Of a stretch of DNA of 64,000 nucleotides, positions 1 to 64,000 are shown piece after piece. Source of the DNA: Bifidobacterium asteroides. Its GTDB lineage: Bacteria; Actinomycetota; Actinomycetes; Actinomycetales; Bifidobacteriaceae. Position numbers and translations under genes: made by a program. The notes below the pieces were generated by a model. It saw only the letters and a list, made by a program, of their open reading frames with translations, was not told the DNA's origin and searched no databases. Position 1 is the first letter of the stretch. Each line of letters starts with the position of its first letter. The stretch spans positions 1 to 64,000 of the forward strand of contig NZ_WKKW01000004.1 in NCBI RefSeq assembly GCF_009683175.1. Reading direction: 5' to 3'.

Positions 1-135
1 AATACAAGTATTGCTTGCGTGACGGTTAAAAGTCTTCCATAAATTATTGACAAAAGATGCAATAAGTCAAAAGTTATTGTAAAGTACGATTCGTATGCGC
101 TAAGGGCATACCTAATTTAGGGGAAGGAGGGGAAC

Positions 136-324
136 ATGAACAACTCATTGCAAAATCTGCAGGAAGCAGAGACTCCGCACATGGAGACTTTCAGTAACTC
201 ACAGTTTAGTTCCTATAGGCCGGTAAAGAAGAATATCAAAAAAACAGATACGAGAAATGAAAGATATTTTCCAAAATCCAAGGAAAGGGAGGGCGAGGCG
301 CATTTTTTGCTGTCCGGAGTATAA
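136..324 (+). CDS. Small orphan ORF, 62 aa, unknown function
   Basis: A 62-residue ORF begins 7 bases after a strong GGAAGGAGGGG ribosome binding site (122-132), which argues that it is or recently was translated. The product is hydrophilic and lysine- and glutamate-rich in its second half, with no membrane segment, no signal peptide and no cysteine. I do not recognise a family. A TTGACA hexamer lies at 47-52, but no convincing -10 sits 17 bases downstream. It stands alone in AT-rich sequence next to about 1.7 kb with no intact gene. It could be a leader-type peptide, the 5' stub of a decayed gene or a genuine small protein. Confidence 0.4.
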   Translation: MNNSLQNLQEAETPHMETFSNSQFSSYRPVKKNIKKTDTRNERYFPKSKEREGEAHFLLSGV

Positions 325-1000
325 CAAACTGAATAACAAAAGGTATCGATGCCGAACACAGAGCATAAAACTCTATTTTAACCAATACTAACTACGTTCT
401 AAATTTAGTATAAAGGAAATAGACAACAGAAACTAGCAGAAAAAACACAGTATGCTAACAAGATGTCCTTGTAATTATGCATAATCCGCCGCATCCGCCG
501 CCCTCGGAAAATCGCTAGCCCATATCAATGGTAATAACCTTCAGCTTCTCAATATCCAATCCGAATTGTGCTCCACTCTAACATTTGTCATACTAGCAAT
601 CTCCATAAACCTTCATTCATACAAGGACACCGTGAAAGGAAAGTGACGGGCTATGTCTTACCGATCTTTTCTGTTTTAAAGGCCCATGGTTTTCAGTAGT
701 TGCTTGAGAGCACAACTTCCCTGCCTGGTGCTCTGCCCCTCAAGTCAGCGCTGACATTAGCCATCGGGCTGCTATCGTCAATGAATATTATTATCTTATC
801 GATCTGGCTTAGAATGATAGCTCCAGTTCACCGTCTTGCCTATTGAAGTTTGGCCAAAGGGAGAGTTACAGGGTTGAAATATGTGCTCGTTGTTTGAATC
901 GAGTACGTCTGCAAGGTGGAAGTCGGGGATTGAAATGGCCATTTTCGATCGAAATGATCGCCTGTCGACTTACTCCCAGCTTTTTGATAGTTGTTCTTGA
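325..1000. other. AT-rich stretch without a supported gene
   Basis: Short ORFs occur on both strands, but none combines a ribosome binding site with protein-like composition. I saw no repeat, tRNA or recognisable remnant here. Confidence 0.5.
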
Positions 1001-1515
1001 AACCTATCGTATTCCTTTCGCAGCTTTACCAGGCGGTAATCCATGATGTACGAACCTTACGATTGCATAAGACAGGGCGGGAATCAAGAGCATCGTTAAC
1101 AGAGCTCACACGAGCATGAACACCCAATTGATCAGCCCCCATCAACTGGCGGCCAGCAGGCAATCGACTGACACCAGTCCAAGGAAAACACGGCATGAAT
1201 GTTGCTCGGACTTTCCGTACTGGTGGTCCTATACTGTACTTTTCTGCATGCTGATTGGTTCCGCACAAGATTGGGATCCATCAAAACGCCCCGCCAAAGG
1301 CTCACGGCTGCGGGACAAAGTATCACGGACACGATTAATGCCTTAATCAGCCACAGCACAGTCTGTGGCATGAAGCCAACCAGAATCAATCTCATAGGAA
1401 TGCTACTCGTAAGGTTTGAAATCAAGGCGGTTGTGAGCAGTAGCATCGAACGAAAACGGAAACGAGCAGTGCCAGACGATCTGGGTCGGGTATCGGCTGC
1501 TGCTTTTCAGGAGCA
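1001..1515 (-). pseudogene. Remnant of a multi-span membrane protein, broken in several frames
   Basis: Read on the minus strand, hydrophobic protein-like sequence moves between frames. A first piece with DPDRLALLVSVFV lies near 1480-1440. The next frame (1446 down to about 1255) carries two membrane-like segments, around ISNLTSSIPMRLILVGF and LIKALIVSVILCPAAVSLW. A third frame (about 1200-1020) carries LVSVDCLLAASWWGLINWVF and LLTMLLIPALSYAIVRF, with one stop between them. This pattern is what a small integral membrane protein leaves after frameshifts and a nonsense change. The family was not recognised. Confidence 0.35.
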
Positions 1516-1519
1516 ATGA

Positions 1520-2036
1520 GAGGGGGCATTCTGTGGAAAAATCGTTCATAAGCATCCACAAAACGATTGAGCGATCGAATCAAACCTCAGAAGACCTTTA
1601 GATCCCTGTTATTGTTGAAACGTCGACAGAATCATACTGATGATAGGGGGAATTTCCTAATTTGTAGGAGAAGATTTCGGAGCCTGATTACATTTTGATC
1701 GCAATAAACCGGTAGGCCGCAGATCCAATTACCACGCAGTTCTAAACACTGAGATTGTAGCGAAATTGACGGGGAAACAGTTCAGTCTGCTTAGGCTGTG
1801 TGCATAGTGTTGGCGGTCCACTCCACAGACTTTTGAGAGCATATAAAAGCTATTAGGATAAATCAAATAGCAAAGTAAGCAGTGCCGAAGAGTCCATAAA
1901 ACTTTAGAAGACAACTTTGGTGGCTAGGAATGACAAAGATCTAAAAAAGCTTCAAATAAAGAATCTTGGACCGTAATTAATGCTATTTCAAATTCTCGGA
2001 AATCTGCTTATTAACCAGCTTTTAGGATATGATACG
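1520..2036. other. AT-rich gene-poor stretch
   Basis: No ORF with a credible start was found. The sequence becomes more AT-rich toward the promoter of the 174-aa orphan gene that follows. Confidence 0.45.
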
Positions 2037-2042
2037 TATACT
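2037..2042 (+). promoter_or_regulatory. Candidate -10 box of the 174-aa orphan gene
   Basis: TATACT at 2037-2042 is close to the consensus -10 and lies about 57 bases before the ATG. No good -35 hexamer sits at the right distance, so the call is weak. Confidence 0.3.
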
Positions 2043-2098
2043 AAACTAGTAAAGTGTTAGATGAATTTTTGAATCACTGAATATGGAGGAAAACAAAA

Positions 2099-2623
2099 AT
2101 GGATTCCTATCCTATTGGCATTGCATCGCAATCATTGAGGATTCCTGATGAGGGGGCTACATTCCGTACCATTCCAGAAGCACTTACTTTCATGGCGAAA
2201 AATAAGGTTAGTTTTACAAATCAACAAGTTCCGTCAGTTTACAGCTTCTATCAGCATTCCTCACGGTCGCCAACGGTATCTACTGGTTTAAATGCAAAAA
2301 ATCCTCCTCATGTCACTGCTGCCTCTCCTGGTTTAACTAGCCTTCAAATATCATTTTTTAAAGAAGGAAAAGATAATTGGGACTTTGTTTCATCTACACC
2401 AAATAGAAAATACATTATTGAACGTTGGCCAAAAGAAGAGAATTCCAAACGTGATGGTAATTCTATAGGTCTTAAACGCCATATCTTCATAATGTATAAG
2501 CGAGACACAAGACGCAACATATACACATATCTCGGTCAATACAGGATTGTTGCTCTGTTCCCAATTGCAGAAGATGAGGCACAGACCGAAGGTTTACAGA
2601 TAGCTCTTTGGGAGAGAGAGTAA
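2099..2623 (+). CDS. Orphan hypothetical protein, 174 aa, AT-rich
   Basis: An intact ORF with a clear ribosome binding site (GGAGGA at 2084-2089) ahead of the ATG. The product has no signal peptide or membrane segment. Its C-terminal half has a mixed alpha/beta look, with aromatic-rich stretches such as RHIFIMYKRDT and YTYLGQYRIVALF. These faintly recall the small beta-barrel modules at the ends of some restriction-type nucleases, but I cannot assign a family. Codon use is AT-rich, unlike the GC-rich core genes of the window, and the flanks are decayed, so recent acquisition is likely. Translation is well supported; function is unknown. Confidence 0.6.
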   Translation: MDSYPIGIASQSLRIPDEGATFRTIPEALTFMAKNKVSFTNQQVPSVYSFYQHSSRSPTVSTGLNAKNPPHVTAASPGLTSLQISFFKEGKDNWDFVSSTPNRKYIIERWPKEENSKRDGNSIGLKRHIFIMYKRDTRRNIYTYLGQYRIVALFPIAEDEAQTEGLQIALWERE

Positions 2624-3340
2624 TCTTATTCAAAAAGATTGATTAGTCTATATATTCCATCTTCTGTCTTGCGATAATGCAACCTTTGCATAAGGGCATT
2701 GCGATTGCAGCTTTAGGACAACTCTATATAAAACTTTGTTTCAAATTCCACACCTAATAGATAGATTCCAATTACTATTCGATGGCGGGAGCCGAGTCGA
2801 GTTTTATACGCCTTATATGCGTTCGTTTAAACTAATGGTGCGACAGGACGCACTCTAATCACTTATCTGGAGTGGCACGCGATTTCCTGGGTGGGTTTGG
2901 AGGCGGTACCTTTGAAGCGAGATGCATGGACAGCATGCTAATGGGTCCTGTGTTAGGCTTTGCATTTGTGTGTCCATGTCAGTGATCTAAAACCAGTTTC
3001 TTCAACTCGATGGTGTTTTATTACGTGTATTTTGGGGTCCATTATGCTCGTGGAAGATGAACTCGTGAAGGTTGGATCGGTCTTATTCGACACACAAATA
3101 TAGCTAAACGACATTAGCAGGTTAAGCGCTATGAGCACAAGCTCAAATTTGCCGGAACTGAGGCTGAAGGGGTAAGGTCGGTCAGTCAAGTGTTTCGTAA
3201 TACACCTATAAAGGAACACTGTCGGGCATTATGCATTAGTCCGATTTATTGTGTCCGTACGACCATATTCGATTGCTTTGAGTTAGCGTCCCATGTGGTC
3301 TCGTAGTATTTCGGTTAGATAGCGCTTTTCAAATCATGCT
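2624..3340. other. Gene-poor stretch
   Basis: No supported gene. An 88-codon minus-strand ORF (2953-3219) lacks a ribosome binding site and any recognisable family and is left out. Confidence 0.45.
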
Positions 3341-3409
3341 ATAGCTGTGGGTGCCAGGGTTTTGGTATTTTTACCTTACTCCCATCGAGATATGTAATCG
3401 TCTAATTTC

Positions 3410-3996
3410 TCTTTTCCGGTTCGGTCAGAGCTGGGGAGGCTATGCCGTCGGCGCTGTTCTCAACCTTCACCCAGAGGTCAAGGCCGCAGTCATGGGTTTC
3501 TGGATTCAATCGCTCGATCGATATGATGCGTCAGCCCGGCAGAAAAATCGCCGGACCTGCCGTCTCGCTTATCCTGCCCTGCCTGGGCTTATATGAGCAT
3601 GTAAAGTTCGGGAAGTTTGCGGGCTATACCGCTTTGGATAGCTTGAAGAAATCCGAGGTGGGAATTTTCATCACTCAGAGCCGGGATGATCAGGTGGTAC
3701 CGGTTAGATATAGTTATGACCTCTTTCATGAGGAATTTCAGTCCAATCCACGATTCAGGTTCCGTGAATACCAGGATCGCGGGCACGCCTATGTCTACTA
3801 TTCCCAGGACTCGGTGCGATACCGAAAACAATTCGGCAAGGAATACAAGGAGCACATGAAGCAACTGGGTCAAAAGCCTTCTAACAAAAGCTATAACACA
3901 TATTCTGCCAAGCATTTCGACTAGTCGAAGGGCTTCGAGCTGGATGTGCCGTTGATGAACCAAATGGCGGATTTTTATCGTCAATATAAGAGTTAA
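3410..3996 (+). pseudogene. Alpha/beta hydrolase remnant (frameshift plus internal stop)
   Basis: The first frame carries a nucleophile elbow, GQSWGGYAVGAV (about 3424-3459), with a serine in the G-x-S-x-G position. The family sequence continues in the next frame from about 3490 (SGFNRSIDMMRQPGRKIAG) to an in-frame TAG at 3922-3924. It then runs in the same frame for 23 more sensible codons to TAA at 3994-3996. Late acid and base candidates are visible as SRDDQVVP and RGHAYVYY. The 5' end before the elbow is not recognisable. This is a dead serine hydrolase or peptidase-like gene: truncated, frameshifted once and interrupted by one stop. Confidence 0.6.
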
Positions 3997-4072
3997 AGAG
4001 TTAAAACGCAGGAATTCCAGTCAGACGCGGTTTTCTTCCGTCCACGGATGAGCGAGTCGGCGTTCAATACGA

Positions 4073-4747
4073 TTACTGATTCGTCATGTTGGCCTGATAC
4101 CAAAGGACGGCGATGTTGATCCGGTCCCTGACCTTGAGTTTTGCCAGTATGCGGCTGACGGTCTTTTTGACCGAATCATGCTGCAGCTGGAGGCGCTTGG
4201 CAATCTCCGCATTCGTCAGGCCTTGACTAACCAGCGAAGCGACCTGAAGTTCGCGTTTGCCTAGTTGCGCGAATTTAAGGCGAGCCTCAGATTTATCATT
4301 AGCTTTTGGCCTTGGAACTCCTTTCCTGATCACTTCGGCCGTGATGCGCGGCGTGAGAATGGCATCGCCTGCATGCACCGCATGGATGGCTCTGTTCAGA
4401 TCGGCTGTCTTGACATCCTTGAGCAGGAATCCAGATGCGCCTGCCCCTAAAGCTGTGAACGCATAGTCGTCCTCGTCGTAGGTGGTCAGAATGAGAATGC
4501 TCATTTCAGGATGGAGCTTTTTGATACGGCTGGTGGCATCCAGCCCGTCCATGACAGGCATGCGCACATCCATCAGAATCACATTGGGCAGAGGCTGCTG
4601 ATTTTCCGTGGCTGTGGCCAGCTGATCCAGAGCCTCTTGGCCGTTGGCCGCCTGTGCTACGACATGCAAGGTTGGATCCTTGGCGACCATGAGTGCCAGT
4701 CCCATGCGGGTCGGGCGCTGGTCGTCGACGATCATGACACGGATCAT
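4073..4747 (-). CDS. NarL/LuxR-family response regulator
   Basis: A 224-residue two-component response regulator. The N-terminal receiver domain (about 1-120) has the acidic pocket DD at residues 8-9, the phosphoacceptor Asp60 in ILMDVRMP, and the conserved Lys110 in GFLLKD. The C-terminal LuxR-type helix-turn-helix (about 155-220) contains GLTNAEIAKRL. The start ATG overlaps the stop of the histidine kinase gene by the ATGA arrangement (4744-4747), so the two are co-translated. As the last gene of a five-gene minus-strand operon, it probably controls the ABC transporter genes ahead of it in response to a peptide or cell-envelope antibiotic. That inducer is inference from context. Confidence 0.93.
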   Translation of the reverse strand: MIRVMIVDDQRPTRMGLALMVAKDPTLHVVAQAANGQEALDQLATATENQQPLPNVILMDVRMPVMDGLDATSRIKKLHPEMSILILTTYDEDDYAFTALGAGASGFLLKDVKTADLNRAIHAVHAGDAILTPRITAEVIRKGVPRPKANDKSEARLKFAQLGKRELQVASLVSQGLTNAEIAKRLQLQHDSVKKTVSRILAKLKVRDRINIAVLWYQANMTNQ

Positions 4748-6024
4748 GCACTTTCCTCCTTACCCTTGTTGTCAGCTGCTGTTGCAGCTAGTGGGGGTAT
4801 GCGAGCCTGCAAGGTCCAACCGTTCGGACCAGGACCTGAATGGAAGCTGCCGCCATGAGCTTGCAATTCGGCTCTTAACCTGGCAAGGCCTGTACCGTTG
4901 TCACCGCCATCGTCAGCATCATTGTTCAAGAGCTGGCCATCATCACGAACGATGATGTCTATACAGCCCTGGCTGTCGTGATCCCAGGAGACCACAATGC
5001 GGTTGACCTTCCGTCCATGGCGGAGGGCATTGGTGACTGCCTCCCTGGTCACGGTGAAAGCGAGGTTGGCCTGTTCGGAATCCTGCGGTCGATGGCCAGT
5101 CTCTGTCAGGGCAGTGCTGATTCCGGCTTGGCGGGCGTGGTCGAGAATGGGTTTGATGTCATCCCAGCCATGCCCCTCCCCTATGGGCTGCGCTGGGTTG
5201 TTTTCAGTTCTTGCCTTTGATTGCAGGGTTTTTACAGCTGTCCGGGTGTCATCCAATCCCTGCCGTGCCAGGTCGTTGATCATAGAGATGGCCTCATCGA
5301 TTTCCGGCTTTCCGCTGGCATGATCCATCCCCTCGGATAGGGCGATGATGGCGGTCAAGTCGTGACCCACGCTGTCGTGCAAATCGGCGGCGACCCTGGA
5401 CTGATACATGGCCTGATCCCGCTCATGGGCCAGGGTTAGAGCATGCGAGTGCTCCTTCTCCAATGCCTGCTCTGACAAGTGTGATTGCCTTACGGAGCGT
5501 GAGAGGAAGGCGACTGTCAGACACAGGGCGAATGCCAGACCTGTTGGATACAGAAGGTCGGTGAAGTGGACATCATGATGCCAGTTGGCAGAGAGTGCAA
5601 TGCTGAGCAGACCCAAAATGGTGGAACTACACAGTCCAGCTGCCAATGATGCCATGCTTTTGGCTTCTACAGCGCAGGCGTAGAGGTTGACGAGCCAAGG
5701 AATGATCAGGTAGGTGCATCCCGAGCCATAGATTGCGGCAGTCAGGGCAAGCAGGCCACTGAAAACCAGTAGGGTCGCCATAGGATATAGGCGGCGCAGG
5801 CATAGGGTGACAAGTGCGACAAAAATAATGACCACGAACAGGGGCAAGCCCCAGCTGTCAGACGTCAAAACCTGGTAAAGGGTTCGATTGGCACTGCCTG
5901 GGGCGAGAATCAGCCTGGTCAGCATCATCGTCTCGTAGATGGCGCAGAGAAAGACTGCCACGAAGGCCGTGTATGGCCGGTTCCATAACTGAATCCAACC
6001 TTGAGTCTTCTTGTCTGCCCTCAT
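4744..6024 (-). CDS. Sensor histidine kinase (HisKA_3/NarX type)
   Basis: A 426-residue membrane histidine kinase, partner of the adjacent response regulator. The N-terminal half (about 15-180) has several hydrophobic spans and little extracellular sequence, as in intramembrane-sensing kinases. The dimerisation/phosphoacceptor motif is AADLHDSVGHDL with His216, followed by an ATPase domain with the N box NALRHG and a late G box, GTGLARL. The frame stays open upstream to 6204, which would overlap the permease gene. I chose the ATG at 6024 because AGGAAGAGG lies 7 bases before it and the predicted protein then starts just ahead of the first membrane span. Confidence 0.9.
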   Translation of the reverse strand: MRADKKTQGWIQLWNRPYTAFVAVFLCAIYETMMLTRLILAPGSANRTLYQVLTSDSWGLPLFVVIIFVALVTLCLRRLYPMATLLVFSGLLALTAAIYGSGCTYLIIPWLVNLYACAVEAKSMASLAAGLCSSTILGLLSIALSANWHHDVHFTDLLYPTGLAFALCLTVAFLSRSVRQSHLSEQALEKEHSHALTLAHERDQAMYQSRVAADLHDSVGHDLTAIIALSEGMDHASGKPEIDEAISMINDLARQGLDDTRTAVKTLQSKARTENNPAQPIGEGHGWDDIKPILDHARQAGISTALTETGHRPQDSEQANLAFTVTREAVTNALRHGRKVNRIVVSWDHDSQGCIDIIVRDDGQLLNNDADDGGDNGTGLARLRAELQAHGGSFHSGPGPNGWTLQARIPPLAATAADNKGKEESA

Positions 6025-6131
6025 CGATGAGCCTCTTCCTGGTAACTGCTGGTAGTCCATTATGCTGTCTGACACTGAAATGTGCGACCTTACGAGTGCT
6101 GCATCCTCTCTTAATTGACTCTGCATCAAAA

Positions 6132-6932
6132 TTAGACTGCTCTGCGGGCCTCGTGCCGGAATATAAGGAGGCTGATCAGCACCCAGAGGATTGCCGTCAT
6201 GCACGAGGCCGCCATAGAGGCCGTAGACGCGATATTGCCCATGTCACGGGCTGCGGATGCAGTGGTGATCAGGGCCAGCGGATACGGCAGTGCCAAAGCC
6301 GGTGCGGCAATCGACAGCACACAGCCTGCCAGAGTGAGCAGAAACATGATGCTCATGGTTGAGGCAAAGGATTCGGCTCTGGCAGCTATGGCCTGGGTCA
6401 GAGTCATAATGACCCACACTGCCAACGTCATCGGTACGCCACGCATAAGATAGGGACCGAGTTCCGCAGGGTCGAAGCCTCCTACCAGAACACCCACGAG
6501 TATGAATTCGGATTCGAAAATGGCGACGGTAAGGAGGGATGCCAGCAGTCCGTGCAGCATCTTCCCGACTATGGCGGTCCCGACCATGCCGGAGGCATTA
6601 AGGCGCTGCCAGTTGCGTCCCTTGTGCTCGCTGGCTTCAACCTGGGCTGCAAAGGCTGCGACCAGGACTGGTATGAAGACCATGCTTGGCAGAAGGATCG
6701 CCTGCCCCCAGACCGCAGCCCAGGTCACTCCTTGAGCCTGGAAGTCCGGTCTGTAGCTCTGGTACTGGTCCCAACCGTTGAATATTCCTATGGCGTCGAA
6801 GAGCACTGTGGCTAGCCAGTACCAAGTATTGCCGGCCTTGCGGATCTCCCATCTGAAGGCGGCAGTGATCGATGGCCTAGGGCGATTCATCGGGCTAATG
6901 GTTATGGTGTTTGTCGAGTACTGTCTGTTCAT
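6132..6932 (-). CDS. ABC-2 type permease, lantibiotic-immunity (LanG-like) family
   Basis: A 266-residue membrane protein with about six predicted spans. It is the second permease of a BcrA/LanFEG-like exporter that removes peptide antibiotics or lipid-linked compounds from the membrane. Length, topology and position after an ATPase and a first permease fit the MutG/SpaG type. The start overlaps the preceding stop by ATGA (6929-6932). A 107-base gap then separates it from the kinase gene. Assignment to immunity rather than general export rests on the paired small permeases and the linked two-component system; no lantibiotic biosynthesis gene is visible in the window. Confidence 0.82.
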   Translation of the reverse strand: MNRQYSTNTITISPMNRPRPSITAAFRWEIRKAGNTWYWLATVLFDAIGIFNGWDQYQSYRPDFQAQGVTWAAVWGQAILLPSMVFIPVLVAAFAAQVEASEHKGRNWQRLNASGMVGTAIVGKMLHGLLASLLTVAIFESEFILVGVLVGGFDPAELGPYLMRGVPMTLAVWVIMTLTQAIAARAESFASTMSIMFLLTLAGCVLSIAAPALALPYPLALITTASAARDMGNIASTASMAASCMTAILWVLISLLIFRHEARRAV

Positions 6933-7780
6933 CGGTCTGGCTCCTTGACCTTGACGATGAATGCTGATATTCCGGACCAGATAATGCAGGCCAGAAGGCT
7001 GGTCAGGACCTTCATCCAGGGATTGGTGACCAAGGTCATTCTGGCAAAACCATCAGAGCTGGCTGAAAACAGGAACGGGCTGGCGGCGGAACTGATCCCG
7101 GCCGGGAAGAACCAGCCCAGACCCGGCATACTCATCGGGGCCAGTCCAGTCCCGATCAGACCGGCTATCACACCCAGTCCCAGGCCTATAGCCTGCCTTT
7201 CGATAGTCAGGGAGAGGGCGAGTTGTATGGTCGTGACAGCCATGGATGAGAAGCAGGCAATCAGTGTCGGAAGGAGTATGTATTCGGCCAGACTGCCCTC
7301 GAGATGGAACCCTTGTGCCGAGGCCGTCAACGGTATCCAAGTCAGAGGAATTACGAAGCAAAGTGTAAGCGCGCACCCCGCAACTACGAGCTTGGCAAGA
7401 AACATCCCCATCGGGCTCTGGCCCAAGGAGAGCCATTTGAGATCCATGCGCTCGCTGCTCTCCATGACGGCAAGCCGGCTGGTCAGCAGGGCCGCGAGGA
7501 TTGGTGCCAGCAGGCCTACGGTCTGGAAGATCTCACCTTGTGCAAGGGCTACGGTACGAGTGGCGGGGTTCGAAGATTCAGCTCGTTTCATGAATGCCAA
7601 GCCCGACCATGACGAAACCAGAACAATCATGCCCAAGGCCATCCACCAGAATGAGGAGCCTTTCAACTTGCGAAGCTCCATGGAAAGCAGAACAGGTAGC
7701 CCTCCTGGATGGGATGGGCGTGGCGGTTTTCCCAATCGAAATTCTTCGGACCGCATGGAGATTGATTCGACAGAGCTCAT
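6929..7780 (-). CDS. ABC-2 type permease, lantibiotic-immunity (LanE-like) family
   Basis: A 283-residue permease. A cytoplasmic N-terminal stretch of about 40 residues precedes the first span (SFWWMALGMIVLVSSW), and about six spans follow in all. It would form the membrane channel together with the 266-residue permease downstream. The gene starts in ATGA overlap with the ATPase stop (7777-7780) and ends in ATGA overlap with the next permease, so the three ABC genes are tightly coupled. The substrate is not shown by sequence; peptide antibiotics such as bacitracin or lantibiotics are the family's usual clients. Confidence 0.82.
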   Translation of the reverse strand: MSSVESISMRSEEFRLGKPPRPSHPGGLPVLLSMELRKLKGSSFWWMALGMIVLVSSWSGLAFMKRAESSNPATRTVALAQGEIFQTVGLLAPILAALLTSRLAVMESSERMDLKWLSLGQSPMGMFLAKLVVAGCALTLCFVIPLTWIPLTASAQGFHLEGSLAEYILLPTLIACFSSMAVTTIQLALSLTIERQAIGLGLGVIAGLIGTGLAPMSMPGLGWFFPAGISSAASPFLFSASSDGFARMTLVTNPWMKVLTSLLACIIWSGISAFIVKVKEPDR

Positions 7781-8796
7781 CGTGTGCTCCTCCGTTTAAG
7801 ACCGGACGGCTTCATACCACTCTGAGCTACATGGTTCTGTAAGACATAGTTTTGTGGAATATGGTTCTGCGGGTTTTCCACTAGTTCGAGGAAGGCCTCT
7901 TCCAGGCTTTTGCGTTCGGAAGCGACACGGTATACCTGCAGACCATGCGAAACCAGTCGAGTTACCAGCGATCCGATTTGTGGATCGGGTATCTCGGGAA
8001 TGCGCAGGGTTGCGCTCTTCCTGATATATTCGTGGTGAATGCCTTGAGCTTCGAGCATCTCTGATGCGAGCCCAGGATCGGACACCCGTAGATCGATATG
8101 ACCCTTATCGCGCAGATTTTCCAATGTCCCCTGGTAGAGCAAATGACCACCGGCAATGATGCCAACCACCGGAGCCATCTTTTCGATCTCGGACAGGATA
8201 TGACTGCTGATGATGACGGTGGCCCCCTCCGAGGCGGCCAGGTCCATGATTATCTGTCGCACCTCGACCACTGCCTCGGCATCCAAGCCATTGGTGGGCT
8301 CATCCGAAAGCAGGAGCTCTGGCTGCGAGATCAGCGCCATGGCGATGCCCAGCCGCTGCTTCATCCCTAGAGAGTAGGCGCCCGCCTTCCTCTTCTCGTA
8401 TCCCCGCAATCCAACCTTGGTGAGCACTTCTGAGGCAGCCGAAACTGGCAGATCCAGATAATCGGCTACCATGCGGCAGTTATCGAGACCTGATAGGCCT
8501 GGATAGAAGCTGGGTCCTTCAATCATGGAGCCCACACGGCCCGGCTGAATCCTGCTCTTCTTTCCGACCTGCTGTCCAAGCATCCATATGCTTCCAGCAG
8601 TCGGTTTTGTCAATCCCAGGAGGAGTTTCATGGTGGTCGATTTTCCGGCTCCGTTTGGTCCCAGCAGTCCGTAGACCCCGCCTGCCGGCACCCGAAGATT
8701 CAGTCCATCCACGGCTTTGAATCCGCCATAGGCCTTGACCAACCCCTGTGTGGACACAGCCAGTTGCGGGTCGTCGTTTCCGTCCGTATATGCCAT
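7777..8796 (-). CDS. ABC transporter ATPase, BcrA/LanF-like
   Basis: A 339-residue ATPase. Walker A is GPNGAGKST (about residue 46), the signature-like motif is SLGMKQR, and Walker B with the catalytic Glu is LLLSDEP, followed by a switch His in IISSHIL. The C-terminal extension after about residue 230 is typical of the BcrA/drug-resistance subfamily. The last 30 residues are a low-complexity NH/Q-rich tail. GGGAGG lies 4 bases before the ATG. It is the first gene of the operon ATPase-permease-permease-kinase-regulator. An 18-bp perfect palindrome lies 82 bases upstream and may control it. Confidence 0.9.
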   Translation of the reverse strand: MAYTDGNDDPQLAVSTQGLVKAYGGFKAVDGLNLRVPAGGVYGLLGPNGAGKSTTMKLLLGLTKPTAGSIWMLGQQVGKKSRIQPGRVGSMIEGPSFYPGLSGLDNCRMVADYLDLPVSAASEVLTKVGLRGYEKRKAGAYSLGMKQRLGIAMALISQPELLLSDEPTNGLDAEAVVEVRQIIMDLAASEGATVIISSHILSEIEKMAPVVGIIAGGHLLYQGTLENLRDKGHIDLRVSDPGLASEMLEAQGIHHEYIRKSATLRIPEIPDPQIGSLVTRLVSHGLQVYRVASERKSLEEAFLELVENPQNHIPQNYVLQNHVAQSGMKPSGLKRRSTR

Positions 8797-8877
8797 TACG
8801 CCTCCCCTTCCAATCGGAATTCAACTGATTCCTATGCAAGTTCGACGGGCGCAATCCTTCAACGCGGGAAAAGAAAC

Positions 8878-8895
8878 TGTCCCCTGCAGGGGACA
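8878..8895. promoter_or_regulatory. 18-bp perfect palindrome upstream of the ABC operon
   Basis: TGTCCCCTGCAGGGGACA reads identically on both strands. It sits in the 352-base gap between the ABC/two-component operon (minus) and the MerR gene (plus), 82 bases from the ATPase start. A dimeric regulator site is the natural reading; the linked response regulator is the first candidate. This is inference. Confidence 0.4.
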
Positions 8896-9000
8896 CGTCG
8901 CTGCTGACGGGCTGATTTGCATCCAAAGGAAAAGAGTCTCGCTGGATTTAGTAGTCTTCATGATTGGATAGGGGCTACTTTGCAAACAAGCAGAACTAAA

Positions 9001-9058
9001 AGCGTCCTCATCAAGAACCTGTTATCGTCAAGAACCTGTTATTGGTTATTGGGACGCT
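9001..9058. repeat. Direct repeat pair inside a 7-bp inverted repeat
   Basis: The 15-mer TCAAGAACCTGTTAT occurs twice, at 9011-9025 and 9028-9042, a period of 17 bases. The pair is bracketed by AGCGTCC (9001-9007) and its complement GGACGCT (9052-9058). The element lies in the divergent intergenic region and may be a tandem operator. Confidence 0.45.
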
Positions 9059-9111
9059 AGGGGCCGGCGTGTGCATGCACCCACTCACCCATCCCCCAGA
9101 AAACAAACGAT

Positions 9112-9142
9112 TTGACCTTGACATGATGGCAGGGTTTAGGGT
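9112..9142 (+). promoter_or_regulatory. MerR-type promoter with 19-bp spacer, probably leaderless
   Basis: The -35 TTGACC (9112-9117) and a -10-like TAGGGT (9137-9142) are 19 bases apart, the over-long spacing typical of MerR-activated promoters. Between them lies an imperfect dyad, CCTTGAC (9116-9122) with GGCAGGG (9128-9134). A second, perfect copy of the half-site, GTCAAGG, follows at 9141-9147. The ATG begins 7 bases after the -10, so the mRNA would start at or next to the start codon. No Shine-Dalgarno sequence is present, which agrees with a leaderless message. Confidence 0.5.
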
Positions 9143-9148
9143 CAAGGC

Positions 9149-9928
9149 ATGACACGTGAGAGCGAATTCAGTGGCGAAGGCAGCAAGAGCGGCTTGAGCA
9201 TCGGTCAGATGTCTGAACTTACAGGGGTCAGTAGGAGAATGCTGCGCCACTGGGAAGAGGAAGGACTGATCTATCCCATTCGTGGACTGTCGAATTACCG
9301 GCAATATATGCAGGATGACGTCGCACGGCTGGAGCGAATTGTGACCTACAGGGAGATGGGATTCAATGCCAGACAAATCAAGGCATTGCTCGATTGCAAG
9401 ACACCACTTGCTTTGGACGAGTTGCAGGGACAGCGCTCACGTATTGAGGAGAAAATCCAGCTTTTTAGGAAAGCTGCGGATCGTCTGGACCGACTCATAG
9501 CCCTTGCCGAGGGAAAGTCAGGTAATGATTCAGTTCCTACGAAGTCGGAAGCATACGAACGCTGGGGTGCTAGCAGGCAGTGGCTTGAGTATGCGGAGCG
9601 AAAAGCTTCCCGCTCCGAACAAGAACAGAAAAAGGACATGACCCGGCTTAAAGACGTGGAAAGTGAGCTTGCACAAGCCAAACGAAAAGGTCTGGCTCCG
9701 ACATCAGATAAGGTTCTTGAACTGATTGACGAGCATCGGCAGGCTTTGTCATGGTTCCATGTGACGCCGTCCATGCATGTCATTCTGGGGCGAATGTATG
9801 TGGCCGACCCGCGTTTCAGGCGCCATTACGAACAACTGGAACCTGGATTGGCGAAATGGATGCTGGTTGCAATCGAAACTGCAGCGCGTGCAAGCGGGAT
9901 AGATCCAGCCACAGCCAGATGGGAGTGA
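9149..9928 (+). CDS. MerR-family regulator with TipAS-like drug-binding domain
   Basis: A 259-residue regulator. The N-terminal MerR winged helix (about 16-85) has LSIGQMSELTGVSRRMLRHW and the G-L-S-N-Y-R-Q-Y wing. A dimerisation helix follows (about 88-120). A C-terminal domain (about 135-255), with EAYERWG, ELIDEHR and RMYVADPRF, resembles TipAS, the thiopeptide-binding domain of TipA. TipA proteins activate their own promoters on binding macrocyclic antibiotics. The gene has a MerR-type promoter immediately upstream and is followed 84 bases later by a VOC-fold protein that may be its target or resistance partner. The ligand is unknown. Confidence 0.88.
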   Translation: MTRESEFSGEGSKSGLSIGQMSELTGVSRRMLRHWEEEGLIYPIRGLSNYRQYMQDDVARLERIVTYREMGFNARQIKALLDCKTPLALDELQGQRSRIEEKIQLFRKAADRLDRLIALAEGKSGNDSVPTKSEAYERWGASRQWLEYAERKASRSEQEQKKDMTRLKDVESELAQAKRKGLAPTSDKVLELIDEHRQALSWFHVTPSMHVILGRMYVADPRFRRHYEQLEPGLAKWMLVAIETAARASGIDPATARWE

Positions 9929-10012
9929 CGCAGTCAGTGTCTTCCACCCACGTATCACGTCTTCTGTTTGAGAATCCAATTGAAAATCCTTCAACTAAGG
10001 AACGAGGCAACC

Positions 10013-10540
10013 ATGCACAACCATGACCAGCCCAAAGCTACTGCTTATACAGGTGCAGGCACAAGTCCCGTGCCGGAGCCAGGGAAAGATGCGGAGCCGC
10101 CGGAGCCTTATAGGGGCGTTTACCTCATGCCTATGTTCATGTGCCTGTATAGCCACGATCTAGAAGAATCGGAGGTTTTCTGGACGCAGGGATTGGGTTT
10201 CATCAATTTATACACCATGCCAGGCGTGATGATTCACTTGCGGCGCTGGACCTTTCAGGATGTGCTGCTCCGCAAGAGTGGCCCCAATGCTGGCAGCCCT
10301 GATGCGGATATGGAGTCCATAGGAAGCCTGAGCGTAGCAGTCACGGAAAAGCAGATATGCAAGATTGTGGATGCATGCGAGCGCCTTCGTCCGGGATCTA
10401 CTTCAGCTCCATCACGTAAGCCGTGGAACTCACTCGAAGCCAGGATTCACACTCCGGAAGGCCTGATTCTTATTCTGACAGCCGCTTTGGCTGTCGACAA
10501 ACAGAAGGCTCAAGTTTATCTGAACTCGCACGGTCAATGA
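10013..10540 (+). CDS. VOC (glyoxalase/bleomycin-resistance fold) protein
   Basis: A 175-residue protein. After a proline-rich N-terminal stretch of about 38 residues, a vicinal-oxygen-chelate fold is suggested by MFMCLYSHDLEESEVFW at the start and IHTPEGLILIL at the end, with the usual beta-alpha-beta-beta-beta spacing. Proteins of this fold either bind and sequester antibiotics or act as metal-dependent dioxygenases or isomerases. The start was set at the ATG at 10013 because GAGG lies 6 bases before it; the frame is open to 9968. It follows the TipA-like regulator on the same strand, so a drug-sensing or drug-binding pair is plausible. Confidence 0.72.
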   Translation: MHNHDQPKATAYTGAGTSPVPEPGKDAEPPEPYRGVYLMPMFMCLYSHDLEESEVFWTQGLGFINLYTMPGVMIHLRRWTFQDVLLRKSGPNAGSPDADMESIGSLSVAVTEKQICKIVDACERLRPGSTSAPSRKPWNSLEARIHTPEGLILILTAALAVDKQKAQVYLNSHGQ

Positions 10541-10617
10541 GCAAAGTTCAAGCCCTCCTCCCCTGTCATGATTTGATTCTAAGAGCAACGATTAGATGTC
10601 TCGAACGGTCGGTGGGT

Positions 10618-10815
10618 TCAAACATAAGGCTCTACATCTTTGAGCAGATAATTATTGGCTCCAGCCTCGATGGCCGGCAGAACATGGTGGTAAGAGGTGC
10701 ATTCCAACTGCGCTGCCAGCCAGTTGAATGGCAGGGTTGTAACAGAATGTAGATACATAATCCGGCAGGCTGCTCTGGACCCGGTAAGATCAGGTAGGCT
10801 ACCTGAAGAGGACAA
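10618..10815 (-). pseudogene. Fragment of a NarL-type response regulator
   Basis: A short minus-strand frame encodes VLPAIEAGANNYLLKDVEP (about 10690-10625), which matches the end of a receiver domain, including the conserved Lys-Asp of the LLKD motif. Nothing recognisable of the phosphoacceptor half or the DNA-binding domain flanks it. It is a relic of a second two-component regulator. Confidence 0.45.
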
Positions 10816-10848
10816 ACCGCAAAGCCCTGTAAAATTGGTTTAATTGGT

Positions 10849-11274
10849 TTATTTTGGTATGTCGCAGACCGAGAAGGCAAAACTCATCAGAGTTCCTACT
10901 GACTTACTCTTGTCTGATTTTAGTGTTTCAATGCTTTTGAGATGCTCATTGTCTTGTACCTGGTTCAGTGCGTACTGTGCGCCATCTGAGGTGGTAAAGC
11001 GGAGGATGGGGTCTCCCTGCTTGCTGAGCCTGCAGGACACGGCACCTTTATCTACCTTCAAAGGCCAGGTGTGTCCCAGATCTTCCTTCGAAATTGTTTG
11101 CGGGTTACTGGTGGCTGCAACCTTATTGCTTCCATCAGTGGAATACTCTTCAGGGTGCTTCATGCCATCAGTGCATCCGACAACCCCCACTGTCAGCATA
11201 ATTGTGGCGTATATCAGGAAAAGGGTTCTGAGGCTCTGCTTGATTAGCTTTATAATCATTCGACGTTCTTTCAT
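10849..11274 (-). CDS. DUF2511-like lipoprotein
   Basis: A 141-residue protein with a basic N-terminus, a hydrophobic segment and a lipobox ending LTVGVVGC (Cys about residue 34), so it is probably lipid-anchored outside the membrane. The mature part has DLGHTWPLKVDKGAVSC, then FTTSDGAQYALN, the pattern of the DUF2511 family, with two cysteines (CRL and VCD) that may pair. It is the last gene of the sigma-factor/ABC operon and begins 16 bases after the ATPase stop. Its role is unknown; context suggests an accessory binding protein or a sensor of the exporter substrate. Confidence 0.75.
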   Translation of the reverse strand: MKERRMIIKLIKQSLRTLFLIYATIMLTVGVVGCTDGMKHPEEYSTDGSNKVAATSNPQTISKEDLGHTWPLKVDKGAVSCRLSKQGDPILRFTTSDGAQYALNQVQDNEHLKSIETLKSDKSKSVGTLMSFAFSVCDIPK

Positions 11275-11289
11275 ACTTGGAGATGGTTT

Positions 11290-12150
11290 CTAGCGCTCGC
11301 TGGCCAAAGCCATATATCCGTCCTCAAGGTTGGGCGCAGTTTCTACAGAGCCCGCGGGCGGTGTATCGGTAACTATGCGGTATCTTGTCCCCTGTGGGGT
11401 GGGTTCCGCGTTGATGATTGTGGCATTATCCGGTGGGGCCGCGATGGGAGGCGTGACCCAGGTGTGACCGGCAGCTTCATGGATCAGCCCCTCAGTCGGC
11501 CCGTCATACTGGTTGCGTCCGAAACGTAATACGCATACCCAGGGGCAGGTTTGTGCAACGTCATCGAGTATGTGGGTGGAGAGGATAACGGTTCGATCCT
11601 GCCCCAGCTGGGCAAGGAGCGTGCGGAACCGCATGCGCTCTTCGGGATCCAACCCCGCTGTGGGCTCGTCGACTACCAGCAGCTGGGGGTCGCCCATAAG
11701 GGCCTGTGCGATGCCAACCCTGCGCCTCATACCCCCGGACAACCCTCCGATAGGTTGGTTCATCACATCATCCAACCCCACTTGTTCCAGGAGGGTATGG
11801 GCCTGCTCCTGCCGCACACGTTTATTGCCAATCATTTTCAAGATGCCGATATAATCAAGGAATCCAAGTGGCGACAGGTTGTCGTACGGGGTGATGTGCT
11901 GAGGCAGATAACCCAGGTGTCGTTTTAAATTTCGCCTATTGGCCGGCAAAGACAGGTCTTGCCCATCAATAAAAACTTTACCTTCAGTCGGTTTGATTAT
12001 TCCAGTGAGAATGCGCATGAGGGTTGTTTTGCCGGCACCATTTGGACCAATAAGCCCTATCATGCCCTGTGGAAGATCAACGGTCAGATCGTTCAAAGCC
12101 GCCGGTCTCCCCCGAAAATCCTTGGTCAGATGGTCAATAGAGATAAACAT
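11290..12150 (-). CDS. ABC transporter ATPase
   Basis: A 286-residue nucleotide-binding protein with Walker A GPNGAGKTT (about residues 36-44), Q-loop YLPQHITP, signature LSGGMRRR, Walker B LLVVDEP and switch His in ILSTHIL. The C-terminal 70 residues form a regulatory tail. It lies between two permease genes and the DUF2511 lipoprotein in an operon headed by an ECF sigma factor. It would power an ABC-2 type exporter. AAAGGAA precedes the ATG by 9 bases. Confidence 0.9.
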   Translation of the reverse strand: MFISIDHLTKDFRGRPAALNDLTVDLPQGMIGLIGPNGAGKTTLMRILTGIIKPTEGKVFIDGQDLSLPANRRNLKRHLGYLPQHITPYDNLSPLGFLDYIGILKMIGNKRVRQEQAHTLLEQVGLDDVMNQPIGGLSGGMRRRVGIAQALMGDPQLLVVDEPTAGLDPEERMRFRTLLAQLGQDRTVILSTHILDDVAQTCPWVCVLRFGRNQYDGPTEGLIHEAAGHTWVTPPIAAPPDNATIINAEPTPQGTRYRIVTDTPPAGSVETAPNLEDGYMALASER

Positions 12151-12181
12151 GTGAGTAATTCCTTTCAGAGTCAGATGAAAG

Positions 12182-12940
12182 TCAGACCTGAGCTTTTATG
12201 TGGTTGGAGGCTATGTTTGCGCCAGTGAAGAGAAGGAGGATAATACACGCCTGCCAGAGCAAGGATATGACTCCCGATTGGACGGTAAAGGGGCCGTTCG
12301 CTGGTGCGTATATAGGATCGGTATGGAACCATCCTTGCGCAATGGGATCACCAATGACGGCCAGCGGGCCGCCATTGAGCGTTGGAAGTGGCAATAGGGG
12401 GGTATAGAAAGCCAGCCAGGCCCATGCCAGGACGGCAAGAATTCGGGCTACGATTGTGGGCAACAGGGCTCCTAGCAGGGCGGATATCCCCATAGCGATC
12501 AGCATTGATGGTGAGAGTATGACAAGTGCTACTGCCAGGGCCACCAGTATTGCCTTACCGTTGCCTTTAAAGGCTTGGTGTACCGCGATCAATACAAGGA
12601 AAAGCAGGGAAGATGATATGCAGATGACCCAGGCTCCCAAGACATGAGCCGAGCGGATGACGGCCATCGGCAAGGGGGAGGTGGATTCAAGTTCGTCCAT
12701 ACCTGTTCGCCTGCCGGCAGTCATAAGGTCGCTAAAAGATGCTGCGTATGCCAACGGGGTGAACATAGCAAGAACCTGTCCGGTAAAGACAAGACCATCT
12801 GTGTTGCTGAATCCAGGTGACATAGGAGAAGCATAGGCCAAAAAGAGGGCGAAGAGCGCCAGCGGTATGCTGGCTATCCACAAGGCCTTGCGCCGATAAA
12901 ACATCAGTAGCGTGATGCGTACAAGGCTCAGTATCCTCAT
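12182..12940 (-). CDS. ABC exporter membrane subunit (252 aa)
   Basis: An integral membrane protein with about six hydrophobic spans, starting with an N-terminal span near residues 18-35. It overlaps the preceding 205-residue membrane gene by ATGA (12937-12940) and is followed by the ATPase, so it is probably a permease half of the same transporter. No extracellular domain is seen. Family assignment (ABC-2 type) is from topology and context; the substrate is unknown. Confidence 0.72.
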   Translation of the reverse strand: MRILSLVRITLLMFYRRKALWIASIPLALFALFLAYASPMSPGFSNTDGLVFTGQVLAMFTPLAYAASFSDLMTAGRRTGMDELESTSPLPMAVIRSAHVLGAWVICISSSLLFLVLIAVHQAFKGNGKAILVALAVALVILSPSMLIAMGISALLGALLPTIVARILAVLAWAWLAFYTPLLPLPTLNGGPLAVIGDPIAQGWFHTDPIYAPANGPFTVQSGVISLLWQACIILLLFTGANIASNHIKAQV

Positions 12941-13554
12941 AGGGCTGCCACCCTTACAACATTGCGCTCCGCATCACCGCACATGTTCCATCCGAAGATT
13001 GCGCCTGCTGCTGCAATAAACAATGGAATGAGTCGTTGCCGGACCGGATCGGTTATGTATGGATCCCATATAAAACATAAAAACAGCCAAATAGCTATGG
13101 AAGCCAGCGACGATGTTGGCATAGACGTGGTGAGTACGGCTATAAGGAAAACCAGACAGTTGACAATGAATATACTGCCAACCGGGGTAACGATGCTCAC
13201 CCACCCCATGTCGCGTGGCCAAAGTCGCATCATATGCAAGCCGGTAAAAAGAAGGCCTGCGGCTGCAAGAAATGCTCCGGTAATGATAAGCAGCCTGGTC
13301 ACTTGAACCTTCCGCCATCCAGTTGGGGTTGACTCAGCAAGTTCAACGATTGGATCACCGTTGAGTACAAAAGCTGTAGATAGACCAGCAGCAATTACTG
13401 GCACCTGAGTAAGAACCATCATAACCGGCCGTATGCGGCGCAATGACCAAATGCTCTCCAGTACGAAGCCCGCAAGAAGAACACCTGCAGTCAGTATGAA
13501 CGGCAGTAATACTAGCCTATAAAGCCTCTTGAGCTGTATACCTACGAAAGCCAA
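12937..13554 (-). CDS. Membrane protein of the sigma/ABC operon (205 aa)
   Basis: A 205-residue protein with about six predicted spans and a conserved-looking cytoplasmic loop (ELAESTPTGWRKVQVTR) between the second and third. Such loops occur in ABC-2 permeases of the sigma-factor-linked exporters. It is translationally coupled to the next gene by ATGA. I do not recognise a named family. Confidence 0.68.
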   Translation of the reverse strand: MAFVGIQLKRLYRLVLLPFILTAGVLLAGFVLESIWSLRRIRPVMMVLTQVPVIAAGLSTAFVLNGDPIVELAESTPTGWRKVQVTRLLIITGAFLAAAGLLFTGLHMMRLWPRDMGWVSIVTPVGSIFIVNCLVFLIAVLTTSMPTSSLASIAIWLFLCFIWDPYITDPVRQRLIPLFIAAAGAIFGWNMCGDAERNVVRVAAL

Positions 13555-13661
13555 CCTCGTCCACCTTCCTCATATCTGGTTTTGGCCTCGGCTGCTGCCA
13601 GACATTGTTCGCTACTCGTTCCGTCTGCTTAGTTAGTAGCGAGAGAGGATGAAAAGGTTCA

Positions 13662-14507
13662 TTAATTTTTATCTCCACCGGCGAGTCGAGTATGCCAGGC
13701 AAGAGGAGCGGTAAGGATAACAGCAGATAGGAGTCCCACTGTCAGTAGGATGGTCCCTGCCCAGGCTGCGGTTGTAGTGGGTACCGAATTGACCCATGCC
13801 GGTAGGAAAAATGATGGCCTCAAGTTCTGCAAAGTTCTCAATAGTGGTGCAAGTACCCCTAGGAGCAGTGCAATCCACGAGCATTGCCATATGCATAAGA
13901 GGGCCACAATATTCGCCAGGAGTGTTATGGGGGCTATCGTTTGGGCAATAACTGTCAGGGGTCTTATTCCAGGGTTGATTGCAGTGACAATCAATAAGGT
14001 TACTCCCCCGACGACAATATTGGAGATGAAGGCCAGCAATAGCCTAGAACCTACTACAACTTGAGGTCCCAGGGGCATACTGAGCGTTAATTCACGATCA
14101 TCTTTAATGGAAAAGACCAGGATCATGGTCAGTGCCATGTTGAGCATGAGTATATTTGAAAAGATATGCGTACCGAGACTGCCGTAACGTGCACCTTGCA
14201 TAAGGTTGCTAATTAAAACGGAGCACGCTGCTATCGCAATTTCCACCAGTAAGATATATCGCGGTATGAGGCGGAATTGTGCCAGAACAAGCGGGCCACA
14301 GGAACGCACTCGACGCATGAATGGTATTGGTCGATCCGTTGCCAGCGACGGCTTCTGTTGGATGGCCTTCAGTACGCTATTAAAAGCTGGAACTGCCGGC
14401 TGAACATTCTGCTCTCTTTCCCTAAGCGCCTCTTGAACTTCACCCCGGTATTCTTCGGTGAGCGGGCCTGTGCTGTCTGGGCTTGTGCTCTTATATCGGT
14501 CTGCCAT
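13662..14507 (-). CDS. Membrane protein with cytoplasmic N-terminal domain; candidate anti-sigma/permease
   Basis: A 281-residue protein. The first 80 or so residues are hydrophilic and partly helical (EEYRGEVQEALREREQNVQ). About six membrane spans follow, from residue 86 to the C-terminus. It lies 14 bases after the ECF sigma gene, the place where an anti-sigma factor is normally encoded, and ahead of the permease and ATPase genes. I infer that the N-terminal region could bind the sigma factor while the membrane part joins the transporter. No zinc-binding His/Cys anti-sigma motif is present. AGGGG sits 6 bases before the ATG at 14507; the frame is open to 14678 inside the sigma gene. Confidence 0.65.
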   Translation of the reverse strand: MADRYKSTSPDSTGPLTEEYRGEVQEALREREQNVQPAVPAFNSVLKAIQQKPSLATDRPIPFMRRVRSCGPLVLAQFRLIPRYILLVEIAIAACSVLISNLMQGARYGSLGTHIFSNILMLNMALTMILVFSIKDDRELTLSMPLGPQVVVGSRLLLAFISNIVVGGVTLLIVTAINPGIRPLTVIAQTIAPITLLANIVALLCIWQCSWIALLLGVLAPLLRTLQNLRPSFFLPAWVNSVPTTTAAWAGTILLTVGLLSAVILTAPLAWHTRLAGGDKN

Positions 14508-14521
14508 AATCACCCCTTCAA

Positions 14522-15118
14522 TTATCTCTGGCTCTGCAGTTTTTGGGTTTTGACTGGAGCGAGGTCGGTCAACTGCGGGCGCAGGATCTGTCTTGCCCGG
14601 GCAATGCGAGATTTCACAGTCCCGACCGGAACGTCGAGCAGGGAGGCTATTTCCGGGTAGGGTAACTCGTGAAGCCATGCCAGCGTCACCGTGTATGCCA
14701 TTTCTGCTGGGAGTGCATCAATCCTTTGCCGTATTATTTCCATCGTCAGATCTTTACTGACCAGTTCTACAGGCTCCAGCTGATCATCGGTTATCGAGTC
14801 AAGTTCCACCTGATCCATTTGGTCAGGTGGTTTCGGTTTGCGACGTTTCATATAGATTTGCCGCCGGGCAATGCTGAGTATCCAGGTAAGCACCTTGCTG
14901 TCTGCACGGAAGGTTTTTGAGGAACGCCAGCAGCCCAGCCAAGTGTCAGCAAAAACTTCGCTGGCATCCTCATCGTCGGATATTCGCAGGGAAATAAAGG
15001 CTTGGACGGTATGGGCATACTTATGGTAAAGTGCTTCAAAGGCCGATTCATTTCCGTCAGCCACCATCTTGATCAGCCTTATATCATCAGTATCTGGATC
15101 AATGCGAGATCGTTTCAC
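14522..15118 (-). CDS. ECF-type RNA polymerase sigma factor
   Basis: A 198-residue sigma-70 family factor of the extracytoplasmic-function group. Region 2 (about 25-95) includes FEALYHKYAHTVQAF and the -10-recognising DTWLGCWRS. Region 4 (about 125-185) contains LPYPEIASLLDVPVGTVKSR, the -35-binding helix-turn-helix. The start is GTG at 15118, with AAAGGA 8 bases upstream. It heads an operon with three membrane proteins, an ATPase and a lipoprotein. It probably autoregulates: an 8-bp palindrome with a 4-base loop lies 82 bases upstream. The signal is unknown; envelope stress is the usual one. Confidence 0.92.
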   Translation of the reverse strand: MKRSRIDPDTDDIRLIKMVADGNESAFEALYHKYAHTVQAFISLRISDDEDASEVFADTWLGCWRSSKTFRADSKVLTWILSIARRQIYMKRRKPKPPDQMDQVELDSITDDQLEPVELVSKDLTMEIIRQRIDALPAEMAYTVTLAWLHELPYPEIASLLDVPVGTVKSRIARARQILRPQLTDLAPVKTQKLQSQR

Positions 15119-15200
15119 TGATGATGTCCTTTCGATGATGTCCCTTCGCCTTTATGGGGATATGTGTCCTTCGCCGTCGTGCTTACATCCGAGATAACGT

Positions 15201-15220
15201 CTTGCATATTGCTATGCAAG
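15201..15220. promoter_or_regulatory. Inverted repeat upstream of the ECF sigma operon
   Basis: CTTGCATA and TATGCAAG, perfect 8-base arms around TTGC, lie 82 bases before the sigma GTG. No T-tract follows on either strand, so an operator is more likely than a terminator. Confidence 0.4.
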
Positions 15221-15359
15221 CGGTTGTCGCGGTTTTGCTCCATTGCTATTACGAATATGCTGAGATGCTGCTTTTAGGATCGCCCATCCTGTGAATCACA
15301 TCGCATGGCAACCCATTACTGTCTTGTATGAAACTGATTCTTTTCAGGTATCCTAGCGC

Positions 15360-15893
15360 TTATTTGCGTCCTTTCAAGTACTTCCGTATCTTCTTCAGGG
15401 CCCAGTCGTAATGGCTGGAGGTCGAAGAGATGAAGGCAGAGCCCAAGGTAGAGTTGCCTGTCCATGGGAGGGCGCCCTTGGTGAATAGCTGCTCGTCGGT
15501 GAACGATTGCGCCAGGGTCATGACCTTCTTATGGGATTCGATAAACAGGTTCAAGGCCTGATCGTAGGTGGTGTCATCATGCTTGTCCCGCAGCTTCACA
15601 TTCATTTCGCCGTAATTGCGCCAGTTGTAGCCGTCAGGAAGAAAGTCGTGGGTCCTGCCCTGCTGGTTGTCCTCCACCCAGTTCAACAGCAGCTGATGCC
15701 ACTCGTAGAGATGGACGAGCACATCCTTGATGTTCCTGTCGCGTGCCCAATGGGCCCCCTTCTCCTTGCTCAGGTCGAAGGAAAAGCGGCCATTGCGTTC
15801 ATCTGGTGTCAGCGACTCAAGCAACGCTATGAGTTTGTCGAAGCCATCATCAGCCGCCTTGATAAGTTCTTCCTTGGTGGTCGGTCGCGCCAT
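15360..15893 (-). CDS. ClbS/DfsB-like (DUF1706) four-helix protein
   Basis: A 177-residue soluble protein of the DinB-like fold. Family features seen are PTTKEELIKAADDGFDKL at the start, RNIKDVLVHLYEWHQLLL with the helix-2 histidine, LPDGYNWRNYGEMN, and a C-terminal SSTSSHYDWALKKIRK. The fold is shared with ClbS, which protects against colibactin, but most members are uncharacterised. GGAGGA lies 6 bases ahead of the ATG at 15893; an in-frame ATG 10 codons earlier lacks a site. It is monocistronic between the sigma operon and an exporter. Confidence 0.85.
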   Translation of the reverse strand: MARPTTKEELIKAADDGFDKLIALLESLTPDERNGRFSFDLSKEKGAHWARDRNIKDVLVHLYEWHQLLLNWVEDNQQGRTHDFLPDGYNWRNYGEMNVKLRDKHDDTTYDQALNLFIESHKKVMTLAQSFTDEQLFTKGALPWTGNSTLGSAFISSTSSHYDWALKKIRKYLKGRK

Positions 15894-16174
15894 GATGGTC
15901 CTCCATTTGTCTTTGTTCGACAAGATTTGACTGGTTCATCGTCACCTGTCACGGTTTGTCATTGACTGTACCCTATATGGGCCTTGCAAATGCTCGTGTG
16001 TAGGAAATCGTCGCGAACTCAAGTGCTTACAGTTGCACCTACCAATTAAATACATCAAGCCGAGCGCTACATATACCGACTTAATTGATTTAACAAGAGA
16101 CCTGAAGGAATGACAGAAGTCGGCAGGGTTGCTGTGGCTCAAATATGTATTCGTGTGCATACAGCAGGACTTTA

Positions 16175-17596
16175 TTACTCGCCGATGGCATGCGATATGA
16201 CGCTGACAGAGTTCTCGAATCTGGTGGTCAGAGCTTGGATTCCTGTGGCTGCGGCACCAAGCAGGGATACGATGAGCACCACTACGATCCATGCGCCCCA
16301 TTGCACGCTCATCTGTGCTTTGCCCATGAAGCGTGAGAGCATGAAAGTCAGGGATGAGGTGCAGAGCAATGTGATGACCAGGGAGAACAGTGCGCTGGTA
16401 ATCATAGTGATGATGCCGTCAAGCGCGCCCAATACTCTGAGCTGGCCGATTCCAGCACCTGATACGTAGGTCAGCGCCAGATCAAGTCCTCTGCCTTTGG
16501 AAGTGATCAAGGTGCCTGCAATTGCACCTGTTATCGCGATGATTATTGGCGGTCCAGTGAGCGCCAAGAGACTCGCAAACATGTCTGTGGTCGCCGGAAC
16601 GCTGCCTGGTGTGTGGGGAAAAGCGACTAGCAAGGTGGTGATCATTGTGCTCAACCCTCCGCTGACGGTCATCAGCAATGATAGACCCGCAGTCATCGGG
16701 ATTATCGTCGCTCCCTGGCGCTGTATGCTGCCGACAGCCTGTTGGCCTGCCAGCCTCCAGGTTCTGGATGGCAACGCTACAATACGCGTCCATATCGCCG
16801 TGAAGCCGGGCAGGAGATATGGCGCGAAAGCTGCCAGCGAAAATATCAGGAGGAACATGCCGCCCATGGCGAAGGCGAGAAATACCGTCATCCGATCTGG
16901 AGCGGCATCGCTGCTCATCTGACTGGCACGAGGGTTAGTTGCAAGTGCAAAAGCTGGAATCAGCAACATGCAGCCAGCACCAATCAAGCATACGATTCCC
17001 AGGAGGAAGCGGAAGACGCCTATCCGCTTTGGAGGGTCCTGGGATTGCCTGAGGGCTTCCATTGGTCGTATTTTCGAGAGCGAACGGATAGTCAACAAAG
17101 TGCTTATGAAGATGGGCGCAGCGCTGAAAGCGAGGCCTTTGCCTAGCGAATCGAACAGGTGGCTGCCGGCATAGGTCAAATGCAAATCAAATGGATTTGT
17201 CACCATGGCGAAGGTCAAGGGCGTAATCACCGGCAGCAAAAGGCAGGTGGCTGCAATGGACAGGATGAATAATCCCATGACTATCAGCAGATTCCAGGCC
17301 AGCAGTTGCCAAGGCAGAGCGCCTTGCAAAACCATGAGCGCCAGTTGATGCCGGCGTTGATTCAGTGCTGAATTCATGACCCATAGCAGCACAGCTATGG
17401 TGATGATCACGCTGAATGCCAAGGCGGGACCAGTGTATGTGGATCCAAGTACCTGCTCCGGGCCCTGATAGTCCTGATCAATGATCGTGGCGATCGCGAT
17501 GAGGGAGCAGATGACAGTCTGGGATACGACCATGGCCAGCAAGACGGCGCTCCAGACCATGGGCGCTGCTTTGAGTTCGGACAGAGCGCCTCTCAT
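16175..17596 (-). CDS. FtsX-like ABC transporter permease
   Basis: A 473-residue permease with two FtsX-type modules. An N-terminal span (WSAVLLAMVVSQTVICSLIA) is followed by a long loop, then spans 2-4 before residue 185. A further set of spans lies between about 190 and 460. The partner ATPase gene overlaps by ATGA (17593-17596), which fixes the start at 17596 although the frame is open to 17665. Such MacB/LolD-FtsX pairs export peptides, lipids or drugs, or act as resistance sensors. No linked regulator is visible, so the substrate is unknown. Confidence 0.86.
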   Translation of the reverse strand: MRGALSELKAAPMVWSAVLLAMVVSQTVICSLIAIATIIDQDYQGPEQVLGSTYTGPALAFSVIITIAVLLWVMNSALNQRRHQLALMVLQGALPWQLLAWNLLIVMGLFILSIAATCLLLPVITPLTFAMVTNPFDLHLTYAGSHLFDSLGKGLAFSAAPIFISTLLTIRSLSKIRPMEALRQSQDPPKRIGVFRFLLGIVCLIGAGCMLLIPAFALATNPRASQMSSDAAPDRMTVFLAFAMGGMFLLIFSLAAFAPYLLPGFTAIWTRIVALPSRTWRLAGQQAVGSIQRQGATIIPMTAGLSLLMTVSGGLSTMITTLLVAFPHTPGSVPATTDMFASLLALTGPPIIIAITGAIAGTLITSKGRGLDLALTYVSGAGIGQLRVLGALDGIITMITSALFSLVITLLCTSSLTFMLSRFMGKAQMSVQWGAWIVVVLIVSLLGAAATGIQALTTRFENSVSVISHAIGE

Positions 17597-18351
17597 GCCA
17601 TGGGCGCTTTCGCAGAGAATGACTGGCTGATTCGGCCATCGCGCACGGCAAACAACCGATCGCACTGACCTGCCACTTCATTGCTATGCGTCACCAGTAT
17701 GATGGTTTTCTTCTCGTGGTTGGCGAGTTCCTTCAGCACCGATATGACCTTTTCTCCGGATTCCTGATCCAGGGCGCCAGTCGGCTCGTCCGCGAATACC
17801 ACGTCTGCGTCGGATAACAGGACGCGGGCCAGGGCAACACGTTGCTGCTCGCCGCCTGACAGCAGGGTGACGCTTTGCTTTTTCTGATCGATCAAGCCAA
17901 AGTACTTCAAGAGTGAATCCGCCGTCTTTCTGGGAAAGCGGGATCCGCGAAGGGTGAATGGCAGAGCCAGATTCTGTTCGACTGTCATGCTGGTGATCAG
18001 GTTGTAGGACTGGAATACAAAGCCTAGATGCTGGCGTCTGAACTTGGTCATGGCCGACAGCCCCAGACGGGTTATGTCCTTGCCCAGCAGAAGCACAGTG
18101 CCGCTAGTGGCCTTCTCCAGCCCAGCCAGGCAGTACAGCAGAGTTGATTTGCCGCTGCCTGACGGCCCGATGATGCCGGTCATCTCCCCCGGATAGGCAG
18201 TGAATGAGATGTCATTGAGAATGGTCAGTGAATCGCCGCGGCGCGGGGAGACCACCATGGACAGCCCCGTAGCTTCAATCGTGGGTGTCGGGCCTCTGCT
18301 TTCGCTTACGTTGGGGTTATTCATGGTTGCATCTTTCCCTTGGTTGATCAT
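17593..18351 (-). CDS. ABC transporter ATPase, MacB/LolD-like
   Basis: A 252-residue ATPase with Walker A GPSGSGKST, Q-loop FVFQSYNLI, signature LSGGEQQRVALARVLL and Walker B VVFADEPTGALD, the last typical of the LolD/MacB subfamily. It drives the FtsX-like permease to which it is coupled by ATGA. I prefer the ATG at 18351 because GGAAGG lies 6 bases before it; an alternative is the ATG at 18324. The 288 bases upstream hold no gene and should contain the promoter. Confidence 0.9.
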   Translation of the reverse strand: MINQGKDATMNNPNVSESRGPTPTIEATGLSMVVSPRRGDSLTILNDISFTAYPGEMTGIIGPSGSGKSTLLYCLAGLEKATSGTVLLLGKDITRLGLSAMTKFRRQHLGFVFQSYNLITSMTVEQNLALPFTLRGSRFPRKTADSLLKYFGLIDQKKQSVTLLSGGEQQRVALARVLLSDADVVFADEPTGALDQESGEKVISVLKELANHEKKTIILVTHSNEVAGQCDRLFAVRDGRISQSFSAKAPMA

Positions 18352-18584
18352 CGACAACCTTCCAGACCGAGGCATCTACGCTCAGTAATGCTGATTCGCC
18401 TCGCAGATGTCATGTGCCCTCGTTCGTCGCTTGACCCTGTATGACGGTCATCCTTGTCGTCATCAGTCAATTCCATTGATATCAGCGAAAGAAGGGATGA
18501 AATACCCTGGTTTACCCTGAATTATCCCTGACTCGGCCCTGATTTTTTCGAAATAACGGACATGTTCGAGCAGCTATGCTTATG

Positions 18585-18613
18585 CGCCGCCACTGGCAAA
18601 GTCAGTAGCGGCG
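18585..18613. terminator. Hairpin downstream of the alcohol dehydrogenase gene
   Basis: CGCCGCCACTG pairs with CAGTAGCGGCG (one mismatch) around a short loop. It lies 27 bases after the dehydrogenase stop on the minus strand. There is no U-tract, so termination is uncertain. Confidence 0.3.
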
Positions 18614-18639
18614 GGGATCAGCTGATTACTGCTGCAGGC

Positions 18640-19680
18640 TCATTCGCTGACAAGCAGTAGGGATTTGATGGCGGTGCGCTGGTCCATGGCCTCATAGGCC
18701 TCCTGGATGTGATCCAGGGCAAAGCGCTGGGTAAAGACCTTGCCTGGCTGGATGCTGCCCTTGAGCACCTGGTCAAGCAGCAGAAGCCTGTCATATGTGG
18801 TGACCGCGGCCGTGCCTCCTCGCAGACCGACATTGCGCCAGAACAGCTTAGAGGTGTCCATGGTAGCCTGCTGCGGCACACCCACCCTGCCGACCACTGC
18901 GCCGGGCCGGGCCACCCTGACGGCGGTATCGGTGGACAGTTCGGTGCCCACGCATTCCAGAACCGCATCGGCTCCTGCACCGTCGGTGAGGGCCATGACC
19001 TGCTCCACAGCAGCGTCGCCGCGTTCAGCCACGATGTCAGTCGCTCCGAATTCACGCGCCAGCTTCTGGCGGTCCTCATGCCGGCTCATGGCGATGATGC
19101 GTTCGGCCCCACGCAGCTTGGCTGCTATGACACCGCACAGACCCACCGCTCCATCGCCCATGACCACGACCGTATCGCCTTCTTTGACCTGGGCTGTTGC
19201 GGCTGCATGATAACCGGTGGCCATCACGTCGGAGAGGGTCAGCAGAGAGTCCAGCATGTCGTCGCTGTAGTCCCCGGGCTGGCCTGGAATTTTCACCAAG
19301 GCCCAGTCCGCGTTGGTGAATCGTAGATACTCGCTCTGGTAGCCGCCGCTCCCCCGCCTGTCCGGATCAAGGCAGTCACCGTCGAAGCCGGCCCTGCAGG
19401 CTGCGCAGTGCCCGCAGCCATGAGTGAAGGGTGCTACGACGAAGTCACCAGGTTTGACATGAGTGACATCCGAGCCCACCTTTTCGACCAGGCCGATGGC
19501 CTCGTGCCCTACGTGACTGCCTGAGGGCATTGAGGAAATACCCCGGTACCACCACAGGTCGGATCCGCACACGCAGGCCCGGATGACCCGAATCACGGCA
19601 TCTTTAGGCTTTTCGATGGTCGGCATCGGTGATTCCTCCAGCTCGATGCGGCCTGGCTTTACAAACTTTGCTGCCTTCAT
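18640..19680 (-). CDS. Zinc-dependent alcohol dehydrogenase family protein
   Basis: A 346-residue medium-chain dehydrogenase/reductase. Catalytic zinc ligands are suggested by CVCGSDLW and GHEAIG. The structural zinc lobe has four cysteines in GCGHCAACRAGFDGDC. The nucleotide-binding Rossmann motif is GDGAVGLCGV. The substrate is not determined by sequence; relatives oxidise or reduce short alcohols, polyols or aldehydes. GGGGAG lies 8 bases before the ATG at 19680. The gene appears monocistronic. Confidence 0.9.
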   Translation of the reverse strand: MKAAKFVKPGRIELEESPMPTIEKPKDAVIRVIRACVCGSDLWWYRGISSMPSGSHVGHEAIGLVEKVGSDVTHVKPGDFVVAPFTHGCGHCAACRAGFDGDCLDPDRRGSGGYQSEYLRFTNADWALVKIPGQPGDYSDDMLDSLLTLSDVMATGYHAAATAQVKEGDTVVVMGDGAVGLCGVIAAKLRGAERIIAMSRHEDRQKLAREFGATDIVAERGDAAVEQVMALTDGAGADAVLECVGTELSTDTAVRVARPGAVVGRVGVPQQATMDTSKLFWRNVGLRGGTAAVTTYDRLLLLDQVLKGSIQPGKVFTQRFALDHIQEAYEAMDQRTAIKSLLLVSE

Positions 19681-19917
19681 GCTCTTGCTCCCCATTCTTC
19701 ACTACCTGGCGTATTTGCCTGCCAAGTATGCGGATGAAACATAGTCTACGGAGTTCAATCCGCTCGAAGTCAAGTCAATACCTTATTGTGCGCGATTCAC
19801 CGAGGTTCGGACAAGATTGTTACGCGGGAACACGGTCATAAGATGCAGCCGTATAGAGGTGGCGTATAGGTGTACCGTCATATGCCTTGTGACTCGGCCG
19901 AACCTCGAGGGATCAAC

Positions 19918-20595
19918 TCATTTGGAAGAGCTTTCATGACCGCCAAGTTCCTTAAGGAAGGCGGCATAGGCTTGGGGGCTGCGATGGTTTTTGCCTGCTT
20001 GGACAATCAACCCGTGATATTCGCGCAGATCGTTGAGTGACCATTGATCAACACGGATAAAATCCGCCTCGTACTCTTCGCCCTCCTGGTATGACTGCAG
20101 GGAGGCCCAACCCAGGTCGTCCAGCATCCGGCGTGCATAGGCGTCCCAGATGAAGCAAGGCTGGCCGAAGGCATAAAGCCGTATGACGTCCGCTGTCTCG
20201 CGTCCAACCCCGGCAATGGTGAGCAGGTCGTCACGCAGACCTTCATCCGCGCAGTCCTCAACATCGGCCGTGTGGATGCCACGAGCCAGCAGCCACTGAG
20301 CCAGGGCTTTGCAGGTGCGTGCCTTGGCCTTCATGAAGCCGCTTGATCTGATCAAGTTTGTCAGCCTTGCCAGGTCAACGTCGGCCATGTTGCAGGGGTT
20401 GAGCAGATCGGCCGTGCGCAGCTGCTCGATGGACATGGCCGCGTTCCTCCAGGCTGTATGCTGGACCAGCACCGCCCCGATCATCATTTCGAAGTCAGTC
20501 TCTGCCGGCCACCAATTCTGAGATCCCAGGCGAGCGAGCAAACGTGAATACAGCCACTTTGAGCAACCGGCATTTATCCTGCCTGAATTGCCCAT
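19918..20595 (-). CDS. HhH-GPD DNA glycosylase, MagIII-like
   Basis: A 225-residue base-excision repair enzyme of the endonuclease III superfamily. The helix-hairpin-helix is [19 protein letters not shown] and the catalytic Asp lies in [10 protein letters not shown]. The endonuclease III lysine is replaced by Glu (GVGRE), and the C-terminal iron-sulphur cysteines are absent. Both features match monofunctional 3-methyladenine glycosylases of the MagIII type rather than Nth. It should remove alkylated purines. GGAGG lies 5 bases before the ATG. It is separated from neighbours and probably transcribed alone. Confidence 0.82.
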
Positions 20596-20661
20596 AACGC
20601 CTCCACCAAACTACTTGACGCTTTTCATGGTAACAGCTGGCTCCAGCCGGCGCGAAGCGAG

Positions 20662-21336
20662 TCAGAGAATGGCAGGCGCCTGGGCGAAGTCAGTGATAGC
20701 GCCATCAGCCTCAGAGCGGATGGCATCCCAATCCTTGGCCGAAGACTGGTCGTACATGGCCCAGACCTTCATCCCAGCGTGTTTGGCCGAATCGACGGCG
20801 ACCAGAAGATCCTCGAACACTGTGCAGTGGTCGGGCGCAACTCCCAGCATCCGTGAAGCCAACAGGTAGATTTCCGGTTCCTCCTTGCCAATGCTTTTGG
20901 CATCATCCACGCTGCAGACCTGGTCGAAACAATCGGTCATGCCAGCGTGCTTCACAGCAGCCTGTCGCAGGCGCGGCGGAAGGCTGGTTGCCACAGCCAG
21001 GGCGGCACCGCTGGCTTTTAGCGCCTGCAGGTAATCAAGTGCATGTGGCTTGGGTTGTACAGCTGTGGCGTAGAGCAGGAGTGCGTCCTCGTTCCATTCC
21101 TCCACAAGATCTTCTGGGCGCTCGTCAAGGTGGAAGCGGTCGATGGTGTATCTGGCGATGGCACCGGTCTGCATGGAGGCGACTACAGATGCGTAATCGT
21201 CCGGCATAGGGATGTTGCGGCGAGCAAAGAATCGTTGGTCGATTTCCTTCCAAACTCCCATAGAATCCAGAAGTGTGCCGTCGAGATCGAAGATAGCGGC
21301 CTTGCCAATGTTGGCTTTTATTCCATTTTCGCCCAT
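20662..21336 (-). CDS. HAD-superfamily phosphatase/phosphomutase-like hydrolase
   Basis: A 224-residue haloacid-dehalogenase family enzyme. Motif I is IFDLDGTLLDS with the nucleophile Asp, motif II is VATSLP, and motif III/IV is KEEPEIYLLA then VFEDLLVAVDSAKHAG. A helical cap domain between about residues 25 and 95 places it with the beta-phosphoglucomutase-like subgroup. It probably dephosphorylates or isomerises a small sugar phosphate. AGGAG precedes the ATG by 8 bases. The next gene (the glycosylase) starts 66 bases downstream, so a joint transcript is possible. Confidence 0.87.
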   Translation of the reverse strand: MGENGIKANIGKAAIFDLDGTLLDSMGVWKEIDQRFFARRNIPMPDDYASVVASMQTGAIARYTIDRFHLDERPEDLVEEWNEDALLLYATAVQPKPHALDYLQALKASGAALAVATSLPPRLRQAAVKHAGMTDCFDQVCSVDDAKSIGKEEPEIYLLASRMLGVAPDHCTVFEDLLVAVDSAKHAGMKVWAMYDQSSAKDWDAIRSEADGAITDFAQAPAIL

Positions 21337-21620
21337 GCCGCAAATTCTCCTGTTCGCCGAAGTTATTCATAGTAGCATGACCTCAGATCGGGTCTGGCTC
21401 ACCGGGTTTGAGCCAATGTTCTCCCCAACCAGCCTTGGCTTCAGAAAAGTAGGTATGTTCAACAGTTTAATGTCGCCACGACAGGCATCAATCCGGGCGA
21501 TTGTCAATTATTTTGCGCTCAGTGAGTGAAAAGCGCATAAAAGTTGAAGAAGATATACAATATTGGTTGAAACAATGTTAGCATGCAAATACTAGAGAAA
21601 ATCATCGAAAAAGGAGACTT

Positions 21621-21959
21621 ATGGCTATTCAAGAAACAACAGCGGCTCTGGCTGATCCCCTGCGTCGTCGTGTGCTGGATCTTTTGGAGCAGGGCGGCAT
21701 GGAGGCTGGACGCCTGGCTGAAAAGCTGGGAATGACGCCATCCAAGCTGTCCTATCATCTGCGGAAGTTGAAAGAAGCAGACCTGATTGTCGGCCACAAG
21801 CAGGGCACCAGGGTCATCTACGAACTCAATCTGAGTGTGCTGGACAGCACTATTCAGTGGCTCTACCGCCTGCGGACCAGCGCCAGCGACAAGAGAAGTC
21901 TGCCCGAGCCGCAGGCTGTGAGCAAGGAAACTGGTTCGACGGCGGTTTCCGAGTCCTAA
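21621..21959 (+). CDS. ArsR/SdpR-family transcriptional repressor
   Basis: A 112-residue winged-helix protein. The core is LADPLRRRVLDLLEQGGMEAGRLAEKL, then TPSKLSYHLRKLKEADLI and the wing KQGTRVIYEL, the SdpR/ArsR fold without the metal-binding cysteines. AAGGAG precedes the ATG. The SdpI-like membrane gene starts 10 bases downstream, so the pair mirrors the Bacillus sdpRI operon, in which the immunity protein also senses toxin and sequesters the repressor at the membrane. That mechanism is inferred here. Confidence 0.9.
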   Translation: MAIQETTAALADPLRRRVLDLLEQGGMEAGRLAEKLGMTPSKLSYHLRKLKEADLIVGHKQGTRVIYELNLSVLDSTIQWLYRLRTSASDKRSLPEPQAVSKETGSTAVSES

Positions 21960-21969
21960 GGAGACTCTC

Positions 21970-22698
21970 ATGGGGGATGGCAGCAAAGCGGGTCGGTTCG
22001 TCCCGACCCTTGTCGCGGCTCAGTGGTTGCCGGGGATAATCATGCTGGGCGTAAGCCGCATAGTGATCAATCGTCTGCCGAACGAAAACGTCCCGCTTCA
22101 TTGGAACGCACAGAACCAGGTGGATCGTTGGGGCTCTCCCCAGGAGCTGGTTTGGATGCCCTGCTTCTGCCTTGTCATTGCGCTGATTTGGACCATCCTC
22201 ATGCTCGTCCTGCGCGCATATTTGATTAAACGTGGTGATGAAGCGGGACATACTTTGACCGTTTTTCTGCTGGGTGGGCTATGCGTGCAGATTATTTTCA
22301 CTGTTATAGATCTGTTCGAAATAGCTGTTGCTGATCCGCATTGGGGATGGTGGCCGACGGATTTCGGCATTGATAAGGTCGCCATGCTATTGACTGGTCT
22401 GACTCTCATAGTCATCGGCAATCTTGCTCCTAAAACCAGACCCAACGGCATCAGCGGTTTTCGGGTGCCAGGTGCCTACGCCAGCCGCGAGGCTTGGCGC
22501 CGTTGTCAGCAGTTTGGCGGGGTGCTCTTCATGATTCTGGGCGTGGTCATGATCCTGTCTGCCCTGGCTTATAGCGGAGTCAGGCTCTATTGGATTTGTG
22601 GAACCGCTCTGGCAATCGCTCTTGTACTCATTCTTGCCTATGGTTCATACGCTGGCAGAAAGTATGCCGGGCAGGGAGAACCTGTCTACCACCGTTAG
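21970..22698 (+). CDS. SdpI-like membrane protein with DUF1648 domain
   Basis: A 242-residue membrane protein with about six to seven spans. The early LPNENVPLHWNAQNQVDRWG is the DUF1648 signature. The late NLAPKTRPNGISGFRVPGAY followed by REAWRRCQQFGG is the SdpI signature. SdpI protects Bacillus from its own SdpC toxin; homologues elsewhere usually lack a toxin gene, as here. It is co-transcribed with the ArsR-type repressor (10-base gap, TAAGGAG site). Likely roles are immunity to an exogenous peptide or membrane-stress sensing. Confidence 0.88.
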   Translation: MGDGSKAGRFVPTLVAAQWLPGIIMLGVSRIVINRLPNENVPLHWNAQNQVDRWGSPQELVWMPCFCLVIALIWTILMLVLRAYLIKRGDEAGHTLTVFLLGGLCVQIIFTVIDLFEIAVADPHWGWWPTDFGIDKVAMLLTGLTLIVIGNLAPKTRPNGISGFRVPGAYASREAWRRCQQFGGVLFMILGVVMILSALAYSGVRLYWICGTALAIALVLILAYGSYAGRKYAGQGEPVYHR

Positions 22699-23069
22699 TT
22701 CCTGTAGGCAATGCGTGAGCTAAAGGGGACTGTGAATGACAGATCAGGATACAAGTAAGAACTTCCTGAATTCGAAGGAAGGATGTCGATGCTGATTTAG
22801 ACCAAATCAAGTATCCGGCGCCATGGTGCTCTATTAGCGGCCATGGCGCACAGCCTGTATTTCATGGAAAATAGTTTGTCAAAAACAAGGATTAAAGCCA
22901 GCGCACTTCTATCGGGGTTTACTGTGGATGTAAGAGCATCCCCGGTATCTTTCTCGTCCAACTAACCCAAGAATGGCTGGCTACACGCCCAGCAATCACC
23001 CGCACGTTCACCCGCTTGAACTTGCATAGCTATCTACTCAGTGTAGATCCCAGGGAAGTTCTTGCTTTC
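22699..23069. other. Intergenic stretch with a 9-bp inverted repeat
   Basis: No gene seen. GCGCCATGG (22818-22826) and CCATGGCGC (22841-22849) form a perfect 9-bp stem with a 14-base loop, 120 bases after the SdpI stop. No T-run follows, so it is at best a weak terminator. Confidence 0.4.
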
Positions 23070-23549
23070 TTAGCAACGATCCGCAGTTTTGCTTAAATTA
23101 ATGAATTCATATACGCCATCGTTTGATTTCTGCAGCTTGGAACCATCTATTTTAAATCCCGCTCTCTGATAAACTTTGATTGCACGCTTATTGAAGCTGG
23201 CTACTGATAGAATTATTAATTCATAATTGAAATTATTCTGTATAAAGGCTTCAATTTCTTTAACGAAATTTAATCCTAGCCCTCGTCCAGTCAAGTCGGG
23301 TCTCAATCCTAAACCAACTTCTACCTTTTCCTCTGATAACCTTTCCAAGCAAAAATAACCAACCAGTTCATCTTTATCGTCCAAAATCTGATAATACTTA
23401 TTTGCCCGCAATCTTGGTGTGATTATCTCTTCAAGATCCTCTGGATCATTCTCCATATCATAAAAACTATACATATCGTTGTAATGCCATTCTCTGGCTA
23501 TCTGGTCTGCATTTGCCTGAGTTAATAACGCTATTTTTTCAAACTTCAT
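23070..23549 (-). CDS. GNAT-family N-acetyltransferase, AT-rich
   Basis: A 159-residue acetyltransferase. The acetyl-CoA loop region reads VEVGLGLRPDLTGRGLGLNF with the R-x-x-G-x-G-like pattern, followed by FNKRAIKVYQRAGF, the motif B end typical of the fold. It is most like the RimJ/RimL or ribosomal-protein/aminoglycoside acetyltransferase group. Base composition is far more AT-rich than the flanking der gene, which suggests recent acquisition. AAGGG lies 7 bases before the ATG. Substrate unknown. Confidence 0.85.
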   Translation of the reverse strand: MKFEKIALLTQANADQIAREWHYNDMYSFYDMENDPEDLEEIITPRLRANKYYQILDDKDELVGYFCLERLSEEKVEVGLGLRPDLTGRGLGLNFVKEIEAFIQNNFNYELIILSVASFNKRAIKVYQRAGFKIDGSKLQKSNDGVYEFINLSKTADRC

Positions 23550-23745
23550 ATTTTCCCTTACTCAATATACAGACTCGGAATTTATATTGGTAATAATGGT
23601 ACAAAGACCTCAGTTTTAGCGACTCCAAAGTCAATCAATACAACCCGAACTTTGGGAAAGACACGAATCCTGTAAGTCAAGTTTGCATTGCGCTGCTACT
23701 GGAGTGAGATGGTCGAGGTGCCGCGCCCGCCCGCAGGGGTATGGA

Positions 23746-23785
23746 AAGGTCCCTGGCCCGGCTCCTTAGTCGGCCCAGGGACCTT
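23746..23785 (-). terminator. Rho-independent-like terminator after cmk-der
   Basis: A 13-14 bp stem (AAGGTCCCTGGCC against GGCCCAGGGACCTT) begins 3 bases after the der stop. On the minus strand it ends in CCTTT rather than a long T-run; the plus strand has CTTTATTT after it. Confidence 0.65.
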
Positions 23786-23787
23786 CT

Positions 23788-25896
23788 TTATTTGCGCTTC
23801 TTCTTCTCGCGGATATGCACCGAGATCTGGATGGGAGTGCCCTCGAAGCCGAACTCCTCGCGCAGGCAGCGTTCCAGATAGCGGCGGTAGCCTTGCTCCA
23901 GGAAGCCGGTGGCGAAGATCACGAAACGCGGTGGCCTGGTGGAGGCCTGGGTGGCGAAGAGAATCCTTGGCTGCTTGCCGCCCCGCAGCGGATGCGGGTG
24001 GGCAGCCTGAACCTTGCCCAGGAAGGAGTTGAGCTTGCCGGTCGGTATGCGCTTGTCCCACGATTCCAGAGCTGTGCGCATGGCCCTGGCCAGCCGGTTG
24101 GTGTGCCAGCCGGTCTTGGCAGACAGGTTGACCCGCTCGGCCCAGGTGACCCGGTCGAACTCGGTCTGCCAGAGCCGCTCAAGACGCTGGCGGCCGAAGT
24201 CGTCCAGCAGATCCCACTTGTTGAAGACCAGGACGATGGCCCGACCCGCATCCACAGCCTGGCTCATGACCTTCAAGTCCTGGTCGGCGATGGGCTGGGA
24301 GGCGTCGAAGAGGATGAGCGCCAGTTCCGAGCGTTCGATGGCCGCCTGGGTGCGCAGGCTGGAGTAATACTCGGCCCCTGAGATCTTGTGCAGGCGGCGC
24401 TTGATGCCGGCGGTGTCGATGAAGAGCCAGTCCTCGCCGTCCACCTGGACCACCTCGTCGACCGGGTCGCGGGTGGTGCCGGCCACATCGTGGACCACTG
24501 CCCGCTCTTCGTGGGCCAGTTGGTTGAGCAGGGAGGACTTGCCCACGTTGGGCCGGCCGACCAGGGCCACCCGGCGCAGGCCCTCCGGGGTGAGGAATCC
24601 CGAGGTCTTCTCGGCCTTGCTGAGCTGTTCCAGCGCGGCATCCAGCAGATCGCCTATCCCCCGGCCGTGCATGGCGGAGATGGCATAGGGTTCGCCCAGA
24701 CCCAGCTTCCAGAATTCGGATGCGGTGTAGTCGGCCATCCGGTCGTCCAGCTTGTTGACGGCCAGGACGACCGGCTTGCCGGCAGCCCGCAGCATGGTGA
24801 CGATCCGCTCGTCGCTGGCGGTCAGCCCCACCTGGCCATCCACGACCAGAATGACGGCATCAGCCAGGGATACGGCTACCTGTGCCTGGGAGGCGATGGC
24901 GGATTCGATGCCCTCCACGTCGCTCTCCCAGCCGCCGGTGTCCACCAGCTTGAACTGGGTGCCGGCCCACTCGGCCTCGTAGCTGACCCGGTCGCGGGTC
25001 ACGCCAGGGGTGTCCTCGACCACGGCGGCACGGCGTCCGAGAATCCTGTTGACCAGGGTGGACTTGCCCACGTTGGGCCTTCCCACCACGGCCAGCACGC
25101 CCACGGCCTTGGGTCCATGGTCCTGGTCATCCTGGTTCTCGGAGCCGCCCTCCAGCAGGGCTCGGTCCTCCTCGTCCAGCTCATAGTCGTCCAGGTTCCG
25201 GGCGTACTCGTCGTAGGAGTCCTCCTCCATGGCCGAGGAGACCAGATTGATCAGGACCTGCAGGGTCTGCTCGAAGGTCAGATCGGAGTTGTCCACGGTG
25301 GCCACCCCGTCGGCTGCGCTCATGAAGGAGGTGACCTTGGAGTCCCGGGCATCCCGGGCAGCCAAATCCTCGGCGCCTGCCGACCCGGACTGGGCCTGGC
25401 CGCTGCGGCGGGCCTGGCGGACCTCTTCGCGAGCTGTCAGCAGCACACGGACCTGGGCATCCGGGGCCACCACGGTGGTGATGTCCCGTCCCTCGGCCAC
25501 CACGCCTCGCTCCTGGTCGGCCATGATGGCCCGCTGGGCGGCGATGAGGACATGTCGCACGGCCGGAATCGAAGAGACCACGGAGACGTGTTCGGAGACC
25601 TTGGTGGAACGTATCTCTTCATCCACATCACGGTCATCCAGGCTGACTCTGGGATGTTCGGGGTCCAGTCCCATGACCAGGTGGCCGCCGGTGATGGAAT
25701 CGGCCACGGCTTCGGTGATGGCCTCCTGGTCGGGTTGATCCGCGTCCAGGTCCAGTCCGCGGTCCATGCACCATAGGGTGACGGCCCGGTACATGGCGCC
25801 CGTATCCAGGTAGGCCAGGCCGAAATGCTTGGCCAGGGCTCGCGAGGTGGAGGACTTGCCCACGCCTGCCGGGCCATCGATGGCGACGGTGATCAC
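23788..25896 (-). CDS. der: Fused cytidylate kinase - GTPase Der
   Basis: A 702-residue bifunctional protein. Residues 1-225 are cytidylate kinase (P-loop GPAGVGKSS at about 8-16, later GRDITTV and an R-x-x-R lid), which phosphorylates CMP and dCMP. An acidic linker of about 40 residues follows. Residues 265-702 are Der/EngA, the double-GTPase ribosome-assembly factor: two G domains with GRPNVGKST and [14 protein letters not shown] and DTAGI switch II motifs, NKLD and NKWD base-specificity motifs, and a C-terminal KH-like domain ending in a basic tail. The gene starts with GTG in GTGA overlap with the pseudouridine synthase stop (25893-25896). Confidence 0.96.
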
Positions 25897-26666
25897 AGTC
25901 CGACCTCCTTATCCAGAGCCTTGATCTCGGCGGCGGAGAGCACCCGGTAGGAGCCCGGACGGATTTCGCCCAGCCGGATGGGGCCGATCTGGGTGCGCAC
26001 CAGCCGGGTCACCGGGTAGCCGATGGCGCCGAAGATGCGCCGGACTATCCGGTTCTTGCCCGAATGCAGGACCACCTTGACGATGGTGTGCTCGCGGTTG
26101 TGGTCGATGATGGCGCAATGGTCCAGCCGGATCAGGCCGTCGTCCAGCTCCACCCCCTGGGTGACCAGCCGTCGGCAGACGTTGCCGCCAATGTGGCCGC
26201 TGAGCGTGGCGATGTAGGTCTTCTCCACCTCGTAACGCGGGTGCATGACGTGCTGGGCCAGCTCCCCGTCGTCGGTCATGAGGATGAGGCCCTCGGAGTC
26301 ATAGTCCAGCCTGCCCATGTGGAAGACGCGCTCGTAGCGGTCCCCGATGATGTCGCGCAGGGTGAACCGACCCTTGGGGTCGTCCATGGTCGAGAGGACC
26401 TTGCGGGGCTTGTTCAGGGCCAGGGTGACGTGCTTGTCGTTCAGATGGATGCGGGATCCATCCACGCGGATCTGCTGATGGGAGGGGTCCACCCGGCTGC
26501 CCAGGGTGGTGACCAGCTTGCCGTCGACCTCGACCCTGCCCTGGGTGATGATTTGTTCGCATTTGCGACGAGAGCCGAATCCGGCCTGGGCCAACACCTT
26601 CTGGAGGCGGATGCCTTCCTCCCCCTGTTCGCGCGCTCTGATCGCCTGTGTGTATGGATGTGGCAT
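25893..26666 (-). CDS. rluB: RsuA/RluB-family 23S/16S rRNA pseudouridine synthase
   Basis: A 257-residue enzyme. An N-terminal S4 RNA-binding domain ([20 protein letters not shown]) is followed by the catalytic domain, with the active-site Asp in [16 protein letters not shown] and the late [11 protein letters not shown] motif. RluB homologues beside cytidylate kinase and der modify 23S rRNA in the peptidyl-transferase region. The ATG at 26666 was chosen because GGGAG lies 4 bases upstream and the longer frame adds residues not seen in the family. Translationally coupled to cmk-der. Confidence 0.9.
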
Positions 26667-26836
26667 CGTTCTCCCAACGTGGCCTGATAGATATGTAACG
26701 GATACCGTTCCGGACGACCGCAGCCGCCGAAAGGTCATATCATACTATATCGGAGCCTAGGGAAGTGTTGTTGGCTTGCCCTAAGCTGGAAACTGTTATT
26801 GCTCATTGTCGTCGAAGGGATAGCAAGGTGGGGAAC

Positions 26837-28066
26837 ATGACTATGGAAGCAAGTGCTGAGCCGGTCCTCGAACAGGCCGACGGGCAGGTTGCCGCAAAGC
26901 CCGTCCGCAGGCGGATCAGGCCCCGTGATGTTCGTTGGATTCGTGCGGCCGCAGAGCTGGCGGGAACCTTCCTGATCTGCGCGGTCATCTACCTGTCCTA
27001 CAGCTTCGGCCAGCTGGTCATGGGCCAGCCCAGCGTGGTGCTGCCGGTTCTGGGAACCGCTCTGGCCTACCTGGTCGTGACAGCCATGCTGGGCGGCGTC
27101 TCCGGCGGACACTTCAACCCCGCCGTGACCGTGGCCGCCATGTTCACCTCTCAGATCGGCATGGTGGATGGGCTGATCTACATCGTCGCCCAGGTGATCG
27201 GCGCTATCGGCGCCGGCGCGATCGCGGTCGCCTTTGTTCCGGTTAGCAGAGTGCCGCAAAGAACCTGGCTCATGTTCTCGGTCAACGGTTTTTCCGGCGG
27301 CTCGCCCGCTGCGGCCACCCTCAGTCAGCAGCACATCGCTTTCGGAGCGCCGATGGCCATCGTGGTTGAGCTGATCGGCTGCATGATCGTGGTGGCTGCG
27401 GCCATCACCACCCTGCGTTCCGACGGCCGCGCCCGTCGCAACCATGCACTCTATACCGGGCTGGCCTATGGCGTCGGCGTGCTGGTCACCTACCCCATCA
27501 CCTGCTCGGGACTGAACCCGGCTCGCTCAACGGGCATCGCCATCTTCGCCCAGTCCAAGCACATGGCCGTCAGCCCGATCTCCCAGCTCTGGCTCTTCTG
27601 GATCTGCCCCCTGCTGGCTGCATCCCTGGTGGCCCTGGTCATCATCGTGACCAGCATCATCACCGACAACATGGCCATGCATGCCATGGGTATCGCCACT
27701 GACGCCCAGCCGGTTGCACAGGCACAAACACACGCTGACGCCTTCGCTGCTACAGGTGCGCAGACCCAGGATCAATCCGCCCAGGCCAATCCTGCTCCGG
27801 TTCAAAACACTGCCGCTGATGCAGCAGATGCTGCAGACACGGTCGCCCCCGCAGACACCACGGCTCAGGCTGTCGATGTATCGGCTCTATCAGATACTGA
27901 TGCAGGGCAGGATGCCGATGCCGGTAAGCAGGCTGATGGTGGCCAGGATGAGGTTGCCCCAGTCGATGCAGGGACCATTCCCGATCTGCAGGTCGAGCCC
28001 CTTCACACCGCTTCCGAAAACGAAGAGGGTTACGAGGAACCCAAAGACAAGCCTACCGAAGGCTGA
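26837..28066 (+). CDS. Aquaporin/MIP-family channel with long acidic tail
   Basis: A 409-residue protein. The channel (about residues 35-280) has six spans and both hemichannel motifs: HFNPAVT after span 2 and LNPARS after span 5, so water or small-solute (possibly glycerol) conduction is expected. The C-terminal 120 residues are a hydrophilic tail rich in Ala, Asp, Gln and Thr with repeated DAAD/DAGQDAD-type runs, an extension not found in standard aquaporins. AAGGTGGGG precedes the ATG at 26837. The gene is monocistronic on the plus strand amid minus-strand genes. Confidence 0.88.
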   Translation: MTMEASAEPVLEQADGQVAAKPVRRRIRPRDVRWIRAAAELAGTFLICAVIYLSYSFGQLVMGQPSVVLPVLGTALAYLVVTAMLGGVSGGHFNPAVTVAAMFTSQIGMVDGLIYIVAQVIGAIGAGAIAVAFVPVSRVPQRTWLMFSVNGFSGGSPAAATLSQQHIAFGAPMAIVVELIGCMIVVAAAITTLRSDGRARRNHALYTGLAYGVGVLVTYPITCSGLNPARSTGIAIFAQSKHMAVSPISQLWLFWICPLLAASLVALVIIVTSIITDNMAMHAMGIATDAQPVAQAQTHADAFAATGAQTQDQSAQANPAPVQNTAADAADAADTVAPADTTAQAVDVSALSDTDAGQDADAGKQADGGQDEVAPVDAGTIPDLQVEPLHTASENEEGYEEPKDKPTEG

Positions 28067-28097
28067 ACTTAGCGAGGACCGAAAAGCCTGAGAGGGG

Positions 28098-28445
28098 TCA
28101 CAGCAGCAGCTGAATGCTGAAATAGGTGACCAGGAGGCCGATGCCCAGGGCGATGCTGATGAAGGCGTCGAAGGGCACCGACCGCACCTTCCAGGGGCTG
28201 CGATCCTTGAGAATCAGCCGCAGGGCGCCGCAAACCAGGGCCGCGATGGACACCAGTCCAGTCGCGGCCCATGTGTATCCACAGAAGGCCACGAGCGCGG
28301 CGACCAGCACCACCGTAAAAATGATCCCCTCGCATACAGGACGGCCTTCCTGGGCCTCAGAGACGAAGGGATGACCTCGGCCTGATGTCTTGGGCGGCTG
28401 CGGGGGCTTGAGGTCCGGGTTCTCGGCCTTATCTGCGTCTGTCAT
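28098..28445 (-). CDS. DUF3017-like small membrane protein
   Basis: A 115-residue protein with a proline-rich cytoplasmic N-terminus (about 35 residues) and three hydrophobic spans. The pattern around GALRLILKDRSPWKVRSVPFDAF agrees with the actinobacterial DUF3017 family. AGGAG lies just ahead of the ATG at 28445. The function is unknown. It converges with the aquaporin gene, whose stop lies 32 bases away. Confidence 0.7.
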   Translation of the reverse strand: MTDADKAENPDLKPPQPPKTSGRGHPFVSEAQEGRPVCEGIIFTVVLVAALVAFCGYTWAATGLVSIAALVCGALRLILKDRSPWKVRSVPFDAFISIALGIGLLVTYFSIQLLL

Positions 28446-28504
28446 GCTCTCCTGCCTCTGCACTTGCTCTGCAGGTTCGAGCCTACCAGCGCTGCTGACG
28501 CAAA

Positions 28505-28548
28505 GCGACCGTGCCGCCATCGCCCTCGGACGATGATGGCACGGTCGC
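28505..28548 (-). terminator. Terminator hairpin downstream of the aldehyde dehydrogenase gene
   Basis: GCGACCGTGCC(GC)CATCG pairs with CGATGATGGCACGGTCGC around a short loop: an 18-base stem with two mismatches. It is 29 bases after the dehydrogenase stop. The tract after it on the minus strand has only three T. Confidence 0.6.
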
Positions 28549-28577
28549 CGTTTCAACAAGGAGTCAGAGCAGCCTGA

Positions 28578-29951
28578 TCAGTTCTTGTGTTGGAAGATCA
28601 GATGCTCGTTGGCGAAGGTGTCGAAGCCCAGGCTGTAGAGCTCGCGGCCGTAGCCGGAGTTCTTGATACCTCCGAAGGGCAGCTCGGGCATGGTCACCCA
28701 ACCGCCGTTGATGAAGGTCATGCCGGTCTCGATGCGACGGGCAAGGGCGTCCGCATGCTCGGTATCCGAGGAGAAGACCACACCGCCCAGGCCGTAGCTG
28801 GAGTCGTTGGCCAGCTCGATGGCCTCATCCTCGTTGGCCACCTTGTAGATGGAGGCCACAGGGCCGAACATCTCCTGGTTGTAAACGGGGTTGTCGCGGT
28901 CGATGTCCGTCAGAACCGTCGGGGTGAAGAAGGCCCCCGGCGAATCGTAGGGCTTGTTGCCGTAGGCGACCTTGGCTCCACCGGCCACAGCGCTTTCGAC
29001 CTGCTTGGCCAGGTTGTCGCGGGCGGAGACCATGCACATGGGGGCCAGCGTGGTTTCGGGGTTGCTGGGATCTCCAAGAACCGCGTGCGAGAAGGCGTCG
29101 ACGATGAGCGAGACGAAGTCGTCGTAGCGGTTCTCCGTGACGATGAAGCGCTTGGAGGAGGTGCAGACCTGGCCGGCGTTGGTCAGCCTGGCGCCTGGGG
29201 CCACCTTCTTGAGCAGATCCCAGTCAGCGTCATCCAGGACGATGAAGACGTCGTTGCCGCCCAGCTCCATGGAGGACTTCTTCAGGTGGGCTCCAGCCGA
29301 CTTGGCCACTGAGGCACCACCGCGCTCCGACCCGGTAAGGGCCACGCCAGAGACCCGTGGATCGGCGATGGCACGGTCCACCTGGTCATAGTTGATGAAG
29401 AGGTTGGTCAGGCTGCCCTCGGGGGCTCCGGCCTTGGTCACGGTCTCCTCAAAGGCTACCGCCGAGCCGGGCACGTTGGAGGCGTGCTTGAGGATCATGG
29501 GGTTGCCCAGAATGAAGTTCGGGGCGAACACACGCATGATCTGGTAGTAGGGGAAGTTCCAAGGCTCCACCATGACCAGAACGCCAGTGGCCTGCTTGAC
29601 GTAGTAGGCCTTGCCGGCGGGGTTGTCCAGGGGGACGGGAGCCAGTAGCTCCTCGGCGTGGTCGGCGAAGTAGTCGGCGATGTCCGCGCACAGTTCCACC
29701 TCGGCACGGGCCTCGCCCACCAGCTTGCCCATATCCAGGGTCAGGTTGGCTGCCAGTGCATCCTCGTTCTGGCGGAAGAGCTTGGCGACCTGGTGCAGCT
29801 GCGCGGGACGGTCTCCGGGGCCCTCCTGCTTGCGCCAGGTCTTGTAGAGGTCATGGCCACGGGCCAGGGCGTTCTCCAGGTCTTCGTCGGTGGCATCCGG
29901 ATAGGTCTTGATCAATTGGTTGTTAAAGGGATTGACTGTCTGATAGGTCAC
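28578..29951 (-). CDS. NAD(P)-dependent succinate-semialdehyde/aldehyde dehydrogenase
   Basis: A 457-residue aldehyde dehydrogenase superfamily enzyme, close to the GabD/short SSADH subgroup by length. Catalytic residues visible are the general-base Glu in SSMELGGNDVF, the nucleophile Cys in NAGQVCTSSKR, the nucleotide-binding GSERGG, and the late EMFGPVASIYK. It oxidises an aldehyde, perhaps succinate semialdehyde, to the acid. No GABA transaminase is nearby, so the substrate is open. The gene stands alone between a purH-side inverted repeat and a terminator. Confidence 0.9.
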   Translation of the reverse strand: MTYQTVNPFNNQLIKTYPDATDEDLENALARGHDLYKTWRKQEGPGDRPAQLHQVAKLFRQNEDALAANLTLDMGKLVGEARAEVELCADIADYFADHAEELLAPVPLDNPAGKAYYVKQATGVLVMVEPWNFPYYQIMRVFAPNFILGNPMILKHASNVPGSAVAFEETVTKAGAPEGSLTNLFINYDQVDRAIADPRVSGVALTGSERGGASVAKSAGAHLKKSSMELGGNDVFIVLDDADWDLLKKVAPGARLTNAGQVCTSSKRFIVTENRYDDFVSLIVDAFSHAVLGDPSNPETTLAPMCMVSARDNLAKQVESAVAGGAKVAYGNKPYDSPGAFFTPTVLTDIDRDNPVYNQEMFGPVASIYKVANEDEAIELANDSSYGLGGVVFSSDTEHADALARRIETGMTFINGGWVTMPELPFGGIKNSGYGRELYSLGFDTFANEHLIFQHKN

Positions 29952-30024
29952 AATATCTCCTTCGAATTATGGTTCCCAGTCAGCATCATCGCTGGTCAGT
30001 TCATTCAGCATATCACCGCATTGG

Positions 30025-30073
30025 ACCCCACGGTCAAGGAATTTGTCGCAAGGCGACATCCGACCGCGGGGTC
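30025..30073. repeat. Nested inverted repeat between purH and the aldehyde dehydrogenase gene
   Basis: Outer arms GACCCCACGGTC (30025-30036) and GACCGCGGGGTC (30062-30073) pair with one mismatch. An inner hairpin, GTCGC-AAG-GCGAC, lies at 30046-30058. It sits 9 bases after the purH stop and about 75 bases before the dehydrogenase ATG. No U-tract follows. It may be a purH terminator, an operator or a structured leader. Confidence 0.45.
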
Positions 30074-30081
30074 TGGTTTCA

Positions 30082-31683
30082 TCAGTGGAAGAAGTGGCGG
30101 GTTCCGGTCAGATACATGGTCAGATCGGCGTCCTGGGCGGCCTTGATCACCTCGGGATCACGGATGGATCCCCCCGGCTGCACCACGGCCCTGATGCCGG
30201 CCTGAATCAGATACTCCAGACCGTCTGCAAAGGGGAAGAAGGCGTCGGATGCGGCTACCGAACCCTTGGCGCGGTTGCGGCCCTCGTCCAGGGTGTTGGC
30301 ACGCTCGACCGCCAAATGGCTGGAGTCCACCCTGTTGACCTGACCCATGCCGATGCCCACGGTGGCTCCCTGGTTGGCCAGGAGCACAGCGTTGGACTTG
30401 ACCGAGCGGATGGCCCGCCAGGCGAAGGTCAGATCATCCATGGTCGCCTGGTCGGCGGGATTGCCGGAGACCAGACGCCAGGTGGAGGGATTGTCTCCAG
30501 GGGCATCGATCAGGTCGGGCGTCTGCACCAGTGCTCCCCCATCGATTTGACGGATGATCGGCCGCTGACGCGGGCGGCGTTGCACGGACAGGATACGCAG
30601 GTTCTTCTTGGTCCGCAGCAGGTCCAGGGCCTCGGGCTCATAGCCTGGAGCCACAATCACCTCGGTGAAGACCGGCTTGATCTGCTGGGCCATTGTCAGC
30701 GTAACCGTGCGGTTGGCGGCGATGACCCCGCCATAGGCGCTCATGGGATCGCAGGCGTGGGCGCGGCGGTGGGCCTGGGCGATGTCCTCCCCCACGGCCA
30801 GACCGCAGGGGTTGGAATGCTTGACCACGGCCACTGCGGGCAGGTCGGGGAAGTCCCAGACCGAGCGCCAGGCGGCATCCGCATCCACGTAGTTGTTGTA
30901 ACTCATCTCCTTGGCCCCGCCCAAGTGCTCTGCTGCGGCAAAGCCGTCCCGGTCCAGCGGGTCCAGGTAGAGGGCGGCCTTCTGGTGGGGGTTCTCCCCG
31001 TAGCGCAGTTGGTTGGCCAGACGCCAGGTGCGAGTCAATGCCTGGGGTGGTTTCTGCTCCTCGGCCTTGTCCTGCTTGTCGTCGACCCATGTACGTGCAG
31101 TCCACTCGCCGATGGCCGCGTCGTAGGAGGCGGTCAGCGCGAAGGCTTTGGCAGCCAGGCGTCCGCGCTCGGGCAGGCTGAACCCGGTGCCGGAGGCGAT
31201 GCGCTCGGCGGCTAGGGCATAGTCTTCCGGGTCGGTGATGACAGCCACGCTGGCATGGTTCTTGGCAGCGGCGCGAATCATGGCAGGGCCGCCGATGTCG
31301 ATGCGTTCCAGGCACTGGTCTGCGTCGGCGCCCTCAAGGACGGTCTGCTCGAAGGGGTATAGGTTGACCACCACCAGGTCGAAGGGGGCAATGCCCAAGT
31401 CTTTGAGTTGCCGGACATGGTCGGGGTTGGTCATGTCGGCCAACAGCCCGGCGTGGATGTGCGGATCCAGGGTTTTGACCCGACCATCCAGGCTTTCGGG
31501 AAAGCCGGTGACCTTTTCCACCGGGGTGACCTTAACTCCCAGATCCTGCAGCTTCTTTGCGGTGCTGCCGGTGGAGACGACCTCGGTGCCTGCCTGGCGG
31601 AAGGCCGATGCCAGGGCCTCGAGGCCCTGCTTGTGGTAGACCGAGACCAGTGCTCGGTTGATGGTTCGATTCGTGGTGACCAT
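30082..31683 (-). CDS. purH: Bifunctional AICAR formyltransferase/IMP cyclohydrolase
   Basis: A 533-residue enzyme for the last two steps of IMP synthesis. The N-terminal IMP cyclohydrolase domain (about 1-200, MGS-like fold) has [29 protein letters not shown] and NLYPFEQTV. The C-terminal formyltransferase has [13 protein letters not shown], then [10 protein letters not shown], the conserved Lys-His proton-transfer pair, and [15 protein letters not shown] lies just before the ATG at 31683. It follows the perM gene on the same strand, as in mycobacteria, but purN is missing from the block. Confidence 0.97.
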
Positions 31684-31735
31684 GGAAACTCCTACTCCTA
31701 TGCTTGAATGCCGAGGCGCCCCGCCACCTTCGGAC

Positions 31736-33108
31736 CTACTTGCCTGGTCTGCGGGTGGACGAGACCTGTCGTGGTGTGTCTGCTCGGTCGGTTGCCTTGG
31801 GCTCCTTTCCCTCCTGACCGCGTGATTGATTGTGTTTTTCCTTGTTTTCCGCCTGGGCGGAAGTCTTTTTGTCGCCTGCCTGGCGCAGATAGTCAATCAG
31901 GACGTCCTTGATGATGATCAGGGCGGCGGTGACAAGTGCCAGCAGCCATACTCCCAGCAGGCCGACCCCCAGGGAGGTTCCGATCATGCGCAGGGTGGAG
32001 GCTATGGGCACGCCCACTCCGGCCAGTCGCTGGCGGCCCAGGGCACCGTTGGAGAGCTGGAAAAGCAGAGCAAGACCGAGCAGGGTTACCAGCCAGGTCA
32101 GGGCCATGGCCAGGGTTGCCATAAGGAAGCAGACTGCGGTGTCTTGGGATTTCAGCCCTGCTTGACGCACGGCAGCGTGAATTCTGACACCCCATGGTCC
32201 GATGAGCAAGAGAATACCGACAACCACTCCGGCCAGCAGGGGCAGGTTGAGCAGGAGCAGACGAACCTCCTGCCGGGAGACCGGCTCCGGGAAAAGTCCA
32301 AAGAGGGGCAGCGAGGGCAGACTGGAGGCATGGCCTGACCAGAGGGTGAAGGTCGCCAGCCCGCCGATGTTGAAACCGTTTCCGAAGAGCCAGGAGGCGG
32401 CCCATATGATCAGATTGGGCAGCCAGGCAAGGGACGCCAGGCTGGTCGTCACAGCCGAGGCGGTGCCCATACGTGTCAGTTTGAACAGGCGGCCCACGTC
32501 TCCGTGATAGAGGGCGATCCAGACGATCAGGGCGATCAGGCCGGCGGCGAGCATGGCAGCCAGGAGGATCATACCGGCCGTGAGACCGAGCCGAACGGTC
32601 CTGCGGACCTGGACCGGCAGAGCTTTTTCGATGCGTTTGGTGAAAGCCTGGCGGAAAGGTTCAGAGCGGACCCAGGCCCAGCCGTAACCCAATAGGAAGA
32701 CCAGGCTGGTCCGCAAAAGAATGACCGGGGTGGTGTCGACCTGCATGGTCTGGCTGCCCTGCATGAGAATCAGGTTGCACAGCACCCAGACGACCAGGCC
32801 GGCAATGCAGCCGCCGACGGACACACCCATGCGGCCGACCAGGGTGCGGATCACCCAAATCAGCAGGCCGGTCAGCAGTAAGGGGATGATGGTCAGGGTC
32901 AGGGCACCGGCTGTAAACCCGCAGCCTTGGGTGAGCAGGGTGATGGTTTCCGTCAGGGCCACAGTGGCCATGGACAGGGAGGGCCCGCCCTCCTCGATGG
33001 AGATGATGAGCAGGAGCAGGGCCATGCAGGCGCCTAGGGCGACAGTGTAGATAAGCATGGCCAGAAAGGCCTCTAGGGCCCCCCGGAGCCATACTTTCAC
33101 TCTGCCGG

Positions 33109-33112
<4 letters not shown>
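31736..33112 (-). CDS. perM: DUF6350/PerM-like multi-span membrane protein
   Basis: A 458-residue protein with about ten to eleven membrane spans and a charged, low-complexity C-terminal tail of about 45 residues rich in Lys, Gln and Glu. Family assignment rests on topology and on the gene order sucC-sucD-this gene-purH, the arrangement around mycobacterial perM, whose product stabilises the divisome under stress. It overlaps the sucD stop by ATGA (33109-33112). A cell-division role here is inferred by synteny only. Confidence 0.72.
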
Positions 33113-34028
<916 letters not shown>

Positions 34029-34032
<4 letters not shown>

Positions 34033-35243
34033 CGTCCCGTCTCCTTTCCTGCCTGAGCGGCCAGGGCCACGGCCTGATCCGCCGCCTCCTCCATGGTGCG
34101 GGCCACCTTGAGCCGAGGCTCTTGGGCCTTGGCCAGCAGATCCAGTCCCTCGGCAGCCTCATTGCCGTCGAAGCGGACCACGATGGGCCGGTCGTCGTTA
34201 TGGTCTTGCCCGTCCGCAACGTCCACGGCGGCCAGGATGCCCTGGGCCACCTGCTGGCAGGAGGTGATCCCTCCATAGACGTTGACCATGACCGAACGGA
34301 CCTTGGGGTCGGAGAGGACCACGTCCAGGCTGGTGCGCATGACCTCGGGCGAGGCTCCGCCGCCGATGTCAAGGAAGTTCGCGGGTCCGACAGGAACGCC
34401 CTGCCTGCGTCCCGATCCGGCGACCGCATCCAAGGAGCTCATGACCAGTCCCGCGCCATTGCCGATGACGCCTACCTGACCGTCCAGATGGACGTAGTGC
34501 AGGCCAGCGGCCTTGGCCTTGGCTTCCAGGGGGTCAAGCTGAGCCGGGTCCGTGAAGCGCTTCCAGCCGTCGTGCCGGAAGGCTGCGTTCCCGTCCAGTG
34601 AGATCTTGGCATCGAGGGCGTCCAGGTGCTTGGTGGCCTCGTCGTCCGGATCACCCACCTTGGCCAGGGGGTTGATTTCGACCAGGGTTGCATCGCTGTC
34701 CTGGAAGGTGTGCCACATGCCCAGAAGAATCTGTGCAGCCTGCTCCAGATCGGCATGGTAGAAGCCGATGCGCTCGGCCATGGTGCGGGCGGCCTGTCTG
34801 TCGAAATCCTCCAGGGGGCCGATGTGCAGGCGCCGGACCGATTCGGGATGTTCCCGGGCGATGGTCTCCACCTCGGTGCCCCCGCTGGCCGTGGCCAGGA
34901 CATCATAGTCCCGGGAGGTGCGGTCCACCGAAATGGACAGGTAGTACTCGTGCAGGATGTTGCGTGCCTCGGTGACCAGGATCCCGCTGACCGGATGGCC
35001 GTCGATGTTCATGGGCAGGATGGCCTCGGCCAAGGCTACGGCCTGATCGTGATTCTCGGCTCGCTTGACTGCTCCGGCCTGTCCCCTATGACCGATGGTG
35101 GCCTGGCCCTTGATCATGCAGGGGTAGCCGATGACGTCGGCTGCCTGGCCGGCCTCTTCTGCGGTTGAGGCATAGACGGCCCTTGGTTGGGAGATGCCAT
35201 GTTCAGCGAGCAGCTGCCTGGCCTGGTATTCGTACAAATCCAT
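34029..35243 (-). CDS. sucC: Succinyl-CoA ligase beta subunit
   Basis: A 404-residue ATP-grasp subunit that binds nucleotide and succinate. The N-terminus MDLYEYQARQLLAEHGI, the ATP-grasp region with GHRGQAGAVK, VEINPLAK (metal ligands), the succinate-binding GNGAGLVMSSLD and FLDIGGGAS identify it. First gene of the sucC-sucD-perM-(purH) transcript, with sucC and sucD coupled by ATGA. Whether the enzyme uses ATP or GTP cannot be told from what I can see. Confidence 0.95.
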
Positions 35244-35265
35244 GGTGAAGATCCCCCAATCGTGC

Positions 35266-35850
35266 TCAGGCGGGCATGTTCATCAGGCAGGTGACCGGGT
35301 AGGCGCCCAGGGCCTTACGGCCGTCCAGACCGTTGAGTTCCATGACGAAGCTGAAACCAGCCACCTGGCCTCCGGCCTGCTCCACCAGACGTGCAGCCGC
35401 CTGAGCAGAACCGCCGGTGGCGATCAGATCGTCGACTATCAGGACTCGCTGGCCTGGTTTGAGGCAGCCCTGCTCGATTTCGATACGGGCGTTGCCGTAT
35501 TCGAGGGCGTATTCCTGGCTGTAGGTGGGGGCAGGGAGCTTTCCGGCCTTGCGCATGGGCAGGAAGCCCTTGCCCAGATCGGTGGCCAGCTGGGGACCAA
35601 TCAGAAAGCCGCGTGCCTCAAGGCCGGCTACCAGGTCGAAGTCCTCTGGCTTCACGGGTAGGGTGCGCTTCATGGCGTCGAGGATGATGGCCAATCCCCT
35701 GGGATCCGACATGGCCGGGATGAAGTCCCTGAAAAGGATCCCCTTCTTGGGAAAGTCCGGAATGGTACGGATCAATGAGATCAGATAAGCGGCGTCATCA
35801 TCGCCGACCTGCTTAAGTTCTCCAACCTTGATATCGTCCGATTGAGCCAT
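35266..35850 (-). CDS. apt: Adenine phosphoribosyltransferase
   Basis: A 194-residue purine salvage enzyme that makes AMP from adenine and PRPP. It shows IPDFPKKGILFRDF near the start, LEARGFLIGPQLA, and the PRPP-binding motif VLIVDDLIATGGSA. The N-terminal 20 residues are an extension relative to the E. coli protein. A purine-rich site (AAAGAAGA) precedes the ATG. It lies in the actinobacterial order ruvCAB-yajC-apt-like, just before sucC on the same strand. Confidence 0.94.
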   Translation of the reverse strand: MAQSDDIKVGELKQVGDDDAAYLISLIRTIPDFPKKGILFRDFIPAMSDPRGLAIILDAMKRTLPVKPEDFDLVAGLEARGFLIGPQLATDLGKGFLPMRKAGKLPAPTYSQEYALEYGNARIEIEQGCLKPGQRVLIVDDLIATGGSAQAAARLVEQAGGQVAGFSFVMELNGLDGRKALGAYPVTCLMNMPA

Positions 35851-35958
35851 GATCTTCTTTCTGTCTTGCTCCTAGGAAGTGGTTGCCGGGGCCATCATAC
35901 GCGCGTCGCGTTTCCGTTCAGAGTCAGCCTGACGGAAGGTGTGGCGTGCGAATAAGGT

Positions 35959-36546
35959 TCAGGACTTGGCGGAAGTCGAATCTGAAGCCTTGGAAGCATC
36001 GGATTCTTCAGCGTCTTCCGACTTCTCCGCAGTCTTGGCCTTGTCTGATTCGTCTTCAGGCTCCGACTTGGATTCAGCCTCGTCCTTGGGCTCTGAGGCG
36101 GCGAAGTTCTGTGTGGCAGTATCGTCAGCGGTGGTTTCTTCGCCATCGGCATTGTCGTCGGCGTTGTCATCGTCTTCAGCGGCGGTGACCTCGGCGGGGG
36201 CGTCCGCATCCTCGGACTGGCCCTCGACCTGCTCGGGCAGGGGGTTGCCGTTTTCGTCAACCTCGTCGTCGTGGACGTAGGCCGGGACGATGGGCGGCTT
36301 GGTGATGGCCTGGATGCGCCAGCGGGACTGCGAACCCTCGGAGTCGATGACCACCTGCTCCTTCTCCAGATCCACGGAGACGACCTTGCCCAGAAGGCCT
36401 GTGGTGGTGGCTACCTCGTCACCGGGCTGTAGGGACTGGCGGAAGTCCTGGACGGCGGCCTGCTGCTGTTTGCTCTTGCGGGAGCTTCCCCACATCATGG
36501 CGATCATCAGGGCGATGATGACGATCATGAAAATCATGGATCCCAT
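35959..36546 (-). CDS. yajC: Preprotein translocase subunit YajC
   Basis: A 195-residue membrane protein. One N-terminal span (MIFMIVIIALMIAMMW) is followed by the YajC core: RQSLQPGDEVATTTGLLGKVVSVD and the later VVIDSEGSQSRWRI. YajC joins SecDF to support protein export. The last 95 residues are a very acidic Glu/Asp/Ser/Ala tail, unusual for a roughly 110-residue family. The ATG at 36546 or the GTG four codons earlier could start it; AAGGAG fits the ATG with an 11-base spacer. Confidence 0.88.
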   Translation of the reverse strand: MGSMIFMIVIIALMIAMMWGSSRKSKQQQAAVQDFRQSLQPGDEVATTTGLLGKVVSVDLEKEQVVIDSEGSQSRWRIQAITKPPIVPAYVHDDEVDENGNPLPEQVEGQSEDADAPAEVTAAEDDDNADDNADGEETTADDTATQNFAASEPKDEAESKSEPEDESDKAKTAEKSEDAEESDASKASDSTSAKS

Positions 36547-36612
36547 GGTTGTTTCCACTCCTTGTTTCGACGGGTATCAAACGGCGCTATGCATTGCTGC
36601 GAAGACCCCAGT

Positions 36613-37689
36613 CTAGAACAGCTTCATGACATCCTCGGGCGGTTTGCGGCCCAGGTGCTCCCAGGCCTTGGAGGTGGCTACACGCCCCTTTGGGGTGCGT
36701 ACCAGGAAGCCCTCACGCACCAGGTAGGGCTCACAGACCGTCTCCACCGTCTCGGCCTCCTCGCCCACCATGGCGGCCAAGTTGTTCAGGCCCACGGGTC
36801 CGCCGTCGAAACTGTTGACGATGGCCTTGAGGACGGCCAGATCCAGGCGGTCCAGCCCCTCGGAGTCGATCTGGTAGAGGGCCAGCGCCTGCTTGACGTC
36901 ATCAGGGCCGACCTGGTCAAGATCGTGGACTATGGCCCAGTCGCGCACACGGCGCAGGAGGCGGTTGGCGATCCTGGGCGTGCCGCGGGAGCGCAGGGCC
37001 AGCTGATGGGCGGCGTCATCCTGCAGGACGATGCCCAGGACCCTGGCCGACCGCTCGACCAGCTTCTCCAGCTCCTCCTCCGGGTAGAAGTCCAGGTGGG
37101 CGGTGAAGCCGAAGCGGGCCCTCAGGGGCGAGGGCAGCATGCCCTCACGGGTGGTGGCGCCGATGACCGTGAACCTGGGCAGGGTCAGCGGAATGGAGGA
37201 GGCTCCGGGACCCTTGCCCACCATGACATCCACGCGGAAGTCCTCCATGGCGATGTAGAGCAGCTCCTCGGCGGCCCTGGGCAGGCGGTGGATCTCGTCG
37301 ATGAAGAGCACCTCGCCGGCCTCCAGGGAGCTCAGGATGGAGGCCAGGTCGCCGGCATGCTGGACGGCCGGCCCCGAGGTGACACGGATGGGCACCTCCA
37401 GCTCGTGGGCGACGATCATGGCCAGGGTGGTCTTGCCCAGGCCTGGAGGGCCTGCCAGAAGGATGTGATCGGGGGCCACGTCCCGCTTCTTGGCGGCCTT
37501 CAGGAAGAGGCCCAGCTGGGCCTTGAGCCGGGGCTGTCCGATGAATCCGTCCAGGGTTTCCGGACGCAGCTCCTCGTCGCTGACCGGCTCGCCTTCGATG
37601 GGCCGGGCCGAGACCATCCGCAGGGATTCCTCCTGGGCGTCGCCATTCTGGGAGTCGATGTACCCCGTAGACATCTGCTTGTCAGCCAT
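36613..37689 (-). CDS. ruvB: Holliday junction branch migration ATPase RuvB
   Basis: A 358-residue AAA+ helicase motor. Walker A is GPPGLGKTT, Walker B is LFIDEIHRL, sensor 1 is [11 protein letters not shown], the arginine finger region is LRARFGF, and the C-terminal winged helix carries [17 protein letters not shown]. It drives Holliday junctions through RuvA, with RuvC cutting the product. It starts 4 bases after the ruvA stop, in the order ruvC-ruvA-ruvB. Confidence 0.98.
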
Positions 37690-37692
37690 GGG

Positions 37693-38304
37693 TCAGCGCC
37701 CCCTGTCCAGCCGGGTCAAGGCCTGCTTGAGGACCTTGGGAATGTCGGCCGACTGCAGGGGCAGGGAGTAGCCGCCCTCGCTGCAGGTCTGCTCCACGGC
37801 CTGCTCGGCATCACGCTGCAGCCAACCCAGGGAGATCAGTCCCTCAACCACCTGATGGGCACCATCGTCGGTCTGGGCGGGTCCCTGCCTGCCTGTGCCG
37901 GCATCCAGATCCAGCTTGCCGGAGAGTTCGAGGATGATCTTCTGAGCGCCCTTCTTGCCCAGGCCAGGCGCCCGGGACAGGGCCGTAGCATCGCCGTCGG
38001 CCACGGCCTGGGCCAGCTGGTCCGAGTTCAGGGTGGCGAGGATGGACAAGGCCACGCGGGGCCCGATGCCGCTGACCTTCTGTAATTGGGCAAAGAGCGA
38101 TTTGGAGGTGCGGCTGAGGAATCCATAGAGGGTCAGCGCGTCCTGGGTCAGGGAAAGGGCGGTGTAGACGGTGACCGTGGACTCGGCCCGCATGGAGGCC
38201 AGGTCCGACTGGGGCATGCGCACCTCGAAACCCACCCCCGAAACATCGATGACGGCGGAGCCCGTTTCGATGGCGGCCACCTGCCCGGTCAGCATTGCCA
38301 GCAC
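37693..38304 (-). CDS. ruvA: Holliday junction DNA-binding subunit RuvA
   Basis: A 203-residue protein. The N-terminal OB domain (about 1-65) is followed by the tandem helix-hairpin-helix region, with KVSGIGPRVALSIL and APGLGKKGAQKIILEL. A C-terminal domain III (about 155-200) contacts RuvB. Its start is ATG at 38304; ruvC ends 42 bases upstream. Confidence 0.97.
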   Translation of the reverse strand: MLAMLTGQVAAIETGSAVIDVSGVGFEVRMPQSDLASMRAESTVTVYTALSLTQDALTLYGFLSRTSKSLFAQLQKVSGIGPRVALSILATLNSDQLAQAVADGDATALSRAPGLGKKGAQKIILELSGKLDLDAGTGRQGPAQTDDGAHQVVEGLISLGWLQRDAEQAVEQTCSEGGYSLPLQSADIPKVLKQALTRLDRGR

Positions 38305-38346
38305 TTGATCACCCCTCGATGGAATCGAACGTCTGTTCGAATCAGC

Positions 38347-38928
38347 TTACATGTCTCGCTGGACTCCCCGGTGCCTGCCGTACCTGGCAGAGGCCTGGGC
38401 CCACTGACGTTGGGCCTGGGTCAGATGCTCCTCGCGTTCCCCGCCCTGGATGGCCCCGGCCGGCCTCAGGGCGTGGCAGATGGCCTGGGCAAGAGCGTCG
38501 GCGGCATCGGCGGGTTTGGGCAGCTGGTTGAGCCCAAGAATGCGGGCCACCATCCGCTGCACCTGGATCTTGTCGGCCTGGCCGTTGCCGGTCACGGCCA
38601 TCTTGGCCTCGGTGGGTGTGTGCAGAGCCACCGGAATGCCTCGTTGTGCCGCCCCCAGCATGGCCAGCCCGGCCGCCTGGGCCGTGCCCAGCACGGTGTT
38701 GTGATTTGATTGGGCGAAGACCCGCTCGATGGAAACCACGTCGGGGCTGAAACGGTCCAGGGCGGCCGTCAGCCCCTGGTAGATGGTCAGCAGCCGCAGG
38801 TCCTGGCTCTGTTCGGGGTCTGAGCGCACGACGTCCACATGAACAAAGGAAAGCCGGCGCGATGCACCGGCTTCAATGACGCCGACGCCGCATCGGGTGA
38901 GCCCCGGGTCGACGCCGAGAACGATCAT
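38347..38928 (-). CDS. ruvC: Crossover junction endodeoxyribonuclease RuvC
   Basis: A 193-residue resolvase. The RNase H-like core has the first catalytic Asp in [15 protein letters not shown], Glu in [16 protein letters not shown], and the C-terminal acidic pair in [16 protein letters not shown]. It cuts Holliday junctions delivered by RuvAB. It begins 4 bases after the yebC stop. Confidence 0.97.
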
Positions 38929-38932
38929 AGGG

Positions 38933-39688
38933 TCACTCGTCGTCCAACTGGGCCATGACCTCGTCGGGGGCGGTCCAATTGCTGTAGATCTCCTGCACGT
39001 CGTCCAGGTCGTCCAGGTTGTCGATCAGCTTGGAGACCTTGCGGGCGGAGTCCAGGTCCAGGGTGACCTCGCTCTTGGGGTTGAGGACCAGGTCGGCGGA
39101 GTCGTAGTCCATGCCGGCGTCCTGCAGGGCCTTGCGGACGTTGACCATGTCGCCGGGGGCGGTCAGCACGGTGTAGCTCTCGCCGTTGTCCTGCACGTCC
39201 TCAGCACCGGCCTCGGCGGCCTTCTCGAAGACCGTATCGTAGTCCAGTCCCTCCGAGGGGACGATGATCTGGCCCTTGCGCTCAAAGTTGAAGCTGACCG
39301 AGCCGTTCTGGGCCAGGGAGCCGCCGCCCTTGGTCAGAGTTGAACGGACCTCGGCGGCCGCGCGGTTGCGGTTGTCGGTCAGGCACTCGATGATGATGCC
39401 CACGCCGGCGGGAGCGTAGCCCTCGTAGACGATGCTCTCGTAGTTGGCCGCTCCGGCCTCCTCGCCCGAGCCGCGCTTGACGGCCCTGGTGATGTTGTCT
39501 GCGGGCACGGAGGACTTCTTGGCCTTGACGATGGCGTCGTAGAGGGTGGGGTTGCCGTCGGGGTCACCGCCGCCGGTGCGGGCAGCGATCTCGATGTTCT
39601 TGATCAGCTTGGCGAAGAGCTTGCCACGCTTGGCGTCGATGGCTGCTTTCTTGTGCTTGGTGGTCGCCCACTTCGAATGCCCTGACAT
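38933..39688 (-). CDS. yebC: YebC/PmpR-family protein (TACO1-like)
   Basis: A 251-residue protein with the family start [33 protein letters not shown] (given in pieces: [13 protein letters not shown], then [12 protein letters not shown]). It also has [33 protein letters not shown] and a C-terminal three-stranded domain. Homologues act as DNA-binding regulators or relieve ribosome stalling. It lies directly upstream of ruvC in a conserved actinobacterial order. Confidence 0.95.
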
Positions 39689-39749
39689 ATGTCTCCTGAC
39701 GGTACGAATGCGTAAACGAATGGAATTCTAGTTCCGCTCTTCGACAATT

Positions 39750-41036
39750 TTACGGGTTTTCAGGCCCTTTCGTGGGGGCTTCATCGTAAAGAGAACCAGC
39801 CTCCCGGCCCACCAGTCTGCCCAGCAGGCCACGGCGATGATCGGGCCGGGCTGCCAGGGCCCGGGCGTAGACATCCAGAACCTGGTCGGTGACCCGCTCC
39901 CAGTCGTAGTCGCTGGCCCGCTGCATTCCGCACGAGGCCAGATCCAGGCGGGCAGGTCGGTCGTCCAGCAGGCCCAGGACCACCCGGGCGCAGTCCTGGG
40001 GGTCTCCGTTGGCGAACAGACGTGCGCTGCGCCCGTTCTGGGAGACATCCTCGAAGGCGGGCAGGTCCGAGGCCACCACCGGGCAACCCGCCGCCATGGC
40101 CTCGACCAGCACGATGCCAAAGCTCTCTCCCCCGGTCTGCGGAGCCACATACAGGCCAAGGCTGTGGTAGAAGGAGGCCTTGTCCTCGTCGCTGATCCGT
40201 CCCAGGAAGGTGAAGTGCCGGGCCAGTCCGGGATCGACGGCTTCGAGTATTTCCCGGGCCTCCCCCTGGCCGTCACCTGCACACAGGAAGCGGGCTCCGG
40301 GCACGCGCCGAAGAATGGCGGGTGCGGCCTGGGCCAGAATCCTGAACCCCTTGCGCTCCTCCTTCATCCTTCCCAGGAATCCGATGGTGGGTTCCCGCTC
40401 GCTCCCCTGCCATTCCGGGCGCGGCCGGGCATTGCGCAGGGCTCTGGTCTCGATGCCGTTGGGGATGATCTGGCTGGGTATGCCCGGCTCCAGCAGATTC
40501 CGGGCGTTCCGCATGGCCGAGGGGCTGACGAAGATGGCCTGGCTGATGTTGGCCAGGTATCGGCGCAGGTAGCGCCTGGTCAGCCTCAGGGCCAGCGGGG
40601 TCGTATCGAAGGCCGCATGGAAGGTGGCCACATAGGGGCAGGGAATGAATCCGGGCCTCAGGGGCTTGTGGCTCAGGGAGGGCACCTCGGGCTCGTGCAG
40701 GTGCAGGATGTCGAAATGGCCCTGCCTGACCCACTGCCGGGTCTTGTGGCCGGCCACGCCGAAGTAGCTCAGGTTGGCCACGGATCCGTTGTAGGGAATG
40801 GAGAAGGAGGAACCGGTGGTCTGCACCCAGAGGGGCATGTCCTGGGTGCGTCGGCCCGGGGCCAGAACCTGCACCTGGTGGCCGCGGTCCATAAGATGTC
40901 TGGCGAAATCGCGGATGTGCAGTTGGACGCCGCCCGGGGTCTCGAAGGAGTAGGGCGAGATGATCCCCACCCGCAGACGCGCCTTGATGGCGGCCCGCTC
41001 CGGCTCCCGCTCAGGCCTTTGTTCGGGTGCCTTCAT
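39750..41036 (-). CDS. pimA: GT4 glycosyltransferase, PimA-like phosphatidylinositol mannosyltransferase
   Basis: A 428-residue GT-B enzyme. The N-terminal domain has SPYSFETPGGVQLHI (donor/acceptor loop) and HEPEVPSLSHK; the C-terminal domain has FLGRMKEERKGF and the GT4 E-x7-E region ESFGIVLVEAMAAGCPVVASD. It should transfer mannose from GDP-mannose to phosphatidylinositol. Its ATG at 41036 overlaps the acyltransferase stop by 26 bases and follows GGGAGGTGA. The frame is open to 41120, inside the upstream gene. The pgsA-acyltransferase-pimA order supports the assignment. Confidence 0.88.
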   Translation of the reverse strand: MKAPEQRPEREPERAAIKARLRVGIISPYSFETPGGVQLHIRDFARHLMDRGHQVQVLAPGRRTQDMPLWVQTTGSSFSIPYNGSVANLSYFGVAGHKTRQWVRQGHFDILHLHEPEVPSLSHKPLRPGFIPCPYVATFHAAFDTTPLALRLTRRYLRRYLANISQAIFVSPSAMRNARNLLEPGIPSQIIPNGIETRALRNARPRPEWQGSEREPTIGFLGRMKEERKGFRILAQAAPAILRRVPGARFLCAGDGQGEAREILEAVDPGLARHFTFLGRISDEDKASFYHSLGLYVAPQTGGESFGIVLVEAMAAGCPVVASDLPAFEDVSQNGRSARLFANGDPQDCARVVLGLLDDRPARLDLASCGMQRASDYDWERVTDQVLDVYARALAARPDHRRGLLGRLVGREAGSLYDEAPTKGPENP

Positions 41037-42021
41037 ACCCGTCACCTCCCTTGTTCCTGGATGCCTGGGCCAGTATGAAGTCCGGCAGGTCGTGCATCCG
41101 GGAAAGATCCAGATCCTCAAGGAAAATCGGCTGGAGCATGTGCCAGTCCTCGGGATGCTCGCGAATGCCCTGGGCCCACTGGTCCACCCAGGCCTGGGTC
41201 AGGTCGTTGATGGCCTGCTCCCGGGGCATGTCCAGGTAGGGATCGATGGCGATGGGCCCGTCCACCTGGCAGACATAGCCGTAGGGGGCCTTGGCCCGCC
41301 GGCGGCGCTCCCCCGTCAGCCTTTCCCTGTGCATGTTCACGGTATACAGGGGCAGACGGGCGTCCAAGGCGATGACGGCAGGTCCGGCAGCAACGCGAAT
41401 CCAGGAGTCGAAGGCCTTGACGAAGACGCCTCGGCGGCTCAGGTCGCGGTCGGCCAGCAGGGGCACCACCTGGTCAGGCTTCCGCAGCAGGGTCGTCAGA
41501 CGGCCGGTGATGTCCGGCTCGCCGGTCAGCAGGATGTTCATGCCCAGACGGCGACGGATGTCCGCAAAGGTGTTGAGCATTCCCTGGTCCCGCAGCCGCT
41601 CGGCGACCGTGGTGACCTGGCCTACCGTGGAGCAGGCCCAGAAGCCCGCGTAGTCCCAGTTGCCCTGGTGGCCCATGCCGATGGGCAGGGAGCGCAGGCT
41701 GATGTCGGTCTTGGCCGGATCCGGGTAAGCACTGCCACCGCCGTGTATGCGTGCCAGCAGCTGCTCCTTGGTGCGGGCTCCCACGGTCAGGGCCTCGACG
41801 AAGTAGACGAAGTAGGAGCGCATGCCCTGGCGCGAGGTGCGCCGCAGATTACGACGGTCGGCCTCTGGCATGACATGGGCCAGGTTGCGCTCCAGCTGTC
41901 TGACACCGCCTATCCGGAAGAGCCAGCAGAGGTCGGCTGCCGCCAGAAAGAGGCCGCGCAGCAGCCGCTCGGGCACCAGACGCGCGTGCTGCGCCAGAAA
42001 GATGAGCAGTCGGTCCGGCAT
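41011..42021 (-). CDS. Phosphatidylinositol mannoside acyltransferase (PatA-like)
   Basis: A 336-residue LpxL/HtrB-family acyltransferase. It shows the H-x4-D-like motif GHQGNWDYAGFW (His and Asp), then EPDITGRLTTLLRKPDQVVPLLADRDLS, and RLPLYTVNMHRERL. In mycobacteria the homologue acylates the mannose of PIM1 on the inner membrane face. It starts 4 bases after the pgsA stop and overlaps pimA. Confidence 0.88.
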   Translation of the reverse strand: MPDRLLIFLAQHARLVPERLLRGLFLAAADLCWLFRIGGVRQLERNLAHVMPEADRRNLRRTSRQGMRSYFVYFVEALTVGARTKEQLLARIHGGGSAYPDPAKTDISLRSLPIGMGHQGNWDYAGFWACSTVGQVTTVAERLRDQGMLNTFADIRRRLGMNILLTGEPDITGRLTTLLRKPDQVVPLLADRDLSRRGVFVKAFDSWIRVAAGPAVIALDARLPLYTVNMHRERLTGERRRRAKAPYGYVCQVDGPIAIDPYLDMPREQAINDLTQAWVDQWAQGIREHPEDWHMLQPIFLEDLDLSRMHDLPDFILAQASRNKGGDGYEGTRTKA

Positions 42022-42025
42022 AGGC

Positions 42026-42700
42026 TCACTCGTGGTTGGGGTTGGCAGGCTGCGGGTTGCGGCTCATGTCCTTGGCGACGTGGCTGATTCGCTGCCAGAC
42101 GGTGACGACGCCCAGCAGGGCCAACAGGACCAGGAAGCAGCTGAGTACGGCCAGAGGCAGCCCGGCCCCGGTCAGGGCCATGCCCACCAGGATGATGACC
42201 AGCCGGTCCGACCTGGTGGCGATGCCGTTCTTGGCCTCAAAGCCCTCCGCCTCGGCCCGGGCCCGGGCGTAGGAGGTGACGAAGGAGGTCATGATGGCGA
42301 AAAGCGCTGCAGCCATGCCCACCTGGGCCCAGATGTCGGGACCCTGGTGGCTGCCATCAGCCACCCAGGCCAGTTCGTGGCGGCGCAGGTAGATGATGAC
42401 TCCGGCCAGGACGGCCCAGTCGGCTATCCGGTCAAGGGTGGAGTCCAGGAAGCCCCCGAACTGGGTGCCACCGCCGGTTAGCGCGGCCACGGACCCATCC
42501 AGGGAGTCGAAGGCCACCAGAATGGCCAGGACGATGGCCCCGGGCAGGAGCCAGCCGGTGAACCCGGTCGCGATGGCGACCAGGGTGGTGCCTACGGCTC
42601 CGCTGATGGTGACACCGTTGGCGCTCACGCCCAAACGAACCAGGCCGTGGGCGATGGGGGCGATGATGCGCTTCCAGGGGCGTCGTAGATGCTCGAACAT
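42026..42700 (-). CDS. pgsA: CDP-alcohol phosphatidyltransferase, phosphatidylinositol-phosphate synthase-like
   Basis: A 224-residue membrane enzyme with about five to six spans that attaches inositol phosphate to CDP-diacylglycerol. The catalytic box is FDSLDGSVAALTGG, then FGGFLDSTLDR, giving the four Asp of the D-x2-D-G-x2-A-R-x8-G-x3-D-x3-D motif. The Arg of that motif is Ala here, which I checked against the codons (GCC GCG). It lies between thrS (3-base gap) and the PatA-like gene, as in mycobacteria. Confidence 0.88.
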   Translation of the reverse strand: MFEHLRRPWKRIIAPIAHGLVRLGVSANGVTISGAVGTTLVAIATGFTGWLLPGAIVLAILVAFDSLDGSVAALTGGGTQFGGFLDSTLDRIADWAVLAGVIIYLRRHELAWVADGSHQGPDIWAQVGMAAALFAIMTSFVTSYARARAEAEGFEAKNGIATRSDRLVIILVGMALTGAGLPLAVLSCFLVLLALLGVVTVWQRISHVAKDMSRNPQPANPNHE

Positions 42701-42703
42701 TGG

Positions 42704-44749
42704 TCAGTCCTGACTGCAGGAGGTGTTCGCTCGGAAGTCGTCCGCCGAGTTGATCTGGGCGCGGACCTTGATGGCCTCGTTGATCCAGGTTCGGGCCTGC
42801 TCCACAGGCACGCCGTTGAGCTGGCTGCCGTCGCGGAAGCGGAAGGAGACCGCGTTCTTGGAGATATCCTCCTCGCCGGCGATCAGGATGAAGGGGGCCT
42901 TGGACTTGGCCGCGTTGCGGATCTTCTTGCCGAAGCGGTCGTCGGAGCGGTCGATCTCGCAGCGGACCATGTCGTCGCGCAGCTGGTCCAGCAGGTGCTC
43001 CAGGTGGGGGGCGAACTCGTCGGCCACGGGCACGGCCTGCACCTGGACCGGGGCCAGCCAGGCCGGGAAGGCGCCGGCGTAGTGCTCCAGCAGGATGGCG
43101 AAGAAGCGCTCGATGGAGCCGAAGAGGGCCCGGTGGATCATGACCGGCCGCTGGTGGGAGCCGTCGGCGGCGATGTACTCCAGCTGGAAGCGCTCGGGCA
43201 GGTTGAAGTCCAGCTGAATGGTGGAGACCTGCCAGGTGCGTCCGATGGCGTCCCGGGCCTGCACGGAGATCTTGGGCCCGTAGAAGGCGGCGCCCTCGGG
43301 GTCGTCGACCAGCTCCAGCCCGGAGTCCTTGGCCACTTCGGCCAGGGTGTTGGTGGCCTCCTCCCAGACCTCGTCGGAGCCGACGAACTTGTTGGGATCC
43401 TTGGTGGACAGCTCCAGATAGAAGTCGTTGAGGCCGAAGTCCTTCAACACCTTGAGCACGAACTGGAGCAGGTTGGTCAGCTCCCCCTTCATCTGGTCCC
43501 TGGTGCAGTAGATGTGGGAGTCGTCCTGGGTCAGGCCGCGCACGCGGGTCAGGCCGTGGACCTCGCCGGACTTCTCGTAGCGGTAGACGGTGCCGAACTC
43601 GAACAGCCGCAGGGGCAGCTCCTTGTAGGAGCGCTGGCGGGACTTGAAGATCAGGTTGTGCATGGGGCAGTTCATGGGCTTCAGGTAGTAGTCGAAGCCC
43701 TGGCGGGTCACCTTGCCGTTGGCGTCCTTCTCCTCGTCCAGATGCATGGGCGGGTACATGCCGTCCTTGTACCACTGCAGGTGGCCCGAGATCTCGTAGA
43801 GGTGGCCCTTGGTGATGTGCGGGGTCTGCACGAAGGAGTAGCCGTTGCGCCGGTGCATTTCACGGGAGTAGTCCTCCATGGCGTTGATGACGGCCGCGCC
43901 CTTGGGGTGGAAGACGGGCAGGCCGGGCCCGATCTCGTCCGGGAAGGAGAAGAGGTCCATCTCGGCGCCCAGCTTGCGGTGGTCGCGGCGGGCGGCCTCC
44001 TCCAGACGGGCGGTGTAGGCCTTCATGTCGTCCTTGTTGGCCCAGGCGGTGCCGTAGATGCGCTGGAGCATGGGGTTCTTCTCGTCCCCGCGCCAGTAGG
44101 CGGCGGCCGTGCGCATGAGCTTGAAGCTGCGGATGTAGCGGGTGTTGGGCAGGTGGGGGCCCCGGCAGAGGTCCTTCCAGACCGTGTTGCCCTCGCGGTC
44201 CAGATTGTCGTACATGGTCAGCTCGCCGCCGGTGGCCACCTCGGTGGCCTCCTCGCTGTTGATCTCGGCCTCCTTGGCCCCGATCAGCTCCAGCTTGTAA
44301 GGCTGGTCGGCCTCCTCCTTGCGGGCCTCCTCCTCGGTGACCACGCGCCGGCGGAAGCTCTGGGAGGACTTGATGATCCGCTTCATCCGCTGTTCGATCT
44401 GCTTGAGGTCGTCGGGGGTGAAGGTCTTGTCCACGTCGAAGTCGTAGTAGAAGCCGTCTTTGATGACCGGGCCGATGCCCAGCTTGGCGTCCGGACGGAT
44501 CTCCTGGACTGCCTGGGCCATGACGTGGGTGGCCGAGTGTCGCATGATGGCCAGCCCTTGGTCGCTCTCCAGGGTGATGGGCTCGACCTTGTCGCCCTCG
44601 TGCAGGGGTGTGTAGAGGTCGCGTGGCTGCCCGTTGAGGTCGACGGCGATGATGTCCTTGTCGTCAGCAAAAAGCTGGACGCCAGTCTGATCCGCCGCCA
44701 CCTCCTTCCGTTCGCCCTTGACGATGATGGAGATGCTCGACTGTGTCAT
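42704..44749 (-). CDS. thrS: Threonyl-tRNA synthetase
   Basis: A 681-residue class II synthetase. The N-terminal TGS domain (about 1-65) is followed by the editing domain with [12 protein letters not shown]. The catalytic domain has motif 1 GAAVINAME, the zinc ligand Cys in [11 protein letters not shown], motif 2 [13 protein letters not shown], and motif 3 at [14 protein letters not shown]. The C-terminal anticodon-binding domain ends near residue 680. The frame continues upstream to 45175, but the ATG at 44749 has AAGGACGG before it and begins at the TGS fold. Confidence 0.97.
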
Positions 44750-44825
44750 GAATGCCGTCCTTGCTATCGGAGCCCGCGTTACAGGGTGCAGGCTGGACAT
44801 GGTTATCGAGCCACAGCCTAGGTCG

Positions 44826-45656
44826 TCACTCAGACAAGGAGGGGCCTTTGTTGCCCATGGAGCGCAGGTAATCCTCGGCTTCCCGGACCAGCTCTTCGGC
44901 GGCCGGCTCGTCCACCTGGGCCTGGTCGACGTCCATCTCCAGACGGTGGACGTAGTTGGCCAGGTCGTCGTTGCAGCGCAGGAGCATGCCGGCCTGGGCC
45001 TTCCACTCGGCGGCCTTGCGTGGCAGCTCCCCCTCGTCAAGGTGGACGCCAAGCATGGCCGAGAGCCTTTGCAGCAGCTGCAGGGTGCCCTGGGCGCACT
45101 CGTCGCTGCCCAGGTACTGGGGCACGGAGACCCAGATGGACTCGGTGCTGTAGCCGTCCTGGGTGGCCAGGGCATCCAGCACGGTGGGGATGCCTATGGG
45201 GCCGGAGTGGCCGTCGGTGTCGGTCTTGGGCTGGTCGCCGGCCAGGTCGTCGATGGGCAGGGGCCTGGTGTGGGGGCAGTCTGCGAACATGGCGCCCAGG
45301 GTGATGATGGCCTCCGCCTCGTCGTCTTCGGCCCAGTGGATGCTGCGCCGGCAGAAGTCGCTCCAGTGGTAGTTGGGCTCCGGGCCCATCTCCAGCAGCA
45401 GGGTGTGGGTGTCATCAATCCGCACCCGGTAGATCTTGGCGGAGGGCCAGATGATCCGCCGCCGACCCTGCACATGGCAGAGCATGGGCCGTGACATCTG
45501 GTAGTCGTAGAACCCGTCGCCCGGAATGCTGCCGATCTCGTGGGACTCGTAGACGTTCAACAGGTGGCGGATGACGTTGGTCGAGGCTGAGCACGCATCG
45601 TTCCAGCCATCGAAGGCGGCCACCATGGTGCAGTGCTGCCTGGCTTCTTCACTCAT
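44826..45656 (-). CDS. PAC2-family protein
   Basis: A 276-residue protein of the PAC2 (proteasome assembly chaperone-like) family common in Actinobacteria. Seen are [18 protein letters not shown] at the start, [10 protein letters not shown], and [18 protein letters not shown]. The C-terminal part is helical and acidic. Its cellular role is not established. AGGG lies 8 bases before the chosen ATG at 45656; the ORF is open to 45704. It is upstream of thrS on the same strand. Confidence 0.88.
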
Positions 45657-45743
45657 ACCTCTCACCCTACCGGTAGGAAGCCTTGTATTGCGCAGCTTTG
45701 CCATCAGCGGAGGGTGGCTTTATGACGCGGCGACACGCGCTTT

Positions 45744-45772
45744 TTGCCAAGTGCGGAGGTCTACGCTACAGT
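45744..45772 (+). promoter_or_regulatory. Promoter of the tRNA cluster
   Basis: TTGCCA (45744-45749) and TACAGT (45767-45772) are 17 bases apart, a near-consensus sigma-70 promoter. It would start transcription near 45779, about 40 bases before tRNA-Gly. Confidence 0.6.
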
Positions 45773-45818
45773 AGTGCAACGTGCTTCGGCAGTCACCACC
45801 ACGGTGAAAGTTGAATGT

Positions 45819-45891
45819 GCGGGCATAGCTTAGTTGGTAAAGCGCGACCTTGCCAAGGTCGAGACCGCGGGTCCGAGTCCCGTTGCCCGCT
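45819..45891 (+). tRNA. tRNA-Gly (anticodon GCC)
   Basis: A 73-base cloverleaf. Acceptor arms GCGGGCA and TGCCCGC, anticodon stem CGACC/GGTCG with loop TTGCCAA, and a T-arm GCGGG TCCGAGT CCCGT, with discriminator T. No CCA is encoded. Confidence 0.93.
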
Positions 45892-45918
45892 CGAGGTTTC
45901 GAGCAGTTTAACCAATAC

Positions 45919-45989
45919 GGTGGGTTAGCCAAGCGGTTAGGCAGCGGCCTGCAAAGCCGTATAGACGAGTTCGACTCTCGTACCCACCT
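45919..45989 (+). tRNA. tRNA-Cys (anticodon GCA)
   Basis: A 71-base cloverleaf with acceptor arms GGTGGGT and ACCCACC, anticodon loop CTGCAAA, and a T-arm with TTCGACT. It follows tRNA-Gly by 27 bases. Confidence 0.93.
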
Positions 45990-46012
45990 CTCTCTCGAAA
46001 CGAGAATGACCC

Positions 46013-46084
46013 GGGCGGTTGGCGCAGAGGTAGCGCACTTCCCTGACACGGAAGGGGTCACTGGTTCGAATCCAGTATCGCCCA
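46013..46084 (+). tRNA. tRNA-Val (anticodon GAC)
   Basis: A 72-base cloverleaf. Acceptor arms GGGCGGT/ATCGCCC (one G-U pair), anticodon loop CTGACAC flanked by CTTCC/GGAAG, T-arm CTGGTTCGAATCCAG. Confidence 0.93.
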
Positions 46085-46115
46085 CGAGGATCACTTCGGT
46101 GGTCTTTCCCAATCC

Positions 46116-46188
46116 GGGCGATTGGCGCAGCGGCTAGCGCACTTCGTTCACACCGAAGGGGTCGCAGGTTCGATTCCTGCATCGCCCA
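46116..46188 (+). tRNA. tRNA-Val (anticodon CAC)
   Basis: A 73-base cloverleaf with acceptor arms GGGCGAT/ATCGCCC, anticodon loop TTCACAC flanked by CTTCG/CGAAG, and T-arm GCAGGTTCGATTCCTGC. It is a near copy of the preceding Val tRNA with a different anticodon. Confidence 0.93.
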
Positions 46189-46359
46189 CCTGGATTTTCT
46201 CCCTCTCCCCTATATTCCATCTAGAGACAGTTTTCAGTCAGTAATTGATGCCTACGAATCTTCTCAATTATCAGTGATCGTATTCCTAATGATCCCCGAC
46301 TGATGATTCCTCCAGCAGGAATTTAGGTAATAAATTATTGTTACCAATCCAAACGAGGT

Positions 46360-46590
46360 TTACTCTTCATGCTCACTTGCAGTGCTCGTATCGGCTGAAT
46401 TGCGCACCAGCTGACGCTTGCCATGCCGGTTGTCATGGCGGATAGCGAACGGAGTGTTGAGCATGTCCGGGACCTTGTGATAATTTGCTCTTAGCAACAG
46501 GTCGGGGGACCTGCCAGAAACGGGAGTACCTGATGCATCCTTGAAGAGGTGATAGTATGAAGAAAGGCCTAGGCCAATGAGGGCACGTAA
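46360..46590 (-). pseudogene. C-terminal remnant of an unrecognised protein
   Basis: A 77-codon minus-strand frame with protein-like composition ends at TAA 46360-46362 after NSADTSTASEHEE. It includes LIGLGLSSYYHLFKD, RSPDLLLRANYHKVPDML and PFAIRHDNRHGKRQL. An in-frame TAG (46591-46593) closes it on the 5' side, and no start with a ribosome binding site is visible. It looks like the tail of a lost gene, perhaps a transporter or enzyme once controlled by the adjacent YheO-like regulator. Family not recognised. Confidence 0.4.
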
Positions 46591-46727
46591 CTAGCCTGGC
46601 TGATTCTGCACTGCATCACAGCTTGAGGAAACTGTGGTCTCCCTGTTTTACCTATGAAATACTTGCGTGGTCTGTCTGTGTGGCCACGTTCCGGTTGTCG
46701 CCAGTGGCGACACCGTGCTGTAAAGCT

Positions 46728-46772
46728 CCTCCGGCGGCACAGAAATATACCCCCCTCTCCTGCCGCCGGAGG
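46728..46772 (+). terminator. Intrinsic terminator hairpin
   Basis: CCTCCGGCGGCA (46728-46739) pairs perfectly with TGCCGCCGGAGG (46761-46772), followed on the plus strand by TTTTACTTTT. It lies 17 bases after the stop of the minus-strand YheO-like gene and could serve it too, although the minus-strand tract is poorer in T. Confidence 0.65.
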
Positions 46773-46788
46773 TTTTACTTTTCAGGCC

Positions 46789-47442
46789 CTATTTGAGGGC
46801 CTGCAGGTACCGGTAGAGGGTGGGGATCGAAATCTTGAGCTCGGGGGCTACGATGCCTACCGCGCCCTTGATGAGGAAGATGCCCCGGTCCTTGATGTTG
46901 CGGATGATGTCCAGCCTGTCCTGCTTGGTCAGCTTGTCCATGGGGATGTTGAACTGGCGGACCTCATCCCTGGTGATCCTACGGATGTTCTCCGCAGGCT
47001 CCTCGCTCACGTGGCGGCGGGAGGTCTCCGTGGAGATCTGCACATCGTCGGAGTCAATCGAGGACAGGGTCTGCAGCACATGGGCGGCCTGCTGCAGCTC
47101 GGTGATGTTGATACTGATGCAGAGCAGGCCAATGACTGTCTGCTCCTGGTTGCGGATCAGGTAGGAGGAGACGCGGAACTCGTGCTTGTTCAGGCGGCGC
47201 CCACGGTAGTCGGAGACGAAGTCGGCCCCGTCCTGGTCGGCCCGTATGGTCAGCTGGAGCGTCTGGTCCGTAATCCCGTCGCCCAGGGAGCGTCCGGAGA
47301 GCTGACCGTTGCGGATGAAGACGATGGAATTCTCCGGGCGGGTAATGTCATGCACAACAATCTCGGCCATAGGACCGAAGGAATCGGCTATGAATTCTGC
47401 CAGGGGAAATACCTCTTCAAGGTTGTCTACTGTGAAATGCAT
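46789..47442 (-). CDS. YheO/DauR-like PAS-HTH transcriptional regulator
   Basis: A 217-residue regulator. The N-terminal YheO-like PAS domain (about 5-125) includes FGPMAEIVVHDITRPENSIV and VIGLLCISINIT. The C-terminal helix-turn-helix (about 165-217) has RLDIIRNIKDRGIFLIKGAV and ISIPTLYRYLQALK. DauR, a member, represses D-arginine catabolism in response to an effector. GAGGA lies 6 bases before the ATG. A dyad GTGAT-N7-ATCAC sits at 47520-47536 upstream. The target genes are not obvious in this window. Confidence 0.86.
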   Translation of the reverse strand: MHFTVDNLEEVFPLAEFIADSFGPMAEIVVHDITRPENSIVFIRNGQLSGRSLGDGITDQTLQLTIRADQDGADFVSDYRGRRLNKHEFRVSSYLIRNQEQTVIGLLCISINITELQQAAHVLQTLSSIDSDDVQISTETSRRHVSEEPAENIRRITRDEVRQFNIPMDKLTKQDRLDIIRNIKDRGIFLIKGAVGIVAPELKISIPTLYRYLQALK

Positions 47443-48194
47443 GGCTGATCCTCAACATCCTAACAGGGCGGCTTGTAGCCACCGGTTGGTGCTGCGGGAA
47501 GCGAAAGGTATTGGATGGCGTGATATGGTCCATCACCTCCATACCAGCCAATCGGCCTCCTCTAATCCCGTATATTAGACCTTCTTTTGCGCACTTCCGT
47601 CCTTTACATACGGCCTATTGAGGCCGCAGGAGAGCCGAAGTGCAGAAGGGATTTTCATGGTAGCGCACGAAGGCGGCTGAATCTTGCTTTTCGCAAACCC
47701 GGCCAGTCGTAACGGACGCAGCGTCGTGGCGGAGCCGCTTCCCACCTGTCCTGCAGGACGGGATGAGAGCGGAAACCTGGTAATCATGGGGAACCGAGTG
47801 ATTCAGAAGCTGAGGATACGTACCTGTAGCGCGCCTAGGACAAAGTGCATGAACAATGTGAGTCTGGTCACGTATTTTGGGATCGGTTGGATCTAAAGGC
47901 CACTTTGTCAAAGAAATTAAACAAGTTGATACGACACATGTCTGAATGGATAAACAGCGGCCGGGCCGGCTGGTGGCTGTTGAGCCTCCTGGCCTGCCCG
48001 GCCGTGTTTCCTCCTCTCCCAGGCGGGGACGGGGGCGTGCATGCCTGCCCTCGGCTTCCGCCTGCAGAAGTGTGGTGGGGGCGCGGGAGGGAAGTGTCGG
48101 CTCTCTTGGGGTTTGAGCCTTGACTGGCACTTGTCCTCCCTGCTCCCCCTTGATGGGCCGGGGGCGGGGGGATTGATACGCCGCCCGGCCGCTC
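47443..48194. other. Gene-free stretch before the surface-protein gene
   Basis: No supported gene. A long minus-strand ORF (47615-48130) lacks a ribosome binding site and has coding-unlike Pro/Arg/Ser composition. The stretch holds the YheO-side dyad (47520-47536), a GC-rich inverted repeat near 47960-48005 (CGGCCGGGCC against GCCCGGCCG), and a second one at 48156-48190 just after the surface-protein stop. Confidence 0.5.
48156..48190 (-). terminator. GC-rich hairpin after the surface-protein gene
   Basis: GGCCGGGGGCGG (48156-48167) pairs with CCGCCCGGCC (48181-48190) with a small bulge, about 5 bases after the stop codon on the minus strand. There is no clear U-tract. Confidence 0.35.
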
Positions 48195-51100
48195 TTACTC
48201 GTGCGAAGCGTGCAATAGTTGGTGTGTTTCCTGCCGGTGGCGTCGTGAGGCGAGGACCCCGCCCATGCCGGTCATGCCCGTGGCCAGGGCGAGCAGGATG
48301 CCTTCCCCTCCGGCCTTGGGGAGCACGCCTGCAGGCAGGTACGTGTATCGGAGAGAAGTGTCGGGCGTTTGGGGTGCGCCGCCCAGCGTGTAGTCCACGC
48401 TGACCGTGACCGTGCCCGGCGCGTGCGCGGGCGTGAACACGGTGACACTATTGCCGTCGCCGCGCGTCAATCCTGATACGGCGGTCTGGTCGAACCTGAC
48501 GCCGGTGATCACCAGAGCCAGGTTGAACGACACCGGCACAGGAGCCGACTTGCTGTTTCTGCTGCCGTTGCCGAGCTGGCCGTACTGGTTGTCTCCCCAG
48601 GCGTAGGTGTTCCCGTCGCTGCCCACGGCCAGCGAATGCAATTGTCCGCCGCTGACCTGTGTGGCTTTGAGCCCTAGGCTCTTGTCGGTGGGGCTGGCGG
48701 GGTCGCGCACGCGCACAGGAGCCGACGAAGAGTTGTTGCTGTTGTTGCCGAGGTTGCCATACCAGTTGTATCCCCATGCCCAGGCGTTGCCGTCGCTGCC
48801 CACGGCCAGCGAAAGATGGGATCCGGCGCTGACCTGTGCGGCTTGCAGTCCTTTGCTCTTGTCGGTGGGGCTGGCGGGGTCGCGCACGCGCACAGGAACA
48901 GGATTCGTGTCACTGTATCCGCTGGCGGTGTTGTTGCCGAGGTTGCCATACCAGTTGCATCCCCATGCCCAGGCGTATCCGTCGCTGCCCACGGCCAGGG
49001 AATGATCCCATCCGGCGCTGACCTGCAGGTAGGTGAAATCCTCTGGCAGGTCCGGGTACGCCTTGCGGTCAGGCGTCTTCACCCTGACCGGCGTTTTCTG
49101 GCTGCTGCTCGTCCCGTCGCCGAGCTCGCCATTGCCGTTGTATCCCCATGCCCAGGCGTTGCCGTCGCTGCCCACGGCCAGGGAATGCCAGCCTCCGGCG
49201 CTGACCTGCAGATAGGTGAAGTCCGCTGGCAGGTCCGGGTACGCCTTGCGGTCGGGCGTCTTCACCTTGACCGGCGCATACCGTGTGGTGCTCGTCCCGT
49301 CGCCGAGCCGGCCATAGGTGTTGTTTCCCCAGGCGTAGGCGTTGCCGTCGCTGCCCAGGGCCAGGGAATGATATTGTGCGGCGCTGACCTGCAGGTAGGT
49401 GAAGTCCGCTGGCGCGCCTGCAGGCTTCCCCACTTTGACCGGCGTTTTCTGGCTGCTGCTCGTCCCGTTGCCGAGCTGGCCATTGCTGTTGTCTCCCCAG
49501 GCGTAGGCGTTCCCGTCGCTGCCCAGGGCCAGGGAATGAGAGTCTCCGGCGCTGACCTGCAGGTAGGTGAAATCCGCTGGCGCGCCTGCAGGCTTCCCCA
49601 CCATGACCGGCGTATGCTGGTCGGTGCCCGTCCCGTCCATCCCGTTGCCGAGCTGGCCATAGTAGTTGGATCCCCAGGCGTAGGCGTTCCCGTCGCTGCC
49701 CACCGCCAAGGAAAAATAACCGTTTGTTGATCCGCTGATCTGGCTGAATCTGATGCCCCGGCTGGCGCTGTCGGGCGGGGTGATGGTGGCGGGTTCCCTG
49801 CCCAGCTGGCTGCCCTTGTCGGGGCTGATGCTCCACCTGCTGTTCCGGCTTGCCGGCGTCCAGTGGGCGGCCAGGGTCAGGTCCTTGTCGACGGGCCTGC
49901 TGAAATCATAGGCGACCTCGCCAATGAACCAGCCGTCGAACAGGAAGCCATCGCGCGACGGATCAGGGGAGGGGCGCTTCACCCTCCCGTACGGGGCGGG
50001 GACAGTCTGGTCTGCTGGTATGGGGCTTCCGCCGCCCGTGTCGAAGCGGACCGTGAACGCGGATCCTGGTTCCGCAGCTCGTGCCGGCGGCTGGTCGACC
50101 GTGTACGCAAGGCTCCTGGCGAAAGGCTGCCCGTCCTGCCTGCCCGTGATGAGGATGGCGGCCTGTCCGGGCTTGCGGGCGGGAGCTTCAGCCTGCCAGG
50201 AGCTGCCGGTCTTGCTGAGGTTGAGCGGCTGGCCGTCCAGGCTGGCTGATGCCAAGGTGGGCGCCTGCGTGGTGTCGAGCCTGACGGGTTTGCCGGGCTG
50301 GCCCTGCCCGTCCAAGCTCCATGTGAGCATGCCGCCCTGCCTGCTGACGGCGGTGATCCTGCCGCCGGCAGCGGCGGCCCGCATGTACTGCTGGCTCCCG
50401 TCGTCCGCACGCTTGGGGGCTTCGCCTGGCTTCCAGGCCCAGACAAGACCATTGGAATCAACCAACGCTGCTTGTGTAGCGTTACTGCTTATTGCTGCGA
50501 CGGCAGAATGGTCGGGCATAATCAGCAATTCTGGCTGGGTTTGTCTGTTATCCAGATAACTGGTCTGGCCGGCTGAGTCCAGAAGCACAAAACCATGATC
50601 CGTGGCTGATATCTGAACAATTCGGTGAGCAATCTTGACGTCTTGGATCTGAGCGGTATCAACGGCATCCGGCTTCCAAGCCCAGATTTTGCCTTTGCTG
50701 TCCATGGCGAGCAGGCGATCAGCATTGCCAGCCACCTTGATTGTTGAGGCCTGGTTGGGCAGGCTTATGGCCTTTTCTGTCGGCTTCCCCATGCTGGTCC
50801 ATGTGCGTATACGGCCATCCTGATTCACTGCTATGAGCTGGTCAGAAGCCATGGCAATGCTGGTGTACGTCGTGGAATCTGCGTCAAGCAGGGCAGGCGT
50901 ATCCCCGCCTTTGCTCCAGGTGTAGATGCGGTGATCCCTGCTCAAGGCCGCAAAGCCGTCATGGCCAACTATTCCAGTCATGAATCGCACGTCACTGCGT
51001 TCGCCCTGAGGTGACGGCACCTGAACAGGCATTTCAGCCTTTGATGTCCACGTGAACAGGCGGCCATCGCCGGTCACGCCGATCAGCTTGTCGTCATGGG

Positions 51101-51750
51101 CTTCCAGGGTGCTGAACGAGGGTGAGTCCGCACTCGGGGGTGTGATGGTGATGCTGGTGCCGCCGGAAGCCGGACCATGGTCGGGGCTGAGCGCCCAGTC
51201 AGTCACCGGGGTCCACTTGGCCTTCAAAGTGATGTCCCTGGTGATCGGGGTGCGGAAATCCATCATCGCGTCATGCTCGGACCAGCCGTCGAAACGGTAG
51301 CCGTCGCGCTTCGGATTATCAGCAGACGGCGACGCCAAGGAGCCATCCGGCACAGTTACATGTTCCGCTTTGCTTCCATCGGCAGGGTCGAACACCACAG
51401 CATGAGCATCAGAAGCAGACTGGAGCCCAGCAGGTGAATAAGAGCTGGATGGCGAAATTCCAAGGGATTGGGAAGAACCTGTCGGGGTTTGAACAGGGGA
51501 AGAAGAAACAGATGACGCCTTCAGCGGCGACGGGGAAGGCAGGCTTGTTGGTTGTAGATGGCTCAGGGAACCGTTATCTGCCTGAGCGGTATAGCGACCC
51601 CCCCCCCCTGTTGACATCTGAGCCGGAGGCGAAGACGGTGCCGGTGGCCATGCCGGTCAGCAGCAGGGGGATCAGCACCAATGCTGACATGAGCGACCGC
51701 AGGCCAAACCTATGCGTACGAGAATCGGCAGACGTCGACGACGAAACCAC
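48195..51750 (-). CDS. Phase-variable RCC1/InlB-repeat cell-wall surface protein
   Basis: The body frame (48195-51617, 1140 residues) carries two InlB-type (Listeria-Bacteroides) repeats, at about residues 72-136 and 545-610. Between them lies a degenerate beta-propeller-like region. Seven clear RCC1 blades (each with LAxGSDGNAxAWG and GQLGNG-like motifs) span about 630-1000. The C-terminus has LPKAGGEG, a hydrophobic span and RRHRQ, a variant sortase signal. The body frame has no signal peptide. That is encoded just upstream in another frame, from a GTG at 51750 with GGGGAGG before it (LMSALVLIPLLLTG, then TVFA). The frames are separated only by 11 G residues (51598-51608). Losing one G, or gaining two, would give a secreted protein of about 1184 residues. 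As read, the gene is OFF. Confidence 0.82.
48530..49730 (-). repeat. Seven tandem RCC1 blades
   Basis: Seven imperfect repeats of roughly 150-200 bases, each encoding a blade with a strongly conserved GSDGNAYAWG-type core. Neighbouring blades share long near-identical DNA (for example the GCGTTGCCGTCGCTGCCCA blocks), which would favour recombination between blades. Confidence 0.85.
51598..51608 (-). repeat. Poly-G tract (11), candidate phase-variation switch
   Basis: Eleven C on the plus strand are G on the coding strand, between the signal peptide and the surface-protein body. Translation on the two sides shows frames offset by one base; 10 or 13 G would fuse them. Confidence 0.8.
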
Positions 51751-51875
51751 AACAAACCTCCCCAAAGGATTCAAAACGCTTGGCTGACCCAGTCCCCCGC
51801 AACCATGGGCAGCGCATGAGCAAATCGTATCACGCAGCCATGTGAGCGTCGAATCCCTCGGCAATTCACCCAGGC

Positions 51876-52751
51876 TCAGCTGGCCGCCACGCCCCCTACT
51901 GCGGGCAGGGCGCCGACCATGAGCATGATGGCCACGAAGATGGCCAGGCCGATCCGGTAGATGACGAATCCCCGGTAGGAGAAGCGCGAGACGATCTTCA
52001 AAAAGGCGATGATGACGATGTATCCCAGCAGGAAGCTGACCACGGTGGCGCAGATGGTGGCCCCCCAGCCGGGGAAGGCGGCGTCCGCGTTGATGTTCTT
52101 CAGGGACTTGACCGTCTCGAGGATGCCGGCGCCGAAAACGGCGGGAATGGCCATGAGGAAGCTGACCCGGGTGGCGGACTCGCGGGTGTAGCCCAGGGCG
52201 CGGCCGAAGGTCATGGTGCCGCCCGAGCGGGAGACGCCGGGGATCAGGGCCAGCATCTGCCCGATGCCGAAGAGCAGGGCGTCCCGGGCGCTCATCTGGC
52301 GGATCTCCTTGTTCTGGCGGCCGTGGCGGTCGAAGTAGTCCAGCAGCAGGCCGAAGACGATCAGCACCACCACGGTGATCCAGAGGTTGCGCAGCTTGGT
52401 CTCGATGATCTTCTGGAAGAGCAGGCCCGCCACCACGATGGGCAGGGTGCCCAGAATGATGTACCAGCCCAGGGCCGCATCATGGTCCTTGGAGCCCATC
52501 CGCTCACGCCATGAGGAGCCGTCCTTGCCAGCCAGGCAGCGGAACCAGTGGGTCAGTATGCGGGCAATGTCATGCCGGAAGTAGAGCAGGACCGCCAGCT
52601 CGGTGCCGAATTGGATTATGGCCGTGAAGGCCGCGCCCGGGTCCTGGCCCAGCAGGCCGCCCACAATGCGGATATGGGCGCTGGATGAGACGGGGAAATA
52701 CTCCGTCAGGGCCTGCACCAGGCCGAACAGAATGGCTTCGTAGAAATTCAT
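51876..52751 (-). CDS. uppP: Undecaprenyl-diphosphatase UppP/BacA
   Basis: A 291-residue membrane enzyme with about eight spans that recycles undecaprenyl pyrophosphate, the lipid carrier of cell-wall synthesis, and confers bacitracin tolerance. Signature motifs are LFGLVQALTEYFPVSSSAH near the start and LIPGVSRSGGTM in the middle, including the catalytic Glu and Arg/Ser. It runs divergently from the fructosamine-kinase gene. Confidence 0.96.
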   Translation of the reverse strand: MNFYEAILFGLVQALTEYFPVSSSAHIRIVGGLLGQDPGAAFTAIIQFGTELAVLLYFRHDIARILTHWFRCLAGKDGSSWRERMGSKDHDAALGWYIILGTLPIVVAGLLFQKIIETKLRNLWITVVVLIVFGLLLDYFDRHGRQNKEIRQMSARDALLFGIGQMLALIPGVSRSGGTMTFGRALGYTRESATRVSFLMAIPAVFGAGILETVKSLKNINADAAFPGWGATICATVVSFLLGYIVIIAFLKIVSRFSYRGFVIYRIGLAIFVAIMLMVGALPAVGGVAAS

Positions 52752-52896
52752 GGACCCCTCTTGCTATGTCGGACAACAATGGCAAGCATAGCCACCGCGC
52801 AGGGCAGGCAGAGCCAAGGGCCGGGCATGTCTCGCAGAATGCCCACAATGGGTCTTGTCGGAATCGACGACTCGACGAATAGGGGTGTGGATCATC

Positions 52897-53691
52897 ATGG
52901 CCAAGACCTACAGAAAATCCAGGGGCGGGGCCCCGGCGGGATTCTTCGAGTGCGAGGGGCGCGGGCTTCAATGGCTGGGCCAGGCCCAGGCGCAGGGCGG
53001 TCCCCGGGTGGTGGACGTCTACGGCTGGGGCCCGGACTACCTGGACATCGAGGAGGTGGCCTCCGCCTCCCCCACGCCTGGCGCGGCCTACCGCTTCGGC
53101 GCCCAGCTGGCCCACATGCATGATGCCGGGGCCGACCACTTCGGCTCCGCGCCCGAGGGCTACACGGGCACCTGCTACTTCGGACCCCTGCAGGATCCGC
53201 TGCCCATGGACGTGGGTGCCTGGGACGACCCGGCCACCTACTGGGCCAAGGGGCGGCTGGAGCCCATGGTGGGCATGGCCATGGATCGACGGGCTCTGAA
53301 CCGCGATGACATGAAGATGACCGAAGATGTGATCCAGGCCCTGCCGCAGCTGTTGGGCCCGGCTGCCAATGACAAGCCTGCCCGTGTCCACGGGGACCTC
53401 TGGAGCGGGAACGTCATGTGGACCAGGAATGACGGGAACACCCAGGCCGTTCTGATCGACCCTGCGGCCCACGGCGGCCACCGCGAGGAGGACCTGGCCA
53501 TGCTGCAGCTGTTCGGCATCCCCTACCTGGGGCAGATTCTGGACGGTTACCAGAGCGTACATCCCCTGGCGGCCGGCTACCAGAACCGGACCACGCTCTG
53601 GCAGCTCTACGCCATCGCCGGGCACTGCGCATTCTTCGGCGGCGGCTATGTGAGCGAATACCGGTCCATGTGCCGGTCGCTGCTGGGCTGA
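52897..53691 (+). CDS. Fructosamine/ketosamine-3-kinase family protein
   Basis: A 264-residue kinase of the aminoglycoside phosphotransferase fold. An early FGAQLAHMHDAGADHFG, the catalytic loop RVHGDLWSGNVMW (Asp and Asn) and the metal-binding VLIDPAAHGGHREEDLAML identify the family. Members phosphorylate ketosamines on glycated proteins or sugars. The usual N-terminal ATP-binding lobe is short, the protein being about 25 residues smaller than typical. The start at 52897 has AGGGG 12 bases before it; the frame is open to 52855. Confidence 0.85.
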   Translation: MAKTYRKSRGGAPAGFFECEGRGLQWLGQAQAQGGPRVVDVYGWGPDYLDIEEVASASPTPGAAYRFGAQLAHMHDAGADHFGSAPEGYTGTCYFGPLQDPLPMDVGAWDDPATYWAKGRLEPMVGMAMDRRALNRDDMKMTEDVIQALPQLLGPAANDKPARVHGDLWSGNVMWTRNDGNTQAVLIDPAAHGGHREEDLAMLQLFGIPYLGQILDGYQSVHPLAAGYQNRTTLWQLYAIAGHCAFFGGGYVSEYRSMCRSLLG

Positions 53692-53701
53692 CTCAGCCGC
53701 C

Positions 53702-54838
53702 TCAGCTGAAGATGTCCTTGAGCTTGCCGAAGATCCCCTTGCGGCCCCCGACTCCAGCAGGCTTGGCGCTCTGCGGGACCTGCTTGGCTTCTGAGTCGTG
53801 GCTGTTGGCGAAGTCCTCAATCAGGCGGCGCTGATCGTCGTCCAGCTTGGTGGGGATCTGGACCAGCACGTGGACGATGATGTCGCCGCGCTCCTCCCGG
53901 TTGCCGAGCCTGGTTACTCCCAGGCCCTTGATGGTGATCTCCTGGTCGGGCTGGCAGCCTGCGGGAATATCCACCTGGCGCTGGCCGTCGAAGGTCTCCA
54001 GGTCGACCTGGTGGCCCAGCACGGCCCAGGTCATGGGCACGGCGATCCAGCAGTGCAGGTCCTGGCCGCTGCGGGTGTAGTGCTTGTCGGGCTTGATGCT
54101 GATGTCCACATACAGGTCGCCGGCGGCACCGCCGCCCTCGCCCACCTCGCCCTGGGAGGCCAGCCGCAGGCGGGAGCCGTCAGCCACGCCAGCGGGCACG
54201 TTGACGCCCACCTCGCGCCGGGTGCGCACACGGCCATGGCCGTTGCAGACCGGGCAGGGATGCTCGATGATGGTGCCGTGGCCCTCGCACCGCTCGCAGG
54301 GTGCCTGGCTCATCATCTGGCCCAGCAGGGTCCGCACCACTTTCTGGGCATAGCCCTTGCCGTTGCAGACCGGGCAGGTCACCGGGGAGGTCCCCTTCTG
54401 GGCCCCCGAGCCGCCGCACTCCTGGCAGAGGCCGTAGGTGCTGATGGGGGTGCGTACCACGCCGCCGAAGATGGCGGTCTTCATGTCCACGGAGACCTGG
54501 GCCAGGGCGTCCCGGCCGGGCTGGGTGCGCGGAATGGGCCCCTGGGTGGTGCCCCCGAAGCCGCCGCCGAAGAACTGGTTGAAGACGTCGCCCATGTCGA
54601 AGGGGCTGCCCCCCTGGGAGGCCTGGGGATCGTTGGGGTCCACGCCCGCGTCGTACATGCGCCGCTTCTCGGGGTCGGAGAGCACCTCGTAGGCGCTGTT
54701 GACCTCCTTGAACTTGTCCTCGTATTCAGGCCCGGCGATGTCCGGGTGGTACTTGCGGCTCATCTTGCGATAGGCGCGCTTGATGTCCTGATCGCTCGCG
54801 CCGCGCTCGACTCCCAAAACCTCGTAGTAATCTGCCAC
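53702..54838 (-). CDS. dnaJ: Chaperone protein DnaJ (DnaJ2)
   Basis: A 378-residue type I J-protein. The J domain has the HPD motif in KYHPDIAGPE, followed by a Gly/Phe-rich region. The zinc-binding domain has four C-x2-C-x-G-x-G modules (CQECGGSG, CPVCNGKG, CERCEGHG, CPVCNGHG), and the C-terminal substrate-binding domains follow. It stimulates DnaK ATPase. It lies downstream of hrcA under CIRCE, as in other Actinobacteria. dnaK and grpE are not in the window. Confidence 0.96.
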   Translation of the reverse strand: MADYYEVLGVERGASDQDIKRAYRKMSRKYHPDIAGPEYEDKFKEVNSAYEVLSDPEKRRMYDAGVDPNDPQASQGGSPFDMGDVFNQFFGGGFGGTTQGPIPRTQPGRDALAQVSVDMKTAIFGGVVRTPISTYGLCQECGGSGAQKGTSPVTCPVCNGKGYAQKVVRTLLGQMMSQAPCERCEGHGTIIEHPCPVCNGHGRVRTRREVGVNVPAGVADGSRLRLASQGEVGEGGGAAGDLYVDISIKPDKHYTRSGQDLHCWIAVPMTWAVLGHQVDLETFDGQRQVDIPAGCQPDQEITIKGLGVTRLGNREERGDIIVHVLVQIPTKLDDDQRRLIEDFANSHDSEAKQVPQSAKPAGVGGRKGIFGKLKDIFS

Positions 54839-54922
54839 CGATCATCCTTTTCGTTTGATGCCCTCTCGACCCATAGTTGCATGGGCCCACGATACCTATG
54901 ACTTATGCCCTTGCCCTGACGG

Positions 54923-55996
54923 TCACGGCTCCCCGTCGCCGGCCAGGAAACCGGTCAGATAGGAGGCCACAGCACGAACCGCGCTCATGGTCGCCGGATA
55001 GTCCATATGGGTCGGGCCGATGGAGCCCACAAAGGCCACGGGTTCGTCCGCTTCGGAGCCGTCGGTCTGCCTGGACCGGGCATGCCCGTATCCGCTGGTC
55101 ACCACCGAGGCGTGGGCCAGCTCCGGGGTCCGGGTCTCGGTGCCGATGGCCACGCTGACTCCGTTGCTTTCACGTGAGAGCTCGCTCTGGGCCCGCATGA
55201 GCCGCATGAGCACCACCTGTTCCTCCAGGGCGTCCAGCAGCGAGCCCAGATCCCCCAGGGAGACGGCCTGGCTGTGGGTCAGCTGGGAGGTGCCAGCCAT
55301 GTAGAGGCCGCTGGTCTGCTCCCGCGTGGCCATCTCGTCGAAGACCGTGGCCACCAGGCGCAGCATGGACTTGTCTCGGCCCTCGGTGAGGGAGTCGGCC
55401 AGCATGCGGCAGCGGTCGGCGGCGCGGTCCAGGGGCAGGTCCTGGCATTGTCTGTTGATCTTGTCGGACAGGTCCGCCAGGGCGTTCGGGTCCTCCTGCA
55501 GGGGCCCGTGCAGGGTGCGCTGGACCACCCGGCCGGTGTCGGTGATGACCACCATAAGTACGGTCCCCCGGCTCAGTCCTATAAGCTCGGCCCGGCGCAG
55601 GTTCGAGCTGGCCAGGGAGGGCGAGGCCACCACGGCGATCTGCCCGGTGATCTGGGCCAGAAGACGGGCGGCGTGCTGCAGGGTGTCCTCCAGGTTGACC
55701 GACCCGGACAGGAAGGCGTTGATCCCCCGGCGCTGGGCGGCGGACAGAGGCACGATGGTGGCCAGCCTGTCGACGAAGTAACGGTAGCCCTTCTGGGTGG
55801 GGATGCGGCCGGCCGAGGTGTGGGGCTGGATCAGGTAGCCCTCGCTCTCCAGGGCCGCCATGTCGTTGCGCACGGTGGCGGAGCTGACTCCAAGCTGATG
55901 ATTTCTGGTGAGCGAACCCGACCCTACCGGCTCGCGAGAACGAATATAGTCCTCGACGACCGCGCGCAGCACCAGCATGCGTCTGGTATTAGGCAA
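54923..55996 (-). CDS. hrcA: Heat-inducible transcriptional repressor HrcA
   Basis: A 357-residue repressor that binds CIRCE. The N-terminal winged helix has RRMLVLRAVVEDYIRSREPVGS and SSATVRNDMAALE; the dimerisation and GAF-like domains follow to the C-terminus (SIGPTHMDYPATMSAV). I chose the TTG at 55996 because GGAAGGAG lies 5 bases before it and the protein then starts where homologues do; an ATG at 56014 without a site is the alternative. It represses itself and dnaJ. Confidence 0.93.
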   Translation of the reverse strand: MPNTRRMLVLRAVVEDYIRSREPVGSGSLTRNHQLGVSSATVRNDMAALESEGYLIQPHTSAGRIPTQKGYRYFVDRLATIVPLSAAQRRGINAFLSGSVNLEDTLQHAARLLAQITGQIAVVASPSLASSNLRRAELIGLSRGTVLMVVITDTGRVVQRTLHGPLQEDPNALADLSDKINRQCQDLPLDRAADRCRMLADSLTEGRDKSMLRLVATVFDEMATREQTSGLYMAGTSQLTHSQAVSLGDLGSLLDALEEQVVLMRLMRAQSELSRESNGVSVAIGTETRTPELAHASVVTSGYGHARSRQTDGSEADEPVAFVGSIGPTHMDYPATMSAVRAVASYLTGFLAGDGEP

Positions 55997-56024
55997 TGTC
56001 GCTCCTTCCGTCATGGTTTCATTA

Positions 56025-56051
56025 TTAGCACTCGGGCCATGAGAGTGCCAA
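56025..56051 (-). promoter_or_regulatory. CIRCE heat-shock operator
   Basis: TTAGCACTC-N9-GAGTGCCAA, the CIRCE inverted repeat with one mismatch from TTAGCACTC-N9-GAGTGCTAA. It lies 28 bases before the hrcA start and is the expected binding site of HrcA. Confidence 0.92.
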
Positions 56052-56180
56052 AACGTCGTGCGAAGAGCCGAATTGTGTCGTCTCAAACCGATACGATGGA
56101 AACGCATAGTGAAGGTAATCGAACATTTTCGACACAAGTCGAACATGGAGACCTCTACATTGGAAGGAAAGCAGCACCAT

Positions 56181-58283
56181 ATGGCAGATTTCACATGGTC
56201 CGAACTCGATGAGCGGGCTGTCAAAATGGCCAAGGTCCTCTCGGCCGACGCGGTCGAGAAGGCCGGAAGCGGCCATCCCGGCTCCCCTATTTCGCTGGCG
56301 CCCATCGCTTACGCGCTCTACCAGCACTTCATCCGTCATGACCCCAACGACCCCGACTGGGTTGGGCGTGATCGGTTCATTCTTTCCGGCGGCCACGCCT
56401 CGCTGACCCAGTACGTGCAGCTCTACTTCTCCGGGTACGGACTGACCCTGGACGATCTGAAGCGCTTCCGCACCGCCGGCACCAGGACCCCCGGCCACCC
56501 CGAGTACGGCCTGACCCCCGGCATCGAGATGACCACCGGCCCGCTGGGCCAGGGTCTGGCCTCGGCCGTGGGCTTCGCCTATGGTCAGCGCTACGAGCGC
56601 GGTCTGCTGGATCCGGACGCACCCGAGGGGCAGTCCCCCTTCGACCATAAGGTCTGGGTCATCTGCGGCGAGGGCGACGTCGAGGAGGGCGTCTCCTCCG
56701 AGGCCAGCTCCCTGGCCGGCGACCAGCGCCTGGGCAACCTGACCGTCATCTTCGATGCCAACCACATCCAGATCGAGGGCGACACCCGCATCGCCCTGGG
56801 CGAGGACATCCTCAAGCGCTACCAGGCCTACGGCTGGTACACCGACGAGTTCAGCTTCATCCAGCCCGACGGCTCCTACAAGGAGGACGTCGAGGGCCTG
56901 GCTGCCGTCCTGGAGAAGGCCGAGCAGGTCACCGACCGCCCCAAGTTCATCAAGGTGGACACCCTGATGGCCTGGCCAACCCCCGGCAAAACCAACGATC
57001 CTTCAGCCCACGGCTCAGCCCTGGGCGCCGAGGCCGTCGCCGGCCTGAAGAAGACCCTGGGCTACGACCCTGAGCAGAGCTTCCAGATTGACGAGGAGGC
57101 CCTGGCCCACGCCCGCGAGGTCGCCCAGCGCGGTCTGGCCGCCCACAAGGACTGGGACGAGAAGTACCAGGCCTGGCGCAAGGCCAACCCCGACAAGGCT
57201 GCCCTCTACGACCGCATCCATGCCGGCAAGCTGCCCGAGGGCTTCGACAAGGCCCTGGACGACCTGGAGGCTGGCTTCGAGCCCGGCTCCAAGGTGGCCA
57301 CCCGCAAGGCCTCCGGCGCAGTCATCAACGCCCTGGCCCCCATCATGCCCGAGCTCTGGGGAGGATCCGCCGATCTGGGCGGCTCCAACAACACCAACAT
57401 CAACGGTGCCGTCTCCTTCGCTCCCGAGGCCGACAAGACCGTCCAGTGGCCCAAGGCCAGCAAGTACGGCCGCCAGCTGCACTTCGGCGTACGCGAGTTC
57501 GGCATGGGCGCCATCACCAACGGCATCCTGCTGGGTTCGGACACCAGGCCCTACAACGGGACCTTCTTCCAGTTCAGCGACTATGAGCGCCCCTCGGTGC
57601 GCCTGGCCGCCCTGATGGACATCCCCAACCTGTATGTGTGGACCCACGACTCCGTGGCCCTGGGCGAGGATGGCCCCACCCACCAGCCCATCGAGCACCT
57701 GACCGCCGTGCGCGCCATCCCCCAGATGGAGGTTGTGCGCCCGGCCGATCAGTACGAGACCGCTGAGGCCTACCGCGCCTTCTTCGAGAAGGACAACACC
57801 CACCCCACGGCCATGATCCTGACCAGGCAGGGCGTGCCCACCCTGGAGGAGACCAAGGCCAAGGCCCGCGAAGGCGTGCGCAAGGGCGCCTACGTGCTGG
57901 TCGACACCGAGGGCCAGCCCGACGTGCTGATCATGGCCTCCGGCTCCGAGGTGCAGCACGCTGTGGCCGCCTCCAAGACCCTGGCCGAGCAGGGCGTCAA
58001 GGCCCGCGTCATCTCCGTGCCCTCGCTGGAGTGGTTCGAGGAGCAGGACGACGAGTACAAGGAAGCCGTTCTGCCCGCCTCCGTGAAGGCCCGCGTCTCC
58101 GTTGAGGCCGGACTGGCCACACCCTGGTACAAGTACCTAGGCAGCTATGGCAAGCCTGTCTCCATCGAGCAGTTCGGCCTGCAGGGCAGCGGCGACGAGA
58201 ACATGCGCGACCTGGGCATCACCGCCGATCATGTGGTCGAAGCAGCACAGGCCTCCCTGGAGGAAGTCCGTCGGGCCCGCTGA
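56181..58283 (+). CDS. tkt: Transketolase
   Basis: A 700-residue thiamine-diphosphate enzyme of the pentose-phosphate pathway and the bifid shunt. The N-terminal half has SADAVEKAGSGHPGSPISLAP and the ThDP motif GEGDVEEG...IFDANHIQIEGD. The middle pyrimidine-binding domain has VREFGMGAI and HDSVALGEDGPTHQPIEHL. The start was set at 56181 (MADFTWSELDER) by comparison with bifidobacterial transketolases; the frame is open to 56058. tal follows 157 bases downstream. Confidence 0.97.
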   Translation: MADFTWSELDERAVKMAKVLSADAVEKAGSGHPGSPISLAPIAYALYQHFIRHDPNDPDWVGRDRFILSGGHASLTQYVQLYFSGYGLTLDDLKRFRTAGTRTPGHPEYGLTPGIEMTTGPLGQGLASAVGFAYGQRYERGLLDPDAPEGQSPFDHKVWVICGEGDVEEGVSSEASSLAGDQRLGNLTVIFDANHIQIEGDTRIALGEDILKRYQAYGWYTDEFSFIQPDGSYKEDVEGLAAVLEKAEQVTDRPKFIKVDTLMAWPTPGKTNDPSAHGSALGAEAVAGLKKTLGYDPEQSFQIDEEALAHAREVAQRGLAAHKDWDEKYQAWRKANPDKAALYDRIHAGKLPEGFDKALDDLEAGFEPGSKVATRKASGAVINALAPIMPELWGGSADLGGSNNTNINGAVSFAPEADKTVQWPKASKYGRQLHFGVREFGMGAITNGILLGSDTRPYNGTFFQFSDYERPSVRLAALMDIPNLYVWTHDSVALGEDGPTHQPIEHLTAVRAIPQMEVVRPADQYETAEAYRAFFEKDNTHPTAMILTRQGVPTLEETKAKAREGVRKGAYVLVDTEGQPDVLIMASGSEVQHAVAASKTLAEQGVKARVISVPSLEWFEEQDDEYKEAVLPASVKARVSVEAGLATPWYKYLGSYGKPVSIEQFGLQGSGDENMRDLGITADHVVEAAQASLEEVRRAR

Positions 58284-58304
58284 ACCCGGCATCGTGATCA
58301 ATCG

Positions 58305-58330
58305 GGGGGCCGTCCGCGACGCCGGCCCCC
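58305..58330 (+). terminator. Hairpin between tkt and tal
   Basis: GGGGGCCG (58305-58312) and CGGCCCCC (58323-58330) form a strong 8-bp stem with a 10-base loop. No U-tract follows, so it may attenuate or stabilise the message rather than end it. Confidence 0.4.
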
Positions 58331-58439
58331 TCCCCTACGGGCACGCCCGAAACGCGGGCCTGCGGGAATACAGCAACAGACTTCCCGGTAGTGCATAGTG
58401 AATGTGATTCCATCGGGAACCCAAATAAGGAGTGACAAG

Positions 58440-59549
58440 ATGGCAGAAAATGCAAACACCCAGCGCACCAGCGATTCAGGTGTCTCGATCTGGTTGGACG
58501 ATCTGAGCCGCACCCGCATCGAGTCGGGCAATCTGCAGCAGCTGATCGCCGAGCGCAATGTGGTGGGCGTGACCACCAACCCCTCGATTTTCCAAAAGGC
58601 CCTGAGCCAGGTGGGTCCCTATGACGAACAGCTCAAGCAGCTGGGCCGCATCCCCGTCGAGGAGGCCGTCCGCGAGCTGACCACCACCGACGTGCGCAAC
58701 GCCACCGACATCTTCCGCGAGGTTGCCGAAAAGACCGACTACGTGGATGGACGCGTCTCCATCGAGGTCGATCCTCGTCTGGCCCACAACACCGAAGAGA
58801 CCGAGAAGCAGGCCGAAGAGCTTTGGAACAAGGTCGATCGTCCCAACGCCATGATCAAGATCCCCGCCACCCTGGAGGGCCTGCCTGCCATCACCGCCAC
58901 CCTGGCCAAGGGCATCTCGGTCAACGTGACCCTGATCTTCTCCCTGGAGCGCTACAAGCAGGTCATCGACGCCTTCATCGAGGGCATGGTCCAGGCCGAC
59001 AAGAACGGCCATGACCTGAAGCACATGGGCTCGGTCGCCTCCTTCTTCGTCTCCCGCGTGGACACTGCGGTCGACAAGCTGCTGGAGGCCAACGGCTCTG
59101 ACGAGGCCAAGTCCCTGGAGGGCAAGGCCGCTGTTGCCAACGCCCGCCTGGCCTACGAGCTCTTCGAGAAGGCCTTCGACAGCGATCCTCGCTGGGCCGA
59201 CCTGGAAGCCAAGGGCGCCAAGCGTCAGCGTCCGCTCTGGGCCTCCACCGGCACCAAGAACGCCGCCTACTCCGACTGCAAGTACGTGGACGAGCTGGTG
59301 GCCCCCGACGTGGTCAACACCATGCCTGAGAAGACCTTGAACGCTCTGGCCGATCACGGCAACGGCGCTCCCTCTGTCAAGGGCACCTACGAGGAGAGCC
59401 ACCAGGTGATGCAGAAGCTGGCAGACCTGGGCATCAACATCAAGGATGTGACCGACAAGCTGGAGGCCGATGGCGTCGCCGCCTTCATCGACTCCTGGGA
59501 TTCGGTCCTCTCCGACGTGCAGAAGGGCATCGACCGCGTCAACGGCTGA
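58440..59549 (+). CDS. tal: Transaldolase
   Basis: A 369-residue class I aldolase of the bifid shunt. Family motifs: GVTTNPSIFQKAL early, the catalytic Lys in PNAMIKIPAT (Schiff base), SVNVTLIFSLERYKQVIDAF, and LWASTGTKN late. Strong AAGGAG 7 bases before the ATG. It follows tkt on the same strand, so the two shunt enzymes are probably co-expressed. A perfect 17-bp terminator lies after it. Confidence 0.97.
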   Translation: MAENANTQRTSDSGVSIWLDDLSRTRIESGNLQQLIAERNVVGVTTNPSIFQKALSQVGPYDEQLKQLGRIPVEEAVRELTTTDVRNATDIFREVAEKTDYVDGRVSIEVDPRLAHNTEETEKQAEELWNKVDRPNAMIKIPATLEGLPAITATLAKGISVNVTLIFSLERYKQVIDAFIEGMVQADKNGHDLKHMGSVASFFVSRVDTAVDKLLEANGSDEAKSLEGKAAVANARLAYELFEKAFDSDPRWADLEAKGAKRQRPLWASTGTKNAAYSDCKYVDELVAPDVVNTMPEKTLNALADHGNGAPSVKGTYEESHQVMQKLADLGINIKDVTDKLEADGVAAFIDSWDSVLSDVQKGIDRVNG

Positions 59550-59579
59550 GCGCCTGACTGACAGTCGCTGCCAATAAAG

Positions 59580-59619
59580 ATTGTGCCCCCGTCCGGCTCA
59601 AACCGGACGGGGGCACAAT
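59580..59619. terminator. Bidirectional intrinsic terminator between tal and hemH
   Basis: TTGTGCCCCCGTCCGG (59581-59596) and CCGGACGGGGGCACAA (59603-59618) pair perfectly, one further A-T pair extends the stem, and the loop is 6 bases. It separates the convergent genes, and A and T residues flank both ends. Confidence 0.9.
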
Positions 59620-59628
59620 TCGTATCAG

Positions 59629-60552
59629 TTACTCGGCCTTGGCCTCCTCGACCACCTGCTGCAGGGTGGCGATCAGGGCCGGGCTGTCGTTGGGCATGTT
59701 CAGCCTGGTCAGGGTGCCGCCGGCGGACTCGATGGCCTTGGCCAGCTCCATGTCCACGTCGTAGCAGATCTCCAGGTTGTCGGCGATGAATCCGATGGAG
59801 GCGGAGACAATGGTCTTCATGCCGCTCTCGGTGATCAGATCCTTGGCCACGGTGACGAAATCAGGCCCGATCCAGGGCTCCTGGGTGCGGCCTGCCGACT
59901 GCCAGGCCAGTACGTACTGGTCCTCATTGAGACCGGCTGCCCGGGCCACGGCATTGGACAGACCGATGACCTCATCCTTGTAGGGGTCCCCTCCCTGGAT
60001 GATGCGCAGGGGCAGGGAGTGGGCGCTGAAGATCACCTTGGTGTCCGGCCGGTGGGTCAGATCCTTCTTGGCCACCAGCTGGTCGCTCCAGAAGTGGATC
60101 AGCTCCTGGTGGTTCCACCAGGACCGCACCGGCAGGTATTCCATGCCCGGATGGGCCTCGATGGCCTTGCGGGCGCGGTTGTGGTAGTCCTCGCTCGAAT
60201 AGGAGGAGTACTGCGGGGCCAGCGGCAGGCCGATCACCCTGGTGATGCCATCGGCGGCGATCTGGTCGACCGCATCCTTGATGAAGGGGGTGATGTACTT
60301 CAGCCCCTCGTAGACCTTGTAGGCGCCGGGATGGGCCTTGTCCAGCGCAGCCTGGAGGCCGTCGCGCTGGGCCGTGGTGATCCTGGCCAGGGGCGAGGGC
60401 AGACCGATGGCCTTGTAGCGGCCGACCAGCTGGTCCATGAGCGGCTTGGGGGGCTCCTGCCCATGGCGGATGTTGGTGTAGTACCCCCTGATGTCGGACT
60501 CCTGGTAGGGGGTGCCGTAAGCCATGAGGAGGACTGCTGTAGGTTCAGTCAT
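59629..60552 (-). CDS. hemH: Ferrochelatase (coproporphyrin ferrochelatase type)
   Basis: A 307-residue iron-insertion enzyme. It has LLMAYGTPYQESDI at the start, LPLAPQYSSYSSEDY, the catalytic-side IFSAHSLPLRI with the conserved His, and SIGFIADNLEICYDVD with the acidic Glu. Single-domain, no C-terminal membrane helix. Its ATG overlaps the upstream transporter stop by 8 bases. Together with hemQ it suggests the coproporphyrin-dependent heme route; no porphyrinogen oxidase is present in the window. Confidence 0.93.
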   Translation of the reverse strand: MTEPTAVLLMAYGTPYQESDIRGYYTNIRHGQEPPKPLMDQLVGRYKAIGLPSPLARITTAQRDGLQAALDKAHPGAYKVYEGLKYITPFIKDAVDQIAADGITRVIGLPLAPQYSSYSSEDYHNRARKAIEAHPGMEYLPVRSWWNHQELIHFWSDQLVAKKDLTHRPDTKVIFSAHSLPLRIIQGGDPYKDEVIGLSNAVARAAGLNEDQYVLAWQSAGRTQEPWIGPDFVTVAKDLITESGMKTIVSASIGFIADNLEICYDVDMELAKAIESAGGTLTRLNMPNDSPALIATLQQVVEEAKAE

Positions 60553-61942
60553 CAGCAACTTCTTTCTGTGAAAATGGAATGCAGTATGTCAGGCCGATAT
60601 TGACCAGGGCTATGACGATGACCACCAGGAACATGTTCCTGTAGGAGGCCAGACCGGCCTGTCCGCCCGCCTTGCCCAGCTCAATGGCCGAGGCGAAGAG
60701 CAGGGGGGCGATGGTGGTGCCGATCTTCTTGCAGGCCGACAGCCCGCCGATGGCCTGCATCCGGTTCTCGGGCCCGGCCAGCCTTCCGGCAATGACCTGG
60801 AGCGGCGAGGACATCATGGAGCCCATGCCGACCCCCATCAGGAAGGACAGGACCATGAAGAGCTGCAGGTTGTGCAGGGTCAGGGTGATCACCAGAGCCA
60901 TCAGGCCTATCAGCGACGACGAAAAGACCAGCGTGGTCCGGTAGCCGAACTTGTCGACCAGGAGACCGCCCAGCCAGGACCCGACCACGGAGCCGAGCCC
61001 GACGCCGACCATGACCATGCCGGCCGAGCGGACCGGGAGCCCGAAGACGGAGTGGACATAGGTCGGAATGTAGACGAAGAGGGAGAAGAACATGCCTCCC
61101 AGCGTTCCCAGCAGCAGGGTGAGCCCGTAGGAGGGCAGCTTCAGCAGGCGGATGGGTAGGAAGGGCATGGTTTCCTTTGAACCGCCCAGATTGCGCTCAT
61201 GCACCAGGAAGACCGCGCCGGCCACCACTGTGACCAGGAGGCACCCGATGATCAGGGCCAGATAGGCGGTTCCGTACTGGAGGAAGGTGATCGCCACCAT
61301 CAGCAGTGCCAGGGCGATGCTGAAGGAGCCCAGGCCCAGGTAGTCGGTCTTCCAGGCGCGGTCGGTCTGGGAGTCGCCCATCATGAACCAGGCCAGAATA
61401 AACAGGATGGCCAGGAAGGGCAGCATCATGAAGTAGTAGGCCCGCCATCCGTGGGTGATGCCCAGGAGCATGCCCGAAAGTACCGGGCTGACCATGGCGG
61501 AAAGGCCGGCGATGATGCCCACCGTGGAGACCTTCCTGCCCTGGTTGTTCCTGCGGGCGCGCTGCAGCAGGACGTTCATGGACAGGACCATGATGCCGCT
61601 GTCTCCCAGGGACTGGATGAACCGGCCCAGCAGCATGACCGCATAGTTGGGCGAGACCGCCGTCATCAGACATCCAAGGAACCAGAAGGCCAGCTCCCAG
61701 AGGAAGACCTTCCTGGTCCCGTGGGCGTCGGAGAGGTTGGAGGTGATGGGGGTGCCCACCACCAGGCCCAGCGTGTAGAGTCCGACCACCCAGGAGGAGC
61801 CCATGGTGGTCAGGCCGAAGGTCCGTGTGATGGACGGCAGCATGGTCGGCACCGCTCCCCCATCCAGCTGGGTGATGAAGACGATGACCATGAAGAACCA
61901 TATGGGCGTGGAAAGGATCGATCTTCTCTCTCTTGTCGACAT
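60545..61942 (-). CDS. MFS transporter in the heme cluster (DHA-type)
   Basis: A 465-residue major-facilitator protein with about 12-14 spans. It has the early TQLDGGAVPTMLPSI, the cytoplasmic loop 2-3 motif NLSDAHGTRKV (a version of motif A) and GRFIQSLGDSG. The fold is that of DHA1/DHA2 drug-proton antiporters. It lies 4 bases after the hemQ stop and overlaps hemH, so it is co-expressed with two heme enzymes. I infer porphyrin or heme transport (uptake of a precursor, or export), but sequence does not decide direction. Confidence 0.88.
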   Translation of the reverse strand: MSTRERRSILSTPIWFFMVIVFITQLDGGAVPTMLPSITRTFGLTTMGSSWVVGLYTLGLVVGTPITSNLSDAHGTRKVFLWELAFWFLGCLMTAVSPNYAVMLLGRFIQSLGDSGIMVLSMNVLLQRARRNNQGRKVSTVGIIAGLSAMVSPVLSGMLLGITHGWRAYYFMMLPFLAILFILAWFMMGDSQTDRAWKTDYLGLGSFSIALALLMVAITFLQYGTAYLALIIGCLLVTVVAGAVFLVHERNLGGSKETMPFLPIRLLKLPSYGLTLLLGTLGGMFFSLFVYIPTYVHSVFGLPVRSAGMVMVGVGLGSVVGSWLGGLLVDKFGYRTTLVFSSSLIGLMALVITLTLHNLQLFMVLSFLMGVGMGSMMSSPLQVIAGRLAGPENRMQAIGGLSACKKIGTTIAPLLFASAIELGKAGGQAGLASYRNMFLVVIVIALVNIGLTYCIPFSQKEVADD

Positions 61943-61946
61943 GGTG

Positions 61947-62705
61947 TTACTGTCCCATCTGGTCCGCGAGCAGCCTGTCGATGCGCTCGGGATCGGTATG
62001 GGTGCCTACCAGGAAGTAGGGGAATTCGCCGTAGATGGAACTGGCTTCGATGTAGCGCATCTCGGTGACGATCTTCTTGAATTGGACAGGGTCGTCGGCG
62101 AAGAGCGTGACGCCCCACTCGTAATCGTCCAGGCCGATGGAACCCGTCAGGATGATGGAGACCTTGCCGGCGTAGGAACGGCCGATCTTGCCATGGTCGT
62201 GCATGTAGGCCTTGCGCTGGTCGTAGGGCAGCGTGTACCAGTTGGCTCCGGGCACGCGGGTCTTCGACATGGGGTAGAAGCAGATGTAGGGCTTGTCGGG
62301 CGTCTTGGGATGCAGGCTGGCATTGACGTAGGACCAGCCGCGGTCCGTGGTCGGCTTGCCCGAGTAGAGGCCCACCTCGGTGACCGACACGTAGGAAATG
62401 GTAGGCTCCAGGTAATCGGACAGGCGCAGCTTCTCCAGGGAGGTTTCGACCTCCTGCAGCTGATCCAGGGTTTCCCTGAGGACCATCAGGCCCAGGTCGG
62501 CCTTCTGCCCGTTGACCTGGCACCAGTAATGGCTTCCCTTGCCCTGGGACTGGACCTCGTCCAGCTGTGCGGCCAGGGCCTTGAACTCATCCAGGCATTC
62601 CCGGCGTTCGTCCTGGGGCACTCGGCGCCACTTGGCCCAATCGATTTTCCAGAAGAGGTGAAGGCAAAACCAGCCCTCCAGACTCGGTGCAGCTTGCTCA
62701 GCCAT
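61947..62705 (-). CDS. hemQ: Coproheme decarboxylase HemQ/ChdC
   Basis: A 252-residue chlorite-dismutase-family protein that converts coproheme to heme. The catalytic Tyr and Lys lie in YPMSKTR (four residues apart, as in characterised enzymes). The proximal heme His is in MHDHGKIGRSYAGK, followed by TGSIGLDDYEWGVTLF. These motifs look more like the Firmicutes type than the usual actinobacterial type. AAAGGAAG lies before the ATG at 62705. First gene of hemQ-MFS-hemH. Confidence 0.92.
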   Translation of the reverse strand: MAEQAAPSLEGWFCLHLFWKIDWAKWRRVPQDERRECLDEFKALAAQLDEVQSQGKGSHYWCQVNGQKADLGLMVLRETLDQLQEVETSLEKLRLSDYLEPTISYVSVTEVGLYSGKPTTDRGWSYVNASLHPKTPDKPYICFYPMSKTRVPGANWYTLPYDQRKAYMHDHGKIGRSYAGKVSIILTGSIGLDDYEWGVTLFADDPVQFKKIVTEMRYIEASSIYGEFPYFLVGTHTDPERIDRLLADQMGQ

Positions 62706-62884
62706 GAGCACTTCCTTTCGCTTGCTTAGCTTGCACGGCATTGTGTGATGCGCCGCTCATCCGGCACACCGTTTCCACCTTATCCGTTGAGCGACTGAAT
62801 CGTTGGATTATCGGTGCATAGTGAATGACATATTGTGGTAATAGTCAAGGACTAAGGGCCTTGAACCAAAGTCGTCCGGATATG

Positions 62885-62908
62885 GAAAAACCCCGGTCGA
62901 TGCCGGGG
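62885..62908 (-). terminator. Intrinsic terminator of secG
   Basis: On the minus strand CCCCGGCATCGACCGGGG is followed by TTTTT (read from 62908 down to about 62886): a 6-bp GC stem with a U-tract, 30 bases after the secG stop. Confidence 0.9.
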
Positions 62909-62937
62909 TCGGGTATTTCAGGTATTGTCTGTCGGAA

Positions 62938-63186
62938 TCAGGCCAGCTTGTACTTGGAAATGAGATCCAAGGCGATGATGATGGCCACCCAGATCAGGGC
63001 CACGATAATGGTCAGACGATTCAGGTTCTTCTCGGCTGCGCCCGAGGTGCCGGCGTTGGAGCCGATTCCACCGCCGAACATATCGGACAGGCCGCCGCCC
63101 TTGCCCTTGTGCAACAGAATCAGCATGGTCAGCAATATGCTGGCGAGGATGACGACGATTTGAAGCACAATCTTGACAATGGCCAC
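62938..63186 (-). CDS. secG: Preprotein translocase subunit SecG
   Basis: An 82-residue protein with two spans and the glycine-rich loop LHKGKGGGLSDMFGGG typical of SecG, the accessory subunit of the SecYEG channel. The start is GTG at 63186, preceded by GGAGG at 8 bases; the longer ATG frame at 63231 has no site. It follows tpiA on the same strand, a common actinobacterial arrangement. Confidence 0.94.
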   Translation of the reverse strand: MAIVKIVLQIVVILASILLTMLILLHKGKGGGLSDMFGGGIGSNAGTSGAAEKNLNRLTIIVALIWVAIIIALDLISKYKLA

Positions 63187-63246
63187 GGCACATACCTCCA
63201 CGTAAGGAACTGGAAACAAGTATACATACACCCGTCGAAAAACGCA

Positions 63247-64000
63247 TCAGCCCTTGGCGGCCAGTCGCACAATCCGCGCGAACTCCTCCACATCCAGGGA
63301 GGCGCCGCCCACCAGAAAGCCGTCCACGTCCGGCTGGGTGATCATCTGGGAGGCGTTCTTGGAGGTGACCGAGCCGCCGTAAAGGATGCGTACGGCCTGG
63401 CCGGCAGAATCTCCGAACTTGCCTGAAATGTGATCGCGGATGGCCCTGGCGGCCTGCTGGGCGGTGTCCGGGGTGGCCACCATACCGGTGCCGATGGCCC
63501 AGACCGGCTCGTAGGCCACGATCAGGTTGTCCATGTCCTCCTTGGCCAGGTCTCGGGTGACGTCGTTGACCTGACCAACGGCGAAGTCAAGCTGGATGCC
63601 CTGGCGACGCTCCTCGTAGCTCTCCCCCACGCAGAGGATGGGCTTCATGTCCGCAGCCAGGACGGCCCGGACCTGGTCGACGATGTTGGCATCGTCCTCG
63701 GGATGGTACTTGCGCCGCTCGGAATGGCCCACTATGACGTAACTGCAGCCCAGTTGGGCCAGCATGTCGGCGGACACATCCCCGGTAAAGGCCCCCTGTG
63801 CGGTGACGGAGACGGCCTGCGCCCCGTATTCGATGGGCAGGTTGTCGGCCTCCACCAGCACCTGGACGGAACGCAGGGCGGTGAAGGCGGGCATGAGAGC
63901 CACCTGGCAGCGCCTGCGGTCGAAATGGGCATCGCGCAGGAGCCAGGCCAGCTTCTGCACGAAATAGGTGGCTTCCAGGTGGTCGAAGTTCATCTTCCAA
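63247..64000 (-). CDS. tpiA: Triosephosphate isomerase (5' end cut by the window edge)
   Basis: The C-terminal 248 residues plus WK just ahead of the methionine show the conserved GNWKMN start running off the window, so about ten codons are missing. Catalytic residues are present: His in IVGHSERRKY, Glu in VAYEPVWAIGTG and the phosphate loop LYGGSV. It interconverts dihydroxyacetone phosphate and glyceraldehyde 3-phosphate. The internal ATG at 63993 is not the true start. Confidence 0.97.
   Translation of the reverse strand, partial: WKMNFDHLEATYFVQKLAWLLRDAHFDRRRCQVALMPAFTALRSVQVLVEADNLPIEYGAQAVSVTAQGAFTGDVSADMLAQLGCSYVIVGHSERRKYHPEDDANIVDQVRAVLAADMKPILCVGESYEERRQGIQLDFAVGQVNDVTRDLAKEDMDNLIVAYEPVWAIGTGMVATPDTAQQAARAIRDHISGKFGDSAGQAVRILYGGSVTSKNASQMITQPDVDGFLVGGASLDVEEFARIVRLAAKG

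Follow-up and report, generated by a model that had tools for sequence, protein, structure and literature searches.

The window, the 64-kb stretch of DNA analyzed here, carries a gene that very probably (about 87%) belongs to a multi-gene, phase-variable family of cell-wall-anchored RCC1-propeller proteins switched by poly-G slippage. This reading is built on sequence comparison. The tract recurs at the same position in paralogues, and near-identical alleles differ in its length and in register. Paralogues without the tract are in frame, the stops in the wrong frames are conserved, and the bodies that lie out of register are under purifying selection. The first-pass annotation of this DNA had proposed a phase-variable gene at the locus, and these comparisons support the proposal.

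On the minus strand of the window, a G11 tract parts the frame of the signal peptide from the frame of a body with RCC1 and List_Bact repeats, as read directly from the sequence (Table 1). The signal peptide is hydrophobic and ends in TVFA. It was called by eye and with simple hydropathy, and as assembled it lies in another frame than the body. The signal frame hits a TAA 21 nt past the tract, while the body frame begins one base after the tract and is open for 1133 codons. The frame split at G11 had been described before; the tract, both frames, the GTG start and the stops are confirmed to the base, the earlier frame arithmetic (TAA 21 bases beyond the tract, body in the other frame) agrees with the computed frames, and the body is long and intact as claimed. 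The ORF listing gives 48195–51617 as a single ORF of 1140 aa, with a nominal ATG just before the tract. An internal body start at this ATG (51617) was considered and rejected; by eye, no Shine-Dalgarno-like site lies ahead of it. The gene next upstream is one which we take to be uppP-like. Elsewhere in the window, the protein at 42704–45175 matches genes annotated thrS; among the named records listed for it, from which near-identical ones may be missing, the highest identity is 82%, with Bifidobacterium [indicum], B. tsurumiense and B. aemilianum. Taken with the RCC1/List_Bact/LPxTG-like type of protein described for bee bifidobacteria (Ellegaard et al. 2015; Bottacini et al. 2012), this points to a bee-gut bifidobacterium as the likely source of the window.

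Table 1. Features of the tract-split gene and its upstream neighbour in the window
Feature	Position	Strand	Remark
Neighbour gene upstream, synteny anchor	51876..52751	(-)	
Shine-Dalgarno-like GGGGAGG, upstream of GTG	51757..51763	(-)	in 5/5 rows of the orthologue alignment
Upstream frame, GTG start and putative signal peptide (VVSSSTSADSRTHRFGLRSLMSALVLIPLLLTGMATGTVFASGSDVN)	51609..51750	(-)	
G11 tract	51598..51608	(-)	A at 51609 directly before the tract
Post-tract motif TCGNNNNACCNCTCNNGTAGNT(A/G)A	51571..51597	(-)	conserved, stops in two wrong frames
Body frame	48195..51596	(-)	1133 codons and stop

The window body scores above the cut-off with two Pfam families, RCC1 (PF00415, 253.2 bits, 7 scored stretches) and the Listeria-Bacteroides repeat (PF09479, 68 bits, 2 repeats). 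Its best sequence matches in the PDB are RCC1 propellers, e.g. UVR8 and HERC2. It starts with a Ser/Pro/Thr-rich region, and its C-terminal end has an LPKAG sortase-like signal, a hydrophobic stretch and a basic tail. Among tract-bearing genes, LPxxG is present in 78 of the 82 complete bodies that reach 300 codons, and in 70 of those 78 it reads LPxAG. With both repeats, the leader and LPKAG, the window gene fits the bifidobacterial RCC1/List_Bact surface protein family by its predicted features, and the RCC1/List_Bact/LPxxG architecture suggests a role as an adhesin.

The arrangement of signal peptide, poly-G tract, motif and body is found in 86 copies in 11 of the 27 genomes of the genus examined (17, 15, 13, 8, 7, 7, 7, 5, 3, 3 and 1 copies per genome). 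In the window's own genome (G000), 7 of the 14 G runs of 10–15 lie at this same place in RCC1 genes, after the signal peptide and directly before the conserved motif. Copies were taken as exact matches to the motif pattern following at least 8 G, and 86 is a lower bound; a search for the motif with 3 mismatches and no tract gave a few extra relatives, in which the motif varies or the tract is interrupted or missing. Two more copies in G011 with variant motifs, G13 and G12, are both out of register and stand outside the 86. Among 189 genomes of the family, no motif with tract was found outside the genus (11/189 positive, all from the same genus). The tract-bearing relatives of the window gene probably belong to bee-gut bifidobacteria.

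Tract lengths among the 86 copies are 11 G (n = 17), 12 G (n = 54), 13 G (n = 7), 14 G (n = 4), 15 G (n = 3) and 17 G (n = 1), where the assembled length of any one tract is possibly off by one and each species is represented by one genome. The offset of the body frame is identical in 86/86. For each copy a script picked the upstream start that looked most like that of a signal peptide, and on this basis 21 copies are in register and 64 out; one, whose stretch is cut off by the end of its contig, is unassigned. Bodies of <300 codons occur in two of the in-register copies, one of which has a doubtful start. The in-register share (21/85) falls a little short of one third (binomial P 0.055, for paralogues that are mutually non-independent). 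It is 0/7 in the window's own genome, 0/17 in G020 and 0/5 in G022, versus 7/13 in G018, 4/8 in G007 and 3/7 in G019. This unevenness between genomes (permutation p 0.02) may have a technical or a selective origin. Sequencing technology, culture history and common selection are candidate causes of such differences.

The motif directly after the tract contains stops for both wrong frames, with TAG closing one (+17) and TAA or TGA closing the other (+21). In 83 of the 86 copies neither wrong frame stays open beyond 21 nt, which holds for 1.9% of 2520 random body positions, where the median distance is 183 nt. Three copies depart from this, among them the window copy, which has CAG in place of TAG; that wrong frame ends at a TGA at +32. 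The in-frame Val codon that forms the TAG is GTA in 84/86 copies, and GTA accounts for 9.5% of Val codons in the bodies. Codon 7 of the motif ends in T in 85/86 and codon 8 begins with AA or GA in 86/86. The amino acids at these two codons vary (Ala/Asp/Val and Lys/Glu/Asn/Asp), while the TAA or TGA stays. Our reading is that translation in the wrong frames probably occurs and is cut short at the conserved stops. The motif can also form a hairpin at the tract end using the last Gs of the tract, with all 6 pairs possible in 74 copies and 4–5 of them in the remaining 12. The idea that the motif serves chiefly as a conserved RNA hairpin was weighed and rejected, as the window's own group reaches only 4/6 pairs. 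Covariation is not visible in the hairpin because its tract side consists of fixed Gs. Of all features of the motif, the off-frame stops alone are claimed here as apparently selected.

The window gene adjoins the uppP-like gene in all five genomes that carry its motif variant (the window's and four others). In the four others, the 1.2 kb upstream matches this neighbour in tblastn with 99.6–100% identity over 162–232 of its residues. In the alignment of the window gene with its four orthologues, the DNA is nearly unchanged from the ribosome site through the signal peptide, and the orthologue bodies share 65–81% protein identity with that of the window. The four orthologue tracts read 11 G, 12 G, 12 G, or G-A followed by 11 G. 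G011 and G020 have G at the position of the window's pre-tract A, and the window's A + 11 G is aligned with 12 G. The orthologue is in register in G019 and out of register in G003, G011, G020 and the window.

Ten orthologue-like pairs between genomes have at least 93% identity in body and upstream region (two bodies of ≤300 codons were left out). Tract length differs in six of these pairs and state in four. In the closest pair (G008 C1:528521 and G022 C5:748000), the bodies are 99.2% identical and the 250 nt upstream are 99.6% identical; the tracts differ by one G, with G11 ON and G12 OFF. As in a contingency locus, a homopolymer in the 5′ coding region sets the reading frame of the window gene, and alleles differ in tract length with a change of register, here between genomes of different species. 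Five pairs with both members OFF have dN/dS of 0.13–0.41 by simple Nei-Gojobori counts, the pairs being non-independent (three of the five fall within one genome trio). At least 900 codons are found in 59 of the 62 complete OFF bodies. Overall, 6 of 84 complete bodies are shorter than 900 codons, and some in-register copies have short bodies. The out-of-register bodies seem to be kept as working proteins.

In the window's own genome, every tract-less RCC1 gene whose N terminus could be read (seven of seven) has an in-frame leader that resembles a signal peptide, as judged by eye. The underlying search scored 150 of 195 candidates, and two further pieces that end at contig ends were not judged. 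One of the seven keeps most of the motif, without the TAG. Three relatives in G022 and G004 have the G run broken or gone and the leader in frame in every case. The leader is in frame in 4/4 motif-bearing relatives without an intact tract (L171:2-2362, L174, L175 and L176), with the TAG gone from two of them and retained in two; further along, the body of L175 contains a stop. These tract-less relatives resemble derivatives locked ON, of which one has decayed.

G/C runs in the window number 1630 at length 3, 312 at length 4, 103 at length 5 and 11 at length 6. There is none of 7–10, and the single run longer than 6 is the 11-G tract. Besides its 14 runs of 10–15, the window's own genome has one G run of exactly 8 and none of 9, a bimodal spectrum. 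A chance origin of the own-genome tracts was among the candidates rejected; since a rough base-composition estimate is compatible with about as many runs of ≥10, the bimodal spectrum and a strand control were used instead. A signal-like start with a long body is found for 8/14 tracts read as G versus 1/14 read as C in G000, and for 37/74 versus 1/74 in G002; in G021 the control comprises only two usable cases. G runs of ≥10 are present in 26 of the 27 genomes of the genus examined and the tract with conserved motif in 11 of 27, and poly-G tracts are tabulated for five Bifidobacterium species in the available part of Penno et al. 2022 (PMC9187656). The earlier statement that such tracts are rare in bifidobacteria is not upheld by these counts. 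The number of runs of ≥10 is 98, 69 and 65 in G026, G002 and G017, and zero in G009 of the same genus. Six more G runs of 10–14 in G000 (C1:123940, C1:725436, C1:816167, C3:16178, C3:16542 and C6:51352) have no signal peptide with a long body in the G-strand reading, and some may be intergenic.

In the proposed mechanism, replication would add Gs to, or remove them from, the poly-G tract that separates the signal peptide from the body. In two of the three registers, a conserved off-frame stop shortly beyond the tract would end translation, giving no surface protein (OFF). In the third register the whole protein would be secreted and presumably anchored by sortase (ON). The window copy would be OFF as assembled. 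As each paralogue has its own tract, many combinations would be possible in one clone. We infer replication slippage as the cause, switching within the population and display at the surface; the proteins may serve in binding or help to evade immunity or phages. Profile searches of the own genome gave no MutS_V match and one NucS match.

Three other explanations must be weighed. The split in the window could be an assembly error, the true tract being in register and the gene simply expressed. Homopolymer lengths are indeed error-prone, Penno et al. report discrepancies between database and measured lengths and warn that assembled tract lengths can be wrong (PMC9187656, available text), and the ON share is uneven between genomes. 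We regard such an error as very unlikely, because the tract, the motif and the split frames recur in 86 copies, the out-of-register length of 12 is the mode and occurs also in the single-contig genomes G007 and G018, and conserved wrong-frame stops make sense only if those frames are read. It is harder still to see the family as pseudogenes in decay that frameshifts have fixed in place. In every case the frame is broken at the same tract, this tract and the motif are kept across species, and both the dN/dS values of the OFF/OFF pairs and the lengths of the complete OFF bodies speak for maintained genes, so that decay is scarcely credible even with 64/85 assigned copies out of register, the 6/84 short complete bodies and the stop in the body of L175.

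The strong mode at 12 G (54/86), with lengths not spread over the registers, is a point against switching. A single, mostly out-of-register length is what could be expected from programmed slippage of RNA polymerase or the ribosome at a fixed tract, which would give a constant small share of full-length protein with no switching in the DNA, and the hairpin possible right after the tract in most copies would suit such a process. However, almost identical alleles are one G apart and in different registers, the window's group has a weaker hairpin, and the precedent in B. breve is replication slippage (PMC9187656, available text). Programmed slippage is thus very unlikely in our judgment, and we prefer switching of the gene by changes of tract length in the DNA.

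A second placement of the tract, inside the signal peptide, is found in three further genomes (G002, G021 and G001). G002 has 37 such genes, counted as a signal-like start, tract and body of ≥250 codons among 74 runs of ≥9 in the fetched stretches; two tracts too near a stretch end were left out of the survey. They comprise 29 with G11 out of register, 7 with G10 in register and 1 with G11 in register. By a crude pattern 25/37 bodies are RCC1-like. Of the other 12, the one body searched, L191 (G002 C1, about 413.3 kb), is a leucine-rich-repeat/List_Bact protein behind a tract-bearing signal peptide, suggesting that switched leaders are not confined to RCC1 proteins. In G021, 17 tract-in-signal-peptide genes are seen among 22 runs in 20 chosen stretches, 12 of them in register, and in G001 5/6 runs in five chosen stretches are such genes, two in register. 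In chosen stretches of G014, G025 and G010 the counts are 3/4, 2/8 and 4/14 runs, with other placements. Outside G002 the stretches were picked by proximity to RCC1 matches or for T-preceded runs, and the counts are not a fair sample. The two placements may have arisen independently.

It is fairly likely that these genes form an Opa-like repertoire of up to ~37 independently switched genes per genome. In this picture the tract would have been introduced on two or more occasions, behind the signal peptide together with the dual-stop motif that can form a hairpin, and within the signal peptide; switched leaders of one kind would precede ectodomains as unrelated as RCC1 propellers and leucine-rich repeats; and derivatives that lost the tract would be locked ON. 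The Opa proteins of Neisseria would be the closest working analogue of the RCC1 switch. As far as the available texts go (PMC3960869, PMC13183285), they too are encoded by many diverse surface loci, each with its own frame-setting repeat in the signal-peptide coding region; the repeat is a CTCTT pentamer rather than mononucleotide G, and the products are outer-membrane proteins from 9–12 loci per gonococcal genome. The window gene is not an Opa, having a G tract and an RCC1 body with LPKAG. It would work like one, and no sequence relation is claimed.

Slipped-strand switching, its precedent in pili of the genus and the RCC1 family of bee bifidobacteria are already known. For the sortase-dependent pili bbr_0113 and bbr_1889 of B. 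breve, a G-tract ON/OFF switch was shown by experiment; the available text describes replication slippage at the two pilus loci, which are OFF in their assembled form, and enrichment of the ON length in mice (PMC9187656). Poly-G stretches are reported at pilus clusters of B. dentium too (PMC12104195, available text). As in the B. breve pili, from the same bacterial family, the signal peptide and the sortase-anchored body of the window gene are two ORFs split by a G tract and OFF as assembled, and slippage would put them in register. The pili differ in being pilin operons with their own sortase, generally with one or two tract-bearing clusters per genome and 8–13 G in the study's table (PMC9187656, available text). 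Here the tracts have 11–17 G, the genes encode RCC1 propellers, up to 17 genes per genome have the motif, or 37 have the tract in the signal peptide, and the RCC1 genes carry a conserved post-tract motif with two off-frame stops.

RCC1 proteins of bee bifidobacteria have been described with 19 copies in B. asteroides PRL2011 (Bottacini et al. 2012, PMC3447821) and 7–24 genes per genome (Ellegaard et al. 2015, PMC4449606). In the available parts of both papers, this family shares with ours RCC1, the Listeria-Bacteroides repeat, a C-terminal sortase signal and tandem clusters. The main text of Ellegaard et al. 2015 does not contain ‘phase’, ‘homopolymer’, ‘frameshift’ or ‘slipped’, and in the available text of Bottacini et al. 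2012 ‘phase’ refers to growth phases only and ‘frameshift’ is absent. We found no description of switching of bee-bifidobacterial RCC1 genes in a literature search that stopped short of most subscription papers and preprints and took in larger lists only in part. Within that reach, the multi-gene switched family, the dual-stop motif and the second tract placement were not found described and are apparently new.

If the switching reading is true, the known and unexplained RCC1 expansion would be a combinatorial switching system in a simple, tractable gut symbiont. The reasons for phase variation in commensals, such as sorting into niches or pressure from the immune system or phages, would become testable in gnotobiotic bees. 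RCC1 genes of such genomes that seem to have no leader would probably be switched, not broken. The family members look built to flip independently, comparable to coat variation in some human pathogens.

A G tract is also seen behind a leader of another kind. In the window's own genome, L005 (G000:C2:314047-314060) has G14 directly after the lipobox-like ...LAACG of a solute-binding-protein-like lipoprotein. Its body of 510 codons matches SBP_bac_1 with 33.1 bits and is out of register with the leader as assembled. L249 and L251 of G010 have leaders like that of L005, with G14.
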